Shown in pieces: positions 1 through 49,002 of a stretch of 49,002 nucleotides of DNA. Below the pieces are notes generated by a model. It was given only the letters and a program-made list of their open reading frames with translations, was not told where the DNA came from and made no database searches. The first letter of the stretch is position 1. Each line of letters starts with the position of its first letter. The stretch is from Actinomycetota bacterium (GTDB lineage: Bacteria > Actinomycetota > Actinomycetes > S36-B12 > UBA5976). Location of the stretch: NCBI GenBank assembly GCA_016870575.1, contig VGBH01000009.1, forward strand, positions 1-49,002, read 5' to 3'. The position numbers and the translations under genes were made by a program.

Positions 1-274
1 AAGTGAGATTAAAAATTCGAAACACCCGTACACAATCGCTTTATACAAATCTCGAATTGACTTAGCTCCACCACGTGGCGAATTGATTACAATTAAGGGA
101 CAACCACCAGCTGTTGGTTCATGGCAGGAGGGTTGCAGATTTAATCAGCGCTGTGATTTTGTCACCGATGCTTGTTTAGTGGGACCTCATCCTCGATTTA
201 TAAATCTAACCGAAGACCATCAAACTGCTTGCATAAATCATGCCAGCATTTCAAACAAGGTTGGTTCACGCTGA
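1..274 (+). CDS. Oligopeptide/dipeptide ABC transporter ATP-binding protein, C-terminal part (OppD-like)
   Basis: This is the 3' end of a gene that begins before the window; frame 2 is open from base 2 to the TGA at 272-274. The visible part reads HPYTIALYKSRIDLAPPRG, then a cysteine-containing tail (CRFNQRCDFVTDAC). That matches the C-terminal oligopeptide-transporter domain of OppD/DppD ATPases, where cysteines of this kind are typical. The Walker motifs lie outside the window. The stop overlaps the ATG of the next ATPase (ATGA), so the two were probably co-translated as the paired ATPases of one importer. The substrate cannot be read from this part; the downstream catabolic cluster suggests an oligosaccharide, peptide or sugar-acid compound. 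Confidence 0.75.
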   Translation, partial: SEIKNSKHPYTIALYKSRIDLAPPRGELITIKGQPPAVGSWQEGCRFNQRCDFVTDACLVGPHPRFINLTEDHQTACINHASISNKVGSR

Positions 275-1050
275 TGACCCCAAGACTTGAAGGCAAGAAC
301 ATTTCAGTTACCTTTGGTGACATTCTCCGAAAAGTAGAAGCGGTTAAGAACGTTGATATTGCTTTAGAGCCAGGGCAGACTATCGGCATTGTTGGTGAAT
401 CCGGCAGTGGAAAATCAACGCTCGCTCGAGTACTGGCTGGAATTCAAGTGCCAACATCAGGTCAAGTTTTTTATGAGGGCAAGAACATTTGGCAAGGTAA
501 AGTTGCTTATTCTGGACAGATGCGTAAGAAAGTCCAAATGGTTTTCCAAGATCCATATGAATCACTCAACCCCAGAATGCGAGCTGTGCATGCGGTAACT
601 GAGGCTGTGAGTTTTCATCAAAATGTTTCAGGTGAAGAAGCTCGAAATGTTGCATTAAATCTCTTGGAGCGAATGGGTATTACTGGTCAAGATGCCTTAA
701 AACTGCCGCGAGCTCTTTCTGGTGGTCAGCGGCAACGAGTGAGTGTTGCAAGAGCACTCTCAGCAAGTCCCGAGGTACTGATTGCTGATGAACCAACTTC
801 AGCAATTGATCAAAGCGCTCAATCGCAACTCTTGAGATTGTTTAATGAATTGATAGCCGATGGGTTATCTATCATTTTGGTCTCTCATGACTTAGGTGTC
901 ATTCGATACTTAACTGAACGGGTTTATGTTATGGAAAGCGGCAATTTCGTTGAAGCTGGAGATACCACTCAGATCTTTGAAAATCCACAAATGGAATATA
1001 CCCAAAAGTTGATATCTTCTATACCCGGTCACATTACTAAAAGTAGGTAG
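274..1050 (+). CDS. Oligopeptide/dipeptide ABC transporter ATP-binding protein (OppF-like)
   Basis: A 258-residue cytoplasmic ATPase that powers an Opp/Dpp-type importer. It has a Walker A motif (GESGSGKST), a Q-loop (VFQDPYESLNPRM, typical of OppF/DppF), the ABC signature LSGGQRQR, Walker B (VLIADEPTSAID) and the switch histidine (LVSHD). The frame is open from 172, but the ATG at 274 overlaps the stop of the preceding ATPase and gives a normal N-terminus (MTPRLEGKNISV), so it is preferred. It lacks most of the C-terminal extension of long OppF proteins. The next gene starts 13 bases downstream, so the transporter and the catabolic genes probably share a transcript. Confidence 0.85.
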   Translation: MTPRLEGKNISVTFGDILRKVEAVKNVDIALEPGQTIGIVGESGSGKSTLARVLAGIQVPTSGQVFYEGKNIWQGKVAYSGQMRKKVQMVFQDPYESLNPRMRAVHAVTEAVSFHQNVSGEEARNVALNLLERMGITGQDALKLPRALSGGQRQRVSVARALSASPEVLIADEPTSAIDQSAQSQLLRLFNELIADGLSIILVSHDLGVIRYLTERVYVMESGNFVEAGDTTQIFENPQMEYTQKLISSIPGHITKSR

Positions 1051-1063
1051 TGCGGAAATTGCC

Positions 1064-1804
1064 GTGAAGAATATCTGGTCCACTCCCGCGGCAGCACCTC
1101 TTTATCAAGAGTTTCCAATCGAGTACAAAGATGTATCAATTATGTCTTTGGTATATCGCTCGAACAAAGATTTGATTCAGACAGATTTACCAAAAGGTGT
1201 TCAAGCTATTTCAGACTGCGTCATGATCCATTGCTATGACATGCCTGATGTACAGAGTATGGGGCAGGTAACAGAAGCCAATGTAATGGTTGGAGTTGAG
1301 ACCAATTTTTCTAGCAAAAAAGTAACGGGTGGATTTAGCACTAACTTAATTATTAGTTCTGATGTTGGATTGGCCCAAGGACGAGAGGTGCATGGTCAGC
1401 CAAAGAAACTGGGCAACATTAATCTCGATATTCGCGGCGATACTTTAGTGGCCGAAATTTGGCGCAATGATATCCGAGTTTTACGAGCAACTACTCCATA
1501 TAAGTATCAAAAAACACAAATCTCTGAATTGGAAAAAGTATTCGAGTTTAAACGTAATATCAACCATAAAGTGATTCCAAATATTGATGGCACTATTGGA
1601 ATTAACCAAATTACTGCACGCACATTAAAGGATGTGGAAGTACTTGATTCTTGGATTGGTCCAGTTACTGTGGAGATAGCTCCACATATTCAAGTCCCGT
1701 TGTATCGACATCCGGTCGTTGAACCACTTTTTGCTTGTTATTGGAAAGCAAATTTCAAACTTCAACCAGGAGAAATTCTACATGATTATTTGGTGTCTAA
1801 ATGA
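1064..1804 (+). CDS. Acetoacetate decarboxylase-family protein
   Basis: A 246-residue protein of the acetoacetate decarboxylase (ADC) fold. The diagnostic segment GREVHGQPKKLG carries Lys114-Lys115, corresponding to the Schiff-base lysine and its pKa-lowering neighbour in classical ADC, so lysine catalysis is likely retained. Family members include true beta-keto-acid decarboxylases and enzymes doing aldol or dehydration chemistry on other keto acids, so the substrate is uncertain. It starts with GTG and its stop overlaps the ATG of the following SDR by four bases. The company of SDR, FAH and aldolase genes suggests a sugar-acid or keto-acid substrate rather than acetoacetate. Confidence 0.75.
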   Translation: MKNIWSTPAAAPLYQEFPIEYKDVSIMSLVYRSNKDLIQTDLPKGVQAISDCVMIHCYDMPDVQSMGQVTEANVMVGVETNFSSKKVTGGFSTNLIISSDVGLAQGREVHGQPKKLGNINLDIRGDTLVAEIWRNDIRVLRATTPYKYQKTQISELEKVFEFKRNINHKVIPNIDGTIGINQITARTLKDVEVLDSWIGPVTVEIAPHIQVPLYRHPVVEPLFACYWKANFKLQPGEILHDYLVSK

Positions 1805-2556
1805 CTGATTTAACAAATATTAAAGATCACGTAATTTTGGTAGCTGGTGCTGCTAGTGGTATTGGCTATGAAATAGCAAAACATTTGCTATCCGTAGGTG
1901 CAATTGTGGTCACAACCGATAAGAATTCTGACGGATTAACAGAACTTAAGAACAGTGTTAATAGTGAAAAGCTGCACGTCAGGATTGTTGATTTCTTAGA
2001 TGACAATGAGATTGAAGCGCTGATTCAATTTATAGAGGATGAAGTAGGACAACTAAAGGGTGTCATCAATTGTGTTGGCATCTTGGGTCAACGTGGAATA
2101 TTGAGTGAAGAGATTGACTTAGATAATTTTGACTTAGTATATCGAGTGAACCTAAGATCTGCTTTAGTGTTGTCGATTGCTGCCATAAAAGTAATGAAAC
2201 CAAGGAAATATGGTCGTATTTTGCAGCTGGCTAGCATTTCAGGTAAAGAAGGTAATCCTGGATTGGTTGCCTACTCAGTTACCAAGGCTGGCATTATCGC
2301 AATGGTTAAATCTCAGGGCAAGGAATATGCTGAATCTGGAATTACCATTAATGCACTCGCACCAGCACTTATTGATACTCCGATGGTAGCGAGCTTCACT
2401 GAAGAGCAGCGGAACTTCTTGAAGGCTAAGATTCCGATGAATCGAATAGGTGATCCAATAGAAGTTGCTACCTTGGCTGCTTGGATTGTCTCACCAGCTT
2501 GTAGTTTCACAACCGGTTTTGCATTTGATTTAACAGGTGGACGGGCCACCTATTAA
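1801..2556 (+). CDS. SDR-family NAD(P)-dependent oxidoreductase
   Basis: A 251-residue classical short-chain dehydrogenase. The cofactor glycine motif is GAASGIG (residues 16-22), the structural motif is NCVG in place of NNAG (90-93), and the catalytic pair is Tyr158-x3-Lys162 (YSVTK) after a serine around 145-147. A C-terminal TGFAFDLTGG segment is typical of FabG-like SDRs. Start ATGA overlaps the ADC-family gene, so translation is coupled. In this operon it probably oxidises a sugar, aldonate or 3-hydroxy acid. The homology is clear; the substrate is not. Confidence 0.85.
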   Translation: MTDLTNIKDHVILVAGAASGIGYEIAKHLLSVGAIVVTTDKNSDGLTELKNSVNSEKLHVRIVDFLDDNEIEALIQFIEDEVGQLKGVINCVGILGQRGILSEEIDLDNFDLVYRVNLRSALVLSIAAIKVMKPRKYGRILQLASISGKEGNPGLVAYSVTKAGIIAMVKSQGKEYAESGITINALAPALIDTPMVASFTEEQRNFLKAKIPMNRIGDPIEVATLAAWIVSPACSFTTGFAFDLTGGRATY

Positions 2557-2584
2557 TTGAGTAACACCAATAGAAAGGGAAAAA

Positions 2585-3436
2585 ATGCGCATCATGCGAC
2601 TAGGTGAATACCTAAAGGAGAGGCCAGCAGTTCAGGTTTCTGATACGGAAGCAGTTTTCGTAGACCATATTATTAAGGACTGGAATCGTGAAGCGCTTTC
2701 CAATGGCGGTTTGAAGGCAGTTGCTAGCGCAGACCTTAATTCTCAACCAAAAGTAAAAATTGCTGATTATCGAATTGGTTCACCAATGGCGCGACCAACT
2801 AAATTGATTTGCATTGGTCTTAATTATGCAAAACACGCAGCTGAATCAAACAGCGAAATTCCAAAAGAACCAGTTGTTTTTATGAAAGCACCTGATACCC
2901 TAGTTGGACCAAATGATGACGTTCGCATTCCAAAAAACAGCGTGAAAACTGATTATGAAGTTGAACTTTCTATTGTGATTGGCGAGCGCGCACTTTACAT
3001 TGATAGCGAAAAAGACGCACGAAAATATGTGCTTGGTTTTTCAATGAGTCAAGATATAAGTGAACGTGAGTGGCAAGGCGAACGCGGTGGACAATGGGTA
3101 AAAGGCAAATCATTCCCAACATTTAACCCAATGGGTCCAGTTGTCGTTACTAAAGATGAATTTGATCCAGCTGATGTAAATCTTTGGACCAAAGTGGATG
3201 GTCAATATCGCCAAAATTCATCAACAAAAGATCTTGTTTTCCATGTAGATCATATTGTTTGGTATGTAAGTCAATGTATGGAACTGTTCCCTGGTGACAT
3301 AATCAATACTGGCACTCCCGAAGGAGTAGCTGCAGGTATGAAGCCACCAGCATTCTTGCAAGCTGGTCAGCATCTAACAACTGGTATTGCTGGCATTGGT
3401 GAGCAAAGCTCCAGAGTAATTGCTTATAACGCTTAA
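2585..3436 (+). CDS. Fumarylacetoacetate hydrolase-family protein
   Basis: A 283-residue FAH-domain enzyme. The core ICIGLNYAKHAAES motif is followed by FMKAPDTLVGP, and the divalent-metal ligands are visible as Glu125-x-Glu127 (DYEVEL) and Asp157 (SQDIS). Bacterial members hydrolyse or decarboxylate 2,4-dioxo acids or catechol meta-cleavage products; several act on 2,4-dioxo-3-deoxy sugar acids such as those from L-fuconate or L-rhamnonate. Next to SDR and aldolase genes, a 2,4-diketo-3-deoxy acid is a reasonable guess for the substrate. GAAAGGG stands upstream of the ATG. It converges on the 2-hydroxyacid dehydrogenase with a 4-base overlap. Confidence 0.85.
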   Translation: MRIMRLGEYLKERPAVQVSDTEAVFVDHIIKDWNREALSNGGLKAVASADLNSQPKVKIADYRIGSPMARPTKLICIGLNYAKHAAESNSEIPKEPVVFMKAPDTLVGPNDDVRIPKNSVKTDYEVELSIVIGERALYIDSEKDARKYVLGFSMSQDISEREWQGERGGQWVKGKSFPTFNPMGPVVVTKDEFDPADVNLWTKVDGQYRQNSSTKDLVFHVDHIVWYVSQCMELFPGDIINTGTPEGVAAGMKPPAFLQAGQHLTTGIAGIGEQSSRVIAYNA

Positions 3437-4332
3437 TCTCCAAACACAACATTTGTAATCGGCTCGCCATTGGCGAGCCGATTCAATTGTGCGGCTATTA
3501 ATTTCTTAGCTCGACCTGGAAAAGCTGTTGAATTACCTCCAACGTGTGGACTAATCAACAAGTTTGGCGCTTCCCACATAGGATGATCATTTGGAAGTGG
3601 TTCAGGGTCTGTCACGTCAACTGCAGCTTGTATGTGACCAGTTTTCAATATTCTAATTAAATCACTGGTTACTACAACTGGCCCGCGTGCCATATTCACC
3701 AATAATGCACCTGGTTTCATTAACTGCATTCGCTTGAGATCAAACATACCCCTAGTTTCATCAGTTAGCGGAGTTATCAAAATTACTATGTCGTATTGGT
3801 CTAGCTCGGAATCCAATTTAGACATTTGATGTGTTCCATTTGAGCCAGATCGGGTGTAGCCGGTAATGTCGTCAGTAAATGGTCTGAATACTCGTGCAAT
3901 TTCTTGTCCAACTGAGCCATATCCAACAATTGCAATTTTGGCATCAATAATTGATGGCCGAACATCTCTTAACCAAGATTTGTTTTCTTGTGCGGAGATC
4001 ATATTTGCCACATTGGCCTTACTTGCTAATGTTAAGGTCAAAGTTAACTCAGCAGTCGATAAATCATGCAGGCCACGTGCATTCGCTAGCCTTACTCCTT
4101 CTGGAATCAATGACAACACATCATCAAAGCCAGCAGTTAGAACTTGAACTAGTTTGAGATTTGGCATTTCACGGATATGCGCCAAGGACTTGGCACCACC
4201 CATATATTTTGGAATGTATACATTAATTTGAGACAGTTTTTCGGAATCCTCTAAATCTGATTCACTGTGCAGGAGTTTAAAGCCATCAGGGATATCGATA
4301 TCAGACCATTGGCACCAAACAACCTGAGACAT
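3433..4332 (-). CDS. D-isomer-specific 2-hydroxyacid dehydrogenase
   Basis: A 299-residue NAD(P)-dependent dehydrogenase interconverting 2-oxo acids and D-2-hydroxy acids. The Rossmann motif is GYGSVG. The catalytic triad is visible as Arg in NMARGPVV, Glu in DVTDPEPLPNDHPMW and His in SPHVGG. It resembles the short GhrA/hydroxypyruvate-reductase type. The frame also opens at a TTG at 4341, but the ATG at 4332 has AGGAAAAGG nine bases upstream and is chosen. It is on the opposite strand to its neighbours and is transcribed from the 4333-4454 gap. Confidence 0.82.
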   Translation of the reverse strand: MSQVVWCQWSDIDIPDGFKLLHSESDLEDSEKLSQINVYIPKYMGGAKSLAHIREMPNLKLVQVLTAGFDDVLSLIPEGVRLANARGLHDLSTAELTLTLTLASKANVANMISAQENKSWLRDVRPSIIDAKIAIVGYGSVGQEIARVFRPFTDDITGYTRSGSNGTHQMSKLDSELDQYDIVILITPLTDETRGMFDLKRMQLMKPGALLVNMARGPVVVTSDLIRILKTGHIQAAVDVTDPEPLPNDHPMWEAPNLLISPHVGGNSTAFPGRAKKLIAAQLNRLANGEPITNVVFGD

Positions 4333-4400
4333 CGTAATCAACCTTTTCCTGATTCGTGTTGTGCTAAATCTAGTTGAATTAGGTTTTCATTGCAAAACTA

Positions 4401-4428
4401 TTGACATAAGTTTGTGAAGTAGTAGATT
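4401..4428 (+). promoter_or_regulatory. Candidate sigma-70-type promoter
   Basis: TTGACA at 4401-4406 and TAGATT at 4423-4428 are separated by 16 bases. The -10 matches consensus at four of six positions. It would transcribe the small ORF at 4455 and the epimerase at 4596, and it lies in the gap between divergent genes. Sequence match only. Confidence 0.4.
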
Positions 4429-4454
4429 TTATCCAGTTATCTGAAGAGGGTCTG

Positions 4455-4592
4455 ATGAGTCTAAAAGTCAATCTAACTGATTTAAGAGGATACTCAGAGT
4501 TCTTCAGTGAAGTATTTGTAATTGACTCTGGACTGACAAGTGTTACCAACTCGGTAAATAATCCAGTAAAACGAGAGAAGAACGAGAGATAA
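4455..4592 (+). CDS. Possible small protein, 45 residues, unknown function
   Basis: An ATG preceded by GAAGAGGG opens a 45-codon frame ending at TAA 4590-4592, three bases before the epimerase ATG. The product begins MSLKVNLTDLRGY and ends in a basic tail (VKREKNER). It has no membrane segment, signal peptide or cysteines, and I recognise no family. The ribosome-binding site, upstream promoter and tight abutment to the next gene favour a real upstream cistron. It may alternatively be a leader peptide or a chance frame. Confidence 0.4.
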   Translation: MSLKVNLTDLRGYSEFFSEVFVIDSGLTSVTNSVNNPVKREKNER

Positions 4593-4595
4593 AAA

Positions 4596-5567
4596 ATGAA
4601 GGTATTAATTTTTGGCGGAACTAGGTTTATGGGAAATTATGTCTCACAAACTCTTTTGGATGCTGGCTGGGAAGTAAGCATCGCAAATCGTGGCACTAGA
4701 GATAAAACACCTGGGGTAACGCAAATTGTCTGTGATCGCTCTGATCGAGCAAATCTAGACCAGTTTAAAAAGATGGAATTTGATTATGTGATTGATTTTT
4801 CTGCATATGATTCAAATTGGGTTGAGCAAGCATCAGATGTTTTTAAACATAGGATTAAAAGATATTTGTTTATTTCAAGTGGTGCGGTATATAAACCTTC
4901 GGAACGATTCCCAGTCCAAGAACACTATCCAAGAGAAGCAGCTGGTCAGCACCTGGAATATGCAGCACAAAAAATAAGATCGGAAGAATTGCTGGAGAAA
5001 TATAATCGTGAAGGTTATTTTGAAACAATTTCTTGTCGATTACCATATGTACTTGGTGCGCATAACTATGAAGATCGAGAAGAATTTGTGCTAAGCAGAC
5101 TTCTAGCTGATCGTCCAATTGTGGTACCTGATGGCGGAAAAGCAATCCACTCATTTATTTATGCTGGCGATGTTGCCACTGCAATTCTAAAACTGTTACA
5201 GGCAGATTCATATGTATCAGGTGAGTCGTTTAATATTTCTATTTCCGATGCATATACGACTTTAGGTTTTATTGACGCTTGTGCAAAAGTAGTAAACAAA
5301 ACTCCTAAGCTGTATCCATTAAATCTTGAACAAGCTGGACTGGTTACTGCGAGATTTGACCTTAGAGATCTACTCTTTCCTTTCCCACAGTCAAATGGTT
5401 ATTTAGATAACACCAAACTTCGTAAATACATTGGCTTTACCCCAACATATGGCCTAGTTGAAATGATTACTCAGTTCTACAACTGGTGGAGCAAGTCTGG
5501 AAATCTCGCACCACGTAAGTATCAACGTGAGGATTTAGCACTTGCAGCACTTGGCTTAACTAATTGA
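4596..5567 (+). CDS. NAD-dependent epimerase/dehydratase-family protein (CSP41-like atypical SDR)
   Basis: A 323-residue extended or atypical SDR. The N-terminal Rossmann motif is FGGTRFMG; a Tyr122-x3-Lys126 pair follows (YAAQK), with a serine/threonine-type active-site stretch (FISSGAVYK) before it. The early VSIANRGTRD resembles the NRG segment of the CSP41/isoflavone-reductase-like group. Members bind NAD(P) and act on nucleotide sugars or are poorly characterised. Here it sits between a 2-hydroxyacid dehydrogenase and an aldolase, which suggests sugar-derived substrates. It converges with the aldolase gene, overlapping by 8 bases. Confidence 0.75.
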   Translation: MKVLIFGGTRFMGNYVSQTLLDAGWEVSIANRGTRDKTPGVTQIVCDRSDRANLDQFKKMEFDYVIDFSAYDSNWVEQASDVFKHRIKRYLFISSGAVYKPSERFPVQEHYPREAAGQHLEYAAQKIRSEELLEKYNREGYFETISCRLPYVLGAHNYEDREEFVLSRLLADRPIVVPDGGKAIHSFIYAGDVATAILKLLQADSYVSGESFNISISDAYTTLGFIDACAKVVNKTPKLYPLNLEQAGLVTARFDLRDLLFPFPQSNGYLDNTKLRKYIGFTPTYGLVEMITQFYNWWSKSGNLAPRKYQREDLALAALGLTN

Positions 5568-6393
5568 GTTTAGCTACTTCTTGTGATTTAACAGGAAGGC
5601 GCATATAACCAAGATTGGTTGGGACCAATTGTTTTGAGAGCGACTTTAAGTAAGCGATTTTTTCAACGAATACAGCATTTGGTGGCACGATTCTGTTGAC
5701 AATTTCAAGGACTTCATCAATTTGTTTTTGAGCAGCAATTGCATCACCAGATTTATACAGTTGGTATGCTGAAGTGAACTTATCTGGAAAGATGTTTGCT
5801 AGTCCTAGAATTCCGCCGTTTGCACCTGCTTCCAGTGCAGGCACTAAGTATTTATCACTGCCAACTAAAAGATTTTTTCCAGTCGATAAATATCCTTTAG
5901 TTGCTTCTAAATCGCCACTAGAATCTTTAACACCCCAGACTTTAGTTCGCTGCACAACCTCAACTGGCAATTCAACAGCAAAATCCGGAATGTTATAAGC
6001 AATGATTTGAATGTCGGTGTAATTGGTTAGTTGTTCATAAAACTCAACCATTGTTTCTGTATCTGCTGGTCGAAAATAACTAGGTGGCAGCACCATAGTG
6101 TGGGTTACATCGGTGCTGGCCAACCATTTTAGAAATTCTTTTATGCTACCTAAACTATTTGAAATTAGAGTCGGAATTACTTTTTTATCACCCTTTATTT
6201 CCAGCAGATTACTGGTAATCAATTTCATCTCTTCAATGCTTAGTGAGGCACCTTCGCCAAATGTGCCGAAAGGAATCAATCCGGATATGTCAGTTTTTAG
6301 AAGCCACTGGGCATGATGGATAGTTGAAGATAAATCAAGATCACCATTCTTGGTGAAAGCTGTGAATGTTGGGACAAAGATTCCGGAGAGCAT
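5560..6393 (-). CDS. DapA/NanA-family aldolase (dihydrodipicolinate synthase-like)
   Basis: A 277-residue class I aldolase of the N-acetylneuraminate lyase/DHDPS superfamily. The Schiff-base lysine is Lys156 in WGVKDSSGD and the catalytic tyrosine is Tyr133 in IAYNIP. The usual GTTGE carboxylate-binding loop is GTFGEGAS (43-50), a substitution common in sugar-acid aldolases rather than lysine-biosynthetic DapA. It probably cleaves or forms a 2-keto-3-deoxy sugar acid (KDG-like), producing pyruvate. That fits the neighbouring SDR, FAH and LacI genes. It is read from the same gap as the divergent SDR at 6531. Confidence 0.8.
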   Translation of the reverse strand: MLSGIFVPTFTAFTKNGDLDLSSTIHHAQWLLKTDISGLIPFGTFGEGASLSIEEMKLITSNLLEIKGDKKVIPTLISNSLGSIKEFLKWLASTDVTHTMVLPPSYFRPADTETMVEFYEQLTNYTDIQIIAYNIPDFAVELPVEVVQRTKVWGVKDSSGDLEATKGYLSTGKNLLVGSDKYLVPALEAGANGGILGLANIFPDKFTSAYQLYKSGDAIAAQKQIDEVLEIVNRIVPPNAVFVEKIAYLKSLSKQLVPTNLGYMRLPVKSQEVAKLN

Positions 6394-6464
6394 TTCAGAA
6401 TTCTACTGACTTTTTGAGAATACTGAGAACTTTTTGTTACAAGCTTGAATTCCAAGGGTATTAT

Positions 6465-6478
6465 GTAATCGATTCCGC
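6465..6478. promoter_or_regulatory. Candidate LacI-family operator
   Basis: TGTAATCGATTCCG contains the palindrome AATCGATT centred on CG at 6470/6471, with an almost symmetric TG...C flank. This is the usual shape of LacI/PurR-family operators. It lies in the 137-base gap between the divergent aldolase and SDR genes, 52 bases before the SDR start, and a LacI-type regulator is encoded about 1 kb downstream. No biochemical support. Confidence 0.4.
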
Positions 6479-6530
6479 GGGCTAGACTAAAGTCACGATT
6501 TGCGATGTTAATGAGTCACAGGGGGCAGTT

Positions 6531-7346
6531 ATGGATTCTCGGTTTGATCTCACTGGAAAGCTTGCAATTGTAACTGGCGGTGCCGGTGGCATAGGTACGG
6601 CAACAACGAGGCTGTTAGCAAGGCATGGGGCAACTGTTTTGATTACGGACGTTAATCAAATAGCAATCGATACAGCCTTGGCTGCTTTCGAAGCAGAAAA
6701 CTTGAAGGTATTTGGTTTTAATACTGATGTAAGTGATGAGATTGCAACGGTTAAATTTTTTGATGAAGCTGAGAAGCTTCATGGCACAGCAGATATTTTG
6801 GTCAATAATGCTTATCAAGGTATACATTCGCCACCACACTTAACTCCGCTATCTGAATGGGAGCGAGTCCTGAAAACCTCAATAACAAGTTATTTTCTTT
6901 ATGCAAGAGAATTTTCTAAGAGATTAATTGCTGCTAAACGAACAGGTCAACTTGTAAATATAAGTTCGATAGCAGGTAGTAGTGGAATTGGTCGAGGAAA
7001 TTTTGCTTATAGTGCGGCAAAAGGTGGCGTTAATCAGCTAACCAGAGAACTAGCAATTGAATGGGCAAGATCTGGCATTCGAGTAAATGCGATTCAACCC
7101 TGCTCAGTTAATACTCCAGGTTGGCGGAAATGGATTGAGAGTGAGGGCGAGCGCGGTCAGGCTTTGATTGAAAATCTACTGCGTGGAATCCCGCTTGGAC
7201 GAGTTGCTGAGCCAGAGGACATTGCGAGCGCTGTGCACTTTCTAGTAAGTGATGCTTCAGCCATGATTACTGGCGTAGTCCTCCCAGTAGATGGTGGAAA
7301 TTTGGTCTTTAATGCCGGTGGCACTCTAGGTAATTACTCAAGTTAG
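6531..7346 (+). CDS. SDR-family NAD(P)-dependent oxidoreductase
   Basis: A 271-residue classical SDR with the cofactor loop GGAGGIG (16-22), NNAYQG in place of NNAG-G (92-97), Ser145, and Tyr160-x3-Lys164 (YSAAK). It resembles gluconate 5-dehydrogenase or 2-deoxygluconate dehydrogenase-type sugar-acid dehydrogenases. The ATG follows CAGGGGGCAG. Because it lies between the LacI-type operator and the LacI gene, it is probably the key regulated oxidation step of the cluster. The precise substrate is unknown. Confidence 0.83.
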   Translation: MDSRFDLTGKLAIVTGGAGGIGTATTRLLARHGATVLITDVNQIAIDTALAAFEAENLKVFGFNTDVSDEIATVKFFDEAEKLHGTADILVNNAYQGIHSPPHLTPLSEWERVLKTSITSYFLYAREFSKRLIAAKRTGQLVNISSIAGSSGIGRGNFAYSAAKGGVNQLTRELAIEWARSGIRVNAIQPCSVNTPGWRKWIESEGERGQALIENLLRGIPLGRVAEPEDIASAVHFLVSDASAMITGVVLPVDGGNLVFNAGGTLGNYSS

Positions 7347-7349
7347 TAG

Positions 7350-7367
7350 CTCCTCGTGGGCGAGGAG
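7350..7367. terminator. Terminator-like hairpin without a U-tract
   Basis: CTCCTCG (7350-7356), loop TGGG and CGAGGAG (7361-7367) form a perfect 7-bp GC-rich hairpin immediately after the SDR stop and before the LacI gene. There is no following T-run, so it may be an attenuating or RNA-stabilising stem rather than an intrinsic terminator. Confidence 0.35.
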
Positions 7368-7431
7368 GGCCAGTTTATGAGGGCGAGTAAAATTGGGCTC
7401 TGGAAATCCAAATAAATAACAAGGGTGATTA

Positions 7432-8436
7432 GTGGATAAAAATAGAGTCAAACATCCAACAATCTCAGATGTTGCTGCATTAGCGGGCGTTTCAACAGCC
7501 ACAGTTTCTAGAGTTATCGGGCAAAGCGGATATGTCTCTGGATCTGCTAGATCAAGAATCGAAGCGGCAATAGCTGAATTGGATTATCGACCATCTTCAG
7601 TAGCCCAATCATTAAAACAGCGCAGAACTAATCTTGTTGGGGTTATCGTTCGAGATATTCACCACCCATATTACCCTTCGCTTGTTCATGGTATCGAAAC
7701 TCAAGCTCATGAATTTGGATATTCTATGATTTTGTGTAATGGTATGAATGACATTGATCGCGAAACAAAGTATTTTGATTATTTAGCATCACGAAGTGCG
7801 GATGGCATTATAATCGCAAGTGGAAGTTTTCAAGTTAAACACTATGACTATTTACGTCAATCTCGAACGCCAATTGTCTTTGCACCTAGTGATGTTCAAG
7901 ATCCCAATGTGCCATCTATCGCATCTGAGCCGTTTGAAATGGGGTTTTTAGCTGGAAAACATTTGCGAGAAATGGGATATGAAAAATTTGCTTACATTTG
8001 TGGTCCGAAAGATTTAACAACAGCACTAGCAAGAAGAGATGGCTTCATCAATGGTGTAGGAACTTCAGATGTCGCTGTTGTTTATGGTAACTCAGACGTG
8101 GAAAGTGGCAGGAAAGCCATTGAAGAATTGCAAAGCGTGCTAGCTACTAGACTAGGCATTGGTGCAACAAACGATCAGACCGCTGTTGGTGCGATGCAGG
8201 CAGCGCAACGAATGGGTTTTAGAGTGCCAGATGATATTGGATTTATTGGTTTTGACAATATAGATTTAGGTCAGTTTACCAGCCCAACATTAAGCACAGT
8301 TGAAGTCAATAGAAATATGGTTGGTATGAAAGCTATGCAAATACTTAAAAATGTTATTGATAAGAATGGTGGCCCAACTCACGATGTAGTAAACCCAATT
8401 CTTGTTCCACGTGAATCTACTCAACGATTTAGATAA
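7432..8436 (+). CDS. LacI-family transcriptional regulator
   Basis: A 334-residue regulator. Its N-terminal helix-turn-helix (TISDVAALAGVSTATVSRVI, about residues 10-29) and hinge (LDYRPSSVAQSLKQ) are classical LacI family. The remainder is a periplasmic-binding-protein-like effector domain (VGVIVRDIHHPYYPSL onward, with the IGFIGFDN region). It starts at GTG, GTGATTA lying just upstream. It probably controls the surrounding sugar-acid genes through the palindrome at 6465-6478. The effector is unknown. Confidence 0.9.
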   Translation: MDKNRVKHPTISDVAALAGVSTATVSRVIGQSGYVSGSARSRIEAAIAELDYRPSSVAQSLKQRRTNLVGVIVRDIHHPYYPSLVHGIETQAHEFGYSMILCNGMNDIDRETKYFDYLASRSADGIIIASGSFQVKHYDYLRQSRTPIVFAPSDVQDPNVPSIASEPFEMGFLAGKHLREMGYEKFAYICGPKDLTTALARRDGFINGVGTSDVAVVYGNSDVESGRKAIEELQSVLATRLGIGATNDQTAVGAMQAAQRMGFRVPDDIGFIGFDNIDLGQFTSPTLSTVEVNRNMVGMKAMQILKNVIDKNGGPTHDVVNPILVPRESTQRFR

Positions 8437-8445
8437 GAAATTTAA

Positions 8446-9645
8446 ATGTCGGAAAAAACTGACATCTTGATTATCGGTGGCGGCATAGTTGGCCTAGGAA
8501 TAGGAATTGCCGTTCTTAATCAAAAACCGGACCTCAAAGTAAAAATTTGTGATAAAGAAACTGATTTAGGTCAACATGCCAGCGGTAGAAATTCAGGTGT
8601 ACTTCACGCTGGCTTTTATTACTCACCTGATTCATTAAAAGCTCGATTTTGTCGAGATGGTAACGCAGAGCTCAAGCAGCTGTGTCAACGAAATAAAATC
8701 CCGGTGCAAACAGTTGGAAAAGTAGTGGTCGCTAGTAGCGAACAAGAGGATGCTCGATTAGATGAACTGTTTAATAAAGGTATTGCAAATGGGGTTGAAC
8801 TTGAACTTTTGCCCCATTCACAACTACCTAATTATGAACCACTTGCCATTACTTTTAATCGTTTTCTTTGGTCTCCAAACACTGCAATAGCTGAGAGCGG
8901 ATTAGTGCTAAATGCTATGAAGCAAGAGTTTGTTTCTCGAGGTGGTCAAATTGCTACCGCATCGGCAGTAAGGCTGAAAAATATAAATAAAGAAGTAGTA
9001 GCGGAAGGTTTTAATGCTCAGATTATTGTAAATGCAGCTGGTGCACAATCAGATCGGATTGCAAGAAGTGTTGGTTTGGCAAATCACTATGCGATGTTGC
9101 CATTTATGGGAATCTATCGATCAGTTTATGCAGAAAAGCTTCCAATAAAAAGATTAGTTTATCCCGTTCCACATCCCATAAATCCTTTTCTAGGAGTGCA
9201 CTTAACTATAACTGCAAATGGAAAAGTAAAGATAGGGCCAACCGCAATTCCGATTTTGGGTAGAGAGCAATATTCGCTATTCCATGGCTGGTCGATGTCA
9301 GATATTGGCCAAGCACTCTTAGCTGCTAGTTCGCTGATTAAAGGTGAATCACACAGAGTTGGTGAAATTTTGAAGTCTGAACTACCCAAGGTCTATCAAC
9401 CAGCATTAGTTAATGCTGCCTCAAAGTTGGTTCCCTCGGTTAAGCAAGTTAAGAACTGGAAAAAGAATCCACCGGGGATAAGGGCGCAATTAGTTGATAA
9501 AAGAACCGGCCGACTCGAACAAGATTTTGTAGTCGAACAGTTTGCTAATTCGATTCATATTTTGAATGCAGTGTCACCTGGTTGGACTAGTGCACTTCCT
9601 TTTAGCCGTTGGATTGCAGAAACCAAAGTATTGCCTCTACTTTAG
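8446..9645 (+). CDS. lhgO: L-2-hydroxyglutarate oxidase-like FAD-dependent oxidoreductase
   Basis: A 399-residue flavoprotein of the DAO superfamily. The FAD dinucleotide motif is IIGGGIVGLGIG near the N-terminus, and SGRNSGVLHAGFYY is the signature of the LhgO/L-2-hydroxyglutarate dehydrogenase group. It would oxidise an L-2-hydroxy acid to the 2-oxo acid, passing electrons to O2 or the quinone pool. It starts nine bases after the LacI-type gene. In this cluster the substrate could be an L-2-hydroxy acid released from sugar-acid breakdown instead of L-2-hydroxyglutarate. Confidence 0.8.
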   Translation: MSEKTDILIIGGGIVGLGIGIAVLNQKPDLKVKICDKETDLGQHASGRNSGVLHAGFYYSPDSLKARFCRDGNAELKQLCQRNKIPVQTVGKVVVASSEQEDARLDELFNKGIANGVELELLPHSQLPNYEPLAITFNRFLWSPNTAIAESGLVLNAMKQEFVSRGGQIATASAVRLKNINKEVVAEGFNAQIIVNAAGAQSDRIARSVGLANHYAMLPFMGIYRSVYAEKLPIKRLVYPVPHPINPFLGVHLTITANGKVKIGPTAIPILGREQYSLFHGWSMSDIGQALLAASSLIKGESHRVGEILKSELPKVYQPALVNAASKLVPSVKQVKNWKKNPPGIRAQLVDKRTGRLEQDFVVEQFANSIHILNAVSPGWTSALPFSRWIAETKVLPLL

Positions 9646-9746
9646 TAGGTAGTTTCCATTACCCTAGCCAGTTCTCATTGGTGATTGGGCTATGTAAATA
9701 AGAGGGTAAATGCATTGAGGTAGGATTCCGATTCGGTTAAACGCCA

Positions 9747-9819
9747 GGGCCCTTAGCTCAGCTGGCAGAGCAACGGACTTTTAATCCGTGGGTCGTCGGT
9801 TCGATCCCGACAGGGCCCA
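9747..9819 (+). tRNA. tRNA-Lys (TTT anticodon)
   Basis: Acceptor arms GGGCCCT (9747-9753) and AGGGCCC (9812-9818) pair perfectly, followed by discriminator A. The anticodon stem ACGGA/TCCGT encloses loop CTTTTAA, giving anticodon TTT. The T-arm GTCGGTTCGATCCCGAC is standard. CCA is not encoded. It lies alone in the gap after lhgO. Confidence 0.95.
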
Positions 9820-9907
9820 CTTTTTTGGAAATTATTGTTATTTATCTTTGATTCTTTTTATCGACATTGCTTACCTAAGGCAATACCCTATGGTACTGGG
9901 GGTAGCA

Positions 9908-12322
9908 ATGAACGACTTGAGTGGGATTAAAGATATTCATCGCAGCGCGATTGGAATTTCTGAACAAGAACGAAAAATCCTGGAAAAAATAGAAGAGCGC
10001 GTGCTTTGGCTTTCTACTCGAATGATTGATTATGCAAATCGAGATCGAGAAAACCTCGATGGTTTGAAAGTAGGCGGACACCAAGCTTCGAGTGCATCTA
10101 TGGTTTCAATTATGACTGCACTTTATTTTAATTACTTAACCGTAGAAGACCGAGTGAGTGTAAAGCCACACGCATCTCCTGTATTTCATTCAATTCAATA
10201 TTTACTAGGGAATCTTGATCAGAAATATTTAACTCAACTTCGAATGCTCGGCGGATTGCAAAGTTATCCATCCAGGACGAAGGACCCAGAAATTGTCGAC
10301 TTTTCTACAGGTTCTGTAGGACTCGGGGCTGTTGCACCTTTGTTTGCTGCAACAACTAGGAGATACGTTGATTGCCATTTTGGTGAGCGACCACATTCAC
10401 GATTTATTGCAATTATTGGTGATGCAGAGCTAGATGAAGGAAATATCTGGGAGGCATTAGCAGATCAGGTAAATGATGGATTAGGCAATGTTATGTGGGT
10501 TGTTGATTTCAACCGCCAATCATTAGATCGAGTCATTCCCGGTATCAGAATCGCCCAATGGCGAGCACAGTTTGAGGCGGCTGGCTGGCATGTTCGTGAA
10601 CTTAAATATGGTTCTAAGCTAGAGCAAGTATTTAGTCAATCAGGAAGTGAATCATTTAAAAAGTGGTTTGATGATATTCCTAATGAACAATATCAATCGC
10701 TTTTTGGATTAACACCTGCTGAAGCAAGGGTTAGATTTCTAGAAGGTGCACCTATTGATGCTGCAAACTTCTTATTGCAGTTCAATGATGATGAGTTGTT
10801 TGAAATTATTACCGACCTTGGTGGGCACAATTTAACTTCACTAGTAAAGGCATTTGAAGATTGCGATGAAGTTACTGATAGACCTAGTGTGGTGTTCGCA
10901 TACACCATAAAGGGATGGCGTTTGCCTATTGCTGGAGATCCACGAAATCATTCCGCACAGATATCAGCTACCCAAATCGAGGAACTCAGAGCGCGAATAG
11001 GGCTAACCAAGGAAAACGAATGGGCAGGTTTTGAACCAGGCAGCCCAGAAGATGCACTCGTTCGAGCCCGCGGTGTTGCTCTGACAAGGAAGTTGACTTC
11101 TAATTCAATAAATATCAACCTTCCGATTTCAACTGGAGCGGCAGGTAGCGGTAAGACTTCTACACAGGAAATTTTTGGTAGAGCTTTGACTGAGTTAAGT
11201 AGAGATGAAAGTATTCGGCCATATCTAGTTACTGTTGCCCCAGATGTGGCTACGTCAACAAATCTTGGCGGCTTCATTAATAGAACAGGTGTTTTTCATC
11301 CTGAGCAAAGAAGACGTTGGAATGAAAACCCAATTTTGAAATGGGCTGAAGGTCCTACTGGTCAGCATATTGAACTTGGTATTAGCGAGATGAATCTATT
11401 CAGTTTATTAGGTCAACTTGGCGTAGCAAATGATTTACATAATCAGCCGTTGATTCCAATTGGAACAGTTTACGATCCATTTGTACTTCGGGGTCTTGAT
11501 GCTTTTATTTACAGCGTTTATTCTGGTGCAAAATTTATTCTTTCGGGAACGCCTTCTGGTATAACTCTGGCACCAGAAGGTGGTGCGCATCAATCTACAA
11601 TTACCCCATCGGTTGGAATTGAGTTGCCTGGTGTGGTGCTGATTGAACCTGCTTACGGTCAAGCCTTGGATTGGCTATTTTGTGATGCCGTTGCGCACGT
11701 TGCGGGAAGCAAAATTGACACTACTCCAGATCTGCGCCCAAGTGAGTTGGCCTTTTATTTCAGATTAACTACTAGAGCGATAGATCAAACACCGTTTATA
11801 GCCGCCAGGGAAAGACTTGGTGAAGCAACTTTACGTTCTCAAGTATTAGCAGGTTCTTATCGTTTGGTGGATGGTCGATTAGCATTGACAAAAGTCAGCG
11901 AAACTAATCCACCAGTAGTGCATTTAGTTGGATGCGGTGCAGTTATGCCAGAGGTACTACTTGCAGCGCAGGAACTTGCAAATGAAGGTGTGGTAGCTCA
12001 CGTTGTAGATGTGACATCCCCTGGCCGGTTGTTTGGTAGTTGGCAGCGCACCCTGAAGCAAGGAATTCGAACTGCTAGTACACCATCTTTTCCAGGAGTG
12101 CTACGACCAATCTTCTCCGAGCGGGCACCGATTGTTTCAATTCATGATGGTTCGTCTCATGCACTTGCTTGGCTCGGATCAGTTTTAGGCTCACCGCAAG
12201 TTGCGATGGGTGTGGACAGTTTTGGGCAATCTGGAAATATTCCTGATCTTTACAAAACCCATGATCTTGATCCAGGTTCAATTGTAAATGGAGCACTTGC
12301 TGCTCTTAGTCTGAATAATTAA
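9908..12322 (+). CDS. AceE/transketolase-family thiamine diphosphate enzyme
   Basis: An 804-residue single-chain protein laid out like homodimeric pyruvate dehydrogenase E1 (AceE): GGHQASSAS, VKPHASPVFHSIQYLLG, GGLQSYPS, then a ThDP-binding stretch GDAELDEGNIWEA ... DFNRQSLD, and pyrimidine-binding and C-terminal transketolase domains. It is shorter than typical AceE (about 890-930). The third residue of the usual GDG ThDP motif is Ala. The frame runs back into the tRNA, so the ATG at 9908 with GGGGG just upstream is chosen. Function could be oxidation of pyruvate or another 2-oxo acid, or a transketolase-like reaction; no lipoyl partner is adjacent. Confidence 0.75.
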   Translation: MNDLSGIKDIHRSAIGISEQERKILEKIEERVLWLSTRMIDYANRDRENLDGLKVGGHQASSASMVSIMTALYFNYLTVEDRVSVKPHASPVFHSIQYLLGNLDQKYLTQLRMLGGLQSYPSRTKDPEIVDFSTGSVGLGAVAPLFAATTRRYVDCHFGERPHSRFIAIIGDAELDEGNIWEALADQVNDGLGNVMWVVDFNRQSLDRVIPGIRIAQWRAQFEAAGWHVRELKYGSKLEQVFSQSGSESFKKWFDDIPNEQYQSLFGLTPAEARVRFLEGAPIDAANFLLQFNDDELFEIITDLGGHNLTSLVKAFEDCDEVTDRPSVVFAYTIKGWRLPIAGDPRNHSAQISATQIEELRARIGLTKENEWAGFEPGSPEDALVRARGVALTRKLTSNSININLPISTGAAGSGKTSTQEIFGRALTELSRDESIRPYLVTVAPDVATSTNLGGFINRTGVFHPEQRRRWNENPILKWAEGPTGQHIELGISEMNLFSLLGQLGVANDLHNQPLIPIGTVYDPFVLRGLDAFIYSVYSGAKFILSGTPSGITLAPEGGAHQSTITPSVGIELPGVVLIEPAYGQALDWLFCDAVAHVAGSKIDTTPDLRPSELAFYFRLTTRAIDQTPFIAARERLGEATLRSQVLAGSYRLVDGRLALTKVSETNPPVVHLVGCGAVMPEVLLAAQELANEGVVAHVVDVTSPGRLFGSWQRTLKQGIRTASTPSFPGVLRPIFSERAPIVSIHDGSSHALAWLGSVLGSPQVAMGVDSFGQSGNIPDLYKTHDLDPGSIVNGALAALSLNN

Positions 12323-12370
12323 ATTATTGGTGTATCGAAGTAGAAACTTTAAAGTGATTAGGAAAATTTA

Positions 12371-13969
12371 GTGCCTGAAATCACTACAACTACTCATCGT
12401 GGAATGGTTTTTGTAAAGTATGGCGTAGCCGCTGCTAGCCAGCCTCTTGCGGTTTCCGCTGCAATAGAAATACTAAAAGATGGCGGAACTGCTGTTGATG
12501 CTGCAGTTGCAGCCAGTGCCGTATTGACAGTAATTGAGCCAAGTGCATCGCACATTGGTGGAGATGCATTTGTTATTTTCCATCAAGCAAAAACTAAAGT
12601 TAATTTGGCCTTTAACGGCAGTGGCGAAGCACCACATTTAGCAGTTGCAGACCAATATCCGAATGAAATCGATTTACATGGATATAAATCTGCAACAGTT
12701 CCAGGGTTAGTATCGACATGGTTTGCGATACACGAAAAATTTGGAAAACTACCAATTTCAAGATTATTGATGCGCGCAATTGACTATGCTGAAAATGGAT
12801 ATCCAATAACCGCCCGAGGAAAGCGGATTGCAACTGCACATAAATCTAGTTACCCTGAATTAAACACCTTGGCTGACCTCGGTATTAAAACTGATATTTC
12901 TACAGGAGATATAGTTAAGCAAGAGCACCTCGCTTGGACACTTAACCAAATTGCCGAATATGGCCGAGAATCTTTTTACCAAGGGGAAATTGCTAGACGA
13001 ATAATCGCTGGCACAAATGGTTGGTTTAGTGAATCAGATCTGAATAATCATAAAACCCGAGTATTAGATCCTCTCTCGGTGAGATATCGAGACTATTTAG
13101 TACTTGGTCAACCACCACCCAGTCAAGGAATGATTTTTCTGGAAAGCCTGAAGATTGCTGAAGGTTTTGATTTAGTGAATCTAAGTGCTTCTGAGTTAAC
13201 TCATATTCTGATTGAAGCAAAGAAAATTAGTTTTGCTGATCGATATGACGCATTAGCTGATCCCGAACAAGTAGATGTTGATGTGGCAAAACTATTTGCT
13301 AATAAACACATTGCTAAACGGCAATCTGAAATTAATCTCACCAAAGCAAACAATTTCGCTGGCAATCAATCTAATGAAGGAAATGACACCACATATTTTC
13401 TAGTTGCAGATCAAGATGGAAATGCCTTATCCTGGATTCAGAGCGTCTTTTATCCTTTCGGGTCATCTTTTGTTATTCCAGAAACTGGTATTTTGCTAAA
13501 TAATCGTTTAACTGGATTTTCACTTGACCCTGCGTCAGTTAACTTTATTAAACCTGGGAAACGACCAGCACATACATTGAATGCATGGATTGCCACAAAT
13601 CTCGACGGTTCCTTGAAATACGTGGGTGGTACGCCAGGGGGAAATATTCAAGTACAAACTAATTTGCAGTTGCTAGTTAATTTAGTAGATTTAGGAATGA
13701 ATGTTCAGCAAGCTTGTGAAGCACCGCGTTGGCAGCATTTATCAGAACCAGGAAATCCAAATAGTATTGAAACATATGAAGGAATTTTGGAGATTGAGAA
13801 TAGGTTTGATTCCCAAACGCTGGTAGAGCTCGAAGCGCTTGGGCACAATGTAAGCAAGATACCTGCTTATGGTCACGGATCTGCTGTTCAGTTACTTGAG
13901 GTACTAGAAAATGGTACTTATGCTGCAGGTTCAGATCCGAGAACTGACGGTCAGGCTGCTGGCTACTAA
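12371..13969 (+). CDS. ggt: Gamma-glutamyltransferase family (Ntn hydrolase)
   Basis: A 532-residue protein of the gamma-glutamyltranspeptidase family. The large-subunit start (AAASQPLAVSAAIEIL ... GGTAVDAAVAA) and IGGDAF are typical. The autoproteolytic nucleophile is in GNDTTYF, with Thr340 as the likely new N-terminus of the small subunit, and TPGG occurs further on. There is no evident signal peptide, unlike periplasmic GGTs, so a cytoplasmic enzyme acting on gamma-glutamyl compounds or cephalosporin-acylase-like substrates is possible. GTG start. Convergent with metX, overlapping by 4 bases. Confidence 0.88.
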   Translation: MPEITTTTHRGMVFVKYGVAAASQPLAVSAAIEILKDGGTAVDAAVAASAVLTVIEPSASHIGGDAFVIFHQAKTKVNLAFNGSGEAPHLAVADQYPNEIDLHGYKSATVPGLVSTWFAIHEKFGKLPISRLLMRAIDYAENGYPITARGKRIATAHKSSYPELNTLADLGIKTDISTGDIVKQEHLAWTLNQIAEYGRESFYQGEIARRIIAGTNGWFSESDLNNHKTRVLDPLSVRYRDYLVLGQPPPSQGMIFLESLKIAEGFDLVNLSASELTHILIEAKKISFADRYDALADPEQVDVDVAKLFANKHIAKRQSEINLTKANNFAGNQSNEGNDTTYFLVADQDGNALSWIQSVFYPFGSSFVIPETGILLNNRLTGFSLDPASVNFIKPGKRPAHTLNAWIATNLDGSLKYVGGTPGGNIQVQTNLQLLVNLVDLGMNVQQACEAPRWQHLSEPGNPNSIETYEGILEIENRFDSQTLVELEALGHNVSKIPAYGHGSAVQLLEVLENGTYAAGSDPRTDGQAAGY

Positions 13970-15051
13970 TTTACAAGTGCCAAAGTTTTTTTGATTATTT
14001 CGCCAACTGCTTGAGTTTCAATTAGAAATCCATCATGTCCATAAGGCGATGTAATCATTTCTAATGGTTGTGCTGTGGGAGTTAGATCAACTATCTCTTG
14101 CTGGAGTCGGGGTGGAAATAATCGATCGGTATCAATTGACGCTACCACAACGGGAATCTCGATTTGGCTGAGGGCTTTTTCAATGCCGCCGCGATCTCTT
14201 CCAATATCGTGCGAGTTCATCGCTTCGGTAAATTTGATATAGGTGTTGGCATCGAAGCGATTTTGTAGTTTTTCTGCTTGATGATTCAAATAACTAACTA
14301 CTGCAAATCTGCCAGTTCCATCATCTTGCAATTTTGAACCAAACCGCACTGCCATCTCATATTCAGTTCGATAAGTTAAATGTGCAATTTGTCGAGCAAT
14401 TGCCATACCTGCAACTGGTCCTTGAGTTTGGTCGAAATAATCACCGTTATTAAAATTTGGATCTGATTTTATGGCTTGAATTTGAATTGAATGCGTACCA
14501 ATCTGATCTCCAGATGCAACTGCAGAAGATCCGATTGTGCAAATAGCACCGACCCGATCTGAATAACTAACCGCCCACTCTAAGGCGCGCATTCCACCTA
14601 ACGATGGACCAGTAGTTATTAGGTACTTGTCAATACCAATTGCATCACTAAACTTGAATTCAGCTTGCACCATATCCCTAATTGTTACTGTAGGGAATCT
14701 CGATCCCCACCTTTTTCCATCCGGCGCAACTGTTGAAGGTCCAGTTGAACCTTGACATCCACCAATTACATTTGCGCAAACAACAAAATACTTTTCAGTG
14801 TCAAATGCTTTTCCAGGGCCGATTAATCCTGGCCACCAAGCAGGCGCATCACTCCAACCGGTCATTGCATGATTTATGAATACTGCATTAGATCGCTTGG
14901 AATTTAGCTCACCAAAAGTTTGGTAAGCAATAACTACTTCTGGAATCACCTCACCTGACTCGAGAACTACATCACCAATCTGAACAAACTTTCTCTGCTC
15001 AGCAGGATGAGTTTCGAGCCAGGCGCCAGTGACCGATTTAGCCAGTGTCAT
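13966..15051 (-). CDS. metX: Homoserine O-acetyltransferase
   Basis: A 361-residue alpha/beta-hydrolase that acylates homoserine with acetyl-CoA, the first committed step to methionine. The nucleophile is Ser150 in TTGPSLGGM (usually GGSMGGM), and the acid and histidine fall in SIDTDRLFPP and YGHDGF. The HAMTGWSDAP and NVIGGCQGSTGP segments are characteristic of MetX. The start overlaps the metY stop (ATGA), so both are translated from the riboswitch-controlled metYX transcript. The acetyl rather than succinyl donor is assumed from the family and the MetY partner. Confidence 0.93.
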   Translation of the reverse strand: MTLAKSVTGAWLETHPAEQRKFVQIGDVVLESGEVIPEVVIAYQTFGELNSKRSNAVFINHAMTGWSDAPAWWPGLIGPGKAFDTEKYFVVCANVIGGCQGSTGPSTVAPDGKRWGSRFPTVTIRDMVQAEFKFSDAIGIDKYLITTGPSLGGMRALEWAVSYSDRVGAICTIGSSAVASGDQIGTHSIQIQAIKSDPNFNNGDYFDQTQGPVAGMAIARQIAHLTYRTEYEMAVRFGSKLQDDGTGRFAVVSYLNHQAEKLQNRFDANTYIKFTEAMNSHDIGRDRGGIEKALSQIEIPVVVASIDTDRLFPPRLQQEIVDLTPTAQPLEMITSPYGHDGFLIETQAVGEIIKKTLALVN

Positions 15052-16376
15052 GCCGACTTTGCCGCAGCAAAACCAGCAGTAAGATCAGCTTTAATATCTT
15101 CCAGGTTTTCAAGCCCAATACTTAGACGAACTAATCCAGGATGAACGCCTGCGGTCAACTGCTCTGCTTCAGTTAACTGAGAGTGTGTAGTGGAAGCTGG
15201 ATGGATAGCCAAGGATCGGACATCGCCAATATTTGCTACATGTGAAAAGAGCTTTAACGCCTCAATAAACTTCTTTCCAGCAGCTAACCCACCAGCAATT
15301 TCAAATGAAAGCACAGACCCACTTCCTGCTGGTGCATATTTGTTTGCTTGCCGATGCCAAGGCGAGCTTGGTAAAGACGCGTAGTTAACTTTTTCCACTT
15401 GAGGATGTTCGCTTAACCAGGTAGCAATTGCATTTGCATTTGCCACATGTCGCTCCATTCGAAGGCTCAAAGTCTCTAAACCTTGAGCGAGCAACCAAGC
15501 ATTAAATGGTGAAGTTGCAGCACCTATATCGCGTAGCAAAGTCAATCGAATTTTAAAGATATAGGAAAGGTTTGCTCCAAATAGAGAACCAACTCCTAAA
15601 TCTTTTGCATAAACCAAACCGTGATAACTTGGATCAGGGTTATTAAATCCAGTAAATCGTTCTGGATATTTGGCATAGTCAAATTTGCCAGAATCAACAA
15701 TTACTCCAACAACTGAGTTGCCATGTCCAGACAAGAATTTAGTAGCTGAGTGCACAACTACATCTGCTCCATGTTCAATTGGTTTAATTAGATAAGGTGT
15801 AGCAACAGTGTTATCAACAATTAGTGGTACACCAAATTTATGTGCGACCTCTGCAATTGCTGAAATATCCAATACATCATTTTTTGGATTGGCAATAGTT
15901 TCACCAAAGAAGGCTTTTGTGTTTGGTTTTATTGCTGCTTGCCAAGATGGTGGATCTGTTGGGTCATCAACGAATGTAACGTCAATGCCAAACTTTGGTA
16001 GCGTGTAGTGGAATAGGTTGTACGTGCCACCATATAAAGATGGAGATGAAACAATGTGATCGCCTGCTTCAGCCACATTCATGATTGCGAATGTGGTTGC
16101 TGCCGAGCCGGAAGCTAACAGCAGTGCTGCTACTCCGCCTTCAAGCGCAGCAACGCGTTGTTCCACTGCATCTTGGGTTGGATTCATAATGCGGGTGTAG
16201 ATATTTCCCAGCTCTTTAAGTCCAAACAAGTTAGCGGCATGTTCAGTATCTCTAAACTGGTATGCAGTTGTTTGGTATATCGGTAGAGCTCTAGCACCTG
16301 TTGTTGGATCTGGAACTTGACCTGCGTGAATTTGCAGAGTTTCAAAACCAGCGTTAGTAATATCGAAAGATGACAA
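15048..16376 (-). CDS. metY: O-acetylhomoserine sulfhydrylase
   Basis: A 442-residue PLP enzyme of the Cys/Met metabolism family. SATKFLSGHG carries the PLP lysine, and FETLQIHAGQVPDPTTGARALPIYQT is the characteristic N-terminus. It makes homocysteine from O-acetylhomoserine and sulfide in the cytoplasm. The start is TTG at 16376, supported by GAGGAGG (16382-16388) five bases upstream; that Shine-Dalgarno can be hidden by the upstream CCCCTC. It is followed by metX with overlap and preceded by a SAM-IV riboswitch. Confidence 0.93.
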   Translation of the reverse strand: MSSFDITNAGFETLQIHAGQVPDPTTGARALPIYQTTAYQFRDTEHAANLFGLKELGNIYTRIMNPTQDAVEQRVAALEGGVAALLLASGSAATTFAIMNVAEAGDHIVSSPSLYGGTYNLFHYTLPKFGIDVTFVDDPTDPPSWQAAIKPNTKAFFGETIANPKNDVLDISAIAEVAHKFGVPLIVDNTVATPYLIKPIEHGADVVVHSATKFLSGHGNSVVGVIVDSGKFDYAKYPERFTGFNNPDPSYHGLVYAKDLGVGSLFGANLSYIFKIRLTLLRDIGAATSPFNAWLLAQGLETLSLRMERHVANANAIATWLSEHPQVEKVNYASLPSSPWHRQANKYAPAGSGSVLSFEIAGGLAAGKKFIEALKLFSHVANIGDVRSLAIHPASTTHSQLTEAEQLTAGVHPGLVRLSIGLENLEDIKADLTAGFAAAKSA

Positions 16377-16412
16377 TTTAACCTCCTCAGTTTGAGGGGT
16401 CTAAATTTGATT
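16377..16412 (-). promoter_or_regulatory. Expression platform of the metY riboswitch
   Basis: On the transcript, GGGTCTAA at the aptamer's 3' edge can pair with TTAGACCC, while the adjoining CCCCTC can pair with the GAGGAGG ribosome-binding site through the small loop AAACT. The two pairings compete for the same segment. This suggests translational control: aptamer closed with SAM leaves CCCCTC free to cover the Shine-Dalgarno. The complementarity is seen in the sequence; the mechanism is inferred. Confidence 0.45.
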
Positions 16413-16525
16413 AGACCCGCGCTTGTCGTTTCTCGACCTGGTCTTCACCCGGAGCACCCCACCGCGGTGGAGGGTTGCCGTCCAGTAAGCCGGGGCTAAT
16501 AACTGGAACTCATGACCTGGGCGGG
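16413..16525 (-). promoter_or_regulatory. SAM-IV-type riboswitch (copy 1, metYX leader)
   Basis: The transcript-strand sequence contains CCAGGTCATGAG, a TCCAG/CTGGA stem around AGCCCCGGCTTA, CGGCAACCCTCC, ACCGCGGT, GGGGTGCTCCGGGTGAAG, ACCAGG, and a 3' GTCG/CGAC hairpin followed by GCGCGGG. This arrangement matches actinobacterial SAM-IV riboswitches (SAM-I clan), which repress methionine genes when S-adenosylmethionine is abundant. The last ~112 bases are nearly identical to the copy at 19104-19215. Confidence 0.88.
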
Positions 16526-16554
16526 ATAGTAGCGGGTGGTGCCGTGGGTGTCTA
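16526..16554 (-). promoter_or_regulatory. Candidate metYX promoter
   Basis: On the minus strand TAGACA (16549-16554) and TACTAT (16526-16531) are exactly 17 bases apart. The -35 overlaps the TAG stop of the upstream ATPase gene, and the -10 ends next to the riboswitch. Copy 2 has a TATAGT at the same distance from its riboswitch, which supports the assignment. Confidence 0.5.
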
Positions 16555-17301
16555 GAGGCGACCTGCAGCATGCACTCTGCGAATAAATTCTTGAGTTTCA
16601 CTTCGTTTAGGCGCTTCCAATAACTGCTCTGGCTCACCCCACTCCAAAATTTTTCCATTATGCAGGTAGCAAACTTCATTTGCGACTTGTTTAGCAAACC
16701 CCATTTCATGAGTTGCTAACACCATTGTCATTCCCTCGCCTTTTAGGTCGCGCACTGTGCTAAGCACTTCATTTACCAGAACTGGATCTAATGCACTTGT
16801 TATTTCATCTAGCAGCAATAATAGGGGATGTCTCGCAATTGAGCGAATGATTGCTAACCGTTGCTGTTGCCCGCCGCTTAATCGATCTGGGTATTGGTGA
16901 GCTTTATCTTTTAATCCAAATCTCTCTAACAGATTAAAGGCTTCCGCCACTGCAGCATCTTTTACTACTTGCTGGACTTTAATTGGAGCTAATGTAATGT
17001 TTTCAAGAACTGTCATATGTGGAAATAAGTTAAACGACTGAAAAACCATACCTAGTTTTTGTCTTACTGCGTCTGGATTTACTTCTGTCGCAGAAATGTC
17101 TTGGCCATCCAGATTAATTACACCATCATCAATACTATCTAACAAATTAATACATCTAAGTAATGTGGATTTACCACTTCCAGATGCTCCGATAAAAACA
17201 GTTGCAGTGTGCTCTGGTACATCAAAACTAATGTCTTGCAGCACCAAATCGTTACCAAAAGATTTGCGTAATTTTGACACTTTTAGAACAGGCTGGTTCA
17301 T
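16552..17301 (-). CDS. Polar amino-acid ABC transporter ATP-binding protein (probable methionine importer)
   Basis: A 249-residue ATPase of the GlnQ/HisP group: Walker A GASGSGKST, Q-loop VFQSFNLFPHMTV, signature LSGGQQQR, Walker B LLLLDEITSALD, switch histidine LATHEMGFA. The frame extends to a GTG at 17310, but the ATG at 17301 overlaps the permease stop (ATGA) and is preferred. It energises the importer encoded immediately upstream. Because the operon leader is a SAM-IV riboswitch, the substrate is probably methionine or a precursor, although this family usually carries polar amino acids. Confidence 0.88.
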   Translation of the reverse strand: MNQPVLKVSKLRKSFGNDLVLQDISFDVPEHTATVFIGASGSGKSTLLRCINLLDSIDDGVINLDGQDISATEVNPDAVRQKLGMVFQSFNLFPHMTVLENITLAPIKVQQVVKDAAVAEAFNLLERFGLKDKAHQYPDRLSGGQQQRLAIIRSIARHPLLLLLDEITSALDPVLVNEVLSTVRDLKGEGMTMVLATHEMGFAKQVANEVCYLHNGKILEWGEPEQLLEAPKRSETQEFIRRVHAAGRL

Positions 17302-18203
17302 GCTTGCCACTGGGCATTTTGTTTTTCCAGTGATTTACGTAACATTCGATCTGTTGCTCGAGTTAGCGGAATAGTTACTGCCAAAAAAACTAGTGCTGCC
17401 ATTACATATGGAGTGTAGTTAAAAGTTTTTGCTGTTTGAATTTGTGCAGCTCGAACAGCATCAGTTACTCCAAGAATCGAAATCAAGCCGGTATCTTTAA
17501 TAAGCGCAACTAAGTCATTCAATAATGGTGGTGTTACTCGTTTTAGTGCCTGCGGCAATACCACATGTCGCAACGTTTGAATATGACTTAATCCTAAAGA
17601 TCTAGCAGCAGCACGCTGGCTTGGATGCACTGTAAGTATGCCGCTTCGAATTACTTCGGCTACGTAAGCCGAGTAGGTGATAATTACGGCTATCGTTCCA
17701 AGAATCAAGACGTTATTTGTTACACCCCTTAATTGCAGTGCCGGAATACCAAAGCCAATTAGCAAAATTACTAATAGCATTGGAATTCCACGGAAAACAT
17801 CAACATATACCATTGCTAAAAATCTAAATGGTGTTAGTGCAGGAGAGCGAGAAGTGCGAACAAGAGCTATCAACAAACCAATTACTGCAACTGAACTTCC
17901 AGCAATTATTGTTAGCGTGACGTTAGTACCAAATCCAAGAATTATTTTTGGAAGTACTTCAACACCATAAGCCCACTTAAAAAAAGTATCTCTAAGTGAA
18001 ATCCATCCAGGTGATGTAACTAAGACAACAATCAGTGTGCCAATAACTAAAATGCTAGATGCAGCAGCAATTAACGCATTTCGTTTGTTTCTTTTTTTAC
18101 GAGCAGATTGCCTAGCTAATTCGATGTTACTTGGTTGCCAAGGGCCACCGAAATCGTAGGGCACAGCAGCATCACTACTGCTGTGCCCACGATTTTCAGT
18201 CAT
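17298..18203 (-). CDS. Polar amino-acid ABC transporter permease (probable methionine importer)
   Basis: A 301-residue inner-membrane permease. A long hydrophilic, basic N-terminus (about 40 residues, ARKKRNKRN) precedes several hydrophobic segments. The EAA loop reads AAARSLGLSHIQTLRHVVLPQALKRVTPP, typical of HisM/GlnP-type permeases. Only one permease gene is present, so a homodimeric channel is likely. Its ATG shares a base with the stop of the binding-protein gene (TAATG) and its end overlaps the ATPase. Confidence 0.9.
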   Translation of the reverse strand: MTENRGHSSSDAAVPYDFGGPWQPSNIELARQSARKKRNKRNALIAAASSILVIGTLIVVLVTSPGWISLRDTFFKWAYGVEVLPKIILGFGTNVTLTIIAGSSVAVIGLLIALVRTSRSPALTPFRFLAMVYVDVFRGIPMLLVILLIGFGIPALQLRGVTNNVLILGTIAVIITYSAYVAEVIRSGILTVHPSQRAAARSLGLSHIQTLRHVVLPQALKRVTPPLLNDLVALIKDTGLISILGVTDAVRAAQIQTAKTFNYTPYVMAALVFLAVTIPLTRATDRMLRKSLEKQNAQWQA

Positions 18204-19060
18204 TAGCGCAGAACTGGTGCACCAGCGGAATCAGCTAACCATTCCGAAGTGATGGTGGCTAACGAGCCATCGTTTCGAATTGCATCAACTGCCTGAGTTA
18301 CGCAATCAGTGAGTGGACTGTCCTTTGCTAGTAAAAGACCAAATCCTTGATCACTAGCATCGCTACCTTCAACTTGTCCGACAATGATGCCATCTGGAAT
18401 TTCAACAGCGGATAGATAAAAAGCAGTTGGTAGATCTACAACTAATCCATCGACTTGTTGATTCTTTAGCGCAGTAACAGCAGCAGCATTGTCATTAAAT
18501 ACTGAAGCTGAAAGTCCCAAAGTACTTTCAATCACATCAAGCGAAGTAGTACCAACTGCTGCACCAAGTTTTGCACCGGATGCGGAGATTTCAGCCAACG
18601 TAGTTAGCCCCTCAAGCACGCTTCCTTTGAAGGAAACAATTGTTTGATTTGCTTGGTAGTAAGTAGATGAGAAATCCACTACTTCTTTTCGCTCATCAGT
18701 TATTGAATATTGCTGCAAGTTAAAATCAAATGTCTTTGGTCCTGGTGCAATTGCTGCATCAAAAGTTGTTCTTACCCAAGTAACTGCAGTTTGGTCATAA
18801 CCAAGTTGTGCTGCTACTGCATATGCAACTGCAGCTTCAAATCCTTGACCTGATTCTGGTGCATCATCAATCACCCATGGGTAATAGGCAGGTTCACCAG
18901 TTGCAATAGTTAGCACTCCTGGCTCAAGGGTTTGGAGTGACTCTGGTGAGCAGATTGTGCCGGTGTCAGTTGCTTCAGTTTCTGCTTCATCAGTAGTAGC
19001 ACAGGCAGAAAGCACTAATGCAAATGCCAACAGCGGAATTAACTTAAATAGTTTTTTCAT
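18203..19060 (-). CDS. ABC transporter substrate-binding lipoprotein (SBP family 3; probable methionine importer)
   Basis: A 285-residue exported lipoprotein. Its signal peptide MKKLFKLIPLLAFALVLSAC has a lipobox LSAC with Cys20 as lipid anchor. The rest resembles family 3 amino-acid binding proteins (QGFEAAVAYAVAAQLGY, then VDFSSTYYQANQTIV). The ATG at 19060 has AGAGAGG six bases upstream and is preferred to the in-frame TTG at 19063. It is the first gene of the importer operon, behind the second SAM-IV riboswitch. Methionine or a related sulfur compound is inferred from that regulation. Confidence 0.88.
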   Translation of the reverse strand: MKKLFKLIPLLAFALVLSACATTDEAETEATDTGTICSPESLQTLEPGVLTIATGEPAYYPWVIDDAPESGQGFEAAVAYAVAAQLGYDQTAVTWVRTTFDAAIAPGPKTFDFNLQQYSITDERKEVVDFSSTYYQANQTIVSFKGSVLEGLTTLAEISASGAKLGAAVGTTSLDVIESTLGLSASVFNDNAAAVTALKNQQVDGLVVDLPTAFYLSAVEIPDGIIVGQVEGSDASDQGFGLLLAKDSPLTDCVTQAVDAIRNDGSLATITSEWLADSAGAPVLR

Positions 19061-19103
19061 CAACAGCCTCTCTATATTCCAAAACGCTGGACCTCAGACT
19101 TTC

Positions 19104-19215
19104 AGACCCGCGCTTGTCGATTTTCGACCTGGTCTTCACCCGGAGCACCCCACCGCGGTGGAGGGTTGCCGTCCAGTAAGCCGGGGCTAATAACTGGAAC
19201 TCATGACCTGGGCGG
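19104..19215 (-). promoter_or_regulatory. SAM-IV-type riboswitch (copy 2, ABC importer leader)
   Basis: This 112-base block matches 16413-16524 at 110 positions; both differences fall in the five-base loop of the 3' GTCG/CGAC hairpin. The aptamer therefore has the same conserved core (GGTCATGAG, CCCCGGCTT, GGCAACCCTCC, CCGCGGTGGGGTG, CCGGGTGA). It controls the substrate-binding protein gene whose ATG is at 19060. The 43-base stretch between aptamer and gene does not share the metY SD-sequestering elements; no strong terminator with a U-tract is visible there. Confidence 0.87.
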
Positions 19216-19216
19216 A

Positions 19217-19222
19217 ACTATA
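19217..19222 (-). promoter_or_regulatory. Candidate -10 element of the importer operon
   Basis: TATAGT on the minus strand matches the -10 consensus at five positions and sits immediately upstream of the riboswitch, at the same distance as TACTAT in the metY copy. No convincing -35 is present 16-18 bases upstream. Confidence 0.4.
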
Positions 19223-19252
19223 CAAGAACTAAACCCGATGAACTAGGGCTGG

Positions 19253-19945
19253 TTAGACAGATTGAAGTTGATCTCGCCCAGTGGGTAAATCGCAACGGTA
19301 ACCAACGTTTCGTACCGTGCCAATAATTGCTTCATACTCAGGACCTAGCTTTGCCCGAAGTCTTCTCACGTGTACATCTACGGTTCGAGTACCACCAAAA
19401 AAATCATAACCCCATACTTCTTGAAGCAGCTGCGATCTTGTAAATACTCGCCCAGGATGCTGGGTTAGAAATCGCAGTAACTCAAATTCTTTATATGTTA
19501 AATCGAGAGTTTCACCGCGAAGTTTTGCAGTATAGCCAGTGCTATTAATTATTAACTCGCCAATTCGTTGTTCATTTGTTGAGCTTGTCTCGGGTTCAGA
19601 TGTTGTAGTAACTAATCGAATTCGAGCATCAAGCTCTGCAGGACCAATGGTATCTAGTACAAAATCATTTATTCCCCAGTCATTTTGCAGTGCTACCGCA
19701 CCACCTTCATTTAAAATCAATACAACTGGAGCACCGGCACCTGTTGCGTGCAACATTCGGCAAAAACTACGAACTGCTGGGAGATCTTTTCTGCCATCAA
19801 TTAAAAGTAGATCGCTGTTTGGCGCATTTACTAACACCGATGGGTCAACTGGCAGCACTCGAACTTGATGAGCAAGCAAGCCCAGTGCTGGAAGTACTTC
19901 AGCTGAGGAGCTTGGTGAATCAGTGAGCAACAAAATGGCCGCCAT
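19253..19945 (-). CDS. glnR: GlnR-type orphan response regulator
   Basis: A 230-residue OmpR-like regulator. The N-terminal receiver-like domain reads [28 protein letters not shown] ... [12 protein letters not shown], close to actinobacterial GlnR, which works without phosphorylation by a partner kinase; none is adjacent. The C-terminal winged helix is complete ([26 protein letters not shown] ... [17 protein letters not shown]). In relatives it activates nitrogen-assimilation genes such as glnA and amtB. It is divergent from the nitrobindin gene. Confidence 0.85.
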
Positions 19946-20015
19946 TGGCTAAGAATAGTTGCTGCAAAGGATTACTTCGTCTCAGCAGTTAGGGTTTGCC
20001 CAAGGAGCAGGCAAA

Positions 20016-20555
20016 GTGACCAATTCAGATTTCATCGCTGGCGTGCCAGCACCGATTGCCCATCTATCGTGGCTAGTTGGCTCATGGTTAGGCGTTGGAG
20101 TGGGTGGCGAAACCAATGGAGCACCATTTCAATTCGCACAAGAAGTTCAAATTGGCTGCGATGGACGTGAGTTTCTAACGCATGTTTCGAGATCTTGGCT
20201 ATTGGATGCAAATGGAAACAGGGTTAAGCCAACTGCGGTTGAGTTTGGTATTTGGCGAGCAACGGAAAATAATGGTGCAATATTGCAGTTAACTCACTCA
20301 TATGGTTACTCTGAAACATTAACCGGGAATGTAGAAATAACTGCAATAAACAATGCAGTTATAACTGGTGCGAGAATCAAGTTGCAAACGATTCGAATTA
20401 TGCGACCCGAAGATACTCCGCTGTATCGAGGTAGTGAGCGATTGCTTGGGTTAGTTGACGGTCGATTACTTTGGCGATTGGACACGCTAACGTCTGGTGA
20501 AGAACCGGAAGCACATGTTTCAGCAACTTTAACCAGAATGGAAAATCATGACTAG
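20016..20555 (+). CDS. Nitrobindin (heme-binding beta-barrel, FABP-like)
   Basis: A 179-residue protein of the nitrobindin family. The signature GSWLGVGVG (GxWxGxG type) is near the N-terminus, and the heme-ligand region near the C-terminus is retained (EAHVSATLTR, with His). Nitrobindins are soluble ferric heme proteins thought to bind NO and isomerise peroxynitrite. The frame extends to 19959, but GTG at 20016 is preferred because AAGGAG sits eight bases upstream. It overlaps the downstream Fur-family gene by eight bases. Confidence 0.85.
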   Translation: MTNSDFIAGVPAPIAHLSWLVGSWLGVGVGGETNGAPFQFAQEVQIGCDGREFLTHVSRSWLLDANGNRVKPTAVEFGIWRATENNGAILQLTHSYGYSETLTGNVEITAINNAVITGARIKLQTIRIMRPEDTPLYRGSERLLGLVDGRLLWRLDTLTSGEEPEAHVSATLTRMENHD

Positions 20556-20964
20556 CAGTGAAAAACTAAAGGCTGCCGGATTGAGAGTCACTCAGCAACG
20601 CGAGTTAGTTCTAGCAGCACTAGATGCAATTCGACATGGGACACCAGAAGAGATACTTGTTGACGTCACCAAACACTCACCTGGGGTTAATCTTTCCACG
20701 ATTTATCGCTGTCTTGAAGTTTTGGAAAAAGCTGCGCTTATCACTCACACTCATTTAGGACATGGTGCGCCTACATATCATGTCGTTGATGGTGATCCAC
20801 ATATTCATTTACGCTGCAGTAAGTGCGAGCGAGGTTTTTCTCTGCCAGCTACTTTAGCAAGTGAAACAGTTGCCACAATTCGTATTGAAAACGGCTTTCA
20901 AGTGGATCCCTATCACATAACTTTTGATGGCCAATGTGAAAAATGTGCGCAGGAAAACAAATGA
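20548..20964 (+). CDS. Fur-family metal-responsive regulator (Fur/Zur type)
   Basis: A 138-residue Fur-family repressor. It has an N-terminal winged helix (GLRVTQQRELVLAAL ... NLSTIYRCLEVLEKAALI) and a dimerisation domain with the metal-binding HIHLRC motif. Two CxxC pairs (CSKC and CEKC) form the structural zinc site. The pair of CxxC sites would suit either Fur or Zur, so the regulated metal cannot be fixed. It overlaps the nitrobindin gene and the next gene (ATGA), suggesting a co-transcribed set. Confidence 0.9.
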   Translation: MTSSEKLKAAGLRVTQQRELVLAALDAIRHGTPEEILVDVTKHSPGVNLSTIYRCLEVLEKAALITHTHLGHGAPTYHVVDGDPHIHLRCSKCERGFSLPATLASETVATIRIENGFQVDPYHITFDGQCEKCAQENK

Positions 20965-21983
20965 GCCAAAATGCTGTGCCACCACCAATTGATTGGTTAG
21001 ATCAAGATATTCCTTGGCACTTTGGCAATCCACTCAATGAGCAGAAACTACTAATTGATGGTCATGGAATAGTTGATATCAGTAACCGAGTAGTACTTTC
21101 CCTAACAGGGCCAGATCGGTTAACTTGGCTAGACAGCATAAGTTCGCATTCAGTTGCTAATTTGGCTTCAGGGGAGAGCGCAACAACCTTGATTCTTTCT
21201 CCGCACGGCCACATTGAACATGAACTGCATGTTATTAGTTTCGATGAGACCTGTTTTTTGATTGCAGAAACGGGATCAGCAGATTTACTAACAGAGTATT
21301 TACTAAAAATGCGGTTCATGTCTCAGGTGGAGATAAAAGTAGAAACAGATTACAAAGTTTTCTTTGAACCAATTCGTGAGATTAGTGATTATCCAACTTG
21401 GCTAACGCCACTTGAGTTTGGTGAGTTGGGATTAACAAAAGCAGGTAGCAGCGCTGGTGGTGATCAATCAAGATATTTACTTGCACGGCCAGCAAGATTT
21501 ATTGGTCGAGAAGTTTTAATACCTATTACTGAAGTGCAGAGTTGTTTATCGGGCAAAGAACAAACGGGAAGTTGGGCCTACAACGCAATTCGAATTGCTG
21601 CAGGGGTGCCAAGAATGCTGGATTTTGATCATAAAACTTTGCCGCATGAAGTTGGATTTATTGGTCCAGCGGTGCACTTAAGTAAAGGTTGTTATCGGGG
21701 ACAGGAAACGGTAGCCCGACTGCATAATTTGGGTAAGCCGCCTCGACGATTAACTTTGCTTTTTTTGGAAGCAGGAGATAACCAATTGCCTGTAAAAGGT
21801 GATTTAGTTGTGCTAGAAAAAGAAAATATTGGAGTTATCTGTTCATCCGTACAACATTTTGAGTTTGGACCTATTGCGCTAGCTTTAATTAAGCGCTCAG
21901 CTTCAGAGAGTGAAACTATTGAGGTTAATGGTCAATCCGCAACTCAGCAGTTAATAGTTAATCCAGAAAGCAATCGTGGCTAA
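20961..21983 (+). CDS. ygfZ: YgfZ/GcvT-like folate-binding protein
   Basis: A 340-residue protein of the YgfZ family, which helps maintain or repair iron-sulfur enzymes in a folate-dependent way. The signature KGCYRGQETVARLHNLGKPPRRL region is present around residues 245-265, including the conserved cysteine. The preferred ATG (20961) overlaps the stop of the Fur-family gene; the frame also opens at 20943. The GcvT-like N-terminal domain starts with VVLSLTGPDRLTWLDS. Confidence 0.9.
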   Translation: MSQNAVPPPIDWLDQDIPWHFGNPLNEQKLLIDGHGIVDISNRVVLSLTGPDRLTWLDSISSHSVANLASGESATTLILSPHGHIEHELHVISFDETCFLIAETGSADLLTEYLLKMRFMSQVEIKVETDYKVFFEPIREISDYPTWLTPLEFGELGLTKAGSSAGGDQSRYLLARPARFIGREVLIPITEVQSCLSGKEQTGSWAYNAIRIAAGVPRMLDFDHKTLPHEVGFIGPAVHLSKGCYRGQETVARLHNLGKPPRRLTLLFLEAGDNQLPVKGDLVVLEKENIGVICSSVQHFEFGPIALALIKRSASESETIEVNGQSATQQLIVNPESNRG

Positions 21984-22917
21984 TCCAATTCTGGCGCAAT
22001 TAGTTCGTGGCGAACTAGTTGAAAGCATTTACACTGGACGATTAGTAATGTTAACGGCTGATGGCAAAATTGAATTCTCGCTAGGCGATATCAAAGAGTT
22101 GGTATATCCACGCAGCGCAGTTAAATGCGTTCAAGCTGCGATTTCACTTGAATTTGGCGCGCAATTAGAAAATGAAACTGCTGCAGTTGCAGCTGCATCT
22201 CATAGCGGTAGTGATGAGCACATTAGATATGTTCTATCAATTTTAAATTCAGTTGGGTTAACTGAATCGGATTTGCAGACACCACCTGATTATCCATTAG
22301 GTGTAACTGAACAGCGAGAATGGATTGTTTTGCGAAAGCCAAAATCAGCCATAGCAATGAATTGCTCTGGAAAGCATGCAGCTTGGTTGGCTGCATCAGT
22401 TGCTTCTGGACTTGATCCTAAACAATATCTTTCACCAAAGAATAAAATTCAAGAAAGAACAATTGAGTTGTTTTCAGAACTTGCTGAAGAAAAGATAGTC
22501 GTTTCAAGTATTGATGGCTGTGGTGGACCATTACACGCGATGTCGCTTATCGGACTTACCAAGATGATTCAACAAGCAGTAGTTGCACCTATTGACTCTG
22601 AACTGAATCAAATTGTTTCTGCTGTGCGTAAGTTTCCTGAAGCAGCTAGTGGTGCTGGACGAGATGTGGCGAAGTTTATGCGTGCCATCCCTGGAAGTTA
22701 TATAAAGGAAGGTGCCGAGGGAGTTGAGGTTTTAGCTTTATCTGACGGTAGAACTGCAGCGTTTAAGTTTGATTCAGGTAATTTTTTATTGCGACATTTA
22801 GTTTCAGCAAGAATCTTTCAACTATGGGGCGTAAACAATCCAGCATCTGATGAACTACTTACTAAACCAGTACTTGGTGGTGGTAAAAAAGTTGGCAAAT
22901 ACCACGCTGTTTTTTAG
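21976..22917 (+). CDS. Asparaginase family (type II, Rhizobium etli-like)
   Basis: A 313-residue protein of the Asparaginase_II family, which hydrolyses L-asparagine to aspartate and ammonia. Landmarks are [26 protein letters not shown] and [11 protein letters not shown]. These segments contain the conserved serine, lysine and cysteine residues of the family. GTG start, overlapping ygfZ by eight bases. Linked to GlnR, it could serve nitrogen scavenging. Confidence 0.85.
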
Positions 22918-23651
22918 CGCCCCTGATTTGCAACTTTAGCGGCGGCCTCAGCCGCTGCAACTGGATCTAAATATTTTCCACCTGGGGTGATTGGCTTGAA
23001 TTCTTGATCTAAATCATAAAGGAGTGGAATACCAGTTGGAATATTCAATTCAGCAATATCAGTATCTGAAATGCCATCTAATTCTTTAACTAAAGCACGC
23101 AGTGAATTGCCATGCGCTGTGATCAATACTAATTCACCAGCTTTTAGTTGGGGTATAACTTGCTGCTGCCAATATGGCAACATACGTGCAATTACATCCT
23201 TCAAGCATTCTGTATTTGGTAAATTTTCTATGCCAGCATATCTCGGATCATTTGCTTGCGAGTATTTATCAGTTGGCTCTATTGGCGGAGGCGGCACATC
23301 AAATGATCTACGCCATAACATAAATTGCTCTTCGCCGTAAGTGGCCAAAGTTTCTTTTTTATCTTTTCCTTGTAGCGCTCCGTAATGTCGCTCATTTAGA
23401 CGCCAAGAGCGAGTGACCGCAATCCAATGTCGATCAGCTACATCAAGGGCAATTTGTGCGGTTGAAATAGCTCGACGTAATAGCGAAGTATGAAGTTGAG
23501 TTGGCAATAAATTTGTTTCTTTGAGCAACTCTCCAGCTCGAAAAGCTTCGGCTTTGCCTTTTTCACTTAGTGCAACATCTACCCAACCAGTAAACAAATT
23601 GAGCGCATTCCATTCAGATTCACCGTGCCGCAACAAAATTAACTTATACAT
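22914..23651 (-). CDS. gpmA: 2,3-bisphosphoglycerate-dependent phosphoglycerate mutase
   Basis: A 245-residue glycolytic enzyme interconverting 2- and 3-phosphoglycerate. The phosphohistidine motif is [10 protein letters not shown] near the N-terminus, followed by [15 protein letters not shown] and the second catalytic histidine in [28 protein letters not shown] is diagnostic of dPGM. The order with mshA and senX3-regX3 is the same as in mycobacteria. Convergent with the asparaginase gene by a four-base overlap. Confidence 0.95.
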
Positions 23652-23662
23652 AGTTGCCTACT

Positions 23663-24922
23663 TTACCTATTTGCCACAACCGCCAACTTCATTGCGTGAT
23701 GATAAACCGCCAGTAATTGATCTACCGTTTTATCCCAAGTGAAATCTGCTGCCTGTGCAATTGCATTTTTCGAGAATTGAGACCTTTTTTCAGTGTCCAG
23801 AAGTAAATCAGCTAGTGAATTTGCCCAGGCCGTTGTGTTGTGACCTGTAACAAGTAAACCAGAATTTTGATCCTTAACCGCATAGTTCAATCCACCAACT
23901 TTCGCAGCTACTACTGGAATTCCACAAGCTTGCGCTTCAACTGCAACTAATCCAAAGGATTCAGTATAAGAAGGAACTGCAACTAAATCACTTGCCCGAT
24001 AAAGCAGAACTAGGTAATCTCGATTTTGTGGAGGTAGGAATTTAACTCGCTGGGTAAGCCCAAGTTCATTTGCAAGATGTTTTAGTCGCTCAGGATCTTT
24101 TGTACCAGTTCCACTTGGTGCACCACAAATAACTATCTTCAGTCGATCTGCAGACTCAGGCTTGATGCTCATCATTTCGGCTGCTGCCCTTAATAATACT
24201 TCAGGTCCTTTAAGTGGCTGTATTCGACCAACAAAAGTTATCACTAAATCATTTGAATCAATTCCAAAATGTTTTCGGGAACTAACTTTATCTCCGGGAG
24301 TAAAGTGAAGGTTATCAACTCCTGGATAAACTACTTTTACCTTTTCTTTATCCGCATGATAATGCTCAATTAATTCATTTTGTTCAATCGCAGTATTAGC
24401 AATTAACAAGTCAGCAGTGTCAACTAATTGCTGTTCACCAACGATACGTAAATTAGGTTCGGGGATATCACCTTCGGATAATAATAAATTCTTTATTTTA
24501 CCGAGAGTATGCATTGAATGCACAAGTGGAGCTAACCATCGCTCTCGCGCTACCCACCCAACCTGACCTGATAACCAATAATGACTATGAATTAAATCGA
24601 TATGGTTTTCAGGCATTCGTGCGCCGTATCGCAATACACCAGCAGTGAAATTACATAGCGTTGCGGGAAGATCATTTTTATCTAATCCTTCCAATGCACC
24701 AGAATCAACATGATGCACATTCACTCCCGGAAACAACTGAACCATAGCTGGCAAACCAGCTTTGGCTTTACGGGTCAAAATGTCTACTTCAACATCTCGC
24801 TCTGCCAATCGTTTGGCAGTTTCAGCCACATAAACGTTTAGCCCACCTGCATCACCAGCACCTGGCTGCTCAAGCGGGGAGGTGTGCACAGTAATCATCG
24901 CGACTCGTCGCGGATAATTCAT
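23663..24922 (-). CDS. mshA: MshA-type glycosyltransferase (D-inositol-3-phosphate glycosyltransferase)
   Basis: A 419-residue GT4 glycosyltransferase. The N-terminus MITVHTSPLEQPGAGDAGG, the phosphate-binding GRIQPLKGPEVLL and the E-x7-E element in SYTESFGLVAVEAQACG match MshA, which starts mycothiol synthesis by joining GlcNAc to inositol 3-phosphate. The preferred ATG at 24922 has AAAGGG six bases upstream; the frame otherwise runs back into the divergent kinase. Mycothiol genes other than this one are not in the window. Confidence 0.85.
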   Translation of the reverse strand: MNYPRRVAMITVHTSPLEQPGAGDAGGLNVYVAETAKRLAERDVEVDILTRKAKAGLPAMVQLFPGVNVHHVDSGALEGLDKNDLPATLCNFTAGVLRYGARMPENHIDLIHSHYWLSGQVGWVARERWLAPLVHSMHTLGKIKNLLLSEGDIPEPNLRIVGEQQLVDTADLLIANTAIEQNELIEHYHADKEKVKVVYPGVDNLHFTPGDKVSSRKHFGIDSNDLVITFVGRIQPLKGPEVLLRAAAEMMSIKPESADRLKIVICGAPSGTGTKDPERLKHLANELGLTQRVKFLPPQNRDYLVLLYRASDLVAVPSYTESFGLVAVEAQACGIPVVAAKVGGLNYAVKDQNSGLLVTGHNTTAWANSLADLLLDTEKRSQFSKNAIAQAADFTWDKTVDQLLAVYHHAMKLAVVANR

Positions 24923-25005
24923 GTTCACCCTTTCGTTAAGTGCCGTATCCCTTAAGTTCACCGGCAAATTTCCACCAAATACCCGCTGCGCTCTATCCTG
25001 AGCAC

Positions 25006-26139
25006 GTGAACTTCTGGCTTGGTTTTGTCCTAGCGTCCGCCTTGTTTGTTATTGGTGCCTTTATAGCAAATCGGATAAAAACACCATATAAACAAGACGG
25101 ATCAGCAAAAGCGGCTGAAGCTGCCTTGCTTGCCGCTTTGCCAGATGCTTGGCTCATTCTAGATGAGTCTGGGCAAGTGCTTGCAATATCGCCGGCAGCT
25201 GAAGAACTTGATTTAGTGCTGGGTAATCAGTTGATACATGCAAATATTGCTGCATTTACGAATAGCGCAATAAAAAATGAGCAGGTTGCTGAAGGTATTC
25301 TTGATATTCCACGATCAGCACTAGGAACTGCCTCACTCTCGCTATTGGTCCGAATAGCACCAATTCCAGAGAGTAGGTATTTATTGATTCTTCGGGATGT
25401 CTCAGATGTCACTCGTGTTGAGTCAGTTCGACGTGATTTTGTGGCAAATGTTTCACACGAGTTAAAAACTCCAGTAGGTGCGCTATCACTTTTGAGTGAG
25501 GCGGCAGCTGAAGCAGCAGATGATCCTGCTGCAGTGCGCCGGTTTGCTATAAAGATGCAAGCTGAAGCTCAGCGTTTGACTAATTTAGTAAATGATTTAA
25601 TTGATTTATCTCGACTACAAAGCGATGATCCGCTAAAGAAAGCCACAATTGCTCCGGTTAAGCGTTTAGTTGATGCAGCAGTTAGTGATGTTCGCGCTGT
25701 TGCAGATGCAAAAGATATTGAGATTGTGACCAAGATAGAAGCAGGCTTGCAAGTTGCATGTGTAGAGCGGCAGTTAACTACTGCGATAAGAAATTTAATT
25801 GTAAATGCCGTTAATTATTCTCCTGCAAATACTAAAGTCATTGTTACTGCAGAAGAAGTTGAAGATTTAGTAGAAATTAGAGTTACAGACCAAGGTATTG
25901 GAATTCCAGAGGGAGATCAATTGCGAGTGTTTGAGCGTTTCTATCGAATTGATCCTGCGCGTTCACGAGCTACTGGTGGCACTGGCCTTGGTTTAGCAAT
26001 TGTGAAACACATCGTCACTGGTCACGGTGGAGATGTTGTGCTGCACTCAGTAGAAGGTAAGGGTTCAACATTTACGTTACGTTTACCAATTCCATCAGAA
26101 GAAACACTACAAAGTCTCTCCGAGGAGGTTGTGGCATGA
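25006..26139 (+). CDS. senX3: SenX3-type sensor histidine kinase
   Basis: A membrane-anchored kinase of about 377 residues from the GTG at 25006. One hydrophobic segment (FWLGFVLASALFVIGAFIA) is followed by a PAS-like domain, HisKA with the phospho-accepting histidine in NVSHELKTP, and a complete ATPase (NLIVNAVNY, DQGIGIP, GGTGLGLAIV). The frame opens at 24940, but that start nearly meets mshA on the other strand. Synteny with gpmA, mshA and regX3 supports the phosphate-responsive SenX3-RegX3 pair. Confidence 0.85.
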   Translation: MNFWLGFVLASALFVIGAFIANRIKTPYKQDGSAKAAEAALLAALPDAWLILDESGQVLAISPAAEELDLVLGNQLIHANIAAFTNSAIKNEQVAEGILDIPRSALGTASLSLLVRIAPIPESRYLLILRDVSDVTRVESVRRDFVANVSHELKTPVGALSLLSEAAAEAADDPAAVRRFAIKMQAEAQRLTNLVNDLIDLSRLQSDDPLKKATIAPVKRLVDAAVSDVRAVADAKDIEIVTKIEAGLQVACVERQLTTAIRNLIVNAVNYSPANTKVIVTAEEVEDLVEIRVTDQGIGIPEGDQLRVFERFYRIDPARSRATGGTGLGLAIVKHIVTGHGGDVVLHSVEGKGSTFTLRLPIPSEETLQSLSEEVVA

Positions 26140-26816
26140 CCAAAGTTCTAGTAGTTGAAGATGAAGAATCGTTTAGTGAAGCAATTTCTTTTATGCTACG
26201 TAAAGAAGGATATGAAGTCGCAGTAGCTGCGGATGGCAATGCGGCGGTTGCTGAATTTGATCAAAATGGTGCAGATATTGTTCTATTGGATTTAATGCTT
26301 CCAGGACTTTCTGGCACCGAAGTTTGCCGTGAAATTCGAAAGCGTTCAAAAGTTCCAGTAATTATGGTTACTGCTAAAGATTCTGAGATAGATAAAGTTG
26401 TAGGTTTAGAACTTGGTGCGGATGACTACGTCACAAAACCATTTAGCTCAAGAGAGTTAATTGCACGCATAAAAGCGGTGCTAAGGCGCAGCGGTGAAAT
26501 TGCTGAAGATAACTCAGATGTGATTGAGATTGGTCCTATTCGAATTGATGTCGAGCGTTATGCGGTATCGGTCAATGGCGAACCAGTGAAATTGCCACTT
26601 AAGGAATTTGATTTACTCCTAATGTTAATGCGAAATGCTGGACGAGTGTTAACTCGAGGTCAACTAATTGACCGCATCTGGGGGTCAGACTATGTTGGAG
26701 ACACAAAAACTTTAGATGTGCATATTAAGCGAATTAGAGCAAAGATTGAGGAAGATCCTGCAAATCCAAGTCACATACTAACCGTACGTGGATTGGGATA
26801 TAAGTTTGAAGCTTAG
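26136..26816 (+). CDS. regX3: RegX3-type response regulator
   Basis: A 226-residue OmpR-family regulator. The receiver has the acidic pair (VEDEESFSEA), the phospho-aspartate in IVLLDLMLPG, and VTAKD with the conserved lysine in VTKPF. The winged helix DNA-binding domain runs from about residue 125 (LKEFDLLLMLMRNAGRVLTRGQL). It overlaps senX3 by ATGA, so kinase and regulator are translated together. In relatives it controls phosphate-starvation genes. Confidence 0.9.
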   Translation: MTKVLVVEDEESFSEAISFMLRKEGYEVAVAADGNAAVAEFDQNGADIVLLDLMLPGLSGTEVCREIRKRSKVPVIMVTAKDSEIDKVVGLELGADDYVTKPFSSRELIARIKAVLRRSGEIAEDNSDVIEIGPIRIDVERYAVSVNGEPVKLPLKEFDLLLMLMRNAGRVLTRGQLIDRIWGSDYVGDTKTLDVHIKRIRAKIEEDPANPSHILTVRGLGYKFEA

Positions 26817-27259
26817 TTTGCAAATTCCCGATATTGATTAACTGCAGGCACAACTAATACTGAAGTTTCAATGATTCCAGCGTTTTCAAACTCTATTGTT
26901 ACGGGTAAATAACCACCAGGTTGTGTTGCCTGTTGTATTTGCAGTGCTGGATTGGATGAATTGCCATAGGCAATTTTCGTATTTGCGGGAATAAATAAAT
27001 CAGACAGCACTGGTTGATTATTTATTGTCATTTCAATTAGTCGATCTGCTTGCGCAGTATCGTTAAAGATCTTCAGAAGCACTGATGAACTACTAGTACC
27101 CGCAACTACCACAAAGTTCTGTACCGAAATCTCACCCACTTCAAGGTATCGACCATTGCCGGTTGGATCTTGTTGTTGGGTGGCAGCATCAAAGCCGGTA
27201 GCGCAGCCTGTGGTGAGCAATAAAGCAAGAAGGGTAGAAGTGAGTTTGGCCGTTTGCAT
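26813..27259 (-). CDS. Uncharacterised lipoprotein
   Basis: A 148-residue exported protein with signal peptide MQTAKLTSTLLALLLTTGCA and a lipobox-like TGC (Cys19). The mature part is predicted beta-rich (ISVQNFVVV, VLLKIFNDTAQADRL, LPVTIEFENAG), reminiscent of small actinobacterial lipoproteins placed beside regX3/carD. No function can be assigned; a copper-chaperone-like or Ig-like fold is possible, but no metal motif is evident. It converges on regX3, overlapping by four bases. Confidence 0.7.
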   Translation of the reverse strand: MQTAKLTSTLLALLLTTGCATGFDAATQQQDPTGNGRYLEVGEISVQNFVVVAGTSSSSVLLKIFNDTAQADRLIEMTINNQPVLSDLFIPANTKIAYGNSSNPALQIQQATQPGGYLPVTIEFENAGIIETSVLVVPAVNQYREFAN

Positions 27260-27364
27260 AGGTGCGTAGGCTACCTAATTCCCTTTAGATCAGCGGCTGG
27301 GATGCGAAGAAAACTGCGAAAAACCCACTGGTAGAATCGGGGTCTCTGAGGGGAGTTCTCACCT

Positions 27365-27850
27365 ATGTTCAAAGTCGGCGAAACAGTCGTTTATCCACAC
27401 CACGGGGCTGCAACTATTGAGGCCATTGAGAAGCGGGTAATCAAGGGTGAGGAGCGCGAGTACCTGGTTCTTCGGGTGGCTCAGGGCGACCTAACTGTCC
27501 GAGTCCCAGCCGATAACGTTGACTTAGTTGGTGTGCGCGATGTGGTAAACGCCGAAGGCCTAGAGCGGGTTTTCAACGTACTGCGCCAACCGTATATAGA
27601 AGAGCCAACAAACTGGTCTCGTCGCTATAAAGCTAATTTAGAAAAACTGGCTTCTGGCGATGTAATTAAGGTTTCTGAAGTGGTTCGTGACTTGTGGTGC
27701 CGAGATCAAGATCGAGGGCTTAGTGCTGGTGAAAAAAGAATGCTAGTTAAAGCAATTCAAATCTTGCGCAGCGAAATCGCTCTTGCAGAACAATCACCAG
27801 AAGAAGATGCGGAAGCTCGCATCTTGGCCGTGCTTGAAGAGACTAAATAG
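27365..27850 (+). CDS. carD: CarD-family RNA polymerase-binding regulator
   Basis: A 161-residue CarD protein. The N-terminal RNAP-interaction domain ([24 protein letters not shown]) is followed by the DNA-binding helical domain ([28 protein letters not shown]). It stabilises open complexes, notably at rRNA promoters. GGGGAG lies before the ATG, and a TAGAAT at 27332-27337 may be its -10. It heads the conserved carD-ispD-ispF-cysS-rlmB order of actinobacteria. Confidence 0.95.
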
Positions 27851-27856
27851 TCAATT

Positions 27857-28510
27857 GTGACAAAGCGCGAGCTAATCTCGCAACCAGTGGTTGTGATTTG
27901 GGTTTCAGACAACAATGCATTTTTACCACTTGGCAAATCTTCAGTATTGGCAACAGCGGCAAATCGTGCTCGCACAGCAAAATGCTCACCACAAGTGGTA
28001 GTAGCAATTAAAAAAGAACTTCAAGCTGAGTATGAAGCAATGGATGCAAAACGCAAAACAAATTACCCAATTCACTTTTTAGCAAATGTTTCGGAAACGA
28101 AGAATCTGGTTGCACCTGCAACGCAAGTATTGTTTATTCATGATGCATGTCGACCATTAACTTCAATTACTACTTTTCAAGCAGCGCTGGAAGCCGTTTT
28201 GGAAGGAAATGGTGCGGCCAGACCTGCGCACTTGGTTGTTGATACATTAAAACAAATCAACCAAGAAAGATTAGTTACTGCAACTATTGACCGAAATAGT
28301 GTGCAGGCATTAACTTCACCTGAATGCTACTGGGCACCAAGTATCAGCGATGAAAAACCGACAGATGGTTGGAGTTTTAAATTAATTGCAGGCGAAACTC
28401 AAACGCTAATTCATGGCGACTTGGAATCAATTCGAGTTCGACGTGCTGAAGATGTTGTGTTAGTTGAATCGTTCCTTGAGTGGGAGCGGCTTAATCATTC
28501 TTCGTCTTGA
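27857..28510 (+). CDS. Degenerate IspD-like protein at the native ispD locus
   Basis: A 217-residue protein with IspD-like landmarks in order: FIHDACRPLTS (HDxARPL region), VVDTLKQIN (DTVK region), ALTSPECYW in place of TPQ-F, and ESIRVRRAEDVVLVESFL in place of the NIKVT-PEDL segment. The N-terminal CTP-binding loop LAAGxGxR...K is gone: the protein opens VVIWVSDNNAFLPLGK. It sits directly after carD, where actinobacteria carry ispD. It is probably inactive as a cytidylyltransferase, or has another role. GTG start; it overlaps the convergent zinc-ribbon gene by 16 bases. Confidence 0.7.
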   Translation: MTKRELISQPVVVIWVSDNNAFLPLGKSSVLATAANRARTAKCSPQVVVAIKKELQAEYEAMDAKRKTNYPIHFLANVSETKNLVAPATQVLFIHDACRPLTSITTFQAALEAVLEGNGAARPAHLVVDTLKQINQERLVTATIDRNSVQALTSPECYWAPSISDEKPTDGWSFKLIAGETQTLIHGDLESIRVRRAEDVVLVESFLEWERLNHSSS

Positions 28511-28830
28511 AGTTTTTCAACATTCTTGAGTTCTTTAGCTTCATCAATAAACTTTTTAGGCTGTCGTCTTAAGGCAGCGGGCAAGCCTTTCCAGAGATAA
28601 CTTGGCTCCATAATTAACCTACGCATTAAGCGATGAGGTTTAGTAGTTACTCGATCTTGAAGGTCTTTAATGTAAGTGCGGCGTAATTCCCGAGGCGTAT
28701 GTCGCATTATCGTGCCGCAAGATTTACATTTTGCACTGGCTAATAATCTTCCGGCATAGTGCAATTCGTGCAAGCCCTCTTTGCCACAAACACCACACCT
28801 AAGCACCACCTGTTGCTTACCGTTATCCAT
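28495..28830 (-). CDS. Small zinc-ribbon protein, unknown function
   Basis: A 111-residue soluble protein with a CGVC pair near residue 12 and a CKSC pair near 35, the spacing of a zinc ribbon. The remainder is basic and helical (RRTYIKDLQDRV, RRLIMEP) with a lysine-rich tail. It is the last gene of the PTS/DRL/IspD operon and overlaps the ispD stop by eight bases. I do not recognise the family. It could be a nucleic-acid-binding or regulatory protein. Confidence 0.6.
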   Translation of the reverse strand: MDNGKQQVVLRCGVCGKEGLHELHYAGRLLASAKCKSCGTIMRHTPRELRRTYIKDLQDRVTTKPHRLMRRLIMEPSYLWKGLPAALRRQPKKFIDEAKELKNVEKLQDEE

Positions 28831-29542
28831 GGCTACTCCTAGTAGGTAAATTAAAGTGGTGTGATGCCAAGATGTGCTCGGCTAAAATCAAATCTTGGGC
28901 ATATGTGACTTTAATATTCTGTGCGCTGCCAGGAACGCACTTGATTTGCACCTCAGGGGCAAACTTCTCCATACACATTGCAGTATCTGACCCTTGAAAT
29001 CCCTGCATTTCTGCTTCGCGGTAACTGGCTAAAAGTGACTGTGCTCGAAATACCTGTGGCGTTTGAACTCTGATTATCTCGTCAGATTGCGCGGTGTGGC
29101 CAGTTAACACAGATGTTGGTAACGATGGGATTGCGCCGCCATATTCTTCAGCGGATCTGACTATCTCACTAATTAGTGCTGGCGATGTTAAAGGTCTTGC
29201 GCCATCGTGAATCAAAACTAAATCACACTCGCCAGATTCAATTGCTGGGGCTAAATACTCAAGGGCATGGCGTTCAGAATCATGTCTAGTAATTCCGCCA
29301 TCTACTAAATCAACTGGTGCATCAACATAAGATTTCAAAACTGCTCTTGCTTTTTCGTGCTCACTGGGATGAACAACTAAAACATATCGATAAAACAATT
29401 TAGTATTGATTAACCATTTGAAACTCCAGGTAAGCAACTCTTGCCCGCCAAGTGGCAACCAAACTTTGTTTATCCCAGCACCAATTCGATTACCAGCACC
29501 AGCAGCAAGAATTACTGCGATGCGTTTAGGAGAATTAGACAC
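28823..29542 (-). CDS. ispD: 2-C-methyl-D-erythritol 4-phosphate cytidylyltransferase (complete IspD)
   Basis: A 239-residue IspD. The CTP-binding loop LAAGAGNRIGAGINKVWL keeps both the catalytic Arg and Lys, followed by IHDGARPLTS, VQTPQVFRA and NIKVTYAQDLILAE. It joins CTP and methylerythritol 4-phosphate (MEP) to give CDP-methylerythritol. It starts at GTG just after the DRL stop, in an operon with a polyol PTS. The substrate could alternatively be a related polyol phosphate (ribitol 5-phosphate cytidylyltransferases are close relatives). The native-locus paralog at 27857 lacks the CTP loop. Confidence 0.82.
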   Translation of the reverse strand: MSNSPKRIAVILAAGAGNRIGAGINKVWLPLGGQELLTWSFKWLINTKLFYRYVLVVHPSEHEKARAVLKSYVDAPVDLVDGGITRHDSERHALEYLAPAIESGECDLVLIHDGARPLTSPALISEIVRSAEEYGGAIPSLPTSVLTGHTAQSDEIIRVQTPQVFRAQSLLASYREAEMQGFQGSDTAMCMEKFAPEVQIKCVPGSAQNIKVTYAQDLILAEHILASHHFNLPTRSSHG

Positions 29543-29543
29543 A

Positions 29544-30821
29544 TCACAAACCTAGCGCATCTTGCTGTTTGCGCAGTTGGTAGATGGTCTGATTGGTATC
29601 TAATTCCACATCGTCATAGCTGACATATGCACCTGTTGGAATATCTCGTTTTGCTGTTGCGCCTTGCAAAATTCCAATGGGCACTAAATTATCTTTCAAG
29701 GCATCTGCAACTTTATCGGTAACTCCACGTGCGGAAAAACCGCCGATGCCATCGAACTTTTCTCCTGATTTATGCACTTTCTTGGTAGCCGCTATAACTT
29801 CGGTCATTCGAGTACCACTTACTAAGGAAGTTCGACCATCAACCAAAATCTTGGCAATTGTTAGCGGAGCTTCAACACTTGCCAAATGGTGTGGTCGATA
29901 AATTGTGAAATAGGGACCCTTGCCCATTGAGAGATAACTCATCTCTTCTGCTACATAAGGCGAATCTGTTCGAACTACCACAAAAACGCCAGGAGCAACA
30001 TCGCCTGTGCAGTATTCAACAACACCTGGCTCATCTAGCACTCCGCCATCAGCTTTTAATGCAAAAACATCTTGCAGCGTTTTAACTGTTGCAGCAGGAC
30101 CAATCATTCCGCGTTGAGTCAACTTTAATCCAGTTGCATTTGCGAGAGCTGCCATCTCAATCATGGTCTTAGAGCCATCAGTAAAACTCGCTAGCATTTT
30201 TGGATTCATATGCTTGGCTTTAGCGCGTTCAGACACGGTATCTGGATTTGAAAGCGGTTCAAAAGGATTGTTTTTACCTTTGCCTGCACAAACAACTTCA
30301 AAAGATAAATCCAGCGCAAAATCAACTAACTCTTTAGCCTCTACTGGCTCATCGCCGTGGCAGACCGAATAGATCACACCATTATTTTCAGCAGTTTTTC
30401 GCAGGATTGGGCCAATTGTGACATCGCACTCAACATTCAAAACTGCTACGTGCTTTTTGTTTACTAATGAATTGTAGGCAACTTTCGCACCTATCTCAGG
30501 CACACCGGTTGCTTCAACTACAACATCAACATTTAGGTGTGCAATTAACTCAGCGTTTGTGGTGCCAGCAGGCTTACCACTTTCAATTGCTTTATTTAAA
30601 GTATCAACATCATCTGAAATCACCGCTTCGCCTAATCTCAGATCTGCATAAGCTTGTTGAATTCGAGCGGGGTCTATATCTGCAATTACCGCAACTGAGA
30701 TTCCCATTCGATGTGTCTGGGAGGCAAATCCTCGACCCATCTGACCTGCACCAACAAGAGCAATTCGAAATTCTCGACCTTGCGCTTTCGCTAAGCGTTT
30801 AATCTCATCGCGATAAAGCAT
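29544..30821 (-). CDS. DRL-like NAD(P)-dependent oxidoreductase with SAF domain
   Basis: A 425-residue protein. The N-terminal Rossmann fold has IALVGAGQMGRGFASQ, followed by a homoserine-dehydrogenase-like catalytic part (VVEATGVPEIGAKVA, CHGDEPVEAKELVDF, ASFTDGSKTMIEMAALANATG), and ends in an SAF domain (ATAKRDIPTGAYVSYDDVEL). This architecture is that of the DRL family, whose Brucella member is a DXP reductoisomerase unrelated to Dxr; other members may act on other polyol phosphates. It is between the PTS genes and ispD. An AAGGAA within the end of srlB supplies its ribosome-binding site. Confidence 0.72.
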   Translation of the reverse strand: MLYRDEIKRLAKAQGREFRIALVGAGQMGRGFASQTHRMGISVAVIADIDPARIQQAYADLRLGEAVISDDVDTLNKAIESGKPAGTTNAELIAHLNVDVVVEATGVPEIGAKVAYNSLVNKKHVAVLNVECDVTIGPILRKTAENNGVIYSVCHGDEPVEAKELVDFALDLSFEVVCAGKGKNNPFEPLSNPDTVSERAKAKHMNPKMLASFTDGSKTMIEMAALANATGLKLTQRGMIGPAATVKTLQDVFALKADGGVLDEPGVVEYCTGDVAPGVFVVVRTDSPYVAEEMSYLSMGKGPYFTIYRPHHLASVEAPLTIAKILVDGRTSLVSGTRMTEVIAATKKVHKSGEKFDGIGGFSARGVTDKVADALKDNLVPIGILQGATAKRDIPTGAYVSYDDVELDTNQTIYQLRKQQDALGL

Positions 30822-30824
30822 TAA

Positions 30825-31193
30825 TTAATTCCTTTTTATTGTGAGTTTGGAACCAACAATTACCGTTGGCAGCGCTACTTGAGCAATACATACATCGCCT
30901 GGTAGCTCTGCCTGTGTTCGTCCATTCGCCTTCAAATTCAGATGACCTAACTGCATTAAGTTCTCACTTGCTACTGGTCCCACTGCAAGCACTGTGAATT
31001 CATTGCCATCAATGTTTACCACATCTCCAGCAAGTAATTCGCCGCTTTGATGTTCAACTTTGTGCAGCACACAAAAACTATGCAGTTCCTCAGGCGCATT
31101 TTCGCCGAAGAAAACCAACATACCTTCTGCAACGAAACTAGGAACTAATTCACCAATTGAGGTAACTGTTGTTTGATAAAGCAGTTCACTCAT
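30825..31193 (-). CDS. srlB: PTS glucitol/sorbitol-type IIA component
   Basis: A 122-residue cytoplasmic phosphocarrier related to SrlB: LYQTTVTSIGELVPSF, FFGENAPEELHSFCVLHKVEH, VTVLAVGPVASENLMQLGH-type core. His44 aligns with the phosphorylated histidine region of SrlB. It receives phosphate from HPr and passes it to IIB. It follows the IIB gene by two bases and precedes the DRL-like gene. Confidence 0.88.
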   Translation of the reverse strand: MSELLYQTTVTSIGELVPSFVAEGMLVFFGENAPEELHSFCVLHKVEHQSGELLAGDVVNIDGNEFTVLAVGPVASENLMQLGHLNLKANGRTQAELPGDVCIAQVALPTVIVGSKLTIKRN

Positions 31194-31195
31194 TC

Positions 31196-31570
31196 CTAGT
31201 TAACCGGCGTCACATTTTCTGGTTTAACGCCAGATACGAATAGATCTTCGGTTATGAACATTGCAAGTGGCCCAGCTGGTGAAGTTGCATGGATATCAAC
31301 AGTTAATACTTTTTTCATTGGATAAACACCAACACGTGCTGTGCCACCGCAGTCAATTACCGCAACTGCAATCTTGTCAAATGGTGCACTGCTCTTAAAA
31401 CCATCAAAAACTTCACCACCTGTTAGGTCAGCAATATGTTGAGCTACCGGATGAATACCACCACCTGTTACGCAATAAATTAGTGGTCGATCAGCAGTTG
31501 GTTTCACAATCAACGGACCGCCCCAACCACCTCTACCCTTTTCAATCTTGACTGCTTTGTAATCAGCCAT
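31196..31570 (-). CDS. srlE: PTS glucitol/sorbitol-type IIB domain protein (separate gene)
   Basis: A 124-residue protein equal to the N-terminal IIB part of SrlE: VKIEKGRGGWGGPL, then IAVAVIDCGGTARVGVYP with Cys74 the likely phosphorylation site, ending ITEDLFVSGVKPENV. In E. coli this is fused to the membrane domain; here it is free and follows the IIC2 gene. The ATG at 31570 has AAAGGA six bases upstream and is preferred to the GTG at 31573. Confidence 0.85.
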   Translation of the reverse strand: MADYKAVKIEKGRGGWGGPLIVKPTADRPLIYCVTGGGIHPVAQHIADLTGGEVFDGFKSSAPFDKIAVAVIDCGGTARVGVYPMKKVLTVDIHATSPAGPLAMFITEDLFVSGVKPENVTPVN

Positions 31571-31611
31571 CACAAGTCCTTTCAGTTGAACTTAGGGGAT
31601 AACTCTAGATA

Positions 31612-31652
31612 TAAAAGAGAGGATGAGCGAAACGAGTTCGCCCATCCTCTCT
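31612..31652 (-). terminator. Intercistronic hairpin with T-tract inside the PTS operon
   Basis: On the minus strand AGAGAGGATGGGCGAA pairs with TTCGCTCATCCTCTCT: ten plus five base pairs with one G-T wobble between, loop about CTCGT, followed by TTTT. It starts ten bases after the IIC2 stop and lies before the IIB gene. It has the form of an intrinsic terminator, so it probably attenuates transcription into IIB, IIA, DRL and ispD. Confidence 0.6.
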
Positions 31653-31661
31653 GTGAATTAA

Positions 31662-32207
31662 CTAGTTCGAGCTGTAAAGACCGAAGCTAGCGAAATAAGC
31701 AATCACTACTGAAAGTGGACCAGTGATCAAGCGTGAGAATAGAACTGCTGGAACACCAACTTCCACTGTCTCTGGCTCTGCTTCACCAAGGGCAAGACCT
31801 ACTGGAATGAAGTCGCAACCTACCTGTGGGTTGATAGCGAATAGAGCTGGAAGTGAATACTGGGCTGGAATAGTGCCGCGACCGATTTCAACACCTAGCA
31901 AGGTGCCGACGATCTGAGCAATAACAGCGCCTGGGCCCAAAAGTGGGCTAAGGATTGGAATTGCACAAACAACTGAAACAATCAACAAACCAACAAGGCT
32001 TGATGCAAGTCCCTTAATGCCGTTTGCAATCCAGTCACCAATACCGGTGGTTAGTACCAAACCGATAATGAATGAGATAAACGCCATGAATGGAATGATG
32101 TTGCGAATAGTGGTATCAACAGTCTCACGACCTGCTTGATACAACGTACCAACAACGCCACCAACGCTACGGCCAACCTTTACTAATATTGCATTAATTC
32201 CGCTCAT
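31662..32207 (-). CDS. srlE: PTS glucitol/sorbitol-type membrane domain (SrlE C-terminal part, IIC2)
   Basis: A 181-residue membrane protein matching the C-terminal half of SrlE: VGTLYQAGRETVDTTIRNIIPFMAFIS at the start, GPGAVIAQIVGTLLGVEIG in the middle, then VGCDFIPVGLALGEAEPETV and VGVPAVLFSRLITGPLSV. It forms the sugar channel with SrlA. Its ATG shares a base with the srlA stop (TAATG). The IIB domain normally joined to it is encoded separately downstream. Confidence 0.87.
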   Translation of the reverse strand: MSGINAILVKVGRSVGGVVGTLYQAGRETVDTTIRNIIPFMAFISFIIGLVLTTGIGDWIANGIKGLASSLVGLLIVSVVCAIPILSPLLGPGAVIAQIVGTLLGVEIGRGTIPAQYSLPALFAINPQVGCDFIPVGLALGEAEPETVEVGVPAVLFSRLITGPLSVVIAYFASFGLYSSN

Positions 32208-32797
32208 TAGGCAGCCGCTCCTTTACGTGCCATCATTCTGGCTGTGATTAATTCAGTCACAATTCCGCGAATGAAGATAACTACAAGTCCAACTAGTAGA
32301 TAGCGAAGAGCCAAGTCACCAAGGCCATAGCCGAGGGTTTGGATACCTGCAGCAATACCTAGGTAAACGAAAAGCTCACCTGGGTTTGCGTGCGGAAAGA
32401 TACCTGTAATTGGGTGAACATAAGACACAGCAGAGTCATAAAAAGCTGGCTTATATTTTTCTGGTAGGAAGCGTCCCATTGTGTAAGCCATTGGGTTGGT
32501 CAGGAAGAACACTGCCAACAAAGGCAACACCATGTAACGAACTGGATACCACTGAAGTCCTGGCTGTGAAGCCTTGACACCTAGGTTTTCAATTTTCTCT
32601 GGTCCAATTAGTCGAACCAAAGCGTTGACAGCGGTAAGCAACACAATCAGTGTTGGCAGAATTCCGCCCATCAAGCTAAGTAGTACTGCGCCGCCTTCTT
32701 GGAATATTGAAATGAAATATTCCGCTCCATCGGCTAATGCGCCCCAAGCACCAGTTGGATCACCAACTGTGGTTTCGAGCCCAATCATTAGTTTCAT
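32207..32797 (-). CDS. srlA: PTS glucitol/sorbitol-type IIC component
   Basis: A 196-residue membrane protein of the SrlA family with several hydrophobic segments and the family motif NPMAYTMGRFLPEKYKPAFYDS, followed by ITGIFPHANPGELFVYLG. It carries the polyol across the membrane. GGAGGG sits before the ATG. A 72-base gap separates it from gutM. The transported polyol is unknown. Confidence 0.9.
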   Translation of the reverse strand: MKLMIGLETTVGDPTGAWGALADGAEYFISIFQEGGAVLLSLMGGILPTLIVLLTAVNALVRLIGPEKIENLGVKASQPGLQWYPVRYMVLPLLAVFFLTNPMAYTMGRFLPEKYKPAFYDSAVSYVHPITGIFPHANPGELFVYLGIAAGIQTLGYGLGDLALRYLLVGLVVIFIRGIVTELITARMMARKGAAA

Positions 32798-32869
32798 TCA
32801 CCCTCCTCAGGGTGCCCGGTGGTCTGGTGTGACCACATCTGAGTACAGGGTACCTGAAAAATGGCTGAA

Positions 32870-33277
32870 TTACTCCGTGTGACCAGTGTCACTTTCGTTC
32901 AATTTTTCCTCTTTGAGCAGCACTTCAGCCGCCATTTTGGCTGCTGCTTGTTCCTTTTTTCTCAAAGTATCCATCCCTTGCCCTGCGGCTAGGTCTACTA
33001 GACGCCTACCCACGAGTTCGGGGAAATCTACTGGTGAGGCAAAAACTGTCCAGCCAACCAACAGCTTGGCTCCCACCACCACGCCATCTCGCTCGGCTAA
33101 GGCAACAAATGCCCGACCGCCCCGATATCGAAAACCACCCAATCCAACTGCGGTTCGGCCGAGCGCTCTAATCTCTCGCAGACTTTTACTAAAGCGCATT
33201 GACTGTTTAGCAGCAAAATAAAGTTGAAACACCCACATTGCTGCAATTAGCAGCAAGATATAAATCAATACTTCCAT
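32870..33277 (-). CDS. gutM: GutM-type regulator, membrane-anchored
   Basis: A 135-residue protein with an N-terminal hydrophobic helix (VLIYILLLIAAMWVFQLYF) and a small cytoplasmic domain (RYRGGRAFVALAERDGVVVGAKLLVG). This is the form of GutM, a co-activator linked to glucitol PTS operons. A charged tail follows. It directly follows the SorC-type regulator without a gap. How it acts here is not visible. Confidence 0.8.
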   Translation of the reverse strand: MEVLIYILLLIAAMWVFQLYFAAKQSMRFSKSLREIRALGRTAVGLGGFRYRGGRAFVALAERDGVVVGAKLLVGWTVFASPVDFPELVGRRLVDLAAGQGMDTLRKKEQAAAKMAAEVLLKEEKLNESDTGHTE

Positions 33278-34243
33278 TTAACGCCCCAGTCTTTGATCTT
33301 CAACCAATTGGAGTAACGCTAGTGCACCTTTGGCAGTAGTAATCAATTCTGTAATGTGTTTTCCATTTATCGCACCTAGCATCCCTCGTGCTTTATCAGC
33401 TCCAGCAGCAAGGCCAATTACTTGCTTTACATTTCTTAACTGAGATAGTCGAACTGCAATTATTCGGTCATCAATTGCACTATCGACTATGTTGCCACTT
33501 AAATCGAAGAATCTGGCAGCCATATCACCGGCAAGATTCGAATAAAATGTTGGGTCATTTTGTGGATTAATTCCCGCTGCTCGAAGAAGAGAATTTGTTG
33601 ATGTTGAGCCGCGAGCACCAATCCCAACAATTGCTAAGTCTGCATTTTCTGCTGATTTAAGCACTTCATTAATACTTGGTTCTGCCATAAATGCTTCGCG
33701 CGCTTCACTTGTTTGCACAATTGCTGGAGCATGCATAGTTGCAAACTCAGCATGAAACTTTGTTGCCAAAATACGAATTAGGTTTTCACCAGTTATTCCA
33801 GATGGAATTTCAGTCATCCCACCCATTAACGGAATAAATCTGATGTCTGGTCGATGATTTTCACCAATCACACTTACCATCGCTTGCAGAGATCTTCCCC
33901 AAGAAATAGCAATTGTTGCATTAGGTTTTAGATTTTCTTCTAATGCAGCTGCAGCTAAGGTGCCAACGGCTATAGTTTCATCGCCACCTTGCGGCACGCG
34001 AGCAACTCGCACAGTTCGAAGTGGCAACACTTCCATAACTCGCTGTTCTAACCGAGCATCGCGCAGTGTATTTTCAATAATTCGAATCTCAACAATTCCT
34101 TGCGCACGAGCATCGCTAAGCATGCGCGAGACATTTGACCTTGAAGTGAGCAATTCTTTTGCAATTTGTTCTTGCGATTTGTTTTCTTCGTAATAAAGCC
34201 GAGCAGCGCGAACTAAAAGTGCTTTATCGCGCAGCATTGCCAT
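33278..34243 (-). CDS. SorC/DeoR-type sugar-binding transcriptional regulator
   Basis: A 321-residue regulator. The N-terminal helix-turn-helix (KSQEQIAKELLTSRSNVSRMLSDARAQG) is followed by a sugar-phosphate-binding domain (ISWGRSLQAM, FIPLMGG, AIVGIGA, VIGLAAGADKA). It probably senses the phosphorylated substrate of this PTS. The start at ATG 34243 overlaps the E2 stop (ATGA). A candidate binding site is the TGTGAA/TTCACA repeat before the operon. Confidence 0.87.
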   Translation of the reverse strand: MAMLRDKALLVRAARLYYEENKSQEQIAKELLTSRSNVSRMLSDARAQGIVEIRIIENTLRDARLEQRVMEVLPLRTVRVARVPQGGDETIAVGTLAAAALEENLKPNATIAISWGRSLQAMVSVIGENHRPDIRFIPLMGGMTEIPSGITGENLIRILATKFHAEFATMHAPAIVQTSEAREAFMAEPSINEVLKSAENADLAIVGIGARGSTSTNSLLRAAGINPQNDPTFYSNLAGDMAARFFDLSGNIVDSAIDDRIIAVRLSQLRNVKQVIGLAAGADKARGMLGAINGKHITELITTAKGALALLQLVEDQRLGR

Positions 34244-35322
34244 CAAATCACCTCAGCAAGAGCGTGTTCAAACTGCACTAATGCCTTTGCAGCATCACCA
34301 GGATCTCCCACCCGATGATCCATCGTAAGGCCAACATTCATTTTTAAGTTCCCTTTTATTTTGCGAATTTTGCCCACTGAAAGTGCAGTTGCTTGGGGAG
34401 GAATAAGCATTACATTGGCTTGGAGAACGTCATAATCACCAAGATCGGTAAGGGAAGTGGTAGCTCCAGATAAGTTATCTAGTGAAATTTTACCAATTGC
34501 TGCATTTTCAATAACTTGGAAAACCTCTAACTCCCAATTTTCGAGCGCATAACTTGGCACGCTAATAACTGGAGTAACAAATCCATAAGGCGCTTCCATT
34601 GCGACAGCAACTTTAACTTCAGTTAATTCTTGAGCAGCGTCATTTTGCCAAGTAACATGCAGATGTGGCATCAAAGATAACGTTCGCTGCCAAGCACGAA
34701 GTAAGGTCGCACATCTTTTTGTTGCTGTTTTGCCGAATCTATTTTCAAGTGGTACTTCCCGCACAACTGTAAATTGCGGTATTTGCGCTGAAGCCATAGT
34801 GACTTTGGCAATCTGTGCTCGGGCTTTTGCTCTTCGTATCGGATCTATTCTGGTAACTAAATCAGTAACTTGAATTACTCTACTTGGACTTTTTGGTTTA
34901 ATTGTTGTTAAGTCAATTCCTTGTGCTCGTGCTTTTACCCGCGCACCTGGCATTGCTAAAACTGAATTAGATGGCGTTAACTCCGCAACTTCTGCAGCTG
35001 GCTCTTCTGCTTTTGTTTGCTCGATTTCTCTTGGTTCACTTGGGGCAGCTGATGTAAACAGACCTGCAAGTAAATCTTCACCCTCTGTTTCCAAAACAAT
35101 TATTGGATCTCCCACATTAATCATTTGATTTGGCTGAGCACATAACTCAATTACTTTGCCTGACATTTCAGATTCAACTTCCATATCAATCTTGTCAGTT
35201 GCAACGTGCGCAACAACATCTCCGGCCTTTACCTCTTGGCCTATGGAAACTGTGTAGGAAATAAGTTCACCTTCAGTCATTGTCATTGACATTTTCGGCA
35301 TCACTATTGGTGAATTGGGCAT
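34243..35322 (-). CDS. 2-oxoacid/acetoin dehydrogenase E2 (lipoyl acyltransferase)
   Basis: A 359-residue E2. An N-terminal lipoyl domain carries Lys44 in ATDKIDMEVES; a short E3-binding domain (MPGARVKARAQGIDLTTI) and a catalytic domain ending DHRVGDPGDAA follow. The catalytic His and Asp are kept, but the Gly of the usual DHRxxDG is Pro. It would pass the acyl group from E1 to CoA. No E3 gene is nearby, so a shared lipoamide dehydrogenase is needed. TAATG overlap with E1 beta. Confidence 0.85.
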   Translation of the reverse strand: MPNSPIVMPKMSMTMTEGELISYTVSIGQEVKAGDVVAHVATDKIDMEVESEMSGKVIELCAQPNQMINVGDPIIVLETEGEDLLAGLFTSAAPSEPREIEQTKAEEPAAEVAELTPSNSVLAMPGARVKARAQGIDLTTIKPKSPSRVIQVTDLVTRIDPIRRAKARAQIAKVTMASAQIPQFTVVREVPLENRFGKTATKRCATLLRAWQRTLSLMPHLHVTWQNDAAQELTEVKVAVAMEAPYGFVTPVISVPSYALENWELEVFQVIENAAIGKISLDNLSGATTSLTDLGDYDVLQANVMLIPPQATALSVGKIRKIKGNLKMNVGLTMDHRVGDPGDAAKALVQFEHALAEVI

Positions 35323-36311
35323 TATGGCTCCCGCATTAACGCAACTGCGCCAGCAATAATGTCTTCAATTTGCGGCACTGCTGCTTTCTCCAATTGAGGT
35401 GCGTATGGAATTGGAATATCCATTCCACAAATTCGCTTAACTGGTGCCAGCAAGGAATACAGTGCTGGACCTTCTGCAATTCTGGCGGCAACTTCTGCCA
35501 TAAAACCTACATGTTTTGGTGCTTCTTGCACCAACATCACTCGTCCAGATGCTGCTATTGCATCGTTTATTAGAGACATGTCAAGTGGTGAAAGGGTTCG
35601 AGGATCAATAATTGTTGCTTTAATTCCTTGTTCCTTTAATTGATCAGCAGCTGCAATTGATCGCGAAACCATTACCCCAGTTGCCACAATTACTAAATCT
35701 TTTCCTTCGCGAACTAAGTCAGCAACTCCAATTGGCGTGCGGAATGGCTCTTCTGGTACGGGACCTGACGTTTTGTAAAGCAGTTTGTGTTCTAAAACAA
35801 TAACTGGATTGGGATCATCAATCGCTGCAAGTAACAATCCTTTAGCATCTCGCGGATTGCTTGGTAGCACGACTTTTAGGCCAGGTATATGCGCAAACCA
35901 AGTTTCCAAACTCTGCGAATGCTGCGCTGCAGCTCCGGTGCCTGAGCCACTTGGCGCTCGAAGAACCATAGGAACAGACAATTCGCCACCTAACATAAAA
36001 TGAATTTTTGCAGCTTGATTAACGATTTGATCCATTGCTTGTGAAGTGAAGTCAGAGAATTGAATCTCCACAATTGGTCGCATACCAACTAATGCCGCCC
36101 CTACTGCGGCACCAACAATTCCTAACTCAGAAATAGGAGTATCCCTAATTCGCTCAGCTCCAAATCGATGATAAAGATCTCCAGAAACACCAAATGCTCC
36201 ACCGTATATACCAATATCTTCACCCAACATAAACACATTTGAATCAGCTTCCATTGCCTGTGCAATAGCCTCGCGCACGGCCTCGGAATATGTGATTACA
36301 CGATTAGCCAT
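35322..36311 (-). CDS. 2-oxoacid/acetoin dehydrogenase E1 beta subunit
   Basis: A 329-residue beta subunit with the usual [36 protein letters not shown] start and the [25 protein letters not shown] and [27 protein letters not shown] segments. With the alpha subunit it forms a ThDP-dependent dehydrogenase. The frame extends to 36332, but ATG 36311 has GAGG six bases upstream. It overlaps the alpha-subunit stop by eight bases. Confidence 0.88.
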
Positions 36312-37320
36312 TATAAACCTCTCGATAAACACTGCTTAGCAATTCCGCTGGATCTGAATCAGGTGCTGCCGATGCATCCTTTATCGCTTCTCGAATAGTT
36401 TCTCGGACTTGATTTGCTAGTGCATCAACATCAGTTTGAGTTACTAATTGGTTTTGCAGAATAATTTCTTGAAAACGAATGATTGGATCTTTTGCTTTCC
36501 ATTGATCAATTTCCTCTTTAGTTCGGTAAAGATTTTTATCGCTCTTGGAATGACCTTTCCACCGGTAGGTTTCACATTCAATTAGGGTTGGCCCTTTTCC
36601 ACTTCGTGCTCGCTGTACCGCAGCAACTGCTGCTTGATAAACCTCATTAACATCATTTCCATCAACTGTTACGCCAGCAATCCCATAGGCCGATGCACGA
36701 TCTGAAACTTTGTCGACCCGCATACTCAATTCAGTTGAATTTGACATTCCATACTTATTGTTCTCACACACAAAAATAACTGGCAAATCCCAGATCGCAC
36801 CTAAATTAAGTGCTTCATGAAAGGCACCTTCGTTAGTTGCACCATCACCAAAGAAGCTAACAACTACGTTGTTTTCATTTCGCATTTTTTGGGCAAGCGC
36901 TGCACCAACGGCAATAGGAATTCCACCTGCAACGATGCCATTTGCACCAAGGTTACGAGTTTTAGTATCAGCAATATGCATACTGCCACCTCGTCCACGG
37001 CAGTATCCAGTTTGCTTTGCTAATAACTCAGCCATCATTCGAGTTAAATCGGCACCTTTAGCAATGCAGTGGCCATGGCCTCGATGTGTGCTTGTGATGT
37101 AATCAGTTGTTTTTAGAGCCACACATATTCCCGTTGCACTCGCTTCTTGTCCAATCGATAAGTGCATTGTGCCGTGCATTAATCCGCGAGCAAATAATCC
37201 ATCCACTGCTTCCTCAAACGACCTGATTGTGAGCATCGATTCAAGTGCGGATAGTGCAGCTGACCGGTCTAGCTCAAGTGAGCCTGATTCAGGTGAGATA
37301 AGTGGGGTAATTGAAACCAT
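36304..37320 (-). CDS. 2-oxoacid/acetoin dehydrogenase E1 alpha subunit
   Basis: A 338-residue alpha subunit. [31 protein letters not shown] and ThDP motif [15 protein letters not shown] ... ENNKYG resemble AcoA of the acetoin dehydrogenase complex more than pyruvate E1 alpha. It would decarboxylate a 2-oxo acid or cleave an acyloin. The ATG at 37320 follows AGGAG closely; an ATG at 37335 is also possible. First gene of the PTS/DRL/IspD operon. Confidence 0.85.
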
Positions 37321-37336
37321 TTTGCTCCTGCACATA

Positions 37337-37355
37337 TGTGAATTCTTATTTCACA
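37337..37355. promoter_or_regulatory. Inverted-repeat operator candidate
   Basis: TGTGAA (37337-37342) and TTCACA (37350-37355) form a palindrome. TTTCACAGAA at 37349-37358 is also a perfect inverted copy of TTCTGTGAAA at 37402-37411. The repeats lie in the 99-base gap between divergent E1 alpha and ptsH, as expected for a SorC- or other regulator-binding region. The regulator is not established. Confidence 0.4.
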
Positions 37356-37419
37356 GAAGTGCGTAGTGTGCCACGAGGGGGTTAGATATGTCCACTACTA
37401 ATTCTGTGAAAGGGACTAG

Positions 37420-37695
37420 ATGGTTGAGTTCGAAGCAGTTGTTGCAGCTGAAGTGGGACTGCATGCCCGACCAGCTGCGCTGTTTGTCCAAGCAGTTGCG
37501 GCATCTGGTTGCCAAGTTAGTCTTACAAAAATTGCTACGGATGGCAGTGTTAAGCAGGCAGATGGTGCAAGCATTTTGCAAGTAATGTCATTGGGAGTTG
37601 CTTGCGGCGAATCGGTTCGTGTTCAAGTATCTGGTGAAAATGAAACTTCGGTTGCTGAGCAACTTAAGGCATTGTTGCTCGACCCTGCCCACTAA
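37420..37695 (+). CDS. ptsH: Phosphocarrier protein HPr
   Basis: A 91-residue HPr. The phosphorylated histidine is His15 in GLHARPAA, and Ser51 in GASILQVMSLG corresponds to the regulatory serine (Ser46 of typical HPr). It donates phosphate from enzyme I to the IIA beside it. GAAAGGG precedes the ATG. It lies between the divergent PTS operon and ispF; no ptsI is in the window. Confidence 0.92.
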   Translation: MVEFEAVVAAEVGLHARPAALFVQAVAASGCQVSLTKIATDGSVKQADGASILQVMSLGVACGESVRVQVSGENETSVAEQLKALLLDPAH

Positions 37696-37704
37696 CCTGC
37701 ACCT

Positions 37705-38169
37705 GTGCAAACAGGAATTTCATTAGACGTCCATCCACTTGATCCTTCACGACCGCTGTGGCTGGCTGGAATTCTTTGGCCAAACCATCCAGGCCTCAGT
37801 GGTCATTCTGATGGAGATGTTGCCGCACATGTAGTTGCTGAATCTTTACTAAGTGCAACTGGACTTGGTGATTTAGGAAGTATTTTTGGTGTTGCAGATG
37901 CAGCCAATCACAACATAACTGGAGTTGAGATATTGCAGCAGGTTGCAATTTTAGTAGCAGAAGCTGGATTTGAGATTGAAAATGTTGCAGTACAAATAAT
38001 TTGCCAAACACCTAAAATTTCAGATCGAAGAATTGAAGCGCAAACTGCATTAACTAATGCTCTTGGTGCACAAGTTAATTTAACTGCAACCAGCACTGAT
38101 GGATTAGGTTTTACTGGTCGCGGTGAAGGTATTGCAGCAATTGCTTCTGCGTTAGTGAGTAAGAAGTAA
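37705..38169 (+). CDS. ispF: 2-C-methyl-D-erythritol 2,4-cyclodiphosphate synthase
   Basis: A 154-residue IspF. Zinc ligands are in the DVH motif (Asp8, His10) and GLSGHSDGDV (His42 region); TATSTDGLGFTGRGEGIAAIA is the C-terminal signature. It cyclises CDP-methylerythritol 2-phosphate in the MEP isoprenoid pathway. GTG start, nine bases after ptsH. In other actinobacteria it directly follows ispD, from which it is separated here by the PTS operon. Confidence 0.93.
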   Translation: MQTGISLDVHPLDPSRPLWLAGILWPNHPGLSGHSDGDVAAHVVAESLLSATGLGDLGSIFGVADAANHNITGVEILQQVAILVAEAGFEIENVAVQIICQTPKISDRRIEAQTALTNALGAQVNLTATSTDGLGFTGRGEGIAAIASALVSKK

Positions 38170-38170
38170 T

Positions 38171-39529
38171 ATGCAGTTATATAACACTTTAACCAGAGAT
38201 GTTTCTGAGTTTAGGGCTATAGAGCCTGGACAAGTTTCAATTTATGTTTGTGGCGCAACAGTTCAAGGCAATCCGCATATTGGACATATGCGTGCGGCTG
38301 TTGTTTTTGATTTGTTGCGACGATGGTTTATTCATAATGGCTATCAAGTTAGGTTCATTAGAAATGTGACTGATATCGATGACAAGATTTTGCATACCGC
38401 AGGACATGAAGAACGTCCTTGGTTTGAGGTAGCAGCACACTATGAACGGGAGTTCACTTGGGCATATCACCAGTTAGGAATAATCCCGCCAAGCGCTGAA
38501 CCTAGAGCCACTGGACATATCGGCCAAATGGTTGAATTGATTGATGATTTAATTAAAAGAGATATGGCCTATGCAGCTGATGGCGATGTTTATTTTGCGG
38601 TAGATAAGTTTGCAGATTATGGAAAGTTAAGCAACCAAAAACTAGATCAGTTAATGGTTAGTGATGATAACATTGATAGAAACAAACGCTTTGTTCACGA
38701 TTTTGCTCTTTGGAAAAAAGTTGATGATGAACCAACTTGGCAAACCCCATGGGGGCGTGGTCGTCCCGGTTGGCATATTGAATGTTCAGCAATGGCAAGG
38801 TTTTATCTAGGAAAAAAGTTTGATATTCACGGCGGTGGCTTGGATCTTGCGTTTCCACATCATGAAAATGAAATCGCACAATCTAAAGCAGCAGGAGATG
38901 ATTTTGCTCAACGATGGTTGCATTCAGCTTGGGTAACTCAATCTGGAGAAAAGATGAGTAAGTCGCTGGGCAATTCGCTTCAGGTAAAAGAAGTGCTTAA
39001 GTTGGTAAATGGTATGGAACTTCGCTACTACTTGTTAAGTGCTCATTACCGATCCATGTTGGAATATTCACCAAGTTCACTTAGCGAATCTACTACTGCT
39101 TACTCTCGAATATTGAATTTCGTAAACCGAGCTAAAGAATTAGTTGAACCATCTGGGCAAGATCTTCCAGATGAGTTTGTTGCAGCAATGAATGATGATT
39201 TGAATTTGCCAATCGCCTTAAGTGTGCTGCACGAGAAGGTTCGTCGAGGAAATAGTTTGATTTCAGATGAAAACTCATCTGAGTTGAGCTTGATACTTGC
39301 TGAAGTTATTGCGATGCTTGAAGTACTTGGTCTATCAGCCCTAAATCAAGCGAACACCGGACAAGAACAAATAATTGATTCTTTGGTACAAGCGATTATT
39401 GATGAACGTGAAGCAGCAAGAGTGCGAAAAGATTTCGCAACTGCCGATGCACTAAGAGATAAATTGTTAGCATCAGGTTTAATTATTGAAGATACCCCAA
39501 CAGGGGTTAGATGGAGTATTAAACGTTAA
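38171..39529 (+). CDS. cysS: Cysteinyl-tRNA synthetase
   Basis: A 452-residue class I synthetase charging tRNA-Cys. The HIGH motif is GNPHIGHM, the KMSKS motif is GEKMSKSLGN, and zinc ligands are in CGATV, HIECSAM and HHENE. It starts one base after ispF and its stop shares a base with the rlmB ATG. Standard length. Confidence 0.96.
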   Translation: MQLYNTLTRDVSEFRAIEPGQVSIYVCGATVQGNPHIGHMRAAVVFDLLRRWFIHNGYQVRFIRNVTDIDDKILHTAGHEERPWFEVAAHYEREFTWAYHQLGIIPPSAEPRATGHIGQMVELIDDLIKRDMAYAADGDVYFAVDKFADYGKLSNQKLDQLMVSDDNIDRNKRFVHDFALWKKVDDEPTWQTPWGRGRPGWHIECSAMARFYLGKKFDIHGGGLDLAFPHHENEIAQSKAAGDDFAQRWLHSAWVTQSGEKMSKSLGNSLQVKEVLKLVNGMELRYYLLSAHYRSMLEYSPSSLSESTTAYSRILNFVNRAKELVEPSGQDLPDEFVAAMNDDLNLPIALSVLHEKVRRGNSLISDENSSELSLILAEVIAMLEVLGLSALNQANTGQEQIIDSLVQAIIDEREAARVRKDFATADALRDKLLASGLIIEDTPTGVRWSIKR

Positions 39530-40446
39530 TGGCAAAAGCAAAACTAACAGCTAAGCGGACTGGTAAAGCAAGACCTGGCACTGGCGGAAAGAATCGAGAT
39601 CGCCTTAAAGGCAAAGGAGCAACTCCCAAAGCAAAAGATCGCAAAGGCCATAAGGCTTACAGTGCTGGAACAGCCAAGCCGCGTAGCAAGACTGTGCGGC
39701 CGAAGTCTCGAACAAGCAGTAGTAAAGATTTGGTTTTTGGACGCAATTCGGTTCTTGAAGTCTTGCGGGAAAGAGTGCCGGCAACAGCATTAATTATGGC
39801 TGAGCGAATGGATTCTGATTCCAGAGTCCAAGAATGTATATCTTTAGCAAAAGCCCAAGGAATTGAACTGCTAATGGGCAATCGAACAGATTTAGATCGG
39901 ATGACAGCAGATGGCGCTCACCAGGGAATGGTCTTAAAGGTTGCACCTTATAAATACGCAGATGCAAAGAGTTTTCTTGGAAAAGGTCCGATTGTTGTTT
40001 TAGATTCAATTACTGATCCACGTAATTTAGGAGCAATTGCGCGCTCTGCTGCTGCTTTTGGCGCATCGGGAATTGTGGTGGGCGAGCGTCGAGGTGTTGG
40101 CGTAACCGCAGCTGCTTGGAAAACTTCTGCGGGTGCGCTTGCGCGTATTAACGTTGCACAAGTTATAAACTTAACGAGGCAAATTAAAGCGTATCAGGAT
40201 GATGGTGCTTTTGTTATTGGTTTAACAGGTGATAGTGATTTGGAAATAACTAAACTCACTAAAGATCAACTTGCAGAAAATTTGGTTCTAGTAATTGGTG
40301 CTGAAGGTGAGGGCCTTTCAAGATTAATTGCTGAACAATGTGACTACTTGGTCAGAATTCCGATAGGAGATAAAGTCGAATCACTAAATGCTTCCGTTGC
40401 GGCAGCAATTGCACTATATGAGTTAAAGCGAATAACACAGAACTAA
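39529..40446 (+). CDS. rlmB: 23S rRNA 2'-O-methyltransferase RlmB
   Basis: A 305-residue SpoU/TrmH-family methyltransferase. A lysine/arginine-rich extension of about 65 residues precedes DLVFGRNSVLEVL. SPOUT motifs are ITDPRNLGAIARSAAAF, VIGAEGEGL and IPIGDKVESLNASVAAAIALYE. It modifies 23S rRNA (G2251 in E. coli). TAATG overlap with cysS. Confidence 0.93.
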   Translation: MAKAKLTAKRTGKARPGTGGKNRDRLKGKGATPKAKDRKGHKAYSAGTAKPRSKTVRPKSRTSSSKDLVFGRNSVLEVLRERVPATALIMAERMDSDSRVQECISLAKAQGIELLMGNRTDLDRMTADGAHQGMVLKVAPYKYADAKSFLGKGPIVVLDSITDPRNLGAIARSAAAFGASGIVVGERRGVGVTAAAWKTSAGALARINVAQVINLTRQIKAYQDDGAFVIGLTGDSDLEITKLTKDQLAENLVLVIGAEGEGLSRLIAEQCDYLVRIPIGDKVESLNASVAAAIALYELKRITQN

Positions 40447-40474
40447 TTTAAGAAAATTCATATACCGGTTGCAT

Positions 40475-41704
40475 TTAAGTTTCATTAACATCATCAGAAT
40501 CTGTGGTTGTAATGATTGTGCGTTCATCAGGTTTGCTACCCAATACTTTTTCAACGTATTCATCTGCTGCTGGTCGAATACCAATATCTTGGCCCGATTC
40601 TTCAGAAATCTTCCATCGGTACTGCAGAATCTCATAATAGAGCTGAGCAGGGGTGAACTTCGCACGCATTTCAGTAGGTACTTTTGCCACCACTTGGTTA
40701 AACCGTTCACTAACCCAGCGGTGCGCTGCAAAGTGGGTGTTCTCAGTTGAAATGTTATGTTTACTTTGAAAATCTTCCAAGTCCTTGATAAGTGATCGAC
40801 CTTGCTGTTCCTCAACAGTTAATCCAGTTAATGCAGCGAGTTATTTGGCGTAAAAGTTTGGTTCCAATACAACAGGGCGGAGATATACTTGGCCATCATT
40901 GGATTCAGCTTTCATTTCAGCGACATCAAATCCAAGTTCATTTAGTCGAGAAATACGACTATATAGTTTGAAACGTTCTCCAGGAGTAACTACAACTGGT
41001 TCAGTCACTTCCCGCCATAATGATTGATATTTATTAATTATTGAATTTGCAGTCTCAATTGGATCTATTGATGGGTGAAGAAGTCCACCAGCTTCCAGGT
41101 CCAACAACTCTCCTGCAATATTTATTCTGGCATTTTCAATATCATGGGTGCGCTGACCATCAGTTAGTTTTTCGTGTAATTCTCCAGTCTCAGCATCTAC
41201 TAGATACGCCGCAAATGATCCTGCATCTCTTCTAAAAAGGGTATTTGAAAGCGAGCAATCTCCCCAAAGAAAACCACTTAGATGCAGTCGTACCAATAAA
41301 AGTGCTAACGCATCTAGAAAACGCTCTGCCACTTGTGGACGCAGGGTGGTAGAAAATAGAGCACGATAAGGCAATGAGAAAGTTAAATGTCTGGTCAATA
41401 GAGCCGCACCAAGTAAATTACCGGTGTCGTCAGTTCGATTTTGCACGATACCGGCTGGCTCAACGCACGGCACATCTAACTCTTGCAACTTGGTTAACAT
41501 CTCATATTCACGCAATGCAAACTCATCAACAGTTTCTTTAACTGCATAAATAGCTTCATTAACTTTTACAAATCGAACAATATGTCTTGAAATGCCGCGT
41601 GCAATTGGTGCAACAGTTTTTTCATCCTATTGCTCTAACGGGATTTGCCATGGTAAAAACAGTAAATCTGGATCAACTACCGTGGCAGTGAGTTGATGCT
41701 TCAC
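40475..41704 (-). pseudogene. DUF4032-family gene interrupted by two in-frame stop codons
   Basis: One 410-codon frame from GTG 41704 to TAA 40475 reads like a full DUF4032 protein: LLFLPWQIPLEQ, ARGISRHIVRFVKV, a kinase-like middle (VRLHLSGFLWGDCSLSNTLF), and LAALTGLTVEEQQGRSLIKDL ... YRWKISEESGQDIG near the end. A TAG at 41627-41629 stands where family members have a Trp (PLEEW), and a TAA at 40841-40843 interrupts FYAK/LAALTGL. There are no frameshifts, so decay is recent, or the stops are assembly errors or read through. The middle part alone could still be translated from 41515. Confidence 0.7.
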
Positions 41705-41740
41705 AGTGACTAGTATTCCGCCTTGCTGATTAAAAAGCAG

Positions 41741-41815
41741 GCCTCCCTAGCTCAGTGGTAGAGCATCCGCCTTGTAAGCGGAAGGTCGTCAGTTCAATCC
41801 TGACGGGGGGCTCCA
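41741..41815 (+). tRNA. tRNA-Thr (TGT anticodon)
   Basis: GCCTCCC (41741-41747) pairs with GGGGGGC (41805-41811) through one G-T wobble. The anticodon stem TCCGC/GCGGA encloses loop CTTGTAA, giving anticodon TGT. The T-arm is GTCAGTTCAATCCTGAC. The discriminator is T and the CCA end is encoded (41813-41815). Confidence 0.93.
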
Positions 41816-41881
41816 CCAAAACCATAATTTCTTGGTAGAAACTCAATTACCGATTGAGTATAATCAACTATGTTGCAGATG

Positions 41882-42043
41882 CTAGGGCTGTAGCTTAGGC
41901 AAAGCCAAAAAAACCAACACTGTGAGCGGCAAAAATAAATTTGCACCTAAGCCAAAAATGGTAATGACAAACAGCAACAGAGCAATCGGTAGTGATGTTG
42001 CTAGATGTAGCGCTTCTCGCAACCATTTGAAAATTAGTTTCAT
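41882..42043 (-). CDS. Possible small membrane protein, 53 residues
   Basis: From ATG 42043 to TAG 41882 the frame encodes a short basic start (MKLIFKWLREALHL) and two hydrophobic stretches (LPIALLLFVITIFGLG and LTVLVFLALP). It resembles the first membrane helices of sensor-type proteins, so it may be a small membrane protein or a truncated gene. GGAG lies nine bases upstream of the ATG. Nothing else supports expression. The remaining sequence to the CIRCE elements holds no convincing gene. Confidence 0.3.
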   Translation of the reverse strand: MKLIFKWLREALHLATSLPIALLLFVITIFGLGANLFLPLTVLVFLALPKLQP

Positions 42044-42200
42044 ACCTGAATGCTCCACTTAATCCCATAGATTCAACATCGGCGCTAGCAGGTGTTTTGG
42101 CATTTAATGGAATTTGGGTGCTGGTGGGGGATGATGGTTTCCAGGCAAGTGCGGCCCAAAAGGCTTTCTCTGCCTTGTTCTCCAGCAATATCCGCAGGAA

Positions 42201-42227
42201 TTAGCACTCCATTTGACGGAGTGCTAG
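42201..42227. promoter_or_regulatory. CIRCE operator 1 (HrcA-binding site)
   Basis: TTAGCACTC-N9-GAGTGCTAG, nearly identical to the CIRCE consensus, upstream of groEL. HrcA binds it and represses chaperone transcription; heat inactivates HrcA. A TTGACG at 42213-42218, inside the nine-base spacer, may be the promoter -35. Confidence 0.92.
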
Positions 42228-42241
42228 AGGGGATTTACGCT
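42213..42241 (+). promoter_or_regulatory. Candidate groEL promoter
   Basis: TTGACG (42213-42218) and TACGCT (42236-42241) are 17 bases apart. The -35 is good, the -10 weak (three of six). The expected start site would fall at the edge of the second CIRCE, giving two HrcA contacts over one promoter. Confidence 0.4.
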
Positions 42242-42246
42242 TGGAT

Positions 42247-43912
<1,666 letters not shown>

Positions 43913-43925
43913 ATTCATTTATTAA

Positions 43926-43961
43926 TTAAGGGCGGCTGCTTAGCAGTCGCCCTTAATTTTT
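43926..43961. terminator. Rho-independent terminator between groEL and the XPB helicase
   Basis: TTAAGGGCG (43926-43934) pairs with CGCCCTTAA (43948-43956), with inner CTG/CAG pairs and a CTTAG-type loop, followed by TTTT. The flanking AATTAA also gives a T-run on the other strand, so it can serve both convergent genes. Confidence 0.85.
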
Positions 43962-45594
43962 AGACATCGTGACTATCAACAATTTGATAGGCGTAACCCT
44001 GTTCTGCAAGAAATCGCTGCCGATTGGCAGCAAACTCGGCATCTACTGTGTCGCGAGTGACCACAGCATAAAAGGTAGCTGATCGGCCGTCTTTTTTTGG
44101 TCGTAAAATTCGTCCCAGTCGTTGTGCTTCTTCTTGTCTTGAACCAAATGTTCCAGATACTTGTATCGCGATTGTGGCTTCTGGTAGATCGATTGAAAAA
44201 TTAGCAACCTTAGAGACCACTAGTACTTTTATTTCACCTTGTCGAAACATCTCATACAACTCTTGACGTTCCTTTATTGGAGTTTCGCCAGTAATAAGTG
44301 GTGCTCCAAGATCATTGCTTAATCTATGTAGTTGTTCTAAATATTGCCCAATAACTAATATTTGCTCACCCTCATGCTTTTCCAAAATTCTCTCAACAGT
44401 TCTAATCTTTTCAGGTGTAATCGCTGCTATTCGATACTTTGCGTCATCCTCACTTACGGCATAGTTAAGTCGCTCATCTTCAGATAATGTGACTCGCACT
44501 TCAATGCATTCAGCCGGAGCGATATATCCTTGATGTTGCATTTCTTTCCAAGGCACATCAAATCTTTTTGGTCCAATCAAACTAAAAACATCACCTTCCC
44601 GGCCATCTTCACGAACTAAAGTTGCGGTTAATCCAAGTCTGCGTCTAGCCTGAATATCAGCAGTAAAGCGAAATACTGGTGCAGGTAGTAGATGCACTTC
44701 ATCATAAATAATTAGTCCCCAATCTCGGGCATCAAATACATCAAGATGTGCATATTCACCTTTTTTCTTGGTGGTCATAACTTGATAAGTTGCAATTGTT
44801 ACTGGTTTGATTTCTTTCTTCGAGCCAGAATATTCGCCAATTTCATCTTCAGTAAGTGAAGTGCGATTAAGTAATTCTTCTCGCCACTGTCTTGCTGAAA
44901 CTGTATTAGTAACCAAAATTAAAGTGGTTGCTTTCGCTTTAGCCATTGCTGCTGCACCAACAATTGTTTTACCAGCACCGCAAGGCAACACCACAACACC
45001 AGAACCACCAAACCAGAATGAATCAACAGCTTGACTTTGGTAGGGCCGAATAGCCCAGCCATGTTCAGCTAAAGCAATTGAATGTGCTTCGCCATCTACA
45101 TAACCAGCAAAATCTTCTGCAGGCCAGCCAAGTTTTAATAATGCTTGTTTTAGTGCACCACGTTCACTTGGAAACACGACTACTGTTTCATCATCAATTC
45201 TTTTTCCAAGCATTGGAATGATTTTTTTGTTACGCAACACTTCTTCTAATACTGGTTTATCAGTTGTGGAGAGTATTAGTCCGTGAACTGGATGGTTTTC
45301 TAATCTGAGACGTCCATAACGCCCCATCTGATCTGCAATATCAATAAGTAGGGCATTGGGCACTGCATAACGAGCATATTTAATGAGCGCATCAACAACT
45401 TGCTCAGCATCATGTCCTGCAGCACGCGCATTCCAGAGCGCAAGAGAGGTAATCCGATAAGTGTGAATGTGCTCTGGTGCACGCTCCAGTTCAGCAAATG
45501 GAGCGATTGCTTTGCGAGCTTCATCTGCTAATGGATGATCAATCTCCAGTAGCAAGGTGCGATCACTTTGTACAATTAACGGTCCAGTAGTCAA
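43960..45594 (-). CDS. XPB/ERCC3-type DNA repair helicase
   Basis: A 544-residue superfamily 2 helicase. An N-terminal XPB-like domain precedes Walker A (LPCGAGKTIVGAAAM), the DEVH box (IIYDEVHLLPAPVF), GLTATLVREDGREGD, and a C-terminal helicase domain with QRLGRILRPKKDG. Actinobacteria carry such an XPB homologue, which unwinds DNA 3'-5' in repair. Next on this strand, beyond the M20/NSAR genes, is the tail of a helicase-associated protein that is its usual neighbour. Confidence 0.93.
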   Translation of the reverse strand: MTTGPLIVQSDRTLLLEIDHPLADEARKAIAPFAELERAPEHIHTYRITSLALWNARAAGHDAEQVVDALIKYARYAVPNALLIDIADQMGRYGRLRLENHPVHGLILSTTDKPVLEEVLRNKKIIPMLGKRIDDETVVVFPSERGALKQALLKLGWPAEDFAGYVDGEAHSIALAEHGWAIRPYQSQAVDSFWFGGSGVVVLPCGAGKTIVGAAAMAKAKATTLILVTNTVSARQWREELLNRTSLTEDEIGEYSGSKKEIKPVTIATYQVMTTKKKGEYAHLDVFDARDWGLIIYDEVHLLPAPVFRFTADIQARRRLGLTATLVREDGREGDVFSLIGPKRFDVPWKEMQHQGYIAPAECIEVRVTLSEDERLNYAVSEDDAKYRIAAITPEKIRTVERILEKHEGEQILVIGQYLEQLHRLSNDLGAPLITGETPIKERQELYEMFRQGEIKVLVVSKVANFSIDLPEATIAIQVSGTFGSRQEEAQRLGRILRPKKDGRSATFYAVVTRDTVDAEFAANRQRFLAEQGYAYQIVDSHDV

Positions 45595-45630
45595 AGGACT
45601 CCTTTTAGTTTGACCGCGTATTATCTCAAA

Positions 45631-46719
45631 TTAATTTGCTTTTAGCAGACGGGTAATCATTCCTGCGAGCAGGTTGATTCTCGGCACAATTGCACTGACT
45701 GAAACCCACTCGCTCTTGGCATGTGAACCGGTACCAACTGCGCCTAGACCATCAATAGTTGGGATACCAAGAGCGGCAGTGAAATTACCATCGCTTGCAC
45801 CACCAACCTGCGCATTTTCAAGTTGAGGTAGTCCCAAATCTTTTGCAACTTCTTGAGCTAGTTCAAACAACCCCATACTCATTCTGCTTTCCAGAGGCGG
45901 TCGATTTATAGAACCAAGAACTTCAATCTTAATTCCCGGAAGTGTTGAAGAAATTGCTCTTATTTCACTATCAACACGTTTTTGTTCATCAATACTCCAG
46001 GCCCGAACATCAATGCTTAGTTGAGCGAGCGCAGGTACGGTGTTTGTTGTTGTGCCCGCTCTGATAACAGTTGGTGTAACCGTAGTTCCAAGTTCAGTAT
46101 TACCTATTTTGCTCACTGACAGGGCAATTTCACTTATTGCCAGACCTGCATTTATTCCTTTTTCTGGTTCTAAACCTGCGTGCGATGCTAAACCATGCGC
46201 CACAATTTCGTAATTAGAGGTTCCTTTACGTGCAGTTTTTAGTGCCTCATGCTGAGCGCATTCGAGTACTAGTACAGCAATCGCGCTGCGAGCAGCGTCT
46301 TCAATTAACTTTCGGGAAGTTTCAGAACCAATTTCTTCATCTGTAGTTAGTAGTAGTGCAATATCTGGATGATTTATTTGTGCAATCGCATGAATTGCTT
46401 GCACCACACCTGATTTCATATCTACACACCCAGGTCCAGTTAGCACATCTCCATTAATTGCAAAAGGAATTTCTTTAAGTGTGCCAATTGGCCAAACGGT
46501 ATCAATATGCCCAAGCAGCAATACTTTTGGATTTTCTGATCCCCACCATAAATGATCGCGACTTGAAACAGTAATGACTCTGCCCTTTTTCCCTAATCGG
46601 CTAAATAACATTTCATTTGTGAGTTCAACAACCTGGCTGCAAGCCGTTAAATCAGCACTCGGCGATTCCAATTCAATTAAGGACTGCATATCTGCGAGCA
46701 CGTCGTTTAGATTTACCAC
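45631..46719 (-). CDS. M20-family metallopeptidase / N-acyl-amino-acid deacylase
   Basis: A 362-residue zinc peptidase like carboxypeptidase G2 and ArgE/DapE. Metal ligands are in LLLGHIDTVWP, GPGCVDMKSG and LLTTDEEIGS, followed by the dimerisation domain (SHAGLEPEKGINAG). It removes an acyl group from N-acyl-L-amino acids. It is divergent from a GNAT acyltransferase and an N-acylamino-acid racemase, which suggests a role in D-to-L amino-acid conversion. GTG start. Confidence 0.88.
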   Translation of the reverse strand: MVNLNDVLADMQSLIELESPSADLTACSQVVELTNEMLFSRLGKKGRVITVSSRDHLWWGSENPKVLLLGHIDTVWPIGTLKEIPFAINGDVLTGPGCVDMKSGVVQAIHAIAQINHPDIALLLTTDEEIGSETSRKLIEDAARSAIAVLVLECAQHEALKTARKGTSNYEIVAHGLASHAGLEPEKGINAGLAISEIALSVSKIGNTELGTTVTPTVIRAGTTTNTVPALAQLSIDVRAWSIDEQKRVDSEIRAISSTLPGIKIEVLGSINRPPLESRMSMGLFELAQEVAKDLGLPQLENAQVGGASDGNFTAALGIPTIDGLGAVGTGSHAKSEWVSVSAIVPRINLLAGMITRLLKAN

Positions 46720-46733
46720 GGCGACAGGGTAGC

Positions 46734-47495
46734 GTGTGGGTTATGAATTGGGTTGATCATTGGCGGGCGCGAAGCAATAAAGCCGCTTCAAATCTTGAAG
46801 TGAGGGCGATTACAAGTACGGCTGACTTGCGGGAATTACGCGAGCTTTTTGATTTAACTTGGCCCTCCTCTTCAACCCAACTTACCCAGAATTTAGGAAC
46901 TGCGCTGATTCATTCTGGTGCAGTTCTAACCGGTGCATTTAAAGATAGCCAGTTAGTTGCAGGTGCACTGGCAATTATTAGTAACCATTCAAGTGTATTA
47001 GCACTACATTCACATATGGCAGCAACACATCCTGATTATCGAAGTCAAGGTTATGGTGCCTTAGTTAAGTATGAGCAAGCAGCAATTGCTGCTGAGCAAG
47101 GAATTCAAAAAATCACTTGGACGTTTGATCCACTTGTTCTGCGAAATGCGAAGTTAAATATTCTTAATTTGGGAGTGACAATTAAGAAGTTTGTTCCAGA
47201 TTTTTATGGTGAGATGGAAGATGCAATCAATGCAAATGATTTAACTGATCGACTTTGGTGTGAATGGCATTTGAATCAGGACAGAGCGCTAAATGCTCCA
47301 TATCAGATAATGCCAAAAGGAGCATTAACTGCAATTTCCATTGTGGAAGATATTGGTGTTGTAAAGAATCTTGAACCAGCGCAGGCGCGAGTGTTGCGTC
47401 TAGCAATGAGAAACGAGTTAAGCCAAGCGTTGGATGGTACAACTGAGGTAAAGGGACTTTCGGTTGACAACGAATATTTGATAGGAAAATTATGA
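46734..47495 (+). CDS. GNAT-family N-acyltransferase (COG3375-like)
   Basis: A 253-residue GNAT enzyme. The acyl-CoA-binding segment is HPDYRSQGYGALVKYEQ, followed by ITWTFDPLVLRNAKLNILNLG, characteristic of the COG3375 group linked to N-succinylamino-acid racemases. It would acylate an amino-acid amine with succinyl- or acetyl-CoA. The start is GTG 46734 or ATG 46743, only 14-24 bases from the divergent M20 gene. It overlaps the racemase gene by ATGA. Confidence 0.83.
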   Translation: MWVMNWVDHWRARSNKAASNLEVRAITSTADLRELRELFDLTWPSSSTQLTQNLGTALIHSGAVLTGAFKDSQLVAGALAIISNHSSVLALHSHMAATHPDYRSQGYGALVKYEQAAIAAEQGIQKITWTFDPLVLRNAKLNILNLGVTIKKFVPDFYGEMEDAINANDLTDRLWCEWHLNQDRALNAPYQIMPKGALTAISIVEDIGVVKNLEPAQARVLRLAMRNELSQALDGTTEVKGLSVDNEYLIGKL

Positions 47496-48595
47496 AGATA
47501 AGCGAAGTTACTTTAAGAAGATTATCAATGCCATTAGTAAAACCATTTCGAACTTCATTTGGTACTCAAACCCAGCGTGATGTTTTGCTGGTTGAAGTAT
47601 TAGCAGATGGCAATATTGGCTATGGCGAATGCGTAGCGATGAGTGTGCCACTTTATTCTGAAGAATATGTAATTGGAGCACAGGATTTTATATCGAGATT
47701 TATTGTTCCTAGACTTTTCCAAAAAGAGTTAGAGCCAACTGAGTTTGCCGAAGAAATGGCTGATTTATTAGGAAATCGAATGGCAAAAGCATCAGTTGAA
47801 ATGGCGCTTATGGATTCTTGGCTGAAAGCAAAAGGTATTTCATTTGCAGATTATCTTCGGGTAGATAGGGACCGAGTTCCAGTTGGTGTAAGTATTGGGA
47901 TTGCTGAGAGCATTGATGCATTAGTTGCTGAAGTAAATGATTATGTTGAGCAGGGGTATACCAGAGTTAAACTCAAAATTGAGCCGGAATTTGATATTGC
48001 GCCTACAAAAGCAATTCGAAACGAGTTTCCAGATCTCCAATTACAAGTAGATGCTAATCAGGCTTATCGTGCTCCAGATATTGACCATCTTCTTCGACTA
48101 GATGAATTCGAGCTCTTGTTAATTGAACAACCGATGAGTGAATCAGATATTGCTGGCCACATTAAGTTAGCTAAATTAATGCAAACCCCAGTTTGTTTAG
48201 ATGAATCAATTACCTCAGCATCAGTTGCAAAAGATTTAATTGAATTAGGTGCTACCAGCGTGGTTAATATCAAACCTGGTCGAGTTGGTGGTTATTTAGA
48301 AGCTGTTCGAATACACGATGTCTGCCAGAAACTCAGCGTACCTGTCTGGTGCGGTGGAATGTTGGAAACTGGAATTGGTCGAGCAGCAAATTTGGCACTT
48401 GCTGGTTTGCCAGGATTTAGTTTGCCGGGGGATATCAGTGGCACTAATCGATATTGGAATAGAGATATCACACAAGAGTTTGTTGTAGTTGATGGAGAAA
48501 TTGAATTACCAACTGGAATTGGTTTTGGAGCTGAAGTTGATACTGAAATGTTACTTAGTTACCAAACTGAATATCTAACTCTTACTCGCCCATAA
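47492..48595 (+). CDS. N-acylamino-acid racemase / o-succinylbenzoate synthase-family enolase
   Basis: A 367-residue enolase-superfamily enzyme of the NSAR/OSBS group. Catalytic residues are Lys160-x-Lys162 (RVKLKI), metal ligands Asp187 (QVDANQA), Glu212 (IEQP) and Asp237 (CLDES), and the second base Lys261 (NIKPGRVGG), at almost the same positions as in characterised NSARs. No other menaquinone genes are adjacent, and the GNAT and M20 partners favour racemisation of N-acylamino acids. A dual activity cannot be excluded. Confidence 0.9.
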   Translation: MKISEVTLRRLSMPLVKPFRTSFGTQTQRDVLLVEVLADGNIGYGECVAMSVPLYSEEYVIGAQDFISRFIVPRLFQKELEPTEFAEEMADLLGNRMAKASVEMALMDSWLKAKGISFADYLRVDRDRVPVGVSIGIAESIDALVAEVNDYVEQGYTRVKLKIEPEFDIAPTKAIRNEFPDLQLQVDANQAYRAPDIDHLLRLDEFELLLIEQPMSESDIAGHIKLAKLMQTPVCLDESITSASVAKDLIELGATSVVNIKPGRVGGYLEAVRIHDVCQKLSVPVWCGGMLETGIGRAANLALAGLPGFSLPGDISGTNRYWNRDITQEFVVVDGEIELPTGIGFGAEVDTEMLLSYQTEYLTLTRP

Positions 48596-49002
48596 TTGCA
48601 ATCATAGTGATTCGGGCGATTGAGAACTCACCTACTTTTGCACTTCGTTGATCAAAGGCTGATAATTTTCCGGCAGTTATTCGAATTGGTTGCACAACGT
48701 GTTCAACTTCACGTCCAGATTCGTTTGCATAACCAATCCATACTTTTTGTTTTTGCTCAATTGCTTTACGCAACACAACAACCGTGTCAGTAGTAGAAAG
48801 TCGCACAGCATTCTTTGGTCGCGCTGATGGCGCAGCAGCATCTCCTTGGCGAAGCGCTTTTACTGCCTCGATTAAAACTTCATCCGTTGGATGCTCGAGA
48901 CGATTGGTGTTTGCTTCAAGTGTAGCTCGGCGTTGCAAACGAGCACGAACCAACATTGAACCATCTTCAGATTCCAATGTTGGTGTGTAACCAGACTGAC
49001 TG
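48582..49002 (-). CDS. Helicase-associated protein with WYL-like C-terminus (partial)
   Basis: About 140 C-terminal residues; the gene continues beyond the window. The end holds a WYL-type segment: VLRKAIEQKQKVWIGYANESGREVEHVVQPIRITAGKLSAFDQRSAKVGEFSIARITMIAI. This is the C-terminal region of the helicase-C3/XPB-associated proteins that neighbour the XPB helicase in actinobacteria. It is convergent with the racemase gene, overlapping 14 bases. Confidence 0.7.
   Translation of the reverse strand, partial: SQSGYTPTLESEDGSMLVRARLQRRATLEANTNRLEHPTDEVLIEAVKALRQGDAAAPSARPKNAVRLSTTDTVVVLRKAIEQKQKVWIGYANESGREVEHVVQPIRITAGKLSAFDQRSAKVGEFSIARITMIAIMGE

Follow-up and report, generated by a model that had tools for sequence, protein, structure and literature searches.

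Comparative analysis suggests that a freshwater actinobacterium and several unrelated actinobacteria build one IspD from two subunits that each look broken. The DNA analysed here (the window) is a stretch of 49,002 nucleotides, contig VGBH01000009.1 of assembly GCA_016870575.1, in which the two genes concerned are dIspD, located directly after carD at the native place of ispD, and IspD2, located on the opposite strand in an inserted operon, hereafter the island. In the ordinary IspD homodimer the CTP loop comes from one subunit and the MEP-contacting beta-arm from the other, and in the E. coli enzyme the arm reportedly reaches across from the other subunit. We consider it rather probable that dIspD and IspD2 together form a single heterodimeric MEP cytidylyltransferase, to whose split active site each contributes a part. 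The proposal is built on the reciprocal loss and retention of active-site residues, the co-occurrence of the genes, purifying selection and the IspD fold of both proteins, from which we infer that the two proteins pair physically and that activity needs both. The features are collected in table 1.

Table 1. Features of the window around the two IspD genes and the island
Feature	Positions	Strand	Remarks
carD	27365..27850	+	marker of the native carD-ispD-ispF-cysS locus
dIspD, IspD-fold protein without CTP loop, beta-arm intact	27857..28510	+	
dIspD beta-arm (VVDTLKQINQERLVTATIDRN)	28238..28300	+	alignment of 18 sequences; modelled as strands 131-134 and 140-144
ZnR, small zinc-ribbon-like protein, four Cys	28495..28830	-	beside IspD2 in most loci
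IspD2, CTP-site IspD without beta-arm	28823..29542	-	
Expected place of the beta-arm in IspD2 (SLPTSVLTGHTAQSDEIIR)	29066..29125	-	DTxK and DR missing, about 8 residues shorter
CTP loop of IspD2 (LAAGAGNRIGAGINK)	29465..29509	-	alignment
DRL, DXR-II-type oxidoreductase with SAF domain	29544..30821	-	PF21135, 214.9 bits; Brucella DXR-II 3upy, E=2.6e-93; tree
Glucitol/sorbitol-type PTS IIA	30825..31193	-	PF03829
Glucitol-type PTS IIB (N part of EIIBC)	31196..31573	-	PF03612
Glucitol-type PTS EIIBC, C part	31662..32207	-	PF07663
Glucitol-type PTS IIC	32207..32797	-	PF03608; NF049923 above cut-off
GutM	32870..33277	-	PF06923
Sugar-binding SorC/DeoR-type regulator	33278..34246	-	PF04198
E2, E1-beta and E1-alpha of a PDH/acetoin-dehydrogenase-like complex	34243..37335	-	beside DRL in most loci
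ispF	37705..38169	+	flanks the insertion on its far side (native row carD-ispD-ispF-cysS)

The original prediction had recognised an IspD relative after carD, and in family and fold this holds: dIspD exceeds the Pfam IspD gathering cut-off (48.6 bits against 27), and its AF2 single-chain model (18 sequences, pLDDT 89.8, pTM 0.85) is matched best in the PDB by crystal structures of IspD, with TM values of 0.70-0.75. The Pfam match, however, begins only at profile position 19, and the TIGR00453 score, 55.4 bits, lies below the equivalog cut-off of 181.3. As predicted, LAAGxGxR...K is lacking, the segment with the CTP loop being deleted, and the frame of 217 codons has zero internal stops. There is no upstream space for the loop, because the frame opens right after the carD stop, which also excludes a missed start or a frameshift that would give it back. 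The arm reads VVDTLKQIN-QERLVTATIDRN (its E. coli counterpart has 22 letters) and forms two strands in the model. Only five positions are invariant among the 18 aligned dIspDs, which share 17-66% identity with the window protein: K132, T143, D145 and R146 in the arm and P155 in a TPQ-like motif that adjoins it. Equivalents of D106 and R109 are frequently retained in the alignment to E. coli IspD.

The native gene had also been suspected of decaying. It is open over 202-222 aa in the 18 aligned genomes at identities down to 17%, and dN/dS between neighbours is 0.06-0.23 for dIspD and 0.03-0.12 for IspD2, with some dS values near saturation and pairs with undefined dS omitted. Given these ratios and open frames, dIspD is under purifying selection and is not decaying; a pseudogene is ruled out, and conservation of the open frame in many genomes exceeds what chance would leave.

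IspD2 had been described as a complete IspD 312 bp away on the other strand. The distance (28511-28822) and the strand are right, but the protein is not complete: the beta-arm motif DTxK...DR is missing, and TIGR00453 gives 155.6 bits, again below the equivalog cut-off. The CTP loop is present and the Pfam IspD score is 153 bits; G16, K27, R85, S88, D106 and R109 are found in 43/43 IspD2 sequences and R20 in 42/43, which covers the CTP loop and the catalytic pocket. The AF2 single-chain model (pLDDT 89.8) has IspD as its best PDB match, and the place of the arm is modelled with lower confidence and without a hairpin. By alignment, the island protein is thus an incomplete IspD, which has kept the CTP site and lost the arm residues. 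The small ZnR frame overlaps both dIspD and IspD2 and matches no Pfam family significantly; it is retained beside IspD2 in most loci, those of Mycolicibacterium included, and is a possible third component.

The two losses are complementary. Scored against E. coli IspD for G16, G18, R20, K27, R85 and S88 on the CTP side and T140, K142 and R157 in the arm, ordinary IspD has 6/6 and 3/3 residues in 57/57 sequences. IspD2 has 4-6 of the six CTP-site residues and 0-1 of the three arm residues (n=42, omitting one Fusibacter row that is an ordinary IspD by these residues). In dIspD (n=24) the CTP side is reduced to 0-3 of 6, with the K27 equivalent in 0/24, and the arm is full in 23 sequences and has 2/3 in one, the Lys and Arg being present in 24/24 and the Thr/Ser in 23/24. 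By these alignments dIspD keeps exactly the arm residues that IspD2 has lost, and the pair jointly holds all the active-site residues checked in known IspD. The residue equivalent to E. coli T140 sits in the substrate site, and in the dimeric Francisella IspD the substitution T141E abolishes activity and T141D removes 75% of it (PMC3111433).

Among 119 relatives dIspD is present only in G000, G002, G006, G012 and G018, which are exactly the genomes with DRL; with 5/5 and zero exceptions (Fisher 9e-9, uncorrected for kinship) chance co-occurrence is rejected. Nearly all the remaining relatives have an ordinary IspD, and other members of G018's genus (g6) have a normal IspD and no DRL. A PF01128 search of the window's genome returned no intact IspD, its third match being GlmU-shaped (N-terminal part of a 505-codon frame). 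The nearest named record, 'Candidatus Nanopelagicales bacterium' SFB_3D_50_1 (86% identity in DRL), marks the window as coming from a Nanopelagicales-type actinobacterium. dIspD also stands beside IspD2, mostly with ZnR between them, in acI-like genomes (L105-L118) and in Mycolicibacterium (L123, L124). In Williamsia, Prauserella, Amycolatopsis and Nitriliruptoraceae the island holds IspD2, an IspD that keeps the arm but not the loop is encoded elsewhere, and no intact IspD was detected; the loop-less gene lies immediately before ispF in Prauserella, Amycolatopsis and Nitriliruptor, and the row carD-dIspD-ispF-cysS is found in Prauserella (L213) and Amycolatopsis (L214). Loop-less IspDs were seen only in genomes with IspD2. 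Salinibacterium and Cryobacterium serve as a control, for they have an island without IspD2 and retain an intact IspD, which rejects the island itself, as opposed to IspD2, as the cause of the loop loss.

Other genomes depart from this pattern. Nocardia has the pair plus an intact IspD, so that the pair is not merely a housekeeping replacement. In Nonomuraea IspD2 was found and dIspD was not seen. Actinomarina has an arm-less IspD2 with the whole island, and carD directly adjoins ispF; neither 973 kb of one genome nor profile searches of two others yielded a dIspD, and three nucleotidyltransferase frames considered as a hidden dIspD belong to other Pfam families. G006 (L177:534-1241) and G017 (L175:2523-3218) encode extra IspD/TarI-like proteins, which have the CTP loop and Arg157 together with Ala at position 142.

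In the tree, IspD2 forms one clade (support 97), and the dIspDs fall into three groups among native actinobacterial IspDs (97), as far as a quick method with long branches can tell, one very long-branched Nitriliruptor row being misplaced. This placement points to a single origin of IspD2, which seems to have travelled afterwards, and to a loss of the CTP loop, possibly repeated, in native-type IspDs. The pair travels as a cassette in several lineages, and the designation of dIspD as the native-locus protein therefore fits the window but not every genome.

The rest of the island (DRL, PTS, GutM, regulator and E1/E2) lies between the two IspD genes and ispF. DRL falls inside the DXR-II clade (support 96/99), where the DXR-II proteins of Brucella, NGR234 (Sinorhizobium) and Listeria are interspersed, at about 43% identity. 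Brucella is not known to have DXR-I, and the window's genome lacks it. In alignment to 3upy, DRL keeps Thr229, Gly121 and Arg320, the DXR-II residues given in PMC3847144, and both the tree and Thr229 speak against DLO as an assignment. It differs from known DXR-II in Ile250 and Met351, where most have His250 and Val351, and in its place in an operon with a PTS and E1/E2. Like the sorbitol (glucitol) PTS, the island encodes IIA, IIB, IIBC, IIC and GutM, but EIIBC is split over two genes and the system is linked to MEP-pathway genes. The phosphate donor chain is represented by EI-sized genes in G000, G001, G002, G006 and G012 and by HPr adjoining the operon in other loci; a sorbitol-6-phosphate dehydrogenase was not seen in the operon.

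The same gene set surrounds DRL in Nocardia, Nonomuraea, Williamsia, Mycolicibacterium, Prauserella, Amycolatopsis, Streptomyces, Aquiluna, Salinibacterium, Cryobacterium, Actinomarina and Nitriliruptoraceae, and in Salinibacterium and Cryobacterium the island sits between ispDF and cysS. On a plasmid of S. meliloti Rm41 (L223:4974-11188) a DXR-II homologue is followed by E1-alpha, E1-beta, E2, lpdA and lipA, the same module without the PTS, accompanied by a SorC-type regulator and a sugar ABC transporter. On a plasmid of Ligilactobacillus salivarius (L220:8995-16566) the homologue is found with a sorbitol-type PTS, GutM, a regulator, fsa and tkt; the genus uses mevalonate. At 9788-12322 the window encodes a second TPP enzyme of uncertain substrate, an AceE-like E1 of 844 aa that scores 203 bits against an AceE cut-off of 860.

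How would the two proteins work together? In the proposed dimer IspD2 would give the CTP loop and the catalytic pocket and dIspD would give the arm, which would leave one working and one dead site; the subunit at the native place would have lost its CTP loop after IspD2 came with the DXR-II island. A dIspD homodimer would offer its arm no CTP site, which means that the arm must be retained for a partner or for packing, and dimer packing could be the sole function of its invariant residues. A precedent is the trypanosomatid deoxyhypusine synthase, which is activated 3000-fold by a dead paralog (PMC3663545). The idea that the old protein had taken a new role is right in outline, its likeliest role being that of second subunit of the same enzyme. 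The original reading, that the island IspD replaced a native copy now decaying, has on its side a native place without the CTP loop, an island protein with the loop and no other IspD in the genome, and the island does appear to supply the CTP-site function. The absence from IspD2 of the very arm residues conserved in dIspD makes simple replacement unlikely; the structure predictions and alignments that had been called for give both proteins the IspD fold with complementary active-site losses, and the dN/dS values, the frame open in every genome and the invariant arm leave decay very improbable.

The main evidence against a heterodimer is Actinomarina with IspD2 alone: either IspD2 may work alone there, or the partner is missing or unrecognisable, or the solution has changed. 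Nonomuraea, Nocardia with its intact IspD and the extra IspD/TarI-like protein of G006 weigh in the same direction. In another account, less than likely in our judgement and yet to be taken seriously, IspD2 has rebuilt its MEP pocket and suffices alone, and dIspD acts as a pseudoenzyme regulator, for instance by sensing MEP and binding to IspD2 or to some other partner. Actinomarina, which has no detectable dIspD, DXS or DXR-I and has IspH in 2/3 genomes, fits IspD2 working alone, and the frequent D106/R109 equivalents in dIspD fit a regulator; this account, however, gives no obvious reason for a strictly complementary residue pattern, nor for loop-less IspDs being found solely in genomes with IspD2. 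It is also conceivable, although improbable, that the pair activates another phosphorylated polyol imported by the PTS and that isoprenoid synthesis proceeds via a different enzyme. IspD-like proteins include ribitol-5-phosphate cytidylyltransferases (TarI matches were found), the pair is located in a PTS operon, and Nocardia has a normal IspD besides; against this, no intact IspD was detected in the window genome, Williamsia, Prauserella or Amycolatopsis, IspG and IspH are found in the window genome, and the arm motif retained by dIspD is the MEP-binding one.

DXR-I, which most relatives have, is absent in the island genomes of the Nanopelagicales-type group, and DRL is for that reason probably their DXR, so that the predicted substitution by island genes extends to DXR-I, replaced by DRL/DXR-II. 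DXS (PF13292, above 250 bits) is absent in G000, G001, G002, G006, G017, G133, G135, G136 and three Actinomarina genomes, and present in G012, G129 and 5/5 checked genomes that have DRL, IspD2 and dIspD without the PTS. The DXS-less list includes G153, G154 and G159, and the downstream MEP genes searched are mostly present. IspG is found in 7/7 family genomes checked and IspH in most genomes searched. The genomes are drafts, and a single absence may be an assembly gap; this is unlikely for 3/3 genomes in the window's genus and 3/3 of Actinomarina. Genomes G130, G132, G134, G137, G142 and G125, all except G125 acI-like with the island, encode DXS-like proteins of 585-603 aa in which the N-terminal domain match skips about 35 positions (roughly 194-229). 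For the DXS-less genomes a dependence on imported methylerythritol or deoxyxylulose is possible, as is a different source of DXP.

DXR-II interconverts MEP and DXP. The latter is, like acetoin, an acyloin, and acetoin is cleaved by E1/E2 complexes of this type. We tentatively read the island, with considerable doubt, as an operon for the import and breakdown of methylerythritol (or 1-deoxyxylulose), which would also feed isoprenoid synthesis in cells without DXS and DXR-I. The sorbitol-type PTS would make MEP, DXR-II would oxidise it to DXP, and the PDH-like E1/E2 would split DXP into acetyl-CoA and glyceraldehyde 3-phosphate; in the window's genus and Actinomarina, DXS and DXR-I would have been lost and isoprenoids would be made from imported methylerythritol via the two-subunit IspD. 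In Salmonella, according to Testa 2004 as cited in PMC3994034, methylerythritol is taken up through the sorbitol PTS, and a dxr mutant survives when it is supplied from outside. Terrimesophilobacter mesophilus (L162/G156) has the island at the carD...cysS place, and DXS, DXR-I, IspD and IspH were all not found there, which implies that the operon is useful without the MEP pathway; this case and those of Rm41 and L. salivarius are easiest to read as catabolic uses. Alternatively, cells without DXS could make DXP by E1, as a mutant E. coli AceE does (PMC3424233).

The window pair shares with known IspD (PF01128, TIGR00453; E. coli, B. subtilis 5ddt, M. tuberculosis 3q80) the fold, the overall sequence, the D106/R109 region and the place beside ispF; known IspD, however, is a homodimer of identical complete subunits, whereas each of these proteins misses one half-site. 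The nearest analogues, the prozyme systems of trypanosomatid deoxyhypusine synthase and AdoMetDC, combine an impaired paralog with a dead one into an active enzyme (PMC3663545, PMC5201418), but they are unrelated and eukaryotic, while the window pair is bacterial with reciprocal active-site losses. A literature search, covering few subscription journals and thus weak evidence of novelty, turned up neither a heterodimeric IspD nor the catabolism of methylerythritol.

IspD, a drug target, is regarded as an unvarying homodimer within an essential pathway ('evolutionarily rigid', PMC10663253). If the proposal is true, the divided-site heterodimer would be a new form of IspD and a small-scale example from nature of paralogs bound to each other by reciprocal loss, and annotation from either gene alone would mislead. 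The operon also bears on life without DXS, which 181 surveyed species lead (PMC10663253), and on the patchy distribution of DXR-II, the cause of which is a stated puzzle (PMC3847144, PMC13001223). If the methylerythritol reading is true, DXR-II would be catabolic by origin, and the free-living actinobacteria of the window's genus and Actinomarina would be isoprenoid-precursor auxotrophs.
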